Below, in pieces: positions 1 through 41,601 of a stretch of DNA of 41,601 nucleotides (its first letter is position 1; every line of letters begins with the position of its first letter). This stretch comes from an uncultured Chloroflexales bacterium. GTDB taxonomy: Bacteria; Chloroflexota; Chloroflexia; Chloroflexales; Chloroflexaceae. A program made the translations under genes and the position numbers. The DNA is taken from the NCBI GenBank assembly GCA_937918935.1, contig CAKZSI010000064.1, positions 1 through 41,601 of the forward strand, written 5' to 3'. Below the pieces are notes generated by a model. It was not told where the DNA came from. It saw only the letters and a program-made list of their open reading frames with translations, and ran no database searches.

Positions 1-87
1 GGAGGGCTTTGCCCTCCCAGACCCTCCCGTTCGAAAACTTGCCGGATGCACCATTTAGAGTAAGGCTAAGATTCACACCCCCACACC
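1..87. repeat. spacer downstream of rnc with a type A palindromic repeat end
   Basis: Bases 1-17 form a perfect short palindrome (GGAGGGC, three bases, GCCCTCC) followed by a C-rich tail. This is the A module of the dispersed intergenic repeat seen best at 24023-24043. The rest of the spacer up to the rnc stop shows no gene. The element is cut by the window edge, so its full extent is unknown. Confidence 0.55.
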
Positions 88-807
88 TCAATCACCCTCC
101 TCCGAGGCCGGCGGGGTCCATCCGCTCTCCAGGCGTTCGAGGGCGACCTTTGCGGCGGCCTGGGCGGCCGCCTGCTTGCTGGCGCCAGCGCCAGCACCGA
201 GCACGTGATCGCCAAGCAGCACTTCGAGGGTAAACTCGCGCTGATGGTCCGGGCCAGTAACCCCAACCGTGCGGTAGTGCGGTGTTTGATTGAAGCGCGC
301 CTGGGTTACCTCCTGGAGCCGGGTGCGATGGTCCACATCGCCGCCGCTGAGGGCAACATCAAGCTGGCGCTCGAGAAATGGCATCACAAAGGCCCGTGCC
401 GCATCGAGACCTTGATCGAGGTAAATCGCCCCCAGCACGGCCTCAAACACATCGGCGAGCAGCGCGGTACGATTGCGGGCCATCGGCGTGTCTTCACCCC
501 GGCTCATGCGGATATGCTGGCCCAGGTCGAGGCTGCGGGCGAAACCGGCGAGGGAGGAGGCCTTCACCAGCGCGGCCCGCAGGGCGGTCAACTCGCCTTC
601 GGTGGAAGAGGGGAACCGTTCGTAGAGCCATGCGGCGGTAATGAAGCTCAGCACGGCATCGCCGAGGAACTCGAGCCGTTCATTTGAGGTCAGGCCGGGA
701 ATGCGTTCGGGATGTTCGTGCATAAATGAGCGATGCACGAAGGCGCTCTGGAGAAGGGTCACATCGTGGAAGGGCACACCGATCAGTTCTTCGAGTTTGC
801 TTGCCAT
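88..807 (-). CDS. rnc: ribonuclease III
   Basis: Endoribonuclease that cuts double-stranded RNA, for example in rRNA precursors. The 239-residue product (usual family length about 220-250) has the RNase III signature NERLEFLGDAVLS at about residues 40-52 with the acidic metal-binding residues, a second acidic helix (DVFEAVLGAIYLD) near 115-127, and a C-terminal double-stranded RNA binding domain ending in an alanine-rich helix (KQAAAQAAAKVALERL). I chose the ATG at 805-807 (MASKLEELIG). The open frame continues upstream, but that stretch translates a palindromic spacer and is not family-like. No strong Shine-Dalgarno is visible. It lies 156 bases downstream of fabF on the same strand, a common bacterial pairing, so cotranscription is likely. 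Confidence 0.95.
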   Translation of the reverse strand: MASKLEELIGVPFHDVTLLQSAFVHRSFMHEHPERIPGLTSNERLEFLGDAVLSFITAAWLYERFPSSTEGELTALRAALVKASSLAGFARSLDLGQHIRMSRGEDTPMARNRTALLADVFEAVLGAIYLDQGLDAARAFVMPFLERQLDVALSGGDVDHRTRLQEVTQARFNQTPHYRTVGVTGPDHQREFTLEVLLGDHVLGAGAGASKQAAAQAAAKVALERLESGWTPPASEEGD

Positions 808-843
808 GCGCTGAGATAGAAATATGGCTTTCTGATCCTCACT

Positions 844-872
844 TTCCCTCTCCACTGCAAGTAGAGAGGGAA
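844..872 (-). other. hairpin in the fabF-rnc spacer
   Basis: A perfect 9-bp inverted repeat (TTCCCTCTC at 844-852 and GAGAGGGAA at 864-872, loop 11 bases) lies just upstream of the rnc start. There is no T-run, so it is not a classical terminator. It could be an RNA processing or leader structure of rnc, or a chance product of repetitive spacer DNA. Confidence 0.4.
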
Positions 873-963
873 GGTGAGGCCAGGGGCGGCGAGGAGGAGG
901 AGAATGAGCAATGGTCAGGATCCATATACGGCAACCTGAAAGCCCATACCCCCGATGCGGCAT

Positions 964-2211
964 TTATCCCCCTTGCTCGAACCTCCGAAACACCAGACAG
1001 ACGTTGTGCCCGCCAAAGCCGAAGGAATTGCACATCACCGCATGCACCGCGGCAGGGCGCGGCTGGTTCGGCACAACGTCGAGGTCACAGGCAGGATCGG
1101 GGTGATTGAGGTTGATCGTCGGCGGCAACAGGCCGTGCTGCATTGCCAGCACGCTGACCACGGCCTCGATTGCGCCGGCCGCGCCCAGGAGGTGGCCGAA
1201 CTGCGACTTGCTGGAACTCACCGGCGGGGCGATGTCGCGTGCGCCGAACACCTGGCGGATCGCCGCGGTTTCGACCGGATCACCGGCGGGGGTGCCGGTA
1301 GCGTGGGCGTTGATATAATCAATGTCAGCAGGCTCGAGGCCGGAGCGCCGGAGCGCGAGCCGGATGGCGCGAACGATACCCTCCCCGTCTTCGGCGAGAT
1401 TGCTGATGTGGTAGGCGTCAGAGGTGGCGGCATAGCCGGTGATCTCGGCAAGAATGCGAGCGCCACGGTCCAGCGCGTGTTCCAGATCCTCGAGGATCAG
1501 CACGGCAGCGCCCTCTCCCATCACGAAGCCATCGCGGTTAGCGTCGAAGGGACGCGAAGCCGTGGCAGGGTGGTGGTTGGCCGTCGAGAGGGCGCGCATG
1601 GCGTTGAAACCCGCCACGCCAATCGGCGTGATGCTGGCCTCGCTGCCTCCGGCGATGATCGCCCTGGCCCAGCCGCGGCGGATTGTCTCGGCGGCCTCGC
1701 CGATGGCATGGGCCGAGGAGGCGCATGCCGAGGTGATGCAGTAACTCGGCCCCCGCGCCCCGGTGACGATCGACACCTGCCCGGCGGCCAGATTGGTGAT
1801 CATTGCGGGTATCAGGAACGGGCTGATCCGCCCCGGGCCGCGGGTGCGCAGCACGTCGAACTGCTCACTCAACGTTGTGATGCCGCCGATGCCGCTGGCG
1901 ATGAACACCCCTACGTCGTCGCGATTCTCAGCGGTGATCTGCAATTCGGACGTGCGCAGCGCCTCGAGCGTGGCAGCGACGGCGAACTGTACGAAGCGGT
2001 CGGTGCGGCGGGCCTCTTTGCGATCCATGTACCGAGTCGGGTCGAATTCCTTTACCTCGGCCGCGAAGCGGGTCTCAAAGCCCGAGGCATCGAACAGGGT
2101 AATCGGCCCAACCCCGCTGCGGGCCTCGACGATGCCCTGCCACAACTCAGGCACGCTCAGCCCCAGGGGGCTAACGGCGCCCATCCCCGTCACCACGACG
2201 CGCCGCCCCAT
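964..2211 (-). CDS. fabF: beta-ketoacyl-ACP synthase II
   Basis: Condenses malonyl-ACP with a growing acyl-ACP in type II fatty acid synthesis. The 415-residue product is a full-length thiolase-fold KAS. It has the N-terminal RRVVVTGMGAVSPLG, the nucleophile Cys near residue 163 in TSACASSAHAIG, the first catalytic His in NAHATGTPAGDP, and the Lys/His pair in KSQFGHLLGAAGAIEA. The ATG at 2209-2211 was chosen because GGAGG lies 5 bases upstream. An ATG at 2229 would add six residues but has a poorer ribosome site. rnc follows on the same strand. No acpP gene is visible next to it. Confidence 0.95.
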   Translation of the reverse strand: MGRRVVVTGMGAVSPLGLSVPELWQGIVEARSGVGPITLFDASGFETRFAAEVKEFDPTRYMDRKEARRTDRFVQFAVAATLEALRTSELQITAENRDDVGVFIASGIGGITTLSEQFDVLRTRGPGRISPFLIPAMITNLAAGQVSIVTGARGPSYCITSACASSAHAIGEAAETIRRGWARAIIAGGSEASITPIGVAGFNAMRALSTANHHPATASRPFDANRDGFVMGEGAAVLILEDLEHALDRGARILAEITGYAATSDAYHISNLAEDGEGIVRAIRLALRRSGLEPADIDYINAHATGTPAGDPVETAAIRQVFGARDIAPPVSSSKSQFGHLLGAAGAIEAVVSVLAMQHGLLPPTINLNHPDPACDLDVVPNQPRPAAVHAVMCNSFGFGGHNVCLVFRRFEQGG

Positions 2212-2251
2212 ACCGGCCTCCTCAAGCATGATCTTCTTCTCACAGGAAACT

Positions 2252-2257
2252 ATTGTA
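2252..2257 (-). promoter_or_regulatory. extended -10 promoter of fabF
   Basis: On the minus strand the bases read TGG-TACAAT, an extended -10 of the TGnTAnAAT kind, about 40 bases before the fabF ATG. No good -35 hexamer is present at the usual distance. This is a pattern match only. Confidence 0.45.
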
Positions 2258-2874
2258 CCATGCACAGAACGGAGCGCCTCCGGCAAGGCCCCTTACACGC
2301 CTTGCTCGGGAAGGCTGCACCCTCCTGGACCTTCCTATCAGGCGTAGGGAAACCCGGCTTTCGCCTCCTGCCTCCAATCGGCAGTCAGCGGTGGAGGCGC
2401 TGCCTGGCCTGACCTGATATGAGGAAGGTGGATCCCTGAGAGACTGCGCCATCCGAGACCATCCCGTTGCGCAAGGGGTGCGACGTCTACGCTTGCATGC
2501 GCTGCCGCCCACCGGCCCGGCGCCACCACCCGACACCCCCGGAGGGGCGACGGCATGGAGGGGTGCGGATCCACGCCAATGACTCCTCGTAGGAGTAGGG
2601 GCGGCCCTCGTGGCCGCCCCTTCCGCCACGGCGACCAGTTCACCCGATGGCGGGGGCGAAAACCCGCCTGGTCGCAGGGTAGCGACGTACCACCGGGCCG
2701 TTGCCCCCCCTCTCAAGGGGGAACGATGCGCGCGCCCGAACGAGTGATATACTGTGAGCCTACGGACGTGCGTAGTACTTGCAGCACACCCTGAGGGTGG
2801 GAAGAATCACCCTTTGGCAACTGCGCACCGGTGTGTCCTCTTCTTCTCACAATTGTTGGCATGGAGTACGACCT
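2258..2874. other. long palindrome-rich spacer between fabF and the amidohydrolase
   Basis: No credible gene is seen in these roughly 600 bases. A degenerate B-type palindrome lies at 2347-2365. Two perfect hairpins stand side by side: 2582-2596 (ACTCCT, CGT, AGGAGT) and 2598-2620 (GGGGCGGCC, CTCGT, GGCCGCCCC). A smaller C5/G5 hairpin lies near 2705-2721. Open frames through here are composition artefacts. Near the right end, TGATATACT at 2745-2753 resembles an extended -10 for the downstream plus-strand gene. Confidence 0.55.
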
Positions 2875-4062
2875 ATGCTGGACCGCGCCTACGCCCTGAA
2901 CGACGAACTGGTACGCCTCCGGCGCGACATTCACGCCCACCCCGAACCTGGTTTTTGCGAGACGCGCACGGCGGGCCTGGTTGCCGAGACGCTGGCGGAA
3001 ATCGGCGGGATCTCGGTGCGCACCGGCATCGCCAGAACTGGCGTGGTTGCCGATCTGGGTGACGCGAGCGGCCCCACCATCGCGATCCGCGCCGATATGG
3101 ACGCGCTGCCTATCCATGAGGCCACCGGGCACACCTTCGCCTCCACCAACCCCGGCGTTATGCACGCCTGTGGTCACGACGCGCACACAGCGATCCTCCT
3201 GGGCGCCGCCCACCTGCTACGCGAGCGGTTCGCCGCCGGGGATCTGCGCGGGCGCGTGCGTTTTCTCTTTCAGCCCTCCGAAGAATCTGCCGATAGCGAA
3301 GGCAAAAGCGGCGGTCTGCGCATGGTCGAAGAGGGCGCCATGCAGGGGGTGGACGCGGTGATTGCCCTGCACGTGAACTCGATGCTGCCCCTGGGCCAGG
3401 TCACGGTGCGCAAGGGCTGGAACACGGCGGCAGCCGATGACTTCCGCGGAGTGCTGATCGGCAGCGGCGGCCACGGCGCCTATCCCCACGAAGGCAGCGA
3501 CCCGCTCTTTATGCTGGTACCGGTGCTTTCGGCCCTCTACGGCATCAGGGCGCGCCGGCTGGACCCGGTGGAGCCGGCCATTCTCAGCGTAGGAGTGGTC
3601 CGCGGCGGCGAGGCCACCAACGTCATTCCCTGCGAGGTTGAGATTCAGGGCACCCTGCGCAGTTACAGCGCCGCGGTGCGCGAACAACTGATCACCGAAG
3701 TGGAGCGCGCCTTTGCCCTCACACGCGCCCTGGGCGGCGATTACCGGCTCAGCATTCAGCGCGGCTACCCCGCGGCCTGGAACGACCAGCGGGTTGCCGG
3801 GTGGATGGAAGAGGTGGCCCGCGACTTGATGGGCGAAACGGGGCTGGATTGCTCGCCGGCTGGCCTCGGCGCCGAGGATTTTGCCTATATGTGCCAGCGC
3901 GCCCCCGGCGCCATGCTGATGCTCGGCGCAGCGATTGATGATGGCGTGGCGCGCCCGCACCATACGCCGATCTTCGATATTGACGAACGCTGCCTGCCGT
4001 TGGGCGCGGCTATTCTCGCCGAGACGGCGGCGCGGTTCCTCAGTGGCCAGGCAAAGCTGTGA
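2875..4062 (+). CDS. M20 family metallo-amidohydrolase (N-acyl-amino acid hydrolase type)
   Basis: Zinc-type peptidase-family amidohydrolase of the hippurate hydrolase / N-acyl-L-amino acid amidohydrolase group, expected to remove acyl groups from amino acids in the cytoplasm. In the 395-residue product the family landmarks appear in order: HAHPEPGFCETRTA near 20, RADMDALPIHE near 77, MHACGHDAHT near 97, the Glu pair in QPSEES, the dimerisation-domain His in GHGAYPHEGSDP, and GAEDFAYM plus HTPIFDIDE near the C-terminus. The ATG at 2875 was chosen over an upstream in-frame start because it gives the family N-terminus and has GGAG about 8 bases before it. It stands alone on the plus strand. The exact substrate cannot be told from sequence. 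Confidence 0.88.
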   Translation: MLDRAYALNDELVRLRRDIHAHPEPGFCETRTAGLVAETLAEIGGISVRTGIARTGVVADLGDASGPTIAIRADMDALPIHEATGHTFASTNPGVMHACGHDAHTAILLGAAHLLRERFAAGDLRGRVRFLFQPSEESADSEGKSGGLRMVEEGAMQGVDAVIALHVNSMLPLGQVTVRKGWNTAAADDFRGVLIGSGGHGAYPHEGSDPLFMLVPVLSALYGIRARRLDPVEPAILSVGVVRGGEATNVIPCEVEIQGTLRSYSAAVREQLITEVERAFALTRALGGDYRLSIQRGYPAAWNDQRVAGWMEEVARDLMGETGLDCSPAGLGAEDFAYMCQRAPGAMLMLGAAIDDGVARPHHTPIFDIDERCLPLGAAILAETAARFLSGQAKL

Positions 4063-4110
4063 TGTCTCGACACTCCTTGCCCGCGGCAGGGTTCCGGCGC
4101 CCCGGCGTTG

Positions 4111-5208
4111 CTAGGCCGATCCGGCGTAGAGCAAGGCGCCAAGCACCAGAACACCCAGCACCAGCAGCGCCAGGAGCTTGGCCACCGGTGGAACATCAAG
4201 CAGCGCAATCAGCCCGAAGGACAGGCTCACCCCGTAGTAGATCAGCACCACCTGCCGCTGCGAGAGGCCCAGCGCCAGCAGCCGATGGTGCAGGTGATCG
4301 CGCCCGGCCCGTGCAGCGCCCCGCCCGCGCAGCGTCCGCACGAGAATGAGCCATGCCATATCAATCAGCGGCACACCCAGCACCAGCAGCGCGGTGGCCA
4401 GTTTCGCTCCGCCGATGATTGCGCTTACGGCAAGTACGTAGCCGATGGTCATCGCCCCCACGTCGCCCATAAAGGTGCGGGCAGGGTGCAGGTTGAACGG
4501 AAGGAACCCGGCGCACGCCCCGGCCAGGGCCAGGGGCAACATCGCCACGGTGTACTGCGGGGGATCTAGACCAAGTGTGTGCAGGGCCAGGATCATTGCG
4601 GCGATCAGCGTCACCCCGGCGGCCAACCCGTCCAACCCATCAGCCCAGTTGACCATATTCTGGATGCCGACGATCCAGAAGATCGTCGCGCCAATGGCGA
4701 GCCATGGACTGAGGTTATGGAGGTGGATCTGGTCTACGAAGGGGAAGTTGAAGGCGGTCAAAATAATGCCCCGGGCTTCGGTGGGTTCACCCAGGGCATC
4801 GGGGTAGAGCGTCCGGTCCCACAGATACGGTCCCACAGCCACCAGGGCGGCGAGCGCGTGCACGAGCAGGCGCGGCAGGGCGGGCAGGTCGCGCAGGTCG
4901 TCAATCAGGCTGATGATCGCCACCAGACTGGCACCGGCAAGCAGTAGCCCGAGCCGCAGGTATTCAAAGCCGGAACGGGTGAGCGCAGGGTGGAGACGCT
5001 GGAGCACAAAGCTGAACAAGAGCGCGGCGGCGAACCCGGCGATCATCGCCACGCCGCCAATCGTGGGTGTCGGGTGTTGATGGATGTGGCGCGGACCGGG
5101 GTAGGCGACCCACCCCTGGCGCAGACTGAGGCGGATGAGCGCCGGTGTGGCCAGGGCAGTAACCGCGGCAGCAACCACGAACGTGGTGGCGAGGGCGATG
5201 GCAATCAC
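4111..5208 (-). CDS. WecA/TagO-like polyprenyl-phosphate phosphosugar transferase
   Basis: Integral membrane enzyme of glycosyltransferase family 4 (MraY/WecA superfamily). It moves a sugar-1-phosphate, usually GlcNAc-1-P, from a UDP-sugar to undecaprenyl phosphate to prime an envelope polymer. The 365-residue product has many hydrophobic helices and the superfamily motifs: PTPTIGGVAM near 47-56, the Asp pair in SLIDDLRD (D103, D104), NWADGLDGLAAG near 187, FMGDVGAM, and GRDHLHHRLLALG near 315. The HHRL element points to the WecA/TagO branch, not MraY. It starts with GTG at 5206-5208, 6 bases after the upp stop, so it is the last gene of the response regulator-upp unit. The acceptor polymer is unknown. 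Confidence 0.88.
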   Translation of the reverse strand: MIAIALATTFVVAAAVTALATPALIRLSLRQGWVAYPGPRHIHQHPTPTIGGVAMIAGFAAALLFSFVLQRLHPALTRSGFEYLRLGLLLAGASLVAIISLIDDLRDLPALPRLLVHALAALVAVGPYLWDRTLYPDALGEPTEARGIILTAFNFPFVDQIHLHNLSPWLAIGATIFWIVGIQNMVNWADGLDGLAAGVTLIAAMILALHTLGLDPPQYTVAMLPLALAGACAGFLPFNLHPARTFMGDVGAMTIGYVLAVSAIIGGAKLATALLVLGVPLIDMAWLILVRTLRGRGAARAGRDHLHHRLLALGLSQRQVVLIYYGVSLSFGLIALLDVPPVAKLLALLVLGVLVLGALLYAGSA

Positions 5209-5214
5209 AGAAGA

Positions 5215-5844
5215 CTACCCGGTGCCGAACTGCCGGTCACCAGCATCACCCAGGCCAGGCACGATATACCCGTGTTCATTGAGGTGACTGTCAATGGCGG
5301 CCAGATGAATGGGCACATCGGGATGGGCGCCGGTCAGGGCGCGCACACCCTCGGGGGCGGCGATCAGACCGAGGAACTTGATTCGCCGAGAGCCCCAGGT
5401 TTTCAGAATATTGACCGCTGCCACCGCCGATCCGCCGGTGGCGAGCATGGGATCAACGACGATTGACAGGTCAATATCCGGTTCTTTAGGGAGCTTATTG
5501 TAGTAGGTCACCGGCTGGAGCGTCTCGTGGTCGCGAAAAATACCCAGGTGCCAGACGTGGACGGTGGGGAGGATATCGACAATCGCTTCAGACATGCCGA
5601 GACCAGCGCGGAGGATGGGAATAACGCCCACCCGCTCGGCCACTTCGTAGCCCTGGGCGGTGGACAGGGGGGTTTCGACGGTCAGGGGGGCCAGGGCCAG
5701 ATCCAGAGAAGCCTCGTAGAAGAGCAACTGGGCAATCTCGCGCACCAGTTCACGAAACTTCTTCGGTTCGGTCAACTTGCTGCGCAGCAGGGCCAGTTTA
5801 TGCTGCACCAACGGATGGCGTGACACGTGCACCTGACCCGCCAT
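5215..5844 (-). CDS. upp: uracil phosphoribosyltransferase
   Basis: Pyrimidine salvage enzyme making UMP from uracil and PRPP in the cytoplasm. The 209-residue length is typical. The PRPP-binding loop is [16 protein letters not shown] near residue 125-140. The N-terminal [12 protein letters not shown] and the C-terminal [12 protein letters not shown] tail are both UPRTase hallmarks. ATG at 5842-5844 with GGAAGG about 7 bases upstream. Only 3 bases separate it from the response regulator stop and 6 from the next gene, so the three should share one transcript. UMP from this step feeds UDP-sugar pools, which suits the transferase gene that follows. Confidence 0.96.
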
Positions 5845-5847
5845 AGA

Positions 5848-6585
5848 TCATCCTTCCGAGAGCTTATAGCCCACTCCGCGCACGGTGATAATCAACCGTG
5901 GGCGCGACGGTTCGAGTTCAACCTTTTCACGCAGGCGGCGCACACACACATCGACCAGATTGGTCTCGCCGACGTATTCATAACCCCAGACCTCGCGGAA
6001 GAGCGTCTCACGGTCGAAGACCTGCCCGGCATTGGCGGCGAGGAAGTAGAGCAATTCAAACTCCATGGGCGTCAGGTTGACCTCGTGGTTACGCACCGTG
6101 ACACGGTGGCGGGGCGCGTCAATTTCAATCGGACCAACGCGCACGATCGGCGGGGCGCGCCGTGACTGATAGCCCTCGACCCGGCGCAGAATAGCCTCTA
6201 CGCGAGCGATCAACTCGACGGTTTTGAACGGCTTGACAATGTAATCATCGGCGCCCAATTCAAACCCGTGAATAACATCATCAGTCCCATCACGGCTAGT
6301 AAGAATTACGATCGGCACATCACTCTGCTCACGGATGCGCTGGCAGGCCTCGAAGCCATCCACATAGGGCATCATCACATCGAGGATAACCACATCGAAG
6401 GGCTGTTTCTCAAACGCCTGGAGCGCCTCGAGACCATTGCTGACGGCGGTCAGTTCGTAGCGTGGATCTTTGAGCGTCACCTGTATGAGGTTTGCAATCG
6501 AGGGATCATCATCGGCGATGAGGATACGCCGGGGAGCAAGCGCCTCTTCAGAGACACGGTCGGATGTACGGCGGAAGAGCGGCAT
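5848..6585 (-). CDS. OmpR/PhoB-type response regulator
   Basis: Two-component DNA-binding regulator of 245 residues. The receiver domain (about 20-135) has the acidic pocket ADDD, the phospho-acceptor Asp in FDVVILDVMMP and the conserved Lys in DYIVKPF. The winged-helix output domain (about 150-245) ends with NLVDVCVRRLREKVE and the hairpin VRGVGYKL. I chose the ATG at 6583-6585 (MPLFRRTSD). An ATG at 6666 would add 27 residues without family support, and neither has a clear Shine-Dalgarno. No histidine kinase gene is adjacent. It heads the unit with upp and the phosphosugar transferase, whose transcription it may control. Confidence 0.9.
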   Translation of the reverse strand: MPLFRRTSDRVSEEALAPRRILIADDDPSIANLIQVTLKDPRYELTAVSNGLEALQAFEKQPFDVVILDVMMPYVDGFEACQRIREQSDVPIVILTSRDGTDDVIHGFELGADDYIVKPFKTVELIARVEAILRRVEGYQSRRAPPIVRVGPIEIDAPRHRVTVRNHEVNLTPMEFELLYFLAANAGQVFDRETLFREVWGYEYVGETNLVDVCVRRLREKVELEPSRPRLIITVRGVGYKLSEG

Positions 6586-6751
6586 AATAGCAGGTTCAGG
6601 TGGCGACTTACACGTTCGCAGCGGTAGCAGTTGCGGGACGCCGGGCAGTACACGGCTGCTGCCCATGCCCTGTCGTCAGCAGGGGGCGAAGCGGAATGGG
6701 GCATACCTCAGGCTAACCCCGCACAAGCTCTGGCCTGCACATCTCACCGGT

Positions 6752-8053
6752 TCACACTGCCTCATCCAGCCGGCGGCGATACTCGGGTCGCTCAGTGCGC
6801 GGTACCAGAATGGGATGCCCGCGCCCGGCGACCACTTCGGCATTGATGATACAGCGGCCGATATGCTCCTGAGCGGGAACTTCGTACATGACCTCGAGCA
6901 GCACCTCTTCAACGATACTGCGCAGGGCGCGTGCTCCCGTCTTCGCCTGCATGGCGCGTTCGGCGATCGCCTCTAACCCGTCGGGGGTGAACTCCAGTTC
7001 AACGTGATCGAGGGCAAGCAACTTCTGGTATTGTTTGATGATCGCATTACGCGGTTCAGTGAGGATGCGCAACATTGCCTCGTGGGTCAGCGGTTCGAGA
7101 CCAACGACCACGGGCAGGCGCCCGATGAACTCGGGGATGAAGCCGTAGCGCATCAGGTCATCAGGGGTGACCTGGGCGAGCAACCGCGCGTGATCGGTGG
7201 TGCTGGCACCGGGCTTCTGGCTCCCGAAGCCAAGCAGGTGCTTGCCGCGAATACGGCGGGCGATGACCTCCTCGACCCCCTCGAAGGCGCCGCCACAGAT
7301 AAACAGCACATTGGTGGTATCGAAGGCGATATACTCCTGCTGGGGATGCTTGCGTCCGGGAAGCGGCGGCACATGGGCCACACCGCCTTCAAGGATCTTC
7401 AGCAGGGCCTGTTGCACCCCCTCACCTGACACATCGCGGGTAATCGACGGATTATCGGCCTTGCGAGCGATTTTATCAATTTCATCGATGTAGATAATGC
7501 CGGTCTGCGCACGCTCAACATCGCCATCGGCGGCCTGAACGAGCCGGAGCAGAATATTTTCGACGTCCTCACCAACATAGCCGGCTTCGGTGAGAGCGGT
7601 AGCGTCAGCGATAGCGAAGGGCACATCAAGGACGCGGGCCAGCGTCTGGGCAAGGAGGGTTTTGCCGCTACCGGTAGGCCCCAGGAGCAAGATATTGCTC
7701 TTGCTAATCTCAACGTCATCAATCTTAGCGCCAGCGCGAATCCGCTTATAGTGGTTGTACACCGCCACGGAGAGCACAATTTTGGCCCGATCCTGACCCA
7801 CCACATACTGATCGAGCTTCTCGCGGAGCTTGCGTGGGGTGGGCAGGCGCGCCGGGCCAGGCGGCGCATTGCGGCGTGGCGTCACCAGTTGCTGCTCGGT
7901 CTCTTCGGCGATAATGGCGCTGCACAGAGCCACGCATTCATCGCAGATAAAGACGGTGCCAGGTCCGGCGATAAGACGCTGCACCTCATCCTGACCCCGA
8001 CCGCAGAACGAGCAGACATAGGCGCCACGACCACTATTGCGGGAACGGGTCAT
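6752..8053 (-). CDS. clpX: ATP-dependent Clp protease ATP-binding subunit ClpX
   Basis: AAA+ unfoldase that recognises tagged proteins and feeds them to ClpP. The 433-residue product begins with the ClpX zinc-binding domain (CSFC at 14-17, CDEC at 37-40). It then has Walker A GPTGSGKT near 120, the pore-loop GYVGEDVEN, Walker [10 protein letters not shown], the [11 protein letters not shown] segment that matches the ClpP-docking loop region, and the sensor region [25 protein letters not shown] at 8051-8053 with GGAG about 8 bases upstream. It lies 88 bases downstream of clpP on the same strand, giving the standard tig-clpP-clpX order. Confidence 0.97.
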
Positions 8054-8141
8054 TGAAATATCTCCGATGGTTGCGAGCCAGAGCGCCAGGACAGCGAACT
8101 GGCCACAGTTCTGACGACGCTCCGGCTCTGCGAACCTGCTG

Positions 8142-8789
8142 TTACTTCTTGTCAGCCAGTTCTTCAGGCATCAGGATCTCATCAATGATGCCATACTCTT
8201 TGGCCTGGATCGGCGTCATATAGGCATCGCGATCGAAGTCGCGGGCGATCTTGTCTACAGGTTGGCCAGTATCACGGGCCATCAACTCGCGCCCCAGGTT
8301 CTGGAGGCGGAGCAGTTCACGAGCCTGAATTTCGACATCGGGGCCGGAACCGCGGAAGCCGCCGAGGGCCGGGTGCATATGGATTGTCGAGTTGGGCAGG
8401 CTAAAGCGTTTGCCCTTCTCACCACCAGCCAGAATGATCGTCGCCATACTTGCGGCCATACCCAGGCAGACCGTGGCCACGTGCGGACGAATGTGGTGCA
8501 TCGTATCGTAGATCGCCAGACCAGCGGTGACCGACCCGCCGGGGCTGTTAATGTAGAGCCAGATATCGCGATCAGGGTCCTCGCTGGCCAGGAAGAGCAA
8601 CTGGGCAACAACCAGATTGGCGATCTGATCGTCGATTGGCGTACCCAGGATGACGATGCGCTCCTTGAGCAGGCGCGAGTAAATGTCGAAGGCCCGTTCA
8701 CCCCGGCTGGTGCTTTCAACCACCATGGGTATTAGACTCTCGGGCCGGGGAAGTTCCCAGGCGGGGAGCTTTGGAGAGATCCAGTTCAT
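8142..8789 (-). CDS. clpP: ATP-dependent Clp protease proteolytic subunit
   Basis: Serine peptidase that forms a barrel with ClpX. The 215-residue product carries the ClpP fold: [19 protein letters not shown], the nucleophile Ser in [14 protein letters not shown], the catalytic His in the segment ending IHMHPALGG, and the Asp in [18 protein letters not shown]. The residues after the catalytic His read PALGG where most ClpPs have QPLGG, a mild divergence. ATG at 8787-8789 with GAGG 6 bases upstream. A -10-like TATAAT lies about 40 bases upstream on the minus strand. Confidence 0.95.
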
Positions 8790-8830
8790 TGATTCCTCAT
8801 CTATTCCAGATAAACGTCGTATTATGTAAT

Positions 8831-8836
8831 ATTATA
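8831..8836 (-). promoter_or_regulatory. -10 element upstream of clpP
   Basis: Read on the minus strand this is a perfect TATAAT, 41 bases before the clpP ATG, inside a short AT-rich patch. No good -35 is visible at 16-18 bases. The expected -35 position overlaps the hairpin at 8851-8868. Confidence 0.5.
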
Positions 8837-9162
8837 CATCAGTCAGGCGTTCCCGCGCACCCGCGGGAGACAGAAGCCTCCAGGGCCGATGTAACCTCTG
8901 CCTCTGGCGGGGGGTTGGAGCGACCAGGCCGCCCGGTACGATTGTTGGTTTTGGCGGCGACGCTGCCAAAACCAGCGAAAGCCAGGGAGTCTGGAGATCA
9001 CCCAAAGACATTGCATTAGCCCTGCAGAAGCCGGTCCCTGGAAGGGCGACGCCCTCCCAACCCCTCCCCGCGGCTGTTTGCGCAGCTTTCTCCTGCACCC
9101 GAGGGCAAGAGAACGCGCGCCTGACTTTCGGTTTCGCGCTGGCGGCGGGTAGCGGCACATCA
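8837..9162. other. spacer between tig and clpP with three hairpins
   Basis: No gene is seen. 8851-8868 is a perfect hairpin (TCCCGCG, CACC, CGCGGGA). 8947-8973 is a 12-bp stem with one mismatch around GGTTTTGGCGGC / GCTGCCAAAACC. On the minus strand it follows tig and may act as its terminator, though it lacks a T-run. 9040-9058 is an imperfect A-type repeat (GGAAGGGC / GCCCTCCC). The word GCGTTCCCGC at 8847-8856 recurs in the lspA leader. Confidence 0.5.
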
Positions 9163-10647
9163 TTATGCCGACGCCGCTGGCTCCGGTCCTGGCGCCTCGG
9201 CAGCCACGGGCGCTTCGGTGGTTGTAGTGGAGACTGCTGGCATCTCCGGCTCAGACGACCCGGCAGCCGGCAGTGCCTCTAGTTCAGACGACTCAACAGC
9301 TACGGACGTCTCCGCCGGTGCAGCAGGGGCTGGTAGTTCTTCGAGCGCGGGCGCCGTACCGGTGGCGATAGCAAGCAGGCGCTCACGAAACTTGCGATCG
9401 AGCACCATGCCGGCAACAGTCGGGCGCATATCGGACCGCAGCAAGCCCAGGACCCGTTCGCGCTGATCTTCAGCATAGTCAAGGGCCAGGCGGTTGATCT
9501 CGCTCTCAATCTCGGCATCGGACGCGGTCAACCCCTCGCGGAGCAGCACTTCACGCACGGCAAGGTTGGTCTGGATATGGCGTTCGGCCTCCGGCATCAA
9601 GGCATCGAGCGCCTCGTCGCGCGTCTGGCCGCGGTACTCCAGCAGTTGCTCCAGGGTAATGCCATAGCGCGCAAACTGCTGTCCCTCCCGCTCAAGCAAC
9701 GCCTCGGCCTGTTCGCGGATCATCACCTCAGGAACATCAAAACTGGTCTGGGCGACGAGTTGCTCAAGATAGGCATTCAGAACCTTCTGCTCGGCCTGCT
9801 CGCGGGCAGTCCGTTCGAGGTCCGCGCGGGTTTTGGCGCGCAGTTCCTCCAGGGTGCCGTCGAAGTTCTCGAGGGTGGGCAGTTCTTCCCAGTCGGGCAA
9901 CAGGCGCTCCTGGATCTGCAGGATCTCGACCTTGAAGGTGACTTCCTTGCCGCGCACCCGCTCGTCAGGATGATCGTCAGGCAGTCGGGCGGTTATTTCC
10001 GTCGTTTCGCCGACGTTCATGCCCAGCAAGCCGGTGTACAACTCCTCCACCAGCCTGACCCTGACCACATCGAGGGTCTCCTCAGGGGGTGGTTCACCTT
10101 CCTCGCGCTCAACCAGCGGCGCGCCATCAACAATCGTGTCAAGGCGCACCCGGAGCTCGTCGCCCTCCTGCACCGGGCGGGGAGCATCGAGTTCCTTCAG
10201 CACCTTATGGCGCTCACGGAGCGCATCCATGGCCTGATCGACCATCTCCTCGGTGATCGGCTCGATCTCGAGTGGAACGTGGATGGCGCGGTAGTCGCCA
10301 ACATCCACCGTAGGCGCCACGGGCACATGGACCGTAAAAATGAACGGCTCCGAGGAGGAGATCTCCTGGAGACTGGCCGGACCGACGGGCTCGATGTTCT
10401 CCTGCTTGAGCGCATCGCGGAAGGCCTTGTTGATCAGGTCCTCCGATGCCTCCTCGATCAGCATCTTGCGACCGAAGGTCCGCTCGATAATAAAACGGGG
10501 CACCTTGCCGGGCCGGAAGCCATGCACGGGGTATTTTTGCGACAGGCGGCGCGCCGCCTGGTCGAGGCCACGTTCCAGACGGTCCTTGTCAAGCTCAATC
10601 TGCAACGATATCAGACTCTTAGGGAGTTTCTCGGTAGTGATCTTCAC
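9163..10647 (-). CDS. tig: trigger factor (ribosome-bound chaperone, FKBP-type prolyl isomerase)
   Basis: Ribosome-associated chaperone that binds nascent chains. The ribosome-binding signature GFRPGKVPRFIIERTFG lies near residues 43-59. The FKBP-like domain follows (about 150-245), then the long helical C-terminal chaperone arms. The product is 494 residues, longer than the usual 430-450. About 60 residues at the end are a low-complexity tail rich in Ala, Pro, Glu, Ser and Thr. The start is a GTG at 10645-10647 (reading MKITTEKLPKS), with AGGAG about 10 bases upstream. A TTG two codons earlier is the alternative. First gene of the tig-clpP-clpX cluster. Confidence 0.95.
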   Translation of the reverse strand: MKITTEKLPKSLISLQIELDKDRLERGLDQAARRLSQKYPVHGFRPGKVPRFIIERTFGRKMLIEEASEDLINKAFRDALKQENIEPVGPASLQEISSSEPFIFTVHVPVAPTVDVGDYRAIHVPLEIEPITEEMVDQAMDALRERHKVLKELDAPRPVQEGDELRVRLDTIVDGAPLVEREEGEPPPEETLDVVRVRLVEELYTGLLGMNVGETTEITARLPDDHPDERVRGKEVTFKVEILQIQERLLPDWEELPTLENFDGTLEELRAKTRADLERTAREQAEQKVLNAYLEQLVAQTSFDVPEVMIREQAEALLEREGQQFARYGITLEQLLEYRGQTRDEALDALMPEAERHIQTNLAVREVLLREGLTASDAEIESEINRLALDYAEDQRERVLGLLRSDMRPTVAGMVLDRKFRERLLAIATGTAPALEELPAPAAPAETSVAVESSELEALPAAGSSEPEMPAVSTTTTEAPVAAEAPGPEPAASA

Positions 10648-10727
10648 GCTCAAACATCTCCTAACATTTGCGCCGTAGCGCCTCGGCCCACACATGCTTC
10701 CTATTGCCGCGGGCGATACTCCGGCTC

Positions 10728-10756
10728 ATTATAGCACGAGGCGCCTGAGGTGAAAA
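10728..10756 (-). promoter_or_regulatory. promoter of tig
   Basis: On the minus strand there is TTTTCA (10751-10756), a 17-base spacer, then TATAAT (10728-10733) preceded by TGC, an extended -10. Transcription would begin near 10721, about 75 bases before the tig start codon. This is one of the better sigma-70-type matches in the window. Confidence 0.65.
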
Positions 10757-11263
10757 TAGTCTGAGGTCTGGGTACAGGGCTGATGCACAGCGCCTCTGGC
10801 CTCCGCCCCGCCCCCTCCTTGAGCGGGAGAGGCGGGAACTGGGCGTCCCGACGCCCGGGATGGCGAATGCGACGCAATAATGCGGCAGAAGACGCTATAC
10901 CTGCGAGGTTGGGGGATGAGGTTCCGGCACACCTGGCGACGTTGCAACCGCGCCGACCCGGAGAGCAGCGGCGCGCGTTCTACGTTATAATAATCTATAC
11001 GGTATGCCAGCGTTCCCGCTGGCACTATCCTGCGGGAGCGGTGGCGAGGGCAGCATCCTCCCCAGAAGCCTCGTTCCTCGCCGTAAGGAACCCGAAGGCT
11101 CCGCATGCGCCACGAACTGCCGGTTGGAGAAGAGAGGAAGCCAGGGTTCGGCGCGTCTCTGCCCGACGAGAGGGTCAGGAAGGCCACGCCCTCCACCGTT
11201 GTCGGATGCTCCGGGTGTCAGGCCAGGCTCTTATGACGCATAACAAACGCAGTACGGACACAG
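10757..11263. other. spacer between the divergent tig and lspA transcription units
   Basis: No credible gene is seen. A stretch open for about 180 codons crosses it on the plus strand (10783-11325) but overlaps the lspA start out of frame and has the composition of a shadow. Contents are a GGGCGTC/GACGCCC palindrome at 10841-10856, the TATAAT and leader hairpin listed separately, and a degenerate A-type repeat end near 11178-11190. Confidence 0.5.
10986..11024 (+). promoter_or_regulatory. promoter-like TATAAT and leader hairpin upstream of lspA
   Basis: TATAAT lies at 10986-10991 and a second AT-rich word CTATAC at 10995-11000. Directly after comes a perfect 8-bp hairpin, TGCCAGCG (11005-11012), loop TTCC, CGCTGGCA (11017-11024). 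If transcription starts near 10998-11007 the hairpin would sit at the 5' end of a roughly 260-base leader to lspA. No strong -35 is seen. Confidence 0.4.
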
Positions 11264-11776
11264 ATGAACGCACGCAACAGGTGGCTCGTGCCGCTGGTGG
11301 TCGCCATCGTGGTGCTGGCAATTGACCAGGCGACGAAGTGGTGGGTGGTTCGCACGCTGGGGCCGGAGACGATGACGAAGTTCATCCCCCTGGCCGGCGA
11401 TAGCATTCGCATCGCGTATTCCCACAACACCGGTGTGGCCTTCAGTCTGTTCCAGGGCCATCCCGAGTGGTTAATTGCTACCGCACTGTTGATCGTCGCC
11501 GGCGCGATTGTGTTTTACCACACCCAGTTGCCCAATCACCGCCCGATCATCCAGATGATTATGGGACTCATCACGGGTGGAGCGTCTGGCAACCTCATTG
11601 ACCGCGTGCGTCTGGGTTATGTAATAGATTTTATCCAGGTCGGCTGGTGGCCGATCTTCAATGTTGCCGATAGCGCAATCACCATTGGCGCCGCCCTGCT
11701 GATACTGCACTTCGCCCGCGATGAACTGGCTCAGCGCCAGACGCGCCGGGACCAGCGGGCCATGCCCCACCAGTAA
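11264..11776 (+). CDS. lspA: lipoprotein signal peptidase II, first tandem copy
   Basis: Membrane aspartyl peptidase that removes the signal peptide of diacylglyceryl-modified prolipoproteins. The 170-residue product has four hydrophobic segments and the family blocks IDQATKWWV (20-28), HNTGVAFSLF (54-63), GGASGNLIDR (105-114) and FNVADSAITIG (132-142). The two catalytic Asp are D113 and D136. ATG at 11264, with only a weak purine stretch as ribosome site. A second lspA starts 8 bases after its stop. The C-terminus is a charged cytoplasmic tail of about 20 residues. Confidence 0.94.
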   Translation: MNARNRWLVPLVVAIVVLAIDQATKWWVVRTLGPETMTKFIPLAGDSIRIAYSHNTGVAFSLFQGHPEWLIATALLIVAGAIVFYHTQLPNHRPIIQMIMGLITGGASGNLIDRVRLGYVIDFIQVGWWPIFNVADSAITIGAALLILHFARDELAQRQTRRDQRAMPHQ

Positions 11777-11783
11777 AGGCACC

Positions 11784-12344
11784 GTGAGCGCATTGCCTGA
11801 CACTCCTGCCATACGTCGCTGGTTTCTCCCCGCTGCCCTGGCGATCGCCGTGCTCGGTGTGGACCAGGTGAGCAAACGCTGGGCCGTGGCCACGCTCGGT
11901 CCCGATCCCCGCGACCGCGCCATCGCGCTGATTGGCGACTGGTTCACGCTGGTCTACACCCGGAACACGGGCATTGCCTTCGGGCTGTTTCAAAGTCTGC
12001 CGGGGTTGTTCACCATCACCTCCATTCTGATCACCATCGGCGCGGTGTACGCCTATGCCATCTACCTGCCCAACCACTCCGCCTGGGTGCAAAGCGCAAT
12101 GGGGTTGATCGTTGGCGGAGCGGTGGGCAACATTCTCGATCGGTTACGCTTCGGCTACGTGATCGACTTCATCAGCGTCGGATGGTGGCCGGTATTCAAT
12201 CTGGCCGACAGCGCGGTGACCATCGGTGTAACCATGCTCGCAGGGTACCTGATTTTCATCGGCGACGAACCTGCCCCAACGCCCCTTCCGCCCCCCCGTG
12301 ACGACCGGCTGCTGAGCGACCTCCTCAGCCGCGATCTCGAATAA
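11784..12344 (+). CDS. lspA: lipoprotein signal peptidase II, second tandem copy
   Basis: Second member of the family, 186 residues. Blocks VDQVSKRWAV, RNTGIAFGLF, GGAVGNILDRLRFG and FNLADSAVTIG are all present, with D119 and D142 in the catalytic positions, so both copies look active. I chose the GTG at 11784, which follows the first copy's stop by 8 bases and has AAAGG just upstream. An ATG at 11721 in the same frame would overlap the first gene by 56 bases and add 21 unlikely residues. The two copies share the active-site blocks but differ clearly elsewhere, which suggests an old duplication. The C-terminal tail is proline-rich. Confidence 0.92.
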   Translation: MSALPDTPAIRRWFLPAALAIAVLGVDQVSKRWAVATLGPDPRDRAIALIGDWFTLVYTRNTGIAFGLFQSLPGLFTITSILITIGAVYAYAIYLPNHSAWVQSAMGLIVGGAVGNILDRLRFGYVIDFISVGWWPVFNLADSAVTIGVTMLAGYLIFIGDEPAPTPLPPPRDDRLLSDLLSRDLE

Positions 12345-12398
12345 CTGCCTGGCCGAACTTGCCGCGCCAACGGCGCCTGCTCGCTCCACGACGCTTTC

Positions 12399-13340
12399 AT
12401 GATTGAAGAAGAGACCATTACCCTGTATAGCGCGCCCGATGACGCCGGCGAACGGCTCGATCGCTTCGTATCGCGCACGGTGGCCGGTCTCTCGCGTTCA
12501 TACGCGCAGCAGTTGATCGCCGAAGGTCGCGTAACCGTCAATGGACGCAGCGCCCGCGCCAGTCACCTCCTGCGCGGCGGCGAGCGCATCCTGGTCAGCG
12601 TGCCGCCGCCCCAGCCCACTACCCTCGAACCCGAGGCCATTCCGTTAACGATCGTGTACGAAGACGCGGACATCGTGGTGGTCGACAAACCCGCCGGCAT
12701 GGTGGTGCATCCGGCGCCCGGCCATGTTGGCGGCACGCTGGCCAACGCACTGCTGGCGCGCTACCCCGAGATGCAGGTCAACGGCGGCATCCGGCCCGGC
12801 ATCGTGCACCGGCTCGACCAGGACACCTCCGGTCTGCTGGTGGTGGCGCGCAACGACCGGGCGATGCAGGCGCTCACCGAGCAACAACGGGCGCGTACCA
12901 TGCTCAAGCTCTACCTTACGGTCGTGGAAGGGCGTTTCAAAGAGCCGGAGGGCATGATTGACGCGCCGATCGGCCGGCACCCTGCCGACCGGCTGCGTAT
13001 GACGGTTACCCCGGGTGGGCGTCCGGCGCGCACCCACTACCGCGTGCTGGAGGAACTGGGCAATTACTCCCTGCTCGAAGTGCGGCTGGAGACGGGCCGC
13101 ACACACCAGATCCGCGTGCATATGCTGCATCGCAACAAGCCGGTGCTCGGCGATCCCGCCTACGGCGGGCGCAAGCCCCGCCCGACCTTCGGCCTCACGC
13201 GCCAGTTTCTCCACGCCCATCGCCTCGGCTTTTATCACCCTGCCGATGGCGCGTGGCGCGAATTCGTCTCGCCCCTGCCGCCGGATCTGGAAGCCGCCCT
13301 CGAACGCCTCCGCGCCGCTGCTCGCGCCCCCAGGGTATAG
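12399..13340 (+). CDS. RluA-family ribosomal RNA pseudouridine synthase (RluD-like)
   Basis: Converts specific uridines of large-subunit rRNA to pseudouridine. The 313-residue product has an N-terminal S4 RNA-binding domain (about 15-75: RLDRFVSRTVAGLSRSYAQQLI through VTVNG). The catalytic domain follows with motif I DIVVVDKPAGMVVHP, the active-site Asp near residue 140 in GIVHRLDQDTSGLLVV, and GRTHQIRVHML. The S4 plus catalytic arrangement and the position just after lspA are typical of RluD. ATG at 12399, 54 bases after lspA copy 2, so probably the third gene of that unit. The exact rRNA sites are not determinable here. Confidence 0.92.
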   Translation: MIEEETITLYSAPDDAGERLDRFVSRTVAGLSRSYAQQLIAEGRVTVNGRSARASHLLRGGERILVSVPPPQPTTLEPEAIPLTIVYEDADIVVVDKPAGMVVHPAPGHVGGTLANALLARYPEMQVNGGIRPGIVHRLDQDTSGLLVVARNDRAMQALTEQQRARTMLKLYLTVVEGRFKEPEGMIDAPIGRHPADRLRMTVTPGGRPARTHYRVLEELGNYSLLEVRLETGRTHQIRVHMLHRNKPVLGDPAYGGRKPRPTFGLTRQFLHAHRLGFYHPADGAWREFVSPLPPDLEAALERLRAAARAPRV

Positions 13341-13675
13341 CCTGCCCGGTAGCGGGAATGGGGCGATGGTCCGTGGGCACATGGGAAGGCGTAGAAGTGC
13401 AAGCACAGGTCTACGGAGCGGAGGAAAGCGAACGCATGTTCGAATAATTCTTGACAGATCCTTAGATCTAGTGCTGGACCGGGCCGGGGCGCGATAGCGG
13501 TTTATCCCTTGCTGGTGTGGGATAGTGTGGGATAGTGTGGGTTAACTACCGCGGGATGTGTAAAGGCGAGCCTTGCAGAGGGCGGATCGCCGATCTGCAA
13601 CATCGGCGGCGACCGGCGCGTCAATACTGATAGGTGGCGCGGTTCGTTCGATTCAGTGGTGGAAGGAGGGGCCCG
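13341..13675. other. spacer upstream of the Yip1-like gene with a 10-bp tandem repeat
   Basis: No gene is seen. 13515-13541 holds a short direct repeat built from GTGTGGGATA (two full units and a part). TTGACA at 13451-13456 looks like a -35, and the palindrome TAGATCTA lies at 13463-13470, but no -10 stands at 16-18 bases, so a promoter is not claimed. Confidence 0.5.
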
Positions 13676-14359
13676 ATGGCAATGGCTCATCAAACCACAT
13701 TGGCGGAGATGGTAGCGCAGAGCCGCGATGTGATCACCCATCCCGGTGTTGACACCTTTGAACGCTACGAGAAGCGGGGTAGCCTCGGGACAGCGGGTGT
13801 GTACGTCCTGGCAGCGGCGCTCATTGCTGGCCTGCTGGCCTTTCTGACGGTGCTCCTGCCGGGTGTGCAGGGCAATCCCTTCAGCGTCTTCGTTAGCGGC
13901 GTCGTAGGCGCCCTGGTCAACTTCGTCATCTTCACCGCCATGGTCTACTACCTGGGCAAGAGTCTGGCGAATGGGACCGGGACGTGGGACGAGGTAGCCT
14001 ACAGCTTCGCCCTGTTCGTGGCGCCGCTGGCGGTAGTTTCGGGGGCGCTGGCGTTCATTGCGACCCTGCTCGGCAGCCTGCCCGTGCTCGGCTGGCTGAT
14101 CGGGCTGGCGGGGACGGTCGGGGCGATCATCGTGCTGGTGGCACAGGCGTTCTTCGGCTTCCTGGCCGTCCAGTCGAGCATGAACATCAGGGACAGCGGG
14201 AAGGCGTTGCTGGTGCTGGTCCTCTCGGTAATCGGCACGATTGTGGTGCAGATCGCGCTCGGCATGGCGATCAGCATTCTCACCGGGCTGTTGCCGCTGC
14301 TCATCCTGGCGGCCCTGGTCGCGGCGGTGCTGGTAACGATTATGCGCAAGCGCGCCTGA
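13676..14359 (+). CDS. Yip1-like multi-pass membrane protein
   Basis: A 227-residue membrane protein of unknown function. After a soluble N-terminus of about 40 residues there are five or six hydrophobic segments (about 42-65, 75-95, 112-140, 145-165, 180-200, 205-222) rich in Gly, Ala, Leu and Val. The opening (VITHPGVDTFERYEKRG) and layout resemble bacterial Yip1-domain proteins. ATG at 13676 has an excellent ribosome site, AAGGAGG, 6-7 bases upstream. An in-frame GTG/ATG start further up would lack one. A perfect 16-bp terminator follows, so it is probably monocistronic. The Yip1 assignment is by pattern only. Confidence 0.7.
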   Translation: MAMAHQTTLAEMVAQSRDVITHPGVDTFERYEKRGSLGTAGVYVLAAALIAGLLAFLTVLLPGVQGNPFSVFVSGVVGALVNFVIFTAMVYYLGKSLANGTGTWDEVAYSFALFVAPLAVVSGALAFIATLLGSLPVLGWLIGLAGTVGAIIVLVAQAFFGFLAVQSSMNIRDSGKALLVLVLSVIGTIVVQIALGMAISILTGLLPLLILAALVAAVLVTIMRKRA

Positions 14360-14391
14360 TGGGCGCGCGCCTGTGGCACGGTCTCTGCAAT

Positions 14392-14432
14392 GCGCGGGGG
14401 GAGCGAAGGTTCGCTCCCCCCGCGCGCCTTTT
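14392..14432 (+). terminator. strong intrinsic terminator after the Yip1-like gene
   Basis: A perfect 16-bp stem, arms 14392-14407 and 14410-14425, with a 2-base loop, followed by GCCTTTT. It is 33 bases past the stop codon and is the longest perfect stem I see in the window. Confidence 0.88.
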
Positions 14433-14795
14433 GGGGTTGCCGACAGGATGTGTTCAGGTTTATCGCCGAGGGGCGCGGAGGGCTTCTCAAAGCTCATCCT
14501 TCTGAACACGCACCCCGAGATGCCGGATTCGCCGATCGCCGTGAGCTGTGCTATGCTACGCGCCGATGTGATGATTCGCCGCCAGGGCGGGAGGAGCACG
14601 ACAAGGGTGCTGCGCCCTGCCAACGAGGATAATGTTCACCTCTACCGAACACTCTCGCACCGCCGAGGACGCGAAGGGCCTCAAAGAGTTCATTTTCTCC
14701 GTTCCGCTGCGTGCTCTGAGGTAAAGCCGAACACGTGCCAGCGACAGCCTTTTTCACCTCCGCTGGCGCGTGGCGCGGGCGTATGGGCGACGGGT
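14433..14795. other. spacer upstream of the SbcD-like gene
   Basis: No gene is supported. The sbcD-like frame stays open through this region, but the extension has no family character and the nuclease N-terminus is at 14796. TGTGCTATGCT near 14547-14557 resembles an extended -10 without a -35. No tidy hairpins were found. Confidence 0.4.
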
Positions 14796-16019
14796 ATGAA
14801 GATCCTGCACCTTGCCGATCTGCACATTGGCGTCGAGAACTACGGGCGCCTCGATCCGGGCAGCGGGCTGCACAGCCGCCTGGTGGATTACCTTGAGCGC
14901 CTGGACGAGGCGCTGGATCTCGGCCTGCGGGCCGGGGTCGATCTGGTCCTCATCGCCGGGGACATCTATAAGAATCGCTCGCCCAACTCCACGCACCAGC
15001 GCGAGTTCGCGCGCCGGGTGCAACGCCTGCGGGAGGCGGGGGTGGCGGTGTTTATCCTGACCGGCAACCACGACATCTCGCCAGCGGCGGGCCGGGCCCA
15101 CTCGGTGGAGATCTTTCGCGCCCTGGAGGTCGAGGGCGTGACCATCGCCGACCGCCCGCGGCTCTACGAGGTGCCCACCCGCGCCGGCCCGGCGCGCATC
15201 CTCGCCATCCCCTGGGTCACACGGCAGATGTTGCTGAGCCGCGAGGAGTTGCGGGGAGCCTCGTTTGCCGACATCGAGTACGAGGTGCGCTGGCGCCTGG
15301 AACGCTTCATCGAAGAGCAGGCCCGCAGCTTTGACCCGCAACGGCCGGGCATCATCACCTTTCATGGCAGCCTCGACGGGGCGCAGGTCGGCGCCGAACG
15401 GGTGATGACCCTGGGCCAGGACCTGGTGTTGCCGCGGTCGCTGTTCATCCACCCCGGAGTGGCCTACGTGGCCCTCGGCCATATCCACCGCCACCAGGCG
15501 CTGCACCACGACCCGCCGATGGTGTACCCCGGCAGTCTGGAGCGGGTGGATTTCGGCGAGCGCGACGAGCCGAAGGGTTGCGTGCTGGTGGAGATCACCA
15601 ACGGCAAGGCGCGCTGGACCTTCCATCCGCTGCGGGCGCGCCCGTTCGTGAGCATTGAAGAGGATCTGCGCCGCAGCAGTGACCCGGCCGGGGCCCTTGC
15701 CGCGCTGATCGCGCGCCAGGACCTGCGCGGAGCGGTGGCGCGGGTGGAAGTGCGGATTACCCGCGAGCAGGCCGACGTGCTGCGGTCGGAGGAGATCCGC
15801 CGCCTGCTCGATGACGCCGGAGCCTTCGTGGTCGCCGGGGTCGTGTTTCACGTGGAACGCAGTGGCCGCCGGCGCTTCGGCGCCGCCGAAGCCGAGTTGC
15901 TCGACGGCCTCACCCCCCGGCGCGCGCTGGAACTCTACCTGCGCGCCAAACAGCCGCCCCTCAGCCCGGAACGCATCGCCGCCCTGCTGGCCGCCGCCGA
16001 TGAGCTTATGGGCGGATGA
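14796..16019 (+). CDS. SbcD/Mre11-like DNA repair metallo-nuclease
   Basis: Calcineurin-like phosphoesterase of the SbcD/Mre11 group, which processes DNA ends and hairpins with an SbcC/Rad50 ATPase. The 407-residue product shows all five metal-site motifs in order: DLHIG (8-12), GDIY (55-58), GNHD (90-93), the FHGSLDGA His near 195, and GHIHRH near 230. A C-terminal capping region follows. ATG at 14796 gives the canonical start MKILHLADLHIG, with no good Shine-Dalgarno. No sbcC gene lies next to it, which is unusual for this family. A small antitoxin-like gene follows after 68 bases. Length and motifs fit SbcD rather than a generic phosphoesterase. Confidence 0.85.
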   Translation: MKILHLADLHIGVENYGRLDPGSGLHSRLVDYLERLDEALDLGLRAGVDLVLIAGDIYKNRSPNSTHQREFARRVQRLREAGVAVFILTGNHDISPAAGRAHSVEIFRALEVEGVTIADRPRLYEVPTRAGPARILAIPWVTRQMLLSREELRGASFADIEYEVRWRLERFIEEQARSFDPQRPGIITFHGSLDGAQVGAERVMTLGQDLVLPRSLFIHPGVAYVALGHIHRHQALHHDPPMVYPGSLERVDFGERDEPKGCVLVEITNGKARWTFHPLRARPFVSIEEDLRRSSDPAGALAALIARQDLRGAVARVEVRITREQADVLRSEEIRRLLDDAGAFVVAGVVFHVERSGRRRFGAAEAELLDGLTPRRALELYLRAKQPPLSPERIAALLAAADELMGG

Positions 16020-16087
16020 TCGGCGCGTGCGCCACGAAGCACCAGCATCGCGCCTGTGCTATCGAGAAGCCTTGCTATGCCTGGCAT

Positions 16088-16342
16088 ATGATCACCCTCG
16101 ACCTCAGATACCAGCAGACAACGCTCGAAGAACTCTTGCGCGCAGCGCGTTCAGAGGCGGTCTTGATCGTCACCGAAGAGGGCCGCCGCTATATCCTCGA
16201 AGCGGCAGACGACTTTGACCGCGAGGTGGCCGCGCTCGGGAGCAGCCGGGAATTTATGGACCTTCTGGCGGAACGGCGGCAGGAGCCAGGACGAATAGCG
16301 CTCGAAGAGGTCGAACGGCGGCTCAAGCCGCTCGAAGGGTAA
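16088..16342 (+). CDS. small Phd/YefM-like (antitoxin-like) protein
   Basis: An 84-residue acidic, helix-rich protein. The N-terminus (TTLEELLRAARSEAVLIVTEEGRRYIL) looks like the beta-strand DNA-binding start of Phd/YefM-type antitoxins. The C-terminus (SREFMDLLAERRQEPGRIALEEVERRL) resembles their toxin-binding helices. The ATG at 16088 is preferred to an upstream in-frame start because the added residues are Cys/His-rich and unlike the family. No recognisable toxin is encoded beside it: the following 268 bases contain no credible frame, only a 25-codon ORF at 16537-16614. It may be an orphan antitoxin relative or a standalone small regulator. The family link is weak, by pattern only. Confidence 0.55.
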   Translation: MITLDLRYQQTTLEELLRAARSEAVLIVTEEGRRYILEAADDFDREVAALGSSREFMDLLAERRQEPGRIALEEVERRLKPLEG

Positions 16343-16610
16343 TAGCGCGCGCATCATCGCGTTGTGCTCCACGTCCGGCGCCTGGCCCCACGGTTGCCGT
16401 CCAGCGTAGTAGGGAGCGGCGCCAGGCGGAAAGCTGTCCGTCGATCTGCCGCAGGCGGCAATCAGGGGGACGAGCGGCGGTGGAACGTCGCGGCAAGGCG
16501 CCAGACGGATGTCCGGCTAATCGAACGGGATCGGCTATGATCGCCGGACCGGAGGGCATCATCGTAGACTTCTACCGGCGGGTTGGTCTGCATCAGCCAG
16601 AAGCGGCGTC

Positions 16611-17525
16611 TTAGCACTCCATCCGAACTTCCAGTTCCTGCAAACATCCTGCCAGACCACGCCGCTCCGCAGTCACCTCAAACACACGCGCCCCGGCGCT
16701 CACCAGGGCAGCGATCAGCCCCGGTGCGGCCTCGGGGCCTGCTGCGACCCGCAGGGCGCCCTGGCCCGCCGGAATGGCGTCGTAACCGAAGTGGGCCGCC
16801 ACCGCCGCGACGATCGGCAGGGGTTCGGCGGTGATCAGCAGCGCATCCTCGCCGCGAAGGAGCGCCTCGATCGGGCCATGCGCCACCAGATGGCCCTCTC
16901 GGAGCAGCGCGACGTGCGTGCACAGGCGCTCCACTTCCTCCACCCGCTCGCTGGCGAGCACCAGGGTCAACCCTTCCCCGTGCAGGCGCCTGAGCACGCG
17001 ATGCAAGTCTGCAACCCCGGCGGGGTCCAGGTCAACGGTCGGTTCATCAAGGAAGATCAGGCGCGGTTGGTGGAGCAGGGCGGCGGCCACGGCCAGGCGC
17101 CGGCGCTCGGCGTCGGAAGCCTCGCCGGCGCGCACCGCGGCGCGCGCCTCCAGATCCACCCGGCGCAGCGTCGCGTCCACCGGGGCCCACGCGCTCTGCC
17201 CGTTGAGCATGGCCAGGAGGCGCAGATTGGCGCGCAACGACAGGCCGCCAGCCAGAGGCGGGGCCGCTGCGACCACGCCCGTGAGCGCGCGAATGGCCCC
17301 CCGCTCGCGCCGCAGATCGTGGCCGAAGATCGCGCCGCTCCCGCTGCTGGGACGCGCACGGCCCGCCAGCAGCCTGATCAGCGTGCTCTTGCCAGCCCCG
17401 GGCGGACCAAGCAACCCCAACAGCGCCCTTGAGGGAACTGCCAGACTTACACCGGCAACACTGCGGCGCGTTCCATCGTATCTGGTCAGCCTGTTGGTCT
17501 CGATAGCCAGCGACGTCGCAGGCAT
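16611..17525 (-). CDS. orphan ABC transporter ATPase with altered catalytic motifs
   Basis: A 304-residue ABC ATPase domain protein with a C-terminal extension of about 90 residues, laid out like the ATPases of ABC-2 (drug/polysaccharide) exporters. Walker A GPPGAGKST (40-48) and Walker B LIFLDEPTVDLDP (156-168) are intact and an A-loop Tyr is at 16. However, the Q-loop Gln is replaced (GVVAAAPPL near 83-91), the signature LSGGQ reads ASDAE (136-140), and the H-loop His is replaced by Glu (LASERVEEVE, residue 193). No permease gene is adjacent on either side. ATG at 17523-17525 chosen because the ABC fold starts right after. It could be a regulatory or degenerating ATPase. Confidence 0.82.
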   Translation of the reverse strand: MPATSLAIETNRLTRYDGTRRSVAGVSLAVPSRALLGLLGPPGAGKSTLIRLLAGRARPSSGSGAIFGHDLRRERGAIRALTGVVAAAPPLAGGLSLRANLRLLAMLNGQSAWAPVDATLRRVDLEARAAVRAGEASDAERRRLAVAAALLHQPRLIFLDEPTVDLDPAGVADLHRVLRRLHGEGLTLVLASERVEEVERLCTHVALLREGHLVAHGPIEALLRGEDALLITAEPLPIVAAVAAHFGYDAIPAGQGALRVAAGPEAAPGLIAALVSAGARVFEVTAERRGLAGCLQELEVRMEC

Positions 17526-17930
17526 GACGCCGATTCCTGTTGAACAGAGTGCAAGCACATCATCGTCAGATCGCCCTGGAAAGCCAGACACAGCAATCCA
17601 AAATCCACACGAATCCTACCAGGAGTGTAGCGCGCGGCAGGCCCCCGCGCGTCGGCGTACAGCGCGATGGGGAGGCGCCGATCGCGCCGTAGGGGCGTCG
17701 TACCAGAGGCGGAGCGGGGATGACCGTAGTGGGCATTGTTGCGGATACGGATGCTTCGACTTGACCGGTGTACCTGACTCCGACATAGCCGGTTTGTGGA
17801 GGTGTGTAGAGGTGTGGAGCTATGGATGGAGCGGAACGGTCAAGCTGGAGGAAGCCCCTGTTCCGCAACACACCTCAGCCATCGTTCCACACGTGCAGGA
17901 TAATCAGGTCTTCACCTCCACACCTCCACG
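17526..17930. other. spacer between the ABC ATPase and the class V PLP enzyme
   Basis: No gene is seen in these 405 bases. A perfect 11-bp inverted repeat, GTGGAGGTGTG at 17796-17806 and CACACCTCCAC at 17919-17929, brackets about 110 bases. A second partial copy (AGGTGTGGA) lies directly beside the left arm. The right arm touches the aminotransferase stop. Confidence 0.45.
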
Positions 17931-20372
<2,442 letters not shown>

Positions 20373-20381
20373 ACCTGGCCC

Positions 20382-20412
20382 GGGATGTGAGCGCGCGAGG
20401 CGCTCACATCCC
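20382..20412 (+). terminator. hairpin after mdh
   Basis: A perfect 12-bp stem (GGGATGTGAGCG with CGCTCACATCCC; a further C-G pair closes the loop) begins 10 bases after the mdh stop. There is no T-run, so termination may be weak or factor-assisted. Confidence 0.6.
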
Positions 20413-20447
20413 CCATTAGAGGCTGTCCAGATGCTTCGGAGGGGCTT

Positions 20448-20570
20448 GGAAGGGTGCAGCCCTCTTCCAGGCACGCTCGCTCCTCGATCGTTTGGAGGAG
20501 GATGGGGAAACCAGGTTTCCCCACGTCCCTGCCTGAAGGGAAGGGCGGGGAGGCGTGACCCTCCCAGAAC
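20448..20570. repeat. composite A+B palindromic repeat between mdh and the sensor kinase
   Basis: 20448-20470 is an A-like palindrome (TGGAAGGG ... CCTCTTCCA). 20503-20523 is a perfect B module: arms TGGGGAAACC and GGTTTCCCCA around one A. A second A-like word (GGGGAGG ... CCCTCCC) ends near 20570. It is one of the clearest members of the dispersed intergenic family. Confidence 0.65.
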
Positions 20571-20619
20571 GTCATCGGTATCCCGGGCATCTCGATAGAC
20601 TCTTACTCGCAGGAGATTC

Positions 20620-22416
20620 GTGAAGGCGACGACAGCAAGGAATCTTGCGCCTCAAGTTGGAACAGGTGTGGATCGCTGGCGCATGATCGGCGGTGAGCGC
20701 TTCTACACCGTGGCCCGCTGGTTAACGGTGGCCCTGCTCGCGGCAGTGACAGGTCTGCTCACTGGTGCGCCATTATGGCCGCTCACTACCGACAGCCCGC
20801 CGCTGCTTACGGTGCTGTGGGTCTACACGGGCTTCAGCCTGCTCACCACGCTGGCGCTATTCCTCCCTGCGGCCAGCCACCTGCTCGGCCTGGCCTATAT
20901 CGTTGATTTGTCGTTCATCGCCTTGATGACCTTCTTCGGCGGTGAAGAGACGGTCATCTTTTTTCCGCTCTACCTGGTCCCGCTGATCAATGCGGCGCTC
21001 CGCCATCCACCGGTGGCAAGCCTGTTCTCCGGCCTGTTCGCCGCGCTGCTGTACGTGCTCGCGTTCCTGGGCTGGCGTCTGATCATTGCCACTGAGAGCG
21101 CGATCCCTATCAATATGCTCGATAGCGTCGGCCTGGGCCTGCGCGCCCTCACCCTGGTCTACGTGCCGCTGCTGACCAGCGGCCTTGCCGAGCGCTGGAG
21201 CGAGAACAACCGCGCCAGTGTGGTGCAGGCGCGCCAGCAGGCTGAACAGGCCCTGGCCGAGGCACGCGCCTACCGCGACCAGATGCGCTCGCTCTACGAA
21301 GTGGCCTATACGCTCTCCACGACGGTTGATTACCGCCAGGTGCTGGAGACCACCCTGCGCGAGAGTCGCAAACTGGTGCCCTTTTCGACCGGCTTCGTGC
21401 TGCTGGCCTCGGGCCAACCTGATGAACTCTATGTTGCCGCCAGCCAATCGCTCGCTCCCGCCGATCAGTCGCGGCGCGTCACGGTGAGTAGCGGATTGTT
21501 CGCGGCGCTGCGCAGCAGCGAGGCGCGGATGGTGCCTGATGTGGCGCGCGAGCCTGATTTGCAGAGCTTCGAGAGCCTGCGCCATTGCACTCGCGCCTGT
21601 CTCATCCCGCTGCGCGCAGGTATGCACACCTACGGCCTGCTGGTCGTGGCCAGCGACGTCCCCAACGCCTTCACCGGCGAACAGGTCGCCAACCTGACCG
21701 CCCTCGCCAATTACGCGATTATGGCGCTGCACAACGCCCAGTTGATCTTTGATCTGAAAGAAGAGCGCAACAAGCTGATTTCCAAGGAGGAGCAGGTGCG
21801 CCACCAGCTCGCCCGCGATCTCCACGATGGCCCTGCCCAGGCCCTGGCGGCGATCACTATGAACGTGGAGTTTATCAAGCGCCTGCTGGAGCGTGATCCC
21901 GATCGCGTGGTGGAAGAGCTTGACAAGCTCAGCAGCCTGGCCAAGCGCACCACCTACGAGGTGCGCACCATGCTCTTCGAGTTGCGCCCGCTCGTGCTGG
22001 AGAGCCAGGGCCTCCGCGCGACCCTCGAGCAGTATCTGGAGCGTTTCAAAAATGGCGCCAACGAACCGCGTATCCTCCTCGAGGCTGGTGATCTGAACGA
22101 TGTGCGTCTGGGGAGCAAGGCCGAAGGCACTTTGTTCAACATCATCCAGGAAGCGATCAACAACGCACTGAAGCACGCCCGCGCCGCGCACATCTGGGTG
22201 CGCCTTAGTCGCGAAGGGGATCACCTGGTGACAGTGGTACAGGACGATGGCGCCGGCTTTGATATGCAGAGCGTATTGCGCTCCTACGAGAAGCGCGGCT
22301 CCTTTGGCCTGCTGAACATTGATGAACGCGCGCGCCTGGTCGGCGGGCACGCCGAGATCGCCTCAAGCCCGGGCAATGGCACGACGGTCAAGGTGATCGT
22401 GCCGATCGAGTCGTGA
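20620..22416 (+). CDS. membrane sensor histidine kinase, NarL-partner (HisKA_3) type, with GAF domain
   Basis: A 598-residue sensor kinase. Six hydrophobic segments lie within about residues 30-190, with almost no periplasmic loops. A short coiled coil (QARQQAEQALAEARAYRDQMRSL region) follows at about 195-225, then a GAF-like domain (about 235-375), the HisKA_3 dimerisation helix with phospho-His H402 in RDLHDGPAQ, and an HATPase domain (EAINNALKHA, DDGAGFD, GSFGLLNIDERA, GNGTTVKV). It starts with GTG at 20620, preceded by AGGAG. Its stop overlaps the ksgA start by 4 bases (GTGA). No NarL/LuxR-type response regulator is encoded in the window, so its partner is elsewhere. The signal is unknown. 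Confidence 0.9.
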   Translation: MKATTARNLAPQVGTGVDRWRMIGGERFYTVARWLTVALLAAVTGLLTGAPLWPLTTDSPPLLTVLWVYTGFSLLTTLALFLPAASHLLGLAYIVDLSFIALMTFFGGEETVIFFPLYLVPLINAALRHPPVASLFSGLFAALLYVLAFLGWRLIIATESAIPINMLDSVGLGLRALTLVYVPLLTSGLAERWSENNRASVVQARQQAEQALAEARAYRDQMRSLYEVAYTLSTTVDYRQVLETTLRESRKLVPFSTGFVLLASGQPDELYVAASQSLAPADQSRRVTVSSGLFAALRSSEARMVPDVAREPDLQSFESLRHCTRACLIPLRAGMHTYGLLVVASDVPNAFTGEQVANLTALANYAIMALHNAQLIFDLKEERNKLISKEEQVRHQLARDLHDGPAQALAAITMNVEFIKRLLERDPDRVVEELDKLSSLAKRTTYEVRTMLFELRPLVLESQGLRATLEQYLERFKNGANEPRILLEAGDLNDVRLGSKAEGTLFNIIQEAINNALKHARAAHIWVRLSREGDHLVTVVQDDGAGFDMQSVLRSYEKRGSFGLLNIDERARLVGGHAEIASSPGNGTTVKVIVPIES

Positions 22417-23282
22417 ACCCCTACCTCAATCCTCAGCGCGTGCGCGCCGCTCTGCGGGCCCTTGACCTGCGCCCGACGCGGGGCATGGGGCAGAACTTCC
22501 TGGTTGACCCCACAGCCCTCGCTGCCATCGTCGAGGCCGCCGCCCTCCGGCCCGATGACCTGGTGGTCGAGGTCGGGCCGGGCCTCGGCGTGTTGACCTG
22601 GGAACTCACCCGGCGCGCGGGCTTCACCATCGCCGTCGAACTGGATAAGCGCCTGGCGGCGCGCTTGCGCGACGAGTTCACCGGCGCGCCGCTGCGGATC
22701 GTGCAGGCCGACGTGCTGCGCATCACCCCCGGCGAACTGCTCGCCGCCGCCGAACGCCGGCCACCCTACAAACTGGTGGCCAATCTGCCCTACGCCATCA
22801 CCGCGCCCGTGTTGCGCCACTTCCTCGAGGCCCGCGAACCGCCCGACTTGAGCGTGGTACTGGTGCAGTGGGAAGTCGCCGAGCGTATCACGGCGGCCCC
22901 GGGCGACCTGAGCGTGCTCGCCCATGCGGTGCAACTCTACGCCGCGCCGGAGATTGTCGCTCGCGTGCCCGCGAGCAGTTTCTATCCACAACCGGCGGTC
23001 GACTCGGCGGTGCTGCGCCTGCACCGCCATCCAGCCCCGCCAGTCGAGGCGCCCGATGTGAATGCCCTCTTCCGGGTGATCAAAGCCGGCTTCCTGCACC
23101 CGCGCAAACAACTCGGCAATGCCCTGGCCGGCGGCCTCGCCGCGCTGGGGGTCAAAGTCTCGCGCGAGCAGGCCCTGGCGGCGCTGGAGCGCGCCGGCAT
23201 CGCCCCCACGCGCCGCGCCGAGACCGTCACCCTCGCCGAGTGGGCCGCCCTCGCCCACGCCCTGGCGCCGTTTCTGGGGTGA
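22413..23282 (+). CDS. ksgA: 16S rRNA dimethyladenosine transferase
   Basis: Dimethylates two adjacent adenosines in the 3' hairpin of 16S rRNA during small-subunit maturation. The 289-residue product has the substrate-entry GMGQNFLVD near 24-32, the SAM motif I VVEVGPGLGVLT near 51-62, the acidic motif VELDKRLAA, and the catalytic NLPY in LVANLPYAITAPV near 127. The C-terminal domain is all helical with HPRKQLGNAL. The GTG start at 22413 overlaps the sensor kinase stop by 4 bases, so translation may be coupled. A kinase-ksgA pairing has no known functional basis and may be a local operon habit. Confidence 0.95.
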   Translation: MNPYLNPQRVRAALRALDLRPTRGMGQNFLVDPTALAAIVEAAALRPDDLVVEVGPGLGVLTWELTRRAGFTIAVELDKRLAARLRDEFTGAPLRIVQADVLRITPGELLAAAERRPPYKLVANLPYAITAPVLRHFLEAREPPDLSVVLVQWEVAERITAAPGDLSVLAHAVQLYAAPEIVARVPASSFYPQPAVDSAVLRLHRHPAPPVEAPDVNALFRVIKAGFLHPRKQLGNALAGGLAALGVKVSREQALAALERAGIAPTRRAETVTLAEWAALAHALAPFLG

Positions 23283-23310
23283 AGATCCACCACGAAGAGA
23301 TGAGGAACGT

Positions 23311-23333
23311 GTGGGAGCGCGCGGCCCTCCCCA
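23311..23333. repeat. imperfect A-type palindrome after ksgA
   Basis: GTGGGAG ... CCTCCCCAC-like arms lie 29 bases past the ksgA stop. This is a degenerate copy of the A module and may help terminate the kinase-ksgA transcript. Confidence 0.35.
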
Positions 23334-23482
23334 CACCCTCCCCTCGTTCCGTCCACGGCGGGATGCCGGGCGACTGCGCCGCCAGAACCACCGAAAGAAC
23401 CAGGGTTCGAGCCTTGCCCCGAGGACCTTGCACGAGCCTCGACCCTCCTCCAGGAGAGCCTCGCTGCGGATCGTAGTCATGT

Positions 23483-23488
23483 TACAAT
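23483..23488 (+). promoter_or_regulatory. -10-like element upstream of the F420/PPOX gene
   Basis: TACAAT stands 45 bases before the ATG at 23533. No convincing -35 is present, so confidence is low. Confidence 0.3.
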
Positions 23489-23532
23489 AGAATGTGATTA
23501 CGAAAACACGACTACAAGGAGAGCAAGGACCT

Positions 23533-23922
23533 ATGACCCAGACCGACCAGAACACGGGTTTTTCCGTGCTGCATCGGCACCAGTATGCCAATCTTTTTAC
23601 CTTCCGCAAGAGCGGCGACGCCGTCAAGACGCCCGTGTGGTTCGCCCTGCGCGATGGCAAAGCCTACGTGATGACGACAATGGATTCGGGCAAAATCAAA
23701 CGCATTCGCAACAACGGCCGGGTGCTGATCGGCCCTTCAGATCGCGGCGGACGGCCCCTCGGCCCCACGGTTGAGGCCCGCGCCCGCGTGCTGGCGCCGG
23801 AGGAGGTCGCCGTGGCAAAGGACGCTCTCGATGAGAAGTACGGCCTGATGAAGGCGGTCTTTGACTTCTTTATGACCGTGAGTAACGTTCAGCGGGCCTG
23901 GATCGAGATCGAACCGGCCTGA
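23533..23922 (+). CDS. PPOX-class, probably F420-dependent, enzyme (Rv2061 type)
   Basis: A 129-residue split-barrel flavin/deazaflavin-binding protein of the pyridoxamine-phosphate-oxidase-like class. The central block VMTTMDSGKIKRIRNNGRVLIGPSDRGG and the N-terminal ANLFTFRKSGDAVKTPVWFA match the Rv2061-type subgroup assigned as probable F420-dependent oxidoreductases. The ATG at 23533 has AAGGA just upstream, and the family usually starts shortly before the 'anlatfrksG' strand. It is single, flanked by repeat-rich spacers. The substrate is unknown. Confidence 0.75.
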   Translation: MTQTDQNTGFSVLHRHQYANLFTFRKSGDAVKTPVWFALRDGKAYVMTTMDSGKIKRIRNNGRVLIGPSDRGGRPLGPTVEARARVLAPEEVAVAKDALDEKYGLMKAVFDFFMTVSNVQRAWIEIEPA

Positions 23923-24022
23923 TCTCAGCTTCGCGTCTGGAACAAGCGGGGGAGGAAGGAACCAGGTTCCCTCCTCCCCTGTAAGGGCCTATCTGGATAA
24001 CCTGGTTGTCCGATCCCTTTTC

Positions 24023-24088
24023 TGGGAGGGCGATGCCCTCCCAGCCCCTCCCTGAGGGGAGGGGCGTGGGGAAACCGGGTTTCCCCAC
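24023..24088. repeat. best-preserved composite A+B palindromic repeat
   Basis: 24023-24043 is a perfect A module: arms TGGGAGGGC and GCCCTCCCA around GAT. It is followed by a CCCCTCC/GAGGGGAGGGG palindrome and then a perfect B module at 24066-24088, arms GTGGGGAAACC and GGTTTCCCCAC around one G. Other copies of both modules occur in many spacers of this window. No coding capacity. It lies between convergent genes. Confidence 0.75.
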
Positions 24089-24173
24089 CTTACCTGGAGG
24101 AGTTATTCGGATAGGCTAAAGTCGAACTAAACGAGGAAAGCCTTCTCGAAGGACAGATAATCTCTAACTCCGA

Positions 24174-24773
24174 CTAATCGGGCCGGGTAACCAGTTCGGT
24201 GCCAGCGACCCATCCCTCGCGGCCGTCGCCAGTGCGGATGCGCCACCAGGGGTAGTTGTCCTTCTGGACAGGGCCTTCCAGCAGGGTCATCGAGGTGCCG
24301 GGAGGCAAACCAGCAAACGCGTTGGTGTCGAGACCGGGGCCACTGCGGAGGCGCAGGTTCTGGCCGCCGGTCTTGCGCACATAGGCGGTTGCTCCCACGG
24401 CCAGTCCGCCGGGCGTACCGGCGGCCGCTGGCGCACCGCCGAGCATCTCGCCGGCCCTGGCCGCCACGCTGGCAGCAGCGGCGCTGGCGGCAGCGGCAGC
24501 CTGCTGCTGGGCCCTGGCTGCCTCCGCCTGCAACCGGGCCATTTCCGCCTGCATCTTCTGCATCTGCGCCTGGGCCTCGGCGAGGGCCTTCTCGGCAGCA
24601 TCGCCAGCGCTGGCCTCCTTCTTCGCCGCTTCGAGTTGCTTCTGCAGATCGGCGATCTCCTTGCCCTTCTGCGCGAGCTGGTCGCTCATCTGGCGCATGG
24701 CCTGGGCCGCCTGCTCCTGCTCGGCTTTCGCCTTCTCCTCTTCTTCCTTCTTCTTACCGCCGCCAAACAACAT
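24174..24773 (-). CDS. coiled-coil protein with C-terminal SH3b domain
   Basis: A 199-residue protein. Residues 8-105 are Lys/Glu/Ala/Gln-rich with a heptad-like pattern (long coiled coil ending in an Ala-rich stretch). A Gly/Ala/Pro linker follows, then a bacterial SH3 (SH3b) domain at about 122-199 with NLRLRSGPGLDTNAFAGLPPG, WWRIRTGDGREGWVAGTELV. ATG at 24771-24773 with AAGGAG 7 bases upstream. There is no signal peptide, lipobox or membrane helix, which is odd since SH3b domains usually act outside the membrane. Function unknown. Confidence 0.82.
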   Translation of the reverse strand: MLFGGGKKKEEEEKAKAEQEQAAQAMRQMSDQLAQKGKEIADLQKQLEAAKKEASAGDAAEKALAEAQAQMQKMQAEMARLQAEAARAQQQAAAAASAAAASVAARAGEMLGGAPAAAGTPGGLAVGATAYVRKTGGQNLRLRSGPGLDTNAFAGLPPGTSMTLLEGPVQKDNYPWWRIRTGDGREGWVAGTELVTRPD

Positions 24774-25080
24774 GGGAGTGCTCCTTCCTGCTACTGCTGC
24801 GTTCGCGTCTCGTTACCGCGTTGCGCTCGTTTCGCCCAGCCATTGGCTGCGCCAGCGCCTCGGCCTCAGCGAGCGATGGTCGAGCCATCACCTATGCTCG
24901 GACGGAGTACTGCTGGCTTGACAACCGAATTATGACGGGTCAGTGGTTTGCGGGGAGGCCCTGGCCCTCCCACACTGCTTCGCGTGAGGACTTCGCGCTC
25001 CCAAACCCCCACCTGCGGGTCAAACCAGCTTAGGCCTTCCTCAGGTTAGAGACTGCTTTCAGCAGTTGCCGGTCACAAAC
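24774..25080. other. spacer between cbs and the SH3b gene
   Basis: No gene is seen. An A-like repeat (GGGGAGG/CCCTCCC arms) lies at 24952-24972. A TTGACA at 24919-24924 on the plus strand has no matching -10 and no downstream gene on that strand. Confidence 0.4.
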
Positions 25081-26490
25081 CTAGCGGCTTCGCGAGGCCA
25101 GGAAATCGATCACATCGATCTTCGTCACGATTCCCGCGACGCGACCGTTGTCCACCACCACCGCGGCATTACTGCGCCCGAAGAGCGAGGTCAACTCCTC
25201 CAGCGGGGTATCGGAGGTAACCGTAGCAACCTCGTGGGTGTGGACGCTTTCGATGGTATGCTCCATCGAACCGCCGTTCACCAGATAATCGAGGAGATCG
25301 CTCTCGCTGATGATCCCGTGCAGGCCCCCCAGCCGGTCGAGGACCGGCAACTGCGAGATGCCGTGGGTCTTCATCTGGCGGATAGCGGCGGCGACGGTGG
25401 TGGTTTCATCGGCAGCAATCAAGGCCCCGGCGCGGTCGGCGAGCATATCGCCGACCGTGGCGTCTTCCAGAAAGCCGTTTTCGCGCATCCAGGTATCGTC
25501 GAAGATCTTGCTCAAGTATCGGCTGCCGCTATCGGGGAGCAGCACGACTACCAGATCTTCCTCGCCGAGGTGCTCGGCCGCGGGCGAGCGCAGCCAGCGC
25601 AAGGCCCCGGCGACCGCCAGGCCGCACGATCCGCCACAGAAGATGCCCTCCTCGCGCACCAGGCGCCGGGTCATCAAAAAGCTCTCGCGATCGCTGACCT
25701 GCACCACATCATCAACGACGCTGAAATCCATCGTGGCGGGAAGGAAATCTTCACCCACCCCCTCGACCTTGTAGCCGTGGACCGGCCCGGGCTGGCCGGT
25801 GCGGAAGTACTCGGTGTAAAGCGAACCGGCCGGGTCAACGCCAACCACCTTGACAGCAGGGTTACGCTCCTTCAGGTACCTGCCAGTGCCGCTGATCGTC
25901 CCGCCGGTACCCATTCCGGCAACGAACACGCTGACGCGCCCGGCAGTCTGGCGCCAGATCTCGGGACCGGTGGAACGGTAGTGGGCCTCGGGGTTGGCCG
26001 GATTCCAGTACTGGCCGGCGAGGATGGCATTGGGCGTCTCCTCGGCAAGGCGCCGTGAGACCGAGTAGTAGGAGCGCGGATCGTCGGGTTCAACGGCGGT
26101 GGGGGTAATCACCACGCGGGCGCCAAAGGCGCGCAGGGCGCGGATCTTCTCCTCGCTCATCTTATCCGGCATCACGAAGATGCACTTGTAGCCCTTGATC
26201 GCGGCGGCAATCGCCAGGCCCATGCCGGTGTTGCCGCTGGTGGGTTCCACGATCGTGCCCCCGGGCTTCAATAAACCGCGCCGCTCCGCGTCTTCGATCA
26301 TAGCGATGCCAATACGATCCTTGACGCTGCCGCCGGGATTGAGAAACTCGACCTTCACCGCGACGGTCGGTTTGATGCCGCGGGCAAGCTTATTCAAACG
26401 CACCAGGGGCGTATCGCCAATCGTATCGAGAATGGTAGAGTGAATGGTAAGCGTGGCAGCAGTCGAGTCAGAGGCGGCAGTTGCGGTCAC
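25081..26490 (-). CDS. cbs: cystathionine beta-synthase (PLP domain plus CBS pair)
   Basis: Condenses serine and homocysteine to cystathionine, the first step of transsulfuration. The 469-residue product has a fold type II PLP domain: TIGDTPLVRLN, the Schiff-base Lys in NPGGSVKDRIG (K57), EPTSGNTGMGLA, and the phosphate loop GTGGTISGTG. A regulatory pair of CBS domains occupies about 335-469 (DMLADRAGALIAADETTTVAAAIRQM; THEVATVTSDTPLEEL). There is no heme-binding N-terminus, as in other bacterial forms. GTG start at 26488-26490 with GGAGG 5 bases upstream. A pure cysteine synthase lacks the CBS pair, so cystathionine synthase is favoured. Confidence 0.9.
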   Translation of the reverse strand: MTATAASDSTAATLTIHSTILDTIGDTPLVRLNKLARGIKPTVAVKVEFLNPGGSVKDRIGIAMIEDAERRGLLKPGGTIVEPTSGNTGMGLAIAAAIKGYKCIFVMPDKMSEEKIRALRAFGARVVITPTAVEPDDPRSYYSVSRRLAEETPNAILAGQYWNPANPEAHYRSTGPEIWRQTAGRVSVFVAGMGTGGTISGTGRYLKERNPAVKVVGVDPAGSLYTEYFRTGQPGPVHGYKVEGVGEDFLPATMDFSVVDDVVQVSDRESFLMTRRLVREEGIFCGGSCGLAVAGALRWLRSPAAEHLGEEDLVVVLLPDSGSRYLSKIFDDTWMRENGFLEDATVGDMLADRAGALIAADETTTVAAAIRQMKTHGISQLPVLDRLGGLHGIISESDLLDYLVNGGSMEHTIESVHTHEVATVTSDTPLEELTSLFGRSNAAVVVDNGRVAGIVTKIDVIDFLASRSR

Positions 26491-26851
26491 GGAACCCTCC
26501 TTGAGCCTGTCGGGATGGCCCCGGCGGGCCATCCACCCTTGCCGTGGCGCTCCATTGCGCCGTCATATGCCTGATTCGTTCAGTGTTATGTATCGTAGCA
26601 CAGCCATGGTGACGGGGCAAACGGAACTTCCTGCCAGCACGCGCATCTTATTGGTCTGTCAACAAAGGCTTTCGCCAAACGCCCCCCTTCCCCAACCCTC
26701 CCCTGCTGGGAGAGGGAGGCCGGCGCCTCTCCCCAACAGGGGAAGGCTGGGAAGGGGGTGGAAATGCCAGGATAAGCCGGTTGCGCCCCTCCGCGCTCCT
26801 TGCGGCACGAACATGGCCGGCAGATATGAACACCATCTCCAGGGCGACATC
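26491..26851. other. divergent spacer between cbs and the uracil-DNA glycosylase gene
   Basis: No gene is seen. A long imperfect hairpin lies at 26700-26743 (CCCCTG-TGGGAGAGG against CCTCTCCCC-CAGGGG arms), one of the larger spacer palindromes. The region to its right is C/G-rich with a degenerate repeat tail. Confidence 0.45.
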
Positions 26852-26881
26852 TTGTGCCCTCCCATCAGGATCGGGTATAAT
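26852..26881 (+). promoter_or_regulatory. promoter of the uracil-DNA glycosylase gene
   Basis: TTGTGC (26852-26857), an 18-base spacer and a perfect TATAAT (26876-26881). Transcription would start near 26888, leaving a leader of about 37 bases before the TTG start codon. Confidence 0.65.
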
Positions 26882-26924
26882 ACAAAAGGTAAAATAATGC
26901 GTGAAGTAGCTACAGGCGCGCCCG

Positions 26925-27563
26925 TTGAGTGCTGCTGAAACCCTGCAACTGATCGCCCGGGAGGTCCAGACCTGCACACGCTGCCCGCTGCATATCGGGC
27001 GCACCCATGCAGTTCCAGGTGAAGGGCCGCCGGATGCAAAAATCATGTTCATCGGTGAAGGTCCCGGCTACCACGAGGATCGCTGTGGGCGTCCCTTCGT
27101 GGGGCCGGCGGGCCAGTTTCTCGATGAACTGCTTGCAATGGCCGGATTGCAGCGCACCGAGGTATTCATCGGTAATGTGGTAAAGTGCCGCCCACCCCAG
27201 AACCGGGACCCGCAACCCGAGGAGATCGCCACCTGCACCCAGGCGTTCCTGTTCCGCCAGATCGAGGCGCTCCAGCCGCGTGTCATTGTTACGCTCGGCC
27301 GTTTTTCGATGAACCTGTTTTTGCCGGGCGAGAAGATCTCGCGCATCCACGGCCAGCCGCGCAAGGTAGATGGGCGGCTGATTGTGCCGATGATCCATCC
27401 GGCGGCGGCTCTGCACCAGCCACAGAACCGCCCGTTGATTGAGGCTGACTTCCGGCGGCTGCCGGAGATTCTGGCCGAGGCCGAACGCGAAGCTACGGCG
27501 AAGCTGTCCGCTGCCTCGCCCCGCGACGAGGAGCCGCCGCTGGAGCAATTAAGCCTCTTTTGA
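26925..27563 (+). CDS. uracil-DNA glycosylase, family 4 (iron-sulfur type)
   Basis: Removes uracil from DNA to begin base-excision repair. The 212-residue product has the four [4Fe-4S] cysteines C17 and C20 (CTRC), C88 (KCRPPQNRDP) and C104. The uracil-binding motif A is GEGPGYHEDRCGRPFVGPAG (45-64). The C-terminal motif with the leucine-loop His is MIHPAA near 155. The start appears to be TTG at 26925 (MSAAETLQLI), the first possible start after an in-frame stop. Its ribosome site is poor, so a few residues may be misassigned. The C-terminus (PLEQLSLF) resembles a clamp-binding QLxLF peptide. The next gene follows after about 40 bases. Confidence 0.9.
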   Translation: MSAAETLQLIAREVQTCTRCPLHIGRTHAVPGEGPPDAKIMFIGEGPGYHEDRCGRPFVGPAGQFLDELLAMAGLQRTEVFIGNVVKCRPPQNRDPQPEEIATCTQAFLFRQIEALQPRVIVTLGRFSMNLFLPGEKISRIHGQPRKVDGRLIVPMIHPAAALHQPQNRPLIEADFRRLPEILAEAEREATAKLSAASPRDEEPPLEQLSLF

Positions 27564-27604
27564 GGTCTGAGCATCGGTATTCTGGTTATCGGGCGTGTCA
27601 GGGT

Positions 27605-28180
27605 ATGAAAACCTATCGTCTCTCCGCCGCAGGCAGACGCAATGTGCTGGTGCTGATTGTCGCGGCGCTGCTGATCTGGGTATTCGCGTTCTGGAGCTTT
27701 GCGAGCACCCTGCGGATCAGCTATAACCCCGTGCGATTCTGGCTCAGCCTCCAGGAGAGCCTGGCCCAGGGTTTGAGTGTTGGTCAGGTCGTGCCGGCGC
27801 TGCTGATGCTGGTGCTGATTGTCGCCACCCCGCTGCTGATCTGGGCGCTTCTGGCGGAGTGGGCCGCGGCATATACGCCTACCCCTGATGGGCTGCGCTT
27901 CGAGACCCTGGGGGTCAGGGTTGTTTGCCCATGGCATTGCATCCGCAGCGTGCACCCGGTTGACACTGACGCCGAAGAACCCTTCGATGAACTGCTGCTC
28001 AACACTGATCCAGGCACGCAGATTGGCCATCCTGTGACGCGATTCCTTCATCGCCAGGCCTGGGGCGTCGATCGCCTGCCGATCTACCCGGACCTGGAAG
28101 AACGTGACGAACTGCTTGCCGCGATCCGCGGTGCGCTTGAGACAGCCTCCAGGGCCGAGCGCGCCCCCGCGCGAGCATGA
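27605..28180 (+). CDS. two-helix membrane protein, function unknown
   Basis: A 191-residue protein with two transmembrane segments (about 14-34 and 62-84) and a soluble C-terminal half. The latter (LRFETLGVRVVCPWHCIRSVHPVD) resembles the start of a bacterial PH-like domain, in which a transcribed sequence of strands follows two helices. The Trp in PWHCI is typical of that fold. The ATG at 27605 is preferred to a start at 27560 that overlaps the glycosylase stop. It lies 41 bases after the glycosylase and ends just before a terminator, so the two may share a transcript. PH-like is a guess by pattern. Confidence 0.65.
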   Translation: MKTYRLSAAGRRNVLVLIVAALLIWVFAFWSFASTLRISYNPVRFWLSLQESLAQGLSVGQVVPALLMLVLIVATPLLIWALLAEWAAAYTPTPDGLRFETLGVRVVCPWHCIRSVHPVDTDAEEPFDELLLNTDPGTQIGHPVTRFLHRQAWGVDRLPIYPDLEERDELLAAIRGALETASRAERAPARA

Positions 28181-28195
28181 ACGGTTCGGTGAATC

Positions 28196-28222
28196 GAGGC
28201 GCCAGTGACAGGCGCCTCTCTT
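28196..28222 (+). terminator. terminator after the small membrane protein gene
   Basis: An 8-bp perfect stem, GAGGCGCC (28196-28203) and GGCGCCTC (28211-28218), 7-base loop, followed by TCTT. It begins 16 bases past the stop codon. Confidence 0.65.
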
Positions 28223-28314
28223 GCATACCCGGCTTTCGGCCACGGGCCCGCAGGCACGCGGCCTGGCCGGCAATGAGCGCGCCTGCCCGCCGCTCGTGAC
28301 AATTCAGAAAGGAG

Positions 28315-28413
28315 ATGAAGCCCCTTCTGGCCAACGCTGCCAGTGCTTCGGCTTCAACCAACACCTATGGCAAAACAGAGAGTGCGCACGATTCCCCTCG
28401 GCGGCGCCGGTGA
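28315..28413 (+). CDS. possible 32-codon upstream ORF overlapping the RNase J start
   Basis: An ATG at 28315 directly follows AAAGGAG (28308-28314) and opens a 32-codon frame ending at TGA 28411-28413, in another frame across the RNase J start at 28367. The product would be small, Ala/Ser-rich, with a run of four Arg at its end. The Shine-Dalgarno abuts the ATG with no spacing, which is poor, so translation is uncertain. It may instead be part of the RNase J leader. Confidence 0.25.
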   Translation: MKPLLANAASASASTNTYGKTESAHDSPRRRR

Positions 28414-30046
28414 AGTCGGGCGAAACATGTGGGTCGTTGAGTACGGCGATGAGATCCTCATCCTCGATTGCGGCATCATGTTCCCCGAAGCCGAAATGCT
28501 CGGCGTTGATCTGGTGCTGCCCGATATCACCTACCTGCGTGAAAAGACCGATAAAATTAAGGGCATCCTGTTGACCCACGGCCACGAGGATCATATCGGT
28601 GCCGTTCCTCACCTCATTGCTGAGCTTGGGTTCCCGCCGATCTTTGGCACCCGGTTGACCCACGGCCTGCTCAGCAATAAGCTGAAGGAACATCGCCTCC
28701 TCGATAAGGCCACCCAGGTGGTAATCAATGATACCGAGCCGTTTCAGGTCGGCTCGTTCACCGTCGAACCGTTCCATATCGCCCACTCGATCCCGGATGC
28801 GGTGGGCTTCGCGATTAACCTTCCCCCTGGCCTGGTGGTGTACCTGACCGATTGGAAGCTCGACCATACCCCGGTTGATGGCAAGCCCACCGATATTCAG
28901 AAGATCGCTGAACTGGGCCAGCGTAAGCCCCTGGCGCTGATTACCGACTGCGTGCGGGTCGAGTCGAAAGGCTATACCCCCTCCGAGCAGACCGTCGGCG
29001 AAGCCTTCGACAATATCTTCGCCATCGCCCCCGGGCGCATCATCGTGGCGACCTTTGCCTCCAATATCAGCCGCGTCCAGCAGGTGATCGACTCGGCTGA
29101 AGCCTACGGGCGCAAGGTGCTGGTCGCCGGTCGCAGTATGGAGAACAACTCGCGCATCGCCTTCGAGATGGGCTTCCTGCGCGCCGAGCCGGGCACGCTT
29201 ATCCGACCCAATGAACTGGCGGCCTATCCCGATGATCAGATCGCCGTGATCTGTACCGGTTCGCAGGGTGAGCCGATGGCGGCCCTCAACCGCATGGCCA
29301 ACCGCGACTATCCCCACCTGAAGATTAAACCAGGTGATACGGTGGTGGTCTCGGCTACTCCCATCCCCGGCAATGAGGTCAGCGTGGGCCGGGTCATCAA
29401 TAACCTGTTCAAACTTGGCGCCGAGGTGATCTATGGTGGCCAGGCCAATGTGCACGTCTCCGGGCACGCCGCCCAGGAGGAACTGAAACTGGTGCTCTCC
29501 CTGCTCCGCCCCGAGTTCGTGGTGCCGTTCCATGGCGACTATCGCCACATGGTGCTCTACCGCAAGATGGCCGTTGGCATGGGCGCTGGCTATACGAATG
29601 ACAACGTGCTCATTCCCGAGGGCGGCACGATTATGGAGTTCGCCCGCGGCTTCGGCAAGGTCACCGGCAAAGCGCCCGTGGGGTACATCTACGTGGATGG
29701 AACGACCGTCGGCGATGTCGGCAATGTGGTGGTGCGCGACCGGCAGATGCTCGCCAAAGATGGCATGCTGATCGTCGTCGTGGGCATCGACAGCGCCACC
29801 GGCGAACTGGTCTCCGGTCCCGATGTGGTTTCGCGAGGTTTTGTGTACATGCGCCAGAGCCAGGATCTCGTCGAGGCGACGAAAGAGGCCGTCCGGGCCG
29901 CGCTCACAACGCGAAACGGCGTGGTGAGCGGAGCGGGCGTGGACGCGAGCTTCATCAACCGGAAGATCAAGGACGTGGTGAGCGAGTTTCTCTACCGCGA
30001 GACGAAGCGGCGCCCGATGGTGCTGCCAATGGTGATGGAGGTGTGA
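28367..30046 (+). CDS. ribonuclease J
   Basis: Metallo-beta-lactamase-fold RNase with 5'-exonuclease and endonuclease activity, central to mRNA decay where RNase E is absent. The 559-residue product begins RTIPLGGAGEVGRN, has the metal motif HGHEDH (71-76), the His in FHIAHSIPDAVG, the Asp loop LTDWKLDHTP, the beta-CASP segment VATFASNISRVQQV and GRSMENNSRIA, and HVSGHAAQEELKL near 370. A C-terminal domain completes it. The ATG at 28367 fits the family start but lacks a Shine-Dalgarno. A GTG at 28343 is the only in-frame alternative. A perfect terminator follows 23 bases after the stop. Confidence 0.95.
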   Translation: MAKQRVRTIPLGGAGEVGRNMWVVEYGDEILILDCGIMFPEAEMLGVDLVLPDITYLREKTDKIKGILLTHGHEDHIGAVPHLIAELGFPPIFGTRLTHGLLSNKLKEHRLLDKATQVVINDTEPFQVGSFTVEPFHIAHSIPDAVGFAINLPPGLVVYLTDWKLDHTPVDGKPTDIQKIAELGQRKPLALITDCVRVESKGYTPSEQTVGEAFDNIFAIAPGRIIVATFASNISRVQQVIDSAEAYGRKVLVAGRSMENNSRIAFEMGFLRAEPGTLIRPNELAAYPDDQIAVICTGSQGEPMAALNRMANRDYPHLKIKPGDTVVVSATPIPGNEVSVGRVINNLFKLGAEVIYGGQANVHVSGHAAQEELKLVLSLLRPEFVVPFHGDYRHMVLYRKMAVGMGAGYTNDNVLIPEGGTIMEFARGFGKVTGKAPVGYIYVDGTTVGDVGNVVVRDRQMLAKDGMLIVVVGIDSATGELVSGPDVVSRGFVYMRQSQDLVEATKEAVRAALTTRNGVVSGAGVDASFINRKIKDVVSEFLYRETKRRPMVLPMVMEV

Positions 30047-30069
30047 GCGCACGCGCTCCTGGTAGTGTT

Positions 30070-30105
30070 CTGCGGAGGGGTCTGTGACCCCTCCGCAGTC
30101 TTTTT
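30070..30105 (+). terminator. intrinsic terminator of RNase J
   Basis: A perfect 13-bp stem (arms 30070-30082 and 30086-30098), 3-base loop, followed by TCTTTTT. A textbook rho-independent terminator. Confidence 0.92.
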
Positions 30106-30188
30106 ACTCCGGACACGGTTGCGCTGCGCGATGGCGTTGCGTAGCCGTTCGGAGGAGCGGACAGCTACGCCTCCCCCTAGCAGGGGCC

Positions 30189-30209
30189 TGGGGAAACCAG
30201 CTTTCCCCG
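30189..30209. repeat. B-type palindrome downstream of the Hpt gene
   Basis: TGGGGAAACC-A-GCTTTCCCCG, a B module with two mismatches, lies 21 bases beyond the Hpt stop on the minus strand. It may serve as that gene's terminator. Confidence 0.5.
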
Positions 30210-30230
30210 TACCTGGCATCGGCGACAGAT

Positions 30231-30617
30231 TCAAGGCAGATCGGCGACGAAGGCGCGGAGGGCCGCCGTTGTGGCGGCAAACTGCTCCTCAAGGGCGAGG
30301 TAGAGGTCGGATGAGAGGGGCAGGCCCTGCGTACAGGCCTGTTCAAGCTCGGCGCAGTGCGCCGCCAGGGCGCTGGCGCCGATGCTCAGGCAGCTTCCCT
30401 GGAGCCGGTGGGCCAGCCGGGAAACCGCGCGCGGGTCGCCACGTTTGAGCGCCAGACCCAGCGCCGCGAGCAGCGGAGGCGTCTCTATCACGTAGGTTTC
30501 AACAATACTGCGCAACAGGGCGGGTCCGTCTGGACCAACCATGTCCAGGAACTCGCGCAGTACGTGCGTATCCATCACGTCCATGGTCGGCTCGATCAGC
30601 TCACGCACCATAAGCAT
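30231..30617 (-). CDS. histidine phosphotransfer (Hpt) domain protein
   Basis: A 128-residue, almost pure Hpt domain, a helix bundle that relays phosphoryl groups in phosphorelays. The phospho-accepting His is H70 in RLAHRLQGSCLSIGA. The preceding helices (VLREFLDMVGPDGPALLRSIVETYV; PPLLAALGLALKRGDPRAV) match the Hpt pattern closely. Gln replaces the usual Lys three residues after the His. ATG at 30615-30617; a second ATG two codons on has a better-spaced AGGGG. No hybrid kinase or receiver gene is adjacent, so its partners are elsewhere. Two operator-like palindromes lie 60-110 bases upstream. Confidence 0.85.
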   Translation of the reverse strand: MLMVRELIEPTMDVMDTHVLREFLDMVGPDGPALLRSIVETYVIETPPLLAALGLALKRGDPRAVSRLAHRLQGSCLSIGASALAAHCAELEQACTQGLPLSSDLYLALEEQFAATTAALRAFVADLP

Positions 30618-30674
30618 CCCCTGTTTTGCCTCCTTTTAACCAAATTTTTACCATAGCCCCCGAAAGCATGGCTA

Positions 30675-30723
30675 TAGGACCATGGTCCTATCCGGCTATA
30701 GCCCATGTGGGACCACGGTCCTA
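30675..30723. promoter_or_regulatory. twin 16-bp palindromes, likely operator
   Basis: 30675-30690 is a perfect 16-base palindrome (TAGGACCATGGTCCTA). 30708-30723 is a second copy matching at 14 of 16 positions (TGGGACCACGGTCCTA). Their centres are 33 bases apart, three helical turns. GGCTATAG words at 30670-30677 and 30694-30701 add a direct repeat. The pair lies between the divergent Hpt gene and the 98-residue gene. Two symmetric sites in phase is the layout of a dimeric repressor or activator. Confidence 0.5.
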
Positions 30724-31009
30724 CGTGGCAGGGTCAAGCCAGGGCCTGAGCAACGGCCATCTCCCGCGGCGGATGCCGGGCTTGCCTATGGAGGGTGCAC
30801 CAGCCCCGGGGACGCCCCCAGGGTTTGTGCGCAGTCCGTCTCTGACAGCAGGGTGTGGGGCGGCTGCGCCGTCCGACAGGATCGGCTGGGGTCTGGGGCA
30901 AGCCCCAAAGTTGAACAGCCCCGGGGTTGCCCCGCACCCCTACCCGAATGGTATAATGAGAACGAACAGGACCCTCATCGTGGAGGAGAATCCTGGCAGG
31001 AGCGCCAGC
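30724..31009. other. spacer upstream of the 98-residue gene
   Basis: No gene is seen. Two near-identical words, CAGCCCCGGGG(AC/TT)GCCCC, lie at 30801-30818 and 30916-30933 (16 of 18 bases agree). A promoter candidate stands at 30927-30957: TTGCCC, 19 bases, TATAAT at 30952-30957. Confidence 0.45.
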
Positions 31010-31306
31010 ATGACCGTCAATACCTCTCCCGATACAGCCGCATTGGAAGCGTGCCACAAGCGGCTGTGGGTTGTCTTCGAGCCGGATCAGCCGGTTTTCA
31101 TCACCGAGAAGGTCTACGACCCGGTCGCCCCTCTCTGGCGTGTGACGCTGGTCTATCGCGATGCCCACGGGGCCTGGCGCCGGCGCCGCTACCGCTACGA
31201 TATTCCGAGCGATACGCTCTATTTCGCCGGCGAACAGCCGCTCAGCAGCGACGATGTGCGCGCCGCGCGCCGCTCCGGGCGCCCCCTGACAACTGCGGGC
31301 GCGTAA
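31010..31306 (+). CDS. 98-residue protein of unknown function
   Basis: I do not recognise the family. The product has a short variable N-terminus, then a beta-rich core (LWVVFEPDQPVFITEKVYDP, LWRVTLVYRDAHGAW) with alternating hydrophobics, an Arg-rich turn (RRRRYRYD), and a SSDDVRAARRSGRPL helix end. No signal peptide or membrane segment. ATG at 31010 with AGGAG 7 bases upstream. An in-frame ATG at 30956 overlaps the TATAAT and is rejected. The mix of strong ribosome site, promoter and folded-looking sequence supports a real gene. The beta core could bind a partner or ligand. Confidence 0.6.
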   Translation: MTVNTSPDTAALEACHKRLWVVFEPDQPVFITEKVYDPVAPLWRVTLVYRDAHGAWRRRRYRYDIPSDTLYFAGEQPLSSDDVRAARRSGRPLTTAGA

Positions 31307-31327
31307 TCGCTCGTCGTGAGGCGACCC

Positions 31328-31366
31328 CGGGGAAACCGGGCTTGTGCCCACCCCTGCCTGAGGGGA
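31328..31366. repeat. degenerate B-type palindrome upstream of the CcdA-like gene
   Basis: GGGGAAACCGGG followed by a broken right arm and a CCCCTGCCTGAGGGG hairpin. It resembles the B module and its usual right flank at 24066 and 40324. Confidence 0.4.
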
Positions 31367-31472
31367 TCGATCACCAGGGGCTGCGTGCTCCGCATCACCT
31401 TCGACGAACCGTGCAGCGCAACGACGTGTGAATGATCAGGTCAGCCACCCATACGAACGACGAAAGCGCACT

Positions 31473-32390
31473 ATGTCCTCTCCATCCGTAGATGTGCCAC
31501 AGAAAGGCGGCCCGTCCCGCCGGGCAGTGGTCGCCGCGTCGGTGATCGGCGTACTGGCGTTGATCGTGGCCATTCTCAGCCTGAACAACGGCGGCGCGGT
31601 GAACTACCTCACCGGCGGCTCGAGCGTGCTCGTGCTGGCCCTGCCCGTCTTTCTCACCGGGGTGCTCAGCTTTCTCTCGCCGTGCACCCTGCCCATCCTG
31701 CCGGCCTACTTCGCGGTTACCTTCCAGGCCCAGCGCCACGGCATCTTTGTGATGAGCCTGGCCTTCTTCCTTGGCCTTGCCACGACCCTCACCCTGCTTG
31801 GCGGCGCCATCAGCGCCCTGACCGGGTTGCTCTTCGCCGGCCGCGATATTCTGCAGGTGATCGGGGGCATCGTGATTATCATCTTCGGCGTGCTGGGCAT
31901 GTTCGGCAAGGGCTTCGCCGGGATGCAGATCAACGAGCGCCCCGCCACCACGCTGCTCGGCTCGTACCTCTACGGGGCCACCTTCGCCCTGGGATGGACG
32001 GCCTGCGCCGGGCCGCTCTTCGGCACCTTCATGACCATGCTCACCGTCTCGGGGAACGTCGCGGTGCTCCAGGGCGCGGTGCTGGCCTTTATCTACGCCG
32101 TGGGACTGGGGTTGCCGCTGATCATCGTCGCCACCTTCTTCAACCGCCTGGGCCAGGGCTCACGCTTCTGGCGCATGATCAGCGGGCGCGGCTTTGAACT
32201 GCGCCTCTCTGGCCGCACCTTCTACCTGCACACCACCAGCGTCATCGGCGGCCTGCTGATGATCGCCATCGGTGTGCTGCTGGCTACTGGCCGGCTCGAG
32301 GCCATGACCCAGATCGCCAGCGGCAGCGGCCTCGGCGCCTGGTTCGTGACCATCGAGACGAAGCTCAGTGAAGTGTTTGGCCTGCGATGA
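31473..32390 (+). CDS. CcdA/DsbD-like thiol-disulfide transmembrane transporter
   Basis: Cytochrome c biogenesis protein of the CcdA/DsbD transmembrane family, which passes reducing equivalents across the membrane to extracytoplasmic thioredoxin-like proteins. The 305-residue product has about seven or eight transmembrane segments. The two redox cysteines sit in the two symmetric motifs: C71 in FLSPCTLPILPAY and C178 in GWTACAGPLFG. ATG at 31473 is preferred; a GTG at 31428 in frame would add 15 charged residues, and neither has a strong ribosome site. The Nudix gene overlaps its end by 4 bases (ATGA). No cytochrome c genes are adjacent. Confidence 0.88.
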   Translation: MSSPSVDVPQKGGPSRRAVVAASVIGVLALIVAILSLNNGGAVNYLTGGSSVLVLALPVFLTGVLSFLSPCTLPILPAYFAVTFQAQRHGIFVMSLAFFLGLATTLTLLGGAISALTGLLFAGRDILQVIGGIVIIIFGVLGMFGKGFAGMQINERPATTLLGSYLYGATFALGWTACAGPLFGTFMTMLTVSGNVAVLQGAVLAFIYAVGLGLPLIIVATFFNRLGQGSRFWRMISGRGFELRLSGRTFYLHTTSVIGGLLMIAIGVLLATGRLEAMTQIASGSGLGAWFVTIETKLSEVFGLR

Positions 32391-32815
32391 GCCAGAAGCC
32401 CGTGCGCGCGGCCGGCGCCGTCGTCTACACCCGTGGCGATGACGGTTCGCTGCTGCTGTTGCTGATCAAGGATCGCTACGGCGCGTGGACCTTGCCCAAG
32501 GGCCATCTTGAGCCGGACGAAGCCGAGGAGGTCGCGGCCGTGCGCGAGATTGCCGAGGAGACCGGCATTGCCTGCACCATTGAAGGCCCCCTGGCCCGCG
32601 TGTACTACCCGGTTCTCAAACATGGCGCGTGGCGCGAGAAGGAAGTCGCCTACTTCCTGGCCCGCGCCGACCACGCTATCCCCGTGCCCGCCCAGGACGA
32701 GGGCATCAGCGAGGCGCTCTGGATGGCGCCCGCCGAGGCCCTGGCCACCATCACCTACAGCCAGGTGCGTGATGTGACCCGGCAGGCCCTTGCCGCCCTG
32801 GGCGCGCCGGTTTGA
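32387..32815 (+). CDS. Nudix hydrolase
   Basis: Hydrolyses a nucleoside diphosphate linked to another group. The 142-residue product is a single Nudix domain with a perfect box GX5EX7REUXEEXGU (GHLEPDEAEEVAAVREIAEETGI at about 42-64), preceded by the typical strand ILLLIKDRYGAWTLPKG. It resembles the diadenosine polyphosphate / NUDIX group with a KGHLEPDE start. ATG at 32387 overlaps the CcdA stop by 4 bases, so the two are translationally linked. The substrate cannot be told. Confidence 0.9.
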   Translation: MSQKPVRAAGAVVYTRGDDGSLLLLLIKDRYGAWTLPKGHLEPDEAEEVAAVREIAEETGIACTIEGPLARVYYPVLKHGAWREKEVAYFLARADHAIPVPAQDEGISEALWMAPAEALATITYSQVRDVTRQALAALGAPV

Positions 32816-32844
32816 AGGTTAGCCGCCCTGCTAACGAAAAGAGT

Positions 32845-32867
32845 CCGGGAGGACAGCACCCTCCCGG
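32845..32867. repeat. A-type palindrome between convergent nudix and dcd genes
   Basis: CCGGGAGG ... CCTCCCGG arms with a short centre and the usual C-rich tail. It may act as a two-way terminator between the convergent genes. Confidence 0.45.
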
Positions 32868-32900
32868 TCCCTCCTGTTCAGCAACGCGCCATATGCGCCC

Positions 32901-33467
32901 TCAGGCGCCGCGATCGATCCGCGGCAGCACGATGCCTACCTGGCCCTGGTACTTCCCGCGCCTGTCGGCGTAGGAAACCTCGCACACCTCGTCACTCTCC
33001 AGAAAGATCACCTGGCCGATCCCCTCGTTGGCGTAGATCCGCGCCGGCAACGGCGTAGTGTTGCTGATCTCGATGGTCACATAGCCCTCCCACTCCGGCT
33101 CCAGGGGCGTGATGTTCACCAGAATGCCGCAGCGGGCGTAGGTGCTCTTGCCGATCACAATGCACGAGACGCTGCGCGGAATGCGGAAGCGTTCCACCGA
33201 CCGCCCCAGGGCGAAGGAGTTTGGCGGGATGTCGATATGATCGACCTTCATATCCACGAATGATCGTGGATCGATCCGCTTCGGATCAACGATCACGTTC
33301 CAGACATTCGTAAAAACCTTAAACTCATCAGCTACTCGCAGATCGTAACCATATGATGTCAATCCATACGAAATAACCCCTTCACGCACCTGTCCATCAA
33401 CGAAAGGCTCAATCATACCGTGCTCCAGGGCCATCTTGCGGATCCAGCGGTCGGATTTGATGGGCAT
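32901..33467 (-). CDS. dcd: dCTP deaminase
   Basis: Deaminates dCTP to dUTP on the route to dTTP, in the trimeric dUTPase-like fold. The 188-residue product has the usual length and motifs: start [25 protein letters not shown] near 46-57, the substrate site [14 protein letters not shown] near 112-125, and [14 protein letters not shown] with the catalytic Glu. ATG at 33465-33467 with GGAG 8 bases upstream. The frame continues upstream through spacer sequence with no family match. It is alone on the minus strand, facing the nudix gene. Confidence 0.94.
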
Positions 33468-33672
33468 CAGGTTTTCTCCATTCAGGAACCCAAACCTCAC
33501 CGGTCTGGCAGACCTGGAAGGTCCGGGGAACTGTGCGCACCATGCCCTGACATCAGGGTGCAGGGCGAATCCAGATTCTCTGGAGCGAGCTTCACCCCCC
33601 GCAGGAGGCGGCGGACGTTGCCTCAGCCCTGCATGAGCGCGGCGTTCATGTCTCATTGCGTCAAAGCCATGC

Positions 33673-33678
33673 TATAAT
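33673..33678 (+). promoter_or_regulatory. extended -10 promoter of accD
   Basis: TGC-TATAAT (33670-33678) stands about 85 bases before the accD start. No good -35 is present at 17 bases, but the TGn extension compensates. Confidence 0.5.
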
Positions 33679-33761
33679 ACCATCCAGAGCATCTGTGATG
33701 TACAACACAAAGCGTTGTGAACTCATTCACGGGGTTTGACCCTTAGAAAGAGCACCCGGAC

Positions 33762-34670
33762 GTGAAAGAGTTGTTCCGCCGCAGCAGGAAGAGCTTCTCG
33801 TCGGCCGAGATCACCGAGCAGGCGCAGATCCCCGATGACCTGTGGGTCAAGTGCAGCGCCTGCCGCGAGATCATCTACAAGAAGCAGTTGTACGACAACC
33901 TGAAGGTCTGCCCCAAGTGCGGGCACCACATGCGCATGAGCGCCCACGAGTGGCTCGGCCTCCTCGATGTGGGTTCCTTCAGCGAGACAGACGTGCACCT
34001 GCTGCCCACCGATCCCCTGGGCTTCGTGACGCCTGACGAAAGCTACGCCATCAAGCTCAAGAAGTCACAGCAGCGCACGGGCATGGCCGACGCGGTGGTC
34101 GCCGGCGTCGGCAGCATCAATGGGGTCGTGCTGGCCCTCGGAGTGGGTGATTTCAGCTTCATGGGCGCCTCGATGGGCAGCGTCTACGGTGAAAAGATGG
34201 CGCGCGCCGCCGAGCGCGCCGCCGAGATGGGCATCCCCCTGCTGACTATCAACACCTCTGGCGGCGCCCGCCAGCAGGAGGGGGTGATTGCCCTCATGCA
34301 GATGGCCAAGGTGACCATGGCCCTCAACCGCCTGGCCGCGGCCGGACAGCCGCATATCGCCGTGCTGGTAGACCCGTGCTACGGAGGCGTCACCGCCTCG
34401 TACCCCCTGGTAGCCGACATCATCATCGCCGAACCGGGCGCAAACATCGGCTTCGCCGGCAAGCGGCTGATCGAGCAGATCATTCGCCAGAAACTGCCCG
34501 CCGGGTTCCAGACGGCCGAGTTTATGCTCGAGCACGGTATGATTGACATGGTCGTGCCGCGTAACGAACTGCGCGACGTGCTCGCGCGCCTGCTCCGCCA
34601 CTACGACCGCCGGCGCCAGTCCGAGCGCCTGGCCGCGAGCCAGGCGGCCTATGCCAATGGGAGGCCCTGA
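33762..34670 (+). CDS. accD: acetyl-CoA carboxylase carboxyltransferase subunit beta
   Basis: Half of the carboxyltransferase that makes malonyl-CoA, the first committed step of fatty acid synthesis. The 302-residue product has the Cys4 zinc ribbon C31-C34/C50-C53 (CSAC ... CPKCG) and the crotonase-type core with TINTSGGARQQEGVIALMQMAK, PCYGGVTASY and the acetyl-CoA loop FAGKRLIEQ. It starts with GTG at 33762. The ribosome site is weak. Its stop overlaps accA by one base (TGATG), so the two subunits should be made together. With fabF in the same window, lipid genes are well represented. Confidence 0.96.
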   Translation: MKELFRRSRKSFSSAEITEQAQIPDDLWVKCSACREIIYKKQLYDNLKVCPKCGHHMRMSAHEWLGLLDVGSFSETDVHLLPTDPLGFVTPDESYAIKLKKSQQRTGMADAVVAGVGSINGVVLALGVGDFSFMGASMGSVYGEKMARAAERAAEMGIPLLTINTSGGARQQEGVIALMQMAKVTMALNRLAAAGQPHIAVLVDPCYGGVTASYPLVADIIIAEPGANIGFAGKRLIEQIIRQKLPAGFQTAEFMLEHGMIDMVVPRNELRDVLARLLRHYDRRRQSERLAASQAAYANGRP

Positions 34671-35539
34671 TGGAGCAGCACGACCTCGCGACGGTGAACC
34701 AGGAACACCTGACCGCCTGGGACCGGGTGCTCCGCGCGCGCCAGCCGCAGCGCCCCCATACGCTGGATTATGTCTTCGCGCTGTGCGAGGAGTTTGTCGA
34801 ACTCCATGGCGACCGGCGCTTCGGCGACGATCCGGCGGTGGTCGGCGGCCTCGCCGCTTTCGGCGAGCGTACAGTGGTGGTAATCGGCCACCAGAAGGGC
34901 AGCGATACCCGCGAGAACATGCGCCGCAACTTCGGTATGCCCCATCCCGAGGGTTACCGCAAGGCCCTGCGGCTGATGCGCCACGCCGAAAAGTTCGGCC
35001 TGCCGTTGATTTGCTTCGTTGACACTCCCGGCGCCAACCCCAACAAGGAGTCGGAGGAGCGCGGCCAGGCCAACGCGATTGCCGAGTGTATCCAGGCGAT
35101 GACCAACCTGCGCACGCCGATCGTCGCGGCGGTGATCGGCGAGGGCGGCAGTGGCGGGGCGCTGGCGATCAGCGTAGGAGACCGCATTCTGATGCAGGAG
35201 AACGCGATCTACTCCGTGGCCTCGCCCGAGGCCGCCGCCTCGATCCTCTGGCGCGATGCCGCCCGGGCGCCCGATGCCGCCAGCGCGCTGAAGCTCACCG
35301 CCCAGGATCTTTATGCCCTGGAGATTATTGACGAGGTTGTGCCCGAACCGCCCGGCGGCGCGCACCTGAACCCGCAGGAGGCGATTACGACCCTCGGCGA
35401 GCGGATCCGGGCGCACCTCGATGAGGTGTGCGCCGTGGATCTCCCAACGCTGCTGGAGCGCCGCTACGCCAAGTATCGCTCCATGGGCCGCTACCAGGAA
35501 CTCGCCGACGTGCTGCTGCGTTCGGTCAGGCGGGGGTGA
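34670..35539 (+). CDS. accA: acetyl-CoA carboxylase carboxyltransferase subunit alpha
   Basis: Second half of the carboxyltransferase. The 289-residue product has the AccA landmarks DYVFALCEEFVELHGDRRFGDDPAVVGGLA, GHQKGSDTRENMRRNFGMPHPEGYRKALRLM, FVDTPGANPNKESEERGQANAIAECI, and the biotin-loop IGEGGSGGALAISVGD. It is a little shorter than the E. coli protein (319) because the N-terminus is short. ATG at 34670 overlaps the accD stop, with GGGAGG upstream. An A-type repeat follows at 35569. Confidence 0.96.
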   Translation: MEQHDLATVNQEHLTAWDRVLRARQPQRPHTLDYVFALCEEFVELHGDRRFGDDPAVVGGLAAFGERTVVVIGHQKGSDTRENMRRNFGMPHPEGYRKALRLMRHAEKFGLPLICFVDTPGANPNKESEERGQANAIAECIQAMTNLRTPIVAAVIGEGGSGGALAISVGDRILMQENAIYSVASPEAAASILWRDAARAPDAASALKLTAQDLYALEIIDEVVPEPPGGAHLNPQEAITTLGERIRAHLDEVCAVDLPTLLERRYAKYRSMGRYQELADVLLRSVRRG

Positions 35540-35568
35540 TGGCTGAACATAGGGGTAAGGGGTGTTCG

Positions 35569-35589
35569 TGGGAGGGCGCGGCCCTCCCA
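35569..35589. repeat. perfect A-type palindrome between convergent accA and kinase genes
   Basis: Arms TGGGAGGGC and GCCCTCCCA around GCG, with the C-rich tail following. It lies 30 bases after accA and 41 before the kinase stop on the other strand, so it may end both transcripts. Confidence 0.65.
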
Positions 35590-35629
35590 GCCCCTCCTCC
35601 CCTGCGACAATCCGCAATCCAGCATCGCA

Positions 35630-38155
35630 TCATCCCGGCTTCCAGAGGGTGATCACCCCATCGCCGGAACTCGAGGCGAGCAAGCCGCCCGTCGGGGCGA
35701 AGGCCAGGCCCACCACCCCGCTGCCGTGCCCGCTGAGCACCTGCCGCAACGTGCCATCAACCGTCTGCCAGAGGCGGATCTCGCCGTCAACGCCGCCCGC
35801 GGCTGCCACCAGGCCCTCGGGATGCAGGGCAACGGTCCGTATACTGCTCTCGTGCCCCTGCAAACGGTGGCGTAGCGTTCCCGCTTCCATGTCCCACAGC
35901 AGCAGCGGGCCATCGCCGCTGGTGGAGAGCAGCAGCGTGCCGTCTTTGCTGTACGCCAGGCTGATCACCCCGCCGCGATGGCCCTCCAGGACGCTCCTGA
36001 CCGTGCCGCGGGTCAGGTCGTAGATCCTGATGCGCCCGTCGCCGCAGCCCAGTGCCAGTGTGTGCCCTCCCGGGCCAACCGCCAGGCTCAGGGCGCCACT
36101 TTCGGGCGCAATGCGTTCGAGCAGCGCCCCATCGCTTGCCCGCCACAGGCAGACCACCCGGTCGGCGCCCGTGGTGATCAGGATGTTCCCGGTGGGGCCA
36201 AAGGCCACGCTGCTGAAATAGCCCCGGTTGCCCCCAACGGCGCGGAGCAGGCGCCCTGTGCGCGTCTGCCAGAGCCGGATAACCTCGCTGCCACCGGTCG
36301 CGGCGACGATCTGGCCGTCGGGGCTGAAGGCTATGCCGAGGACATTGACGCCCCGTTCATCGAGCAGGGCCGTTTGCGCGCCATCCGCCACGCGCCAGAG
36401 CCGCACCGTGCCGTCCCAGCCGCCCGAAGCCAGCAAACTGCCATCAGGGGACACATCGAGGCCCCAGACGGCGCCGCGATGTCCGTTGAGCTGGCGCAGG
36501 AGCCGGACCGTGCCTCCTTCCCAGTCGGGCGGGCGCTGCCCAACCACACCGCGCACCCACAGCGCCCGCCAGCGGGAGAGGTGGGCCTGAAGTTCGACAC
36601 GGAAGGCGACGCCGGAGCGGTCACGCAGGAGCAGCGCCCCCTGGAGCCGGCCGCCATCGCTGAGCCGGCGCATGTCGGCGGTTACCTTGAGGCGGTACTG
36701 CTGGCCGGGGCGCAGACTGAGTTCTGGCAGCGCCGGCAAGGCCCAGCGGGGGGTTTCGATCTCCAGGCACAGCAAGCGCCGGCCAGCGTTGGAAAGGAGC
36801 ACCCACTCTGCGCGGCGCTCGTCGAGGCCGAGGGCGCCGTAGTTGATCACGCGCCGGTCGGCCACCAGGCGCGGGGGCGCCGCGCCGAAACCCGCTGGAT
36901 CGAGGAGGGCGAGGAGTTCATCGAGCGCGGCGTCGTGATCGGCGGGATTGCGAGTGACGATCGCGCGCATATCGGCGGCCAGTTTGTTGCGCCCCCACAA
37001 CTGCGTTACCTGGTCGGGGAGGGCGCCGTAGAGCCAGGTCACGGCCTGTTCCCAGCGGTTCTCGGCCCAGAGGGCCAGGGCGTGCTCATCGGGGATGGCC
37101 GTACCATCGGGGGCCTGGAGGGGCGAACGTTTCGGCGGTGCGATCAGCCGGTCGAGGGCGGCCACCAACTCCGCAGCGCCGGGCCGGTCCTCGGGGCGGA
37201 AGGCCAGGCCACGGGCGATCAGCGCCGCGATATCGGGGTGCAAGTTGGGGTTGAGACTTCGCACCGGCGGAAAAGGATCCATGGCCCCGCGCAGAAAATC
37301 GGGCAACTGGGCGCGGGTCAGGGTGGGCTGGTACCCGGTGAGAATCGTGTGCAGCGTTGCCGCCAGCGCGTAGACATCGCTGCGCGGCCCGGCCTGGCCG
37401 CGCCATTGCTCCGGAGGCGTGAAGCCGAGCGTGCCGGCCAGTTGCGTGTGCTGGGGGTTGAGATCGGGCTGCATGGGCGCCACCCGCGAGAGACCAAAGT
37501 CAATCAGCCAGACCCGCCCGGCGCTGTCTATGATGATGTTCGAGGGCTTCACATCACGATGGAGCACCGGCTCGGGGCGCCGGCTGTGCATGTAAGCCAG
37601 AGCCGCGGCAACGTCGCGGACGATGGGCAGGGCGATCTCGGGGGGCAGGACGCCGTCGCGCTCGCGCACGATCTGGCTGAGGTCGCGGCCCTCGACGTAC
37701 TTCATCACCAGCACGCCCTGCTCGGGCAGGTACTCGTAGATCTCTGGAATGTTGGGATGGCCGGGGGTGTTGAGTGTTACCAGCAACTCGGCCTCACGGG
37801 CGAAGTTGCGTGCGGCGAACTCGCGGGTACGGGCGCTCCAGGCCGGATTGGGGCTATGGCGCTTGGCGACGGAGAAGCGATTCAACTGCCGGTCGTTGAC
37901 CAGGTAAGCCTCGGCGAAACCGCCTTTGCCAATGGCCCGCTCCACGATGTAGCGGCCCTGCGGATCGATCGCTGCGCCGCGGGGCAGCCCGGCCTGCGGC
38001 GCACCGCTGATGCCGGAACGGGTCGCGACCGCCCCATCCGCGGGGGGCGCCACGGGAACGGTCGGCGCGATCCGCGCACCACAGGCGTTGCAGAAGCGCG
38101 AGCCTGGCGGATTGGCATGCCCGCATGCCGGGCAGATCACAGCCGGAGGCGCCAT
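35630..38155 (-). CDS. zinc-ribbon Ser/Thr protein kinase with C-terminal WD40 propeller
   Basis: An 841-residue Hanks-type kinase. Residues 8-26 are a zinc ribbon (CPAC ... CNAC). The kinase domain (about 70-340) has GKGGFAEAYL, the ATP-binding Lys K98, catalytic HRDVKPSN (D201, N206), DFG (D219) and an activation loop with the APE-like TPPEQW. A region of about 200 residues (350-555) of unclear fold follows. Seven WD40 repeats (about 556-841, each ending LW or YD) form a complete beta-propeller. No transmembrane helix is seen, so the kinase is cytoplasmic and the propeller should bind partners. ATG at 38153-38155, 3 bases after the VanW gene, with which it must share a transcript. No Shine-Dalgarno is visible. 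Confidence 0.9.
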   Translation of the reverse strand: MAPPAVICPACGHANPPGSRFCNACGARIAPTVPVAPPADGAVATRSGISGAPQAGLPRGAAIDPQGRYIVERAIGKGGFAEAYLVNDRQLNRFSVAKRHSPNPAWSARTREFAARNFAREAELLVTLNTPGHPNIPEIYEYLPEQGVLVMKYVEGRDLSQIVRERDGVLPPEIALPIVRDVAAALAYMHSRRPEPVLHRDVKPSNIIIDSAGRVWLIDFGLSRVAPMQPDLNPQHTQLAGTLGFTPPEQWRGQAGPRSDVYALAATLHTILTGYQPTLTRAQLPDFLRGAMDPFPPVRSLNPNLHPDIAALIARGLAFRPEDRPGAAELVAALDRLIAPPKRSPLQAPDGTAIPDEHALALWAENRWEQAVTWLYGALPDQVTQLWGRNKLAADMRAIVTRNPADHDAALDELLALLDPAGFGAAPPRLVADRRVINYGALGLDERRAEWVLLSNAGRRLLCLEIETPRWALPALPELSLRPGQQYRLKVTADMRRLSDGGRLQGALLLRDRSGVAFRVELQAHLSRWRALWVRGVVGQRPPDWEGGTVRLLRQLNGHRGAVWGLDVSPDGSLLASGGWDGTVRLWRVADGAQTALLDERGVNVLGIAFSPDGQIVAATGGSEVIRLWQTRTGRLLRAVGGNRGYFSSVAFGPTGNILITTGADRVVCLWRASDGALLERIAPESGALSLAVGPGGHTLALGCGDGRIRIYDLTRGTVRSVLEGHRGGVISLAYSKDGTLLLSTSGDGPLLLWDMEAGTLRHRLQGHESSIRTVALHPEGLVAAAGGVDGEIRLWQTVDGTLRQVLSGHGSGVVGLAFAPTGGLLASSSGDGVITLWKPG

Positions 38156-38158
38156 AAC

Positions 38159-40066
38159 TCAGCCGGTTCCACGGACAAAGATGTTCGGCCAGGCCCGGAA
38201 GCGGGTGAAAAAGGCCTCGCGGCTCACTTCCGCCCCATTCTCAACAATTACCCGATACACAGTGATGTCGCGCCCACTGCGAGCCACGTCGCTCTGGCGC
38301 ACGGCGCCCCGCGGCAGGGTCGGGTCGTCAACGTAGACCGGCTCCGCCGGGGCGCGCACCTCGTTGGTGATCAGCGGCCCCTCCAGTTGTACCTGCCGGG
38401 CGGGCGGCGCGCCATAGAACTGCACCGTCAGCACCTGGTTCACGTCGTCCACCTCGGTCTGCATCAGCAGCCAGGCCCCGGTATCGTTGACGAACTTCAG
38501 GTCGGCGACCCCGGTGTAGATGGCCGCATCGAGGCCCTGGCCATCGCCATAGGGGCCGAGGCCGAAGCGATCGTACCAGCTAATGTAGAAGGCATGGGCG
38601 TGACGCTCGGTAATCGGCAGCCCGGCCCAGAAACCGGCGCGGAACACGGTGGTGGAAACCTGACAGACGCCGCCGCCCCATTCGAGTTGCGTGCGGTTGC
38701 CGATGATCGCGTAGCCCTCGACAAAGCCATTCTCGGCGTTAACCTCGCCGAGTTGCCGGTTGAACGAAAACTCCTCGTCAGGAGCAATCAGCACGCCGTC
38801 CATGCGGCGCGCCCCGGCCTTGATGTTGGTGATGCGGTAGGCGGCGGAGCCGGCGAAGCTGCTCTTCCCTTCAGCGACCAGCCCGGTAATGCCCAGGTTG
38901 TCGAGGTTCGCAGCGGTGATGCGGGGTTGCAACTCATCCACCGGGAGGGTCAGGGTCCGGGTGATGGGTGAAGGGCTGAGGAGCACCTGTTGCAGCGCCG
39001 TTGTGGTCTCCTCCTGGCGCAGGCGCCAGCCGGGGCGGCCTGGTTCGACGATCTGCAACGCGCCATCGGCGAAGCGCAGGCGCGGCTCGGCGGTGCCGCT
39101 ATCAACCTGCTGGGCCAGTCCTTCCACGGCCCGGGCAAGGCGTTCGGCGTCTACCCGCAACTCCAGGCGGCCAGCAACGGGTTCCACGCGCAACAGCTCG
39201 GCCAGGCGCTCCGGCGCCCAGACCCACACCCGATCGTTGTGGCGCATTTCAATCGGACTCTGAAGCAAGGCAAGCGCCTGGCTCTGAGCGGCGACGAGGG
39301 CCTCATCGCCGATCGACGGCTCGAGCCGGCGGGTGCGCACGGGCACGTCGCGGGGCCGCAGGTCGCGCAGGGCCAGCAGCACGTCGTTCGCGGTCGCATC
39401 CACCAGCACCTGCACCCCGGCGGCCCCGGGCGTGCCGACCACGCGCCCGGTGGCAATGCTCAGAGCGGCATTCTCGGGCGGGCGCTCAAGCAGCAGCGCC
39501 ACACCGAGCAGATAACTCTGCAAGGCCCGCTGGTCCACCACCAGGCGCGGGGTGACATCCAGGCCGTGGCGCCAGAGTTGCCACAGTTCGCGCAGGCGGG
39601 TGAGCGGATCGCCGTGGCGCCCGGCGCTCACGGCCGCCCTGGCCATCGCCTCGGTGTCGAAGCGCGCCCCCAGCTCGGCGAGCGAAGGCGTCCAGGTCTC
39701 GCCGGCGTAGGTCAGGGCGACAGGCTGTGACAGGAAAGGGCGGTAGCGCTCGACGAGATCGGCGTTGATCGTCTCGCGGGGCAGCCCGGCCACGGGCTGC
39801 CCCTGAATGGACACGCCGGGCAGGGCCGTGTCGGGGTAGACCAGGTCCAGAGCATAGGGCAGGACCAGGGGCGTGAGCACCAGCAGCGCCAGCAGGATGA
39901 CCAGGCGGGTCACCCCGCGACGGCGGCGGCGCGCGGCAGGGCGGCGCGGCGCCCGGCGCCGTGGGGGCAGCTCTGGCTCGCGGGGGGGCAACTCAAACTC
40001 CGGCTGCCCGCCGGCGCGCCGCCGCTGGATGGGACCGTACTCTTGAAAATAATCGTCAATCGGCAT
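38159..40066 (-). CDS. VanW family membrane-anchored protein
   Basis: A 635-residue protein with a cytoplasmic N-terminus rich in Arg and Pro (1-50), one transmembrane helix (about 52-73), and a large extracytoplasmic part. Two repeat-like regions of PG-binding_4 type (about 85-320) precede the VanW domain (about 400-540), with GKSSFAGS-YRITNIKAGARRMDG, EFSFN, GYAIIGNRTQLEWGGGVCQVSTTVFRA and HAHAFYISWYDRFG. The family is tied to cell-wall and envelope processes, exact activity unknown. ATG at 40064-40066, with no strong ribosome site. The start gives a normal charged N-terminus followed by the helix. The Ser/Thr kinase gene follows after 3 bases. Confidence 0.88.
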   Translation of the reverse strand: MPIDDYFQEYGPIQRRRAGGQPEFELPPREPELPPRRRAPRRPAARRRRRGVTRLVILLALLVLTPLVLPYALDLVYPDTALPGVSIQGQPVAGLPRETINADLVERYRPFLSQPVALTYAGETWTPSLAELGARFDTEAMARAAVSAGRHGDPLTRLRELWQLWRHGLDVTPRLVVDQRALQSYLLGVALLLERPPENAALSIATGRVVGTPGAAGVQVLVDATANDVLLALRDLRPRDVPVRTRRLEPSIGDEALVAAQSQALALLQSPIEMRHNDRVWVWAPERLAELLRVEPVAGRLELRVDAERLARAVEGLAQQVDSGTAEPRLRFADGALQIVEPGRPGWRLRQEETTTALQQVLLSPSPITRTLTLPVDELQPRITAANLDNLGITGLVAEGKSSFAGSAAYRITNIKAGARRMDGVLIAPDEEFSFNRQLGEVNAENGFVEGYAIIGNRTQLEWGGGVCQVSTTVFRAGFWAGLPITERHAHAFYISWYDRFGLGPYGDGQGLDAAIYTGVADLKFVNDTGAWLLMQTEVDDVNQVLTVQFYGAPPARQVQLEGPLITNEVRAPAEPVYVDDPTLPRGAVRQSDVARSGRDITVYRVIVENGAEVSREAFFTRFRAWPNIFVRGTG

Positions 40067-40120
40067 ACAGGCTATCGGCGCCACAGGCGACTGTAGCGCG
40101 CCGGGGCGCGCTGCACCCGT

Positions 40121-40149
40121 ATTGTACAGAACCTTGCGCGACCGCACAA
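40121..40149 (-). promoter_or_regulatory. promoter of the VanW-kinase unit
   Basis: On the minus strand: TTGTGC (40144-40149), a 17-base spacer, TACAAT (40121-40126). It stands about 55 bases before the VanW ATG. The -35 is only 2 bases from the -35 of the divergent tRNA promoter. Confidence 0.6.
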
Positions 40150-40151
40150 GT

Positions 40152-40180
40152 TTGACAGGGCGGGGCAGACTGGCTATAAT
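40152..40180 (+). promoter_or_regulatory. consensus promoter of tRNA-Lys
   Basis: TTGACA (40152-40157), exactly 17 bases, TATAAT (40175-40180), all consensus. It lies 7 bases before the tRNA 5' end. This is the best sigma-70 promoter in the window. Confidence 0.9.
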
Positions 40181-40187
40181 TGCCTGT

Positions 40188-40262
<75 letters not shown>

Positions 40263-40270
40263 GTTCCGAG

Positions 40271-40294
40271 GCGCAGCGCTAGCTGCGCTTTTTT
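40271..40294 (+). terminator. intrinsic terminator of tRNA-Lys
   Basis: Stem GCGCAGC (40271-40277) and GCTGCGC (40282-40288), loop GCTA, followed by six T (40289-40294). It begins 8 bases after the tRNA. Confidence 0.93.
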
Positions 40295-40669
40295 GTTCTT
40301 ACAAACCTGTAATTGGAGGCGGGTGGGGAAACCGGGTTTCCCCACGCCCCTGCCGGCAGCGAGGGCCTGGCCCCACCACGAACTGGAGGGGTGCGGAGAG
40401 GCGCAGCTCTCCGCAACCACCCTACTGCCCGGTGAAACGGGCAGACCTTCAAGCTGGTTTGAAAAACGCCTGAGAGGAAAAGTCTCGTCATCACGTTGCG
40501 TTGCGAATAATGGATTATCTTAACGTTTTTCCATCAAAAGATTGTAGTAGCCTCACCCTGATCTCACCTCGCTCCAGTATGCTCCAAATAAAACCCGTTT
40601 TCAAAATCGGCGCGACCGCTCAGGCGAGCCTATCTGAACTCTGGCAGTGTCAAAGGAGGCCCTACCGCT
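40295..40669. other. spacer between tRNA-Lys and the secreted protein gene, with B-type repeat
   Basis: A perfect B module lies at 40324-40344 (arms TGGGGAAACC and GGTTTCCCCA around G), with a GCGGAGAG/CTCTCCGC palindrome at 40393-40414. From about 40490 to 40620 the DNA turns clearly more AT-rich, likely the regulatory region of the next gene. AAAGGAGG at 40652-40659 is that gene's ribosome site. No gene is seen here. Confidence 0.55.
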
Positions 40670-41601
40670 ATGTCGTCATCTGCGCACAGAATGTTGACCC
40701 GTATAGCCCTGATCATCGGCCTGGCGCTGGGGATCGTTGGCGGCGCTACGCTGCCTCCGCCTCCCGCGCGGGCCAATGTACAACCCTCTTGTTCAACTTC
40801 GCCTCTGTATACGAACGGCACGTTTGTCACTTCACCAGGACTCAGCGAGAGGCCATCTACCGTTAATGCCAACGGGTTCCTGGCCAATCCCGCCAGAGAC
40901 ATGACCTTCCCTGAGCCAACGGTCACCAGAGCGCGCCTTGCCGATGATTTTGTGGTGAACGGCAACGGCTGGCGTCCGTCGGCGATAACGTTGTACGGGT
41001 ACGAGATTGGCAGTGGAACAAGCTCGACGATTGACGGCGTCGTCGGCCTGCGCCTCTGGAACGGCACGCCGGGTGATGGGGGAACGGTTATTGCCGGGCC
41101 GGTCAACGGGACGATCACCCAGAACGCGTTTACGAGTGTATACCGGGTGGCGGAAGGCAGCCCATCCGACACATCCCGCCCGATCATGGCGGTGACAATT
41201 GACTGGCCGTTCAGCACCGTGCAGACGCTTGCGGCCGGAACCTACTGGCTTGAGTATGGGCTGACCAGTCCCACTCTCCCCGGACCCTGGACGCCACCGA
41301 CCAACGCCACTTCCGGCAATGCGCGCCAGCTTAATCTTACCAGCGGTGAGCCTGGCACGTGGAGCGTGCGAACCGATTATAGCAATCCCAGCCGCACCTT
41401 CGAGCTGCCATTCGTGATCTGCGGCAACCCCGTCCCGGCGATCACCGCCCTCTCCCCCGCCACGGCCACCGCGGGCGACGACGCCTTCACCCTCACCGTG
41501 ACCGGCTCAAACTTCGTCACCGGCGCGGTGGTGCGCTGGAACGGCAACGCTCGCACCACCACGTTCGTGTCGCCCACCGAACTGACCGCGCAGATCCCGG
41601 C
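40670..41601 (+). CDS. secreted protein with IPT/TIG domain, cut by the window end
   Basis: The frame opens at ATG 40670 with AAAGGAGG about 10 bases upstream and stays open to the window edge (310 codons seen). The N-terminus is a signal peptide (HRM, then a hydrophobic run [17 protein letters not shown], cleavage after a PPPPARA-like region near residue 35). A beta-rich domain of about 200 residues follows ([37 protein letters not shown]), which looks like a secreted beta-sandwich but is not identifiable by eye. An IPT/TIG immunoglobulin-like domain begins near residue 247 ([27 protein letters not shown]). More TIG repeats probably continue past the window. Likely a cell-surface or extracellular protein of unknown role. 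Confidence 0.75.

Follow-up and report, generated by a model that had tools for sequence, protein, structure and literature searches.

What can an ABC ATPase still do when its Walker motifs are intact, its signature and switch histidine are altered and no permease gene stands next to it? We addressed this question for a gene in a 41,601-nucleotide stretch of DNA from an uncultured Chloroflexales bacterium (contig CAKZSI010000064.1, positions 1 to 41,601; hereafter the window). A sequence-only reading of the gene had proposed that its product binds ATP without normal turnover, that it is the degenerate half of a heterodimer, or that it acts as a regulator rather than a transporter.

Motifs and predicted structure of the ATPase

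The gene occupies positions 16611-17525 on the minus strand (304 codons plus stop), as delimited by its open reading frame; the ATG is at 17525 and the stop codon at 16611-16613. An alternative GTG at 17591 would lengthen the protein by 22 residues. The plus strand of 16611-17525 does not encode the ATPase. Pfam ABC_tran matched the product with 79.3 bits (cut-off 25), and Walker A together with a Walker B carrying the catalytic glutamate is present in 6/6 of the copies described below, as expected for the ABC superfamily. The best NCBIfam match was TIGR01188, the DrrA family, at 155.7 bits, short of the curated cut-off of 312.45 for that family. An AlphaFold model built with 22 aligned sequences (mean pLDDT 90.7, pTM 0.79) predicts an ABC-type nucleotide-binding domain (NBD) followed by a small C-terminal domain of alpha/beta type. 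The C-terminal domain is taken as residues 226-290 (16656-16850; this and the following coordinates are on the minus strand).

In an alignment with 16 intact relatives, Walker A (GPPGAGKST, residues 40-48; 17382-17408) and Walker B with LDEP (residues 156-162; 17040-17060) read as the sequence-only reading had claimed. The alignment also bears out the replacement of LSGGQ by ASDAE at the signature position (ASDAERR, residues 136-142; 17100-17120) and of the switch histidine by glutamate (residue 193; 16947-16949), where the window's ATPase has SER and its intact relatives have SH. The claim of a lost Q-loop glutamine has to be amended: residue 87 (17265-17267) is indeed alanine, but the ancestral residue was glutamate, found in 16/16 intact relatives, and not glutamine. 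Lantibiotic-immunity ATPases have such an 'E-loop'. Beyond the changes listed in that reading, the FYPYLSG segment that follows the Q-loop is lost in the clade, its site corresponding to residues 92-97 (17235-17252). The Q-loop engages an intracellular loop of the transmembrane domains, according to extracts of a published account (PMC7756269), and we infer from the alignment that residues Y92-G97 once contacted a permease.

No permease gene adjoins the ATPase gene within the window, just as the earlier reading had it. Upstream lies a class V aminotransferase gene (17931-19178, minus strand), which also precedes the ATPase gene in G001, G002 and G003, three genomes of the same genus; it is taken here as a neighbour only. 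A 108-codon open reading frame at 16016-16342 overlaps the end of an SbcD-like gene and has no Pfam or NCBIfam match.

The altered motifs are shared by a clade

A search of 158 genomes of the class at a cut-off of E 1e-46, below which more diverged degenerate copies could fall, gave six degenerate copies: five from the window's genus (the window's genome, G000, and G001-G004) and one from another genus (G016). The other four copies of the genus are 88, 84, 76 and 59% identical to the window's ATPase, and that of G016 is 46% identical. In the order G000, G003, G002, G004, G001 and G016, the signature reads ASDAE, ASDAE, AANAE, ASCAD, VTRGE and LTPGA, and the residue at the histidine position is E, E, Q, Q, R and P. 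Orthologues with a normal Q-loop, LSGGQ and histidine, which would have pointed to local decay, numbered 0/6 in this clade. The sequence-only reading had asked whether its three changes are conserved: those in the signature and at the histidine are found in 6/6 copies, whereas the glutamate at residue 87 is lost in 5/6, G016 retaining it. The altered motifs mark a clade rather than local decay.

The pattern of loss and retention within the clade suggests more than chance, since Y136, M140 and Q142 of the signature and the switch residue H193 are changed in 6/6 copies while the Walker A core (G40, G43, G45, K46 and T48, that is, the glycines, the lysine and the second threonine) and LDEP are kept in 6/6. 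Among 82 positions conserved at no fewer than 94% of letters in the 16 intact rows, 37 are retained across all six degenerate copies, and 14 are absent from every one of them: N42, L56, A84, Y92, Y94, G97, Y136, M140, Q142, N164, H193, E292, L296 and T299. The last three belong to the C-terminal motif LEExFLxLT of the intact relatives and are lost in 6/6. The signature and switch histidine expected of a catalytically competent ABC ATPase are likewise lost in 6/6. The A-loop aromatic, read from the alignment by eye, is F or Y in all 15 intact rows with a residue at this position and D, D, D, E, Y and R in the six. The proposal that the protein binds ATP without normal turnover would fit these residues, and is slightly weakened by the loss of the A-loop aromatic in 5/6 copies.

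Descent from an operon of exporter and two-component genes

In a tree of 41 ABC ATPases, the six copies group together (100/100) beside the intact ATPases of G017 and G011, and then that of G037; a rebuilt tree supported the six-member clade at 100/99. With G016 left out, the remaining five continue to cluster with G017 and G011 (93/90). With the five left out, G016 is drawn at the root, next to G017 and G011 in an open fork, so that its own placement is weak; its branch is long. A long-branch artefact was considered for G016 and is countered by the common promoter block and the kinase tree described below.

The gene order in G017, G011 and G037 is ATPase, ABC-2 type permease, HisKA_3 kinase and response regulator, and the permease of G017 has matches at 45% in G011 and 40% in G037. 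G044 and G053 have the order kinase, regulator, ATPase, permease, and the contig of G027 begins within the permease gene and continues with kinase and regulator. The degenerate ATPase gene of G001 and G016 leads straight into the kinase and regulator genes, without a permease gene in between, and in G016 a metallophosphatase gene comes after these three. A kinase orthologue is present in 6/6 genomes, the families of kinase and regulator being assigned by Pfam (HisKA_3 and NarL/LuxR-type). The two-component module is contiguous with the ATPase gene in G001 and G016; in G000, G002, G003 and G004, the ATPase gene is on one contig and the genes for kinase, regulator and metallophosphatase form a group on another, these kinases being 75-77% identical to that of G001. 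No permease gene was found at the ATPase and kinase loci of the six genomes. An adjacent permease in relatives, which the earlier reading would have counted against itself, is thus present in the intact sister group and absent beside the ATPase in all six, and its presence beside the sister ATPases shows the origin of the window's gene. Comparison of these loci shows that the window's ATPase descends from the ATPase of an exporter operon with an ABC-2 permease, a HisKA_3 kinase and a NarL/LuxR-type regulator.

Kinases with no such ATPase or permease recognised nearby occur in G014, G015, G026 (on a contig of 3.8 kb) and G065, and the kinase of G015 also has no recognised regulator next to it. 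A tree of the kinases unites the genus, G016, G014/G032 and G015/G026 in a single clade (100/100), which stands next to G011 and contains an open fork. A single loss of the permease in the ancestor of that kinase clade would be the simplest history.

Some further features of these loci are recorded here. The unit of kinase, regulator and metallophosphatase (L087:5124-8942 and L038:5612-9090) is found in G000, G002, G003, G004, G016 and G014, and the N-terminus of its metallophosphatase resembles, by eye, an export signal with a lipobox. Beside the unit, on the opposite strand, lie genes for a PF16949 membrane protein and for another ABC ATPase, whose signature reads YSHGMRQ (L085:1285-4517); both occur in G000, G002, G003 and G004 and are a possible other partner. 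The window itself encodes, at 20620-22416 and after malate dehydrogenase, a sensor kinase containing GAF and HisKA_3 domains, which is not an orthologue of the operon's kinase.

The ancestral promoter layout is retained

A block of 96 bases upstream of the ATPase gene (17622-17717, minus strand) is shared by the six genomes and recurs in a less similar form in G032. When anchored on GTACGA, the alignment of the six is gap-free with 38 identical columns, and the distance from GTACGA to TA[CG]ACT is always 74 bases; such identity was reached by 0/10,000 simple shuffles for four pairs, a comparison that ignores relatedness and anchoring. The -10-like hexamer of the window is TACACT (17624-17629, minus strand), with no consensus -35, and a consensus scan of 16300-18000 found no consensus sigma-70 promoter.

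In G017 and G037, whose operons are intact, a palindrome, CTCCGnCTYAAGnCGGAG (16/18 bases), stands at the same promoter place. Its first base lies 85 bases from the -10-like hexamer in G037 and in 5/6 degenerate copies, and 86 bases in G017. The left half of the palindrome is retained in 5/6 copies, in the window as part of an operator-like 18-mer (17697-17714, minus strand), and the right half is replaced by a different sequence common to the six; in G001 the left half is altered and the distance to the hexamer unchanged. The palindrome, its place and the content of the operon lead us to infer that it is the site of the response regulator. The degenerate ATPase gene keeps the ancestral promoter layout.

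Neither element served to define a regulon. With up to three mismatches, the 18-base operator has matches in 9/9 genomes, not above a reversed-pattern control, and the idea of a shared regulon was rejected; with at most one mismatch, it occurs only at the ATPase promoter, in G000, G002, G003 and G004. The palindrome with at most one mismatch occurs in 9/10 genomes in numbers like those of the control, and was rejected as a regulon mark as well. Free of mismatches, it has a single copy in each of G017 and G037, upstream of the intact ABC gene. In G011, where the promoter of the ABC gene falls outside the contig, a perfect palindrome of the form CTCCGnCTYnAGnCGGAG lies at L114:209-226, in an intergenic position on a contig unlinked to the ABC gene, and could be a second target. 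G027 has two single-mismatch sites, one of them near a contig end and possibly in the promoter of its ABC gene. A short box common to the ATPase and kinase promoters was dropped as too short for meaning.

The leader (17526-17621 in the window) varies in length, GTACGA and the ATG being 178, 208 and 229 bases apart in G000, G003 and G002 and 112 and 109 in G004 and G001. The leader of G002 contains a GATTTTGGATT repeat, and an insertion in the leader may have moved the start. Rfam recognised only a tRNA in the window and no known RNA in the ATPase leader.

A C-terminal domain without its ATPase domain

We searched 41 genomes of the family for the C-terminal domain (threshold 1e-3) and found it in nine, namely the six, G017, G011 and G032. 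In G032 (contig of 4.0 kb; genome contamination 7%), the NBD is gone and the C-terminal domain lies directly upstream of kinase and regulator. This remnant (L105:1573-1743) is 58% identical to the window's domain over 57 residues, and its reading frame runs without a stop from 1453 into the kinase. The promoter block of G032 shares 49-57 of 96 bases with the six, and in it GTATGA precedes TACACT by exactly 74 bases; block and domain together span L105:1398-1743, ahead of kinase and regulator. G014, of the same genus, has no C-terminal remnant, and the dN/dS of the G032 stretch against the others is about 0.34-0.66 over 57 codons, which is not low (window versus G016, about 0.5). In the light of these two results, the stretch may be either a relic or a working small domain.

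Selection on the gene and the case for decay

The ATPase gene is, by its substitution pattern, evidently under purifying selection, with a whole-gene dN/dS of 0.258-0.360 (ten pairs, five species). This is about twice the value of the intact paralogue (0.124-0.149, six pairs); the kinase gave 0.113-0.227 (six pairs, four close species) and the aminotransferase 0.150-0.202 (three pairs within the genus). All six ATPase copies are open at pairwise dS values of up to 1.2 within the genus, and a neutral simulation with substitutions only left the frame free of stops in 18/1000 runs at 0.3 changes per site and in 0/1000 at 0.5.

The constraint is unevenly spread over the two domains. Pooled dN/dS is 0.367 for the NBD and 0.175 for the C-terminal domain, the most constrained part of the protein within the genus (ratio 2.10, bootstrap 1.26-3.96). 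The corresponding values of the intact paralogue are 0.110 and 0.241 (ratio 0.46, bootstrap 0.22-1.01). On these figures, constraint has shifted away from the ATPase domain and towards the C-terminal domain, the opposite of what the paralogue displays. The shift leans on G001, since the four close species alone give a ratio of 1.93 (0.98-4.47), and against G016 the NBD and the C-terminal domain are equally identical (0.46 and 0.45).

These values bear on slow decay, in which the gene lost its role with the permease and erodes stepwise, catalytic motifs first, leaving the G032 stretch as a relic. Such erosion is consistent with the raised dN/dS (0.26-0.36 versus 0.12-0.15 in the intact paralogue), with replacements at the signature and the histidine that vary among species, with the several genera in which the kinase has no ATPase beside it, and with the absence of the remnant in G014. 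It is opposed by open frames that neutral simulation rarely produced, by a P-loop and LDEP retained in 6/6 copies, by a retained promoter block and by a constraint that is rearranged instead of evenly relaxed. We regard slow decay, the chief rival of the regulatory reading given below, as doubtful. That the gene is maintained and no longer encodes a transporter ATPase is well supported.

The case for a partner or a new chemistry

The sequence-only reading had also suggested the degenerate half of a heterodimeric exporter, which would pair with an intact ATPase, for example the paralogue on contig C29, and with the permease of that ATPase. The retained Walker A and B suit this arrangement, as does the ABC-2 type permease match adjacent to the paralogue in G000, G002, G003 and G016; mixed sites of this kind are common among known exporters, at least in extracts of the account cited above (PMC7756269). 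However, when the permease of the sister group was searched for in the six genomes, there was no match in G001 and G004, and those in G000, G002, G003 (genome 84% complete) and G016 were weak (E 3e-8 to 3e-4) and all beside the paralogous ABC gene; a cognate permease was not found in the six, and one of unrelated sequence is possible. The ATPase gene never adjoins a permease gene in these genomes, and the parts lost in 6/6 copies include the post-Q-loop segment (Y92, Y94 and G97) and the C-terminal motif (E292, L296 and T299). Known mixed pairs usually distribute their changes in such a way that one composite site remains canonical, whereas here signature and histidine are both lost in one subunit. 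The heterodimer is therefore disfavoured, and we hold it to be unlikely. An active ATPase of unusual chemistry, working by itself or in a homodimer whose signature and switch residues are altered, could draw on the P-loop and catalytic glutamate of 6/6 copies and the D-loop aspartate of 4/6, but is most improbable given the variety of residues in place of the histidine (E, E, Q, Q, R, P), unexpected for a new active site.

A probable regulatory role for the remaining protein

The explanation that we favour, with some reserve, is that the ATPase of an exporter/two-component operon lost its permease and its catalysis and persists as a regulatory protein by way of its C-terminal domain. On the branch to the genus and G016, the permease has disappeared, and the ATPase has lost its signature, switch histidine, E-loop (in 5/6), post-Q-loop segment and LEExFLxLT but has kept P-loop and Walker B. 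The protein likely still binds a nucleotide but would no longer run the ATP-sandwich cycle, and would act through the C-terminal domain in a regulatory or scaffolding capacity. Its most plausible target would be the kinase/regulator pair, in a feedback such as LnrLMN exerts in damping LnrJK; by this analogy, it is possible that the ATPase feeds back on this kinase. If the ancestral transporter fed back likewise, a lineage without transport could still profit from the feedback. Retained feedback would explain why permease contacts, signature and histidine were lost and why the C-terminal domain, the promoter and, mostly, the P-loop were kept.

The earlier proposal of a regulator rather than a transporter is favoured, short of proof, by the descent from an operon with kinase and regulator genes, by the promoter that the gene has kept, by the displaced constraint and by the G032 locus, where only the C-terminal domain is left. 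Against it stand the 4/5 genomes of the genus in which ATPase and kinase are on different contigs and the kinase is beside another ABC ATPase and a membrane protein, as well as the kinases of G014, G015, G026 and G065 with no such ATPase recognised nearby and the absence of the remnant in G014. The feedback model leaves both the separation in four genomes and the genera with the kinase alone unaccounted for. A narrower form of the regulatory reading, in which the operon was reduced to regulation, the non-hydrolysing ATPase serves, through its C-terminal domain, as a feedback protein of the two-component system that formerly governed the transporter, and G032 kept that domain alone, is accordingly put forward only tentatively.

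If the regulatory reading is true, the relatives display stages in the change of a drug-export transporter into a signalling protein: the complete operon (G017, G011 and G037), an operon with the permease gone and the ATPase worn (G001 and G016), an ATPase separated from the two-component genes (G000, G002, G003 and G004) and nothing but the C-terminal domain ahead of the kinase (G032). Selection could then act independently on the regulatory role of these transporters, which in B. subtilis is known as feedback inhibition. The clade would also offer a natural test of why P-loop and Walker B persist without hydrolysis and permease coupling, and 'ABC transporter ATP-binding protein' would be a misleading name for its members.

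Comparison with known systems

The degenerate sites of heterodimeric ABC exporters likewise have an altered signature and H-loop, and ATP binding persists in the known cases covered by extracts of PMC7756269. Those exporters have a canonical partner and transmembrane domains, whereas here the part that would be expected to face a permease is altered. The best full-length fold matches, extending over ATPase and C-terminal domains, were TM_1403 (4yer, E 7.1e-27) and NosF (7osf, 4.5e-23; 7o0y, 2.1e-22); identity to these is 24-28%, and NosF belongs to a transporter complex. Among the matches listed from open-licence PubMed Central literature, there was no comparable case.

DrrA-type drug exporter ATPases (TIGR01188) and BcrA-like ATPases are a further point of comparison. 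DrrA has a C-terminal motif like LDEVFL, as given in extracts of PMC3533511, and the intact relatives carry such a motif in the form LEExFLxLT. In contrast, the window's ATPase falls below the TIGR01188 cut-off and has lost signature, histidine and C-terminal motif.

The ancestral operon resembles LnrLMN/LnrJK of B. subtilis (linearmycin, polyenes) in having an ATPase, a permease, a sensor kinase and a response regulator. There, according to extracts of PMC7472640, the transporter is reported to damp signalling, its deletion having raised the response 6-fold and 36-fold with two inducers, and the lnrLMN operon is reported as the sole target of LnrK. Here, by contrast, the permease is absent and the ATPase degenerate, and the likeness between the two systems is one of gene content.
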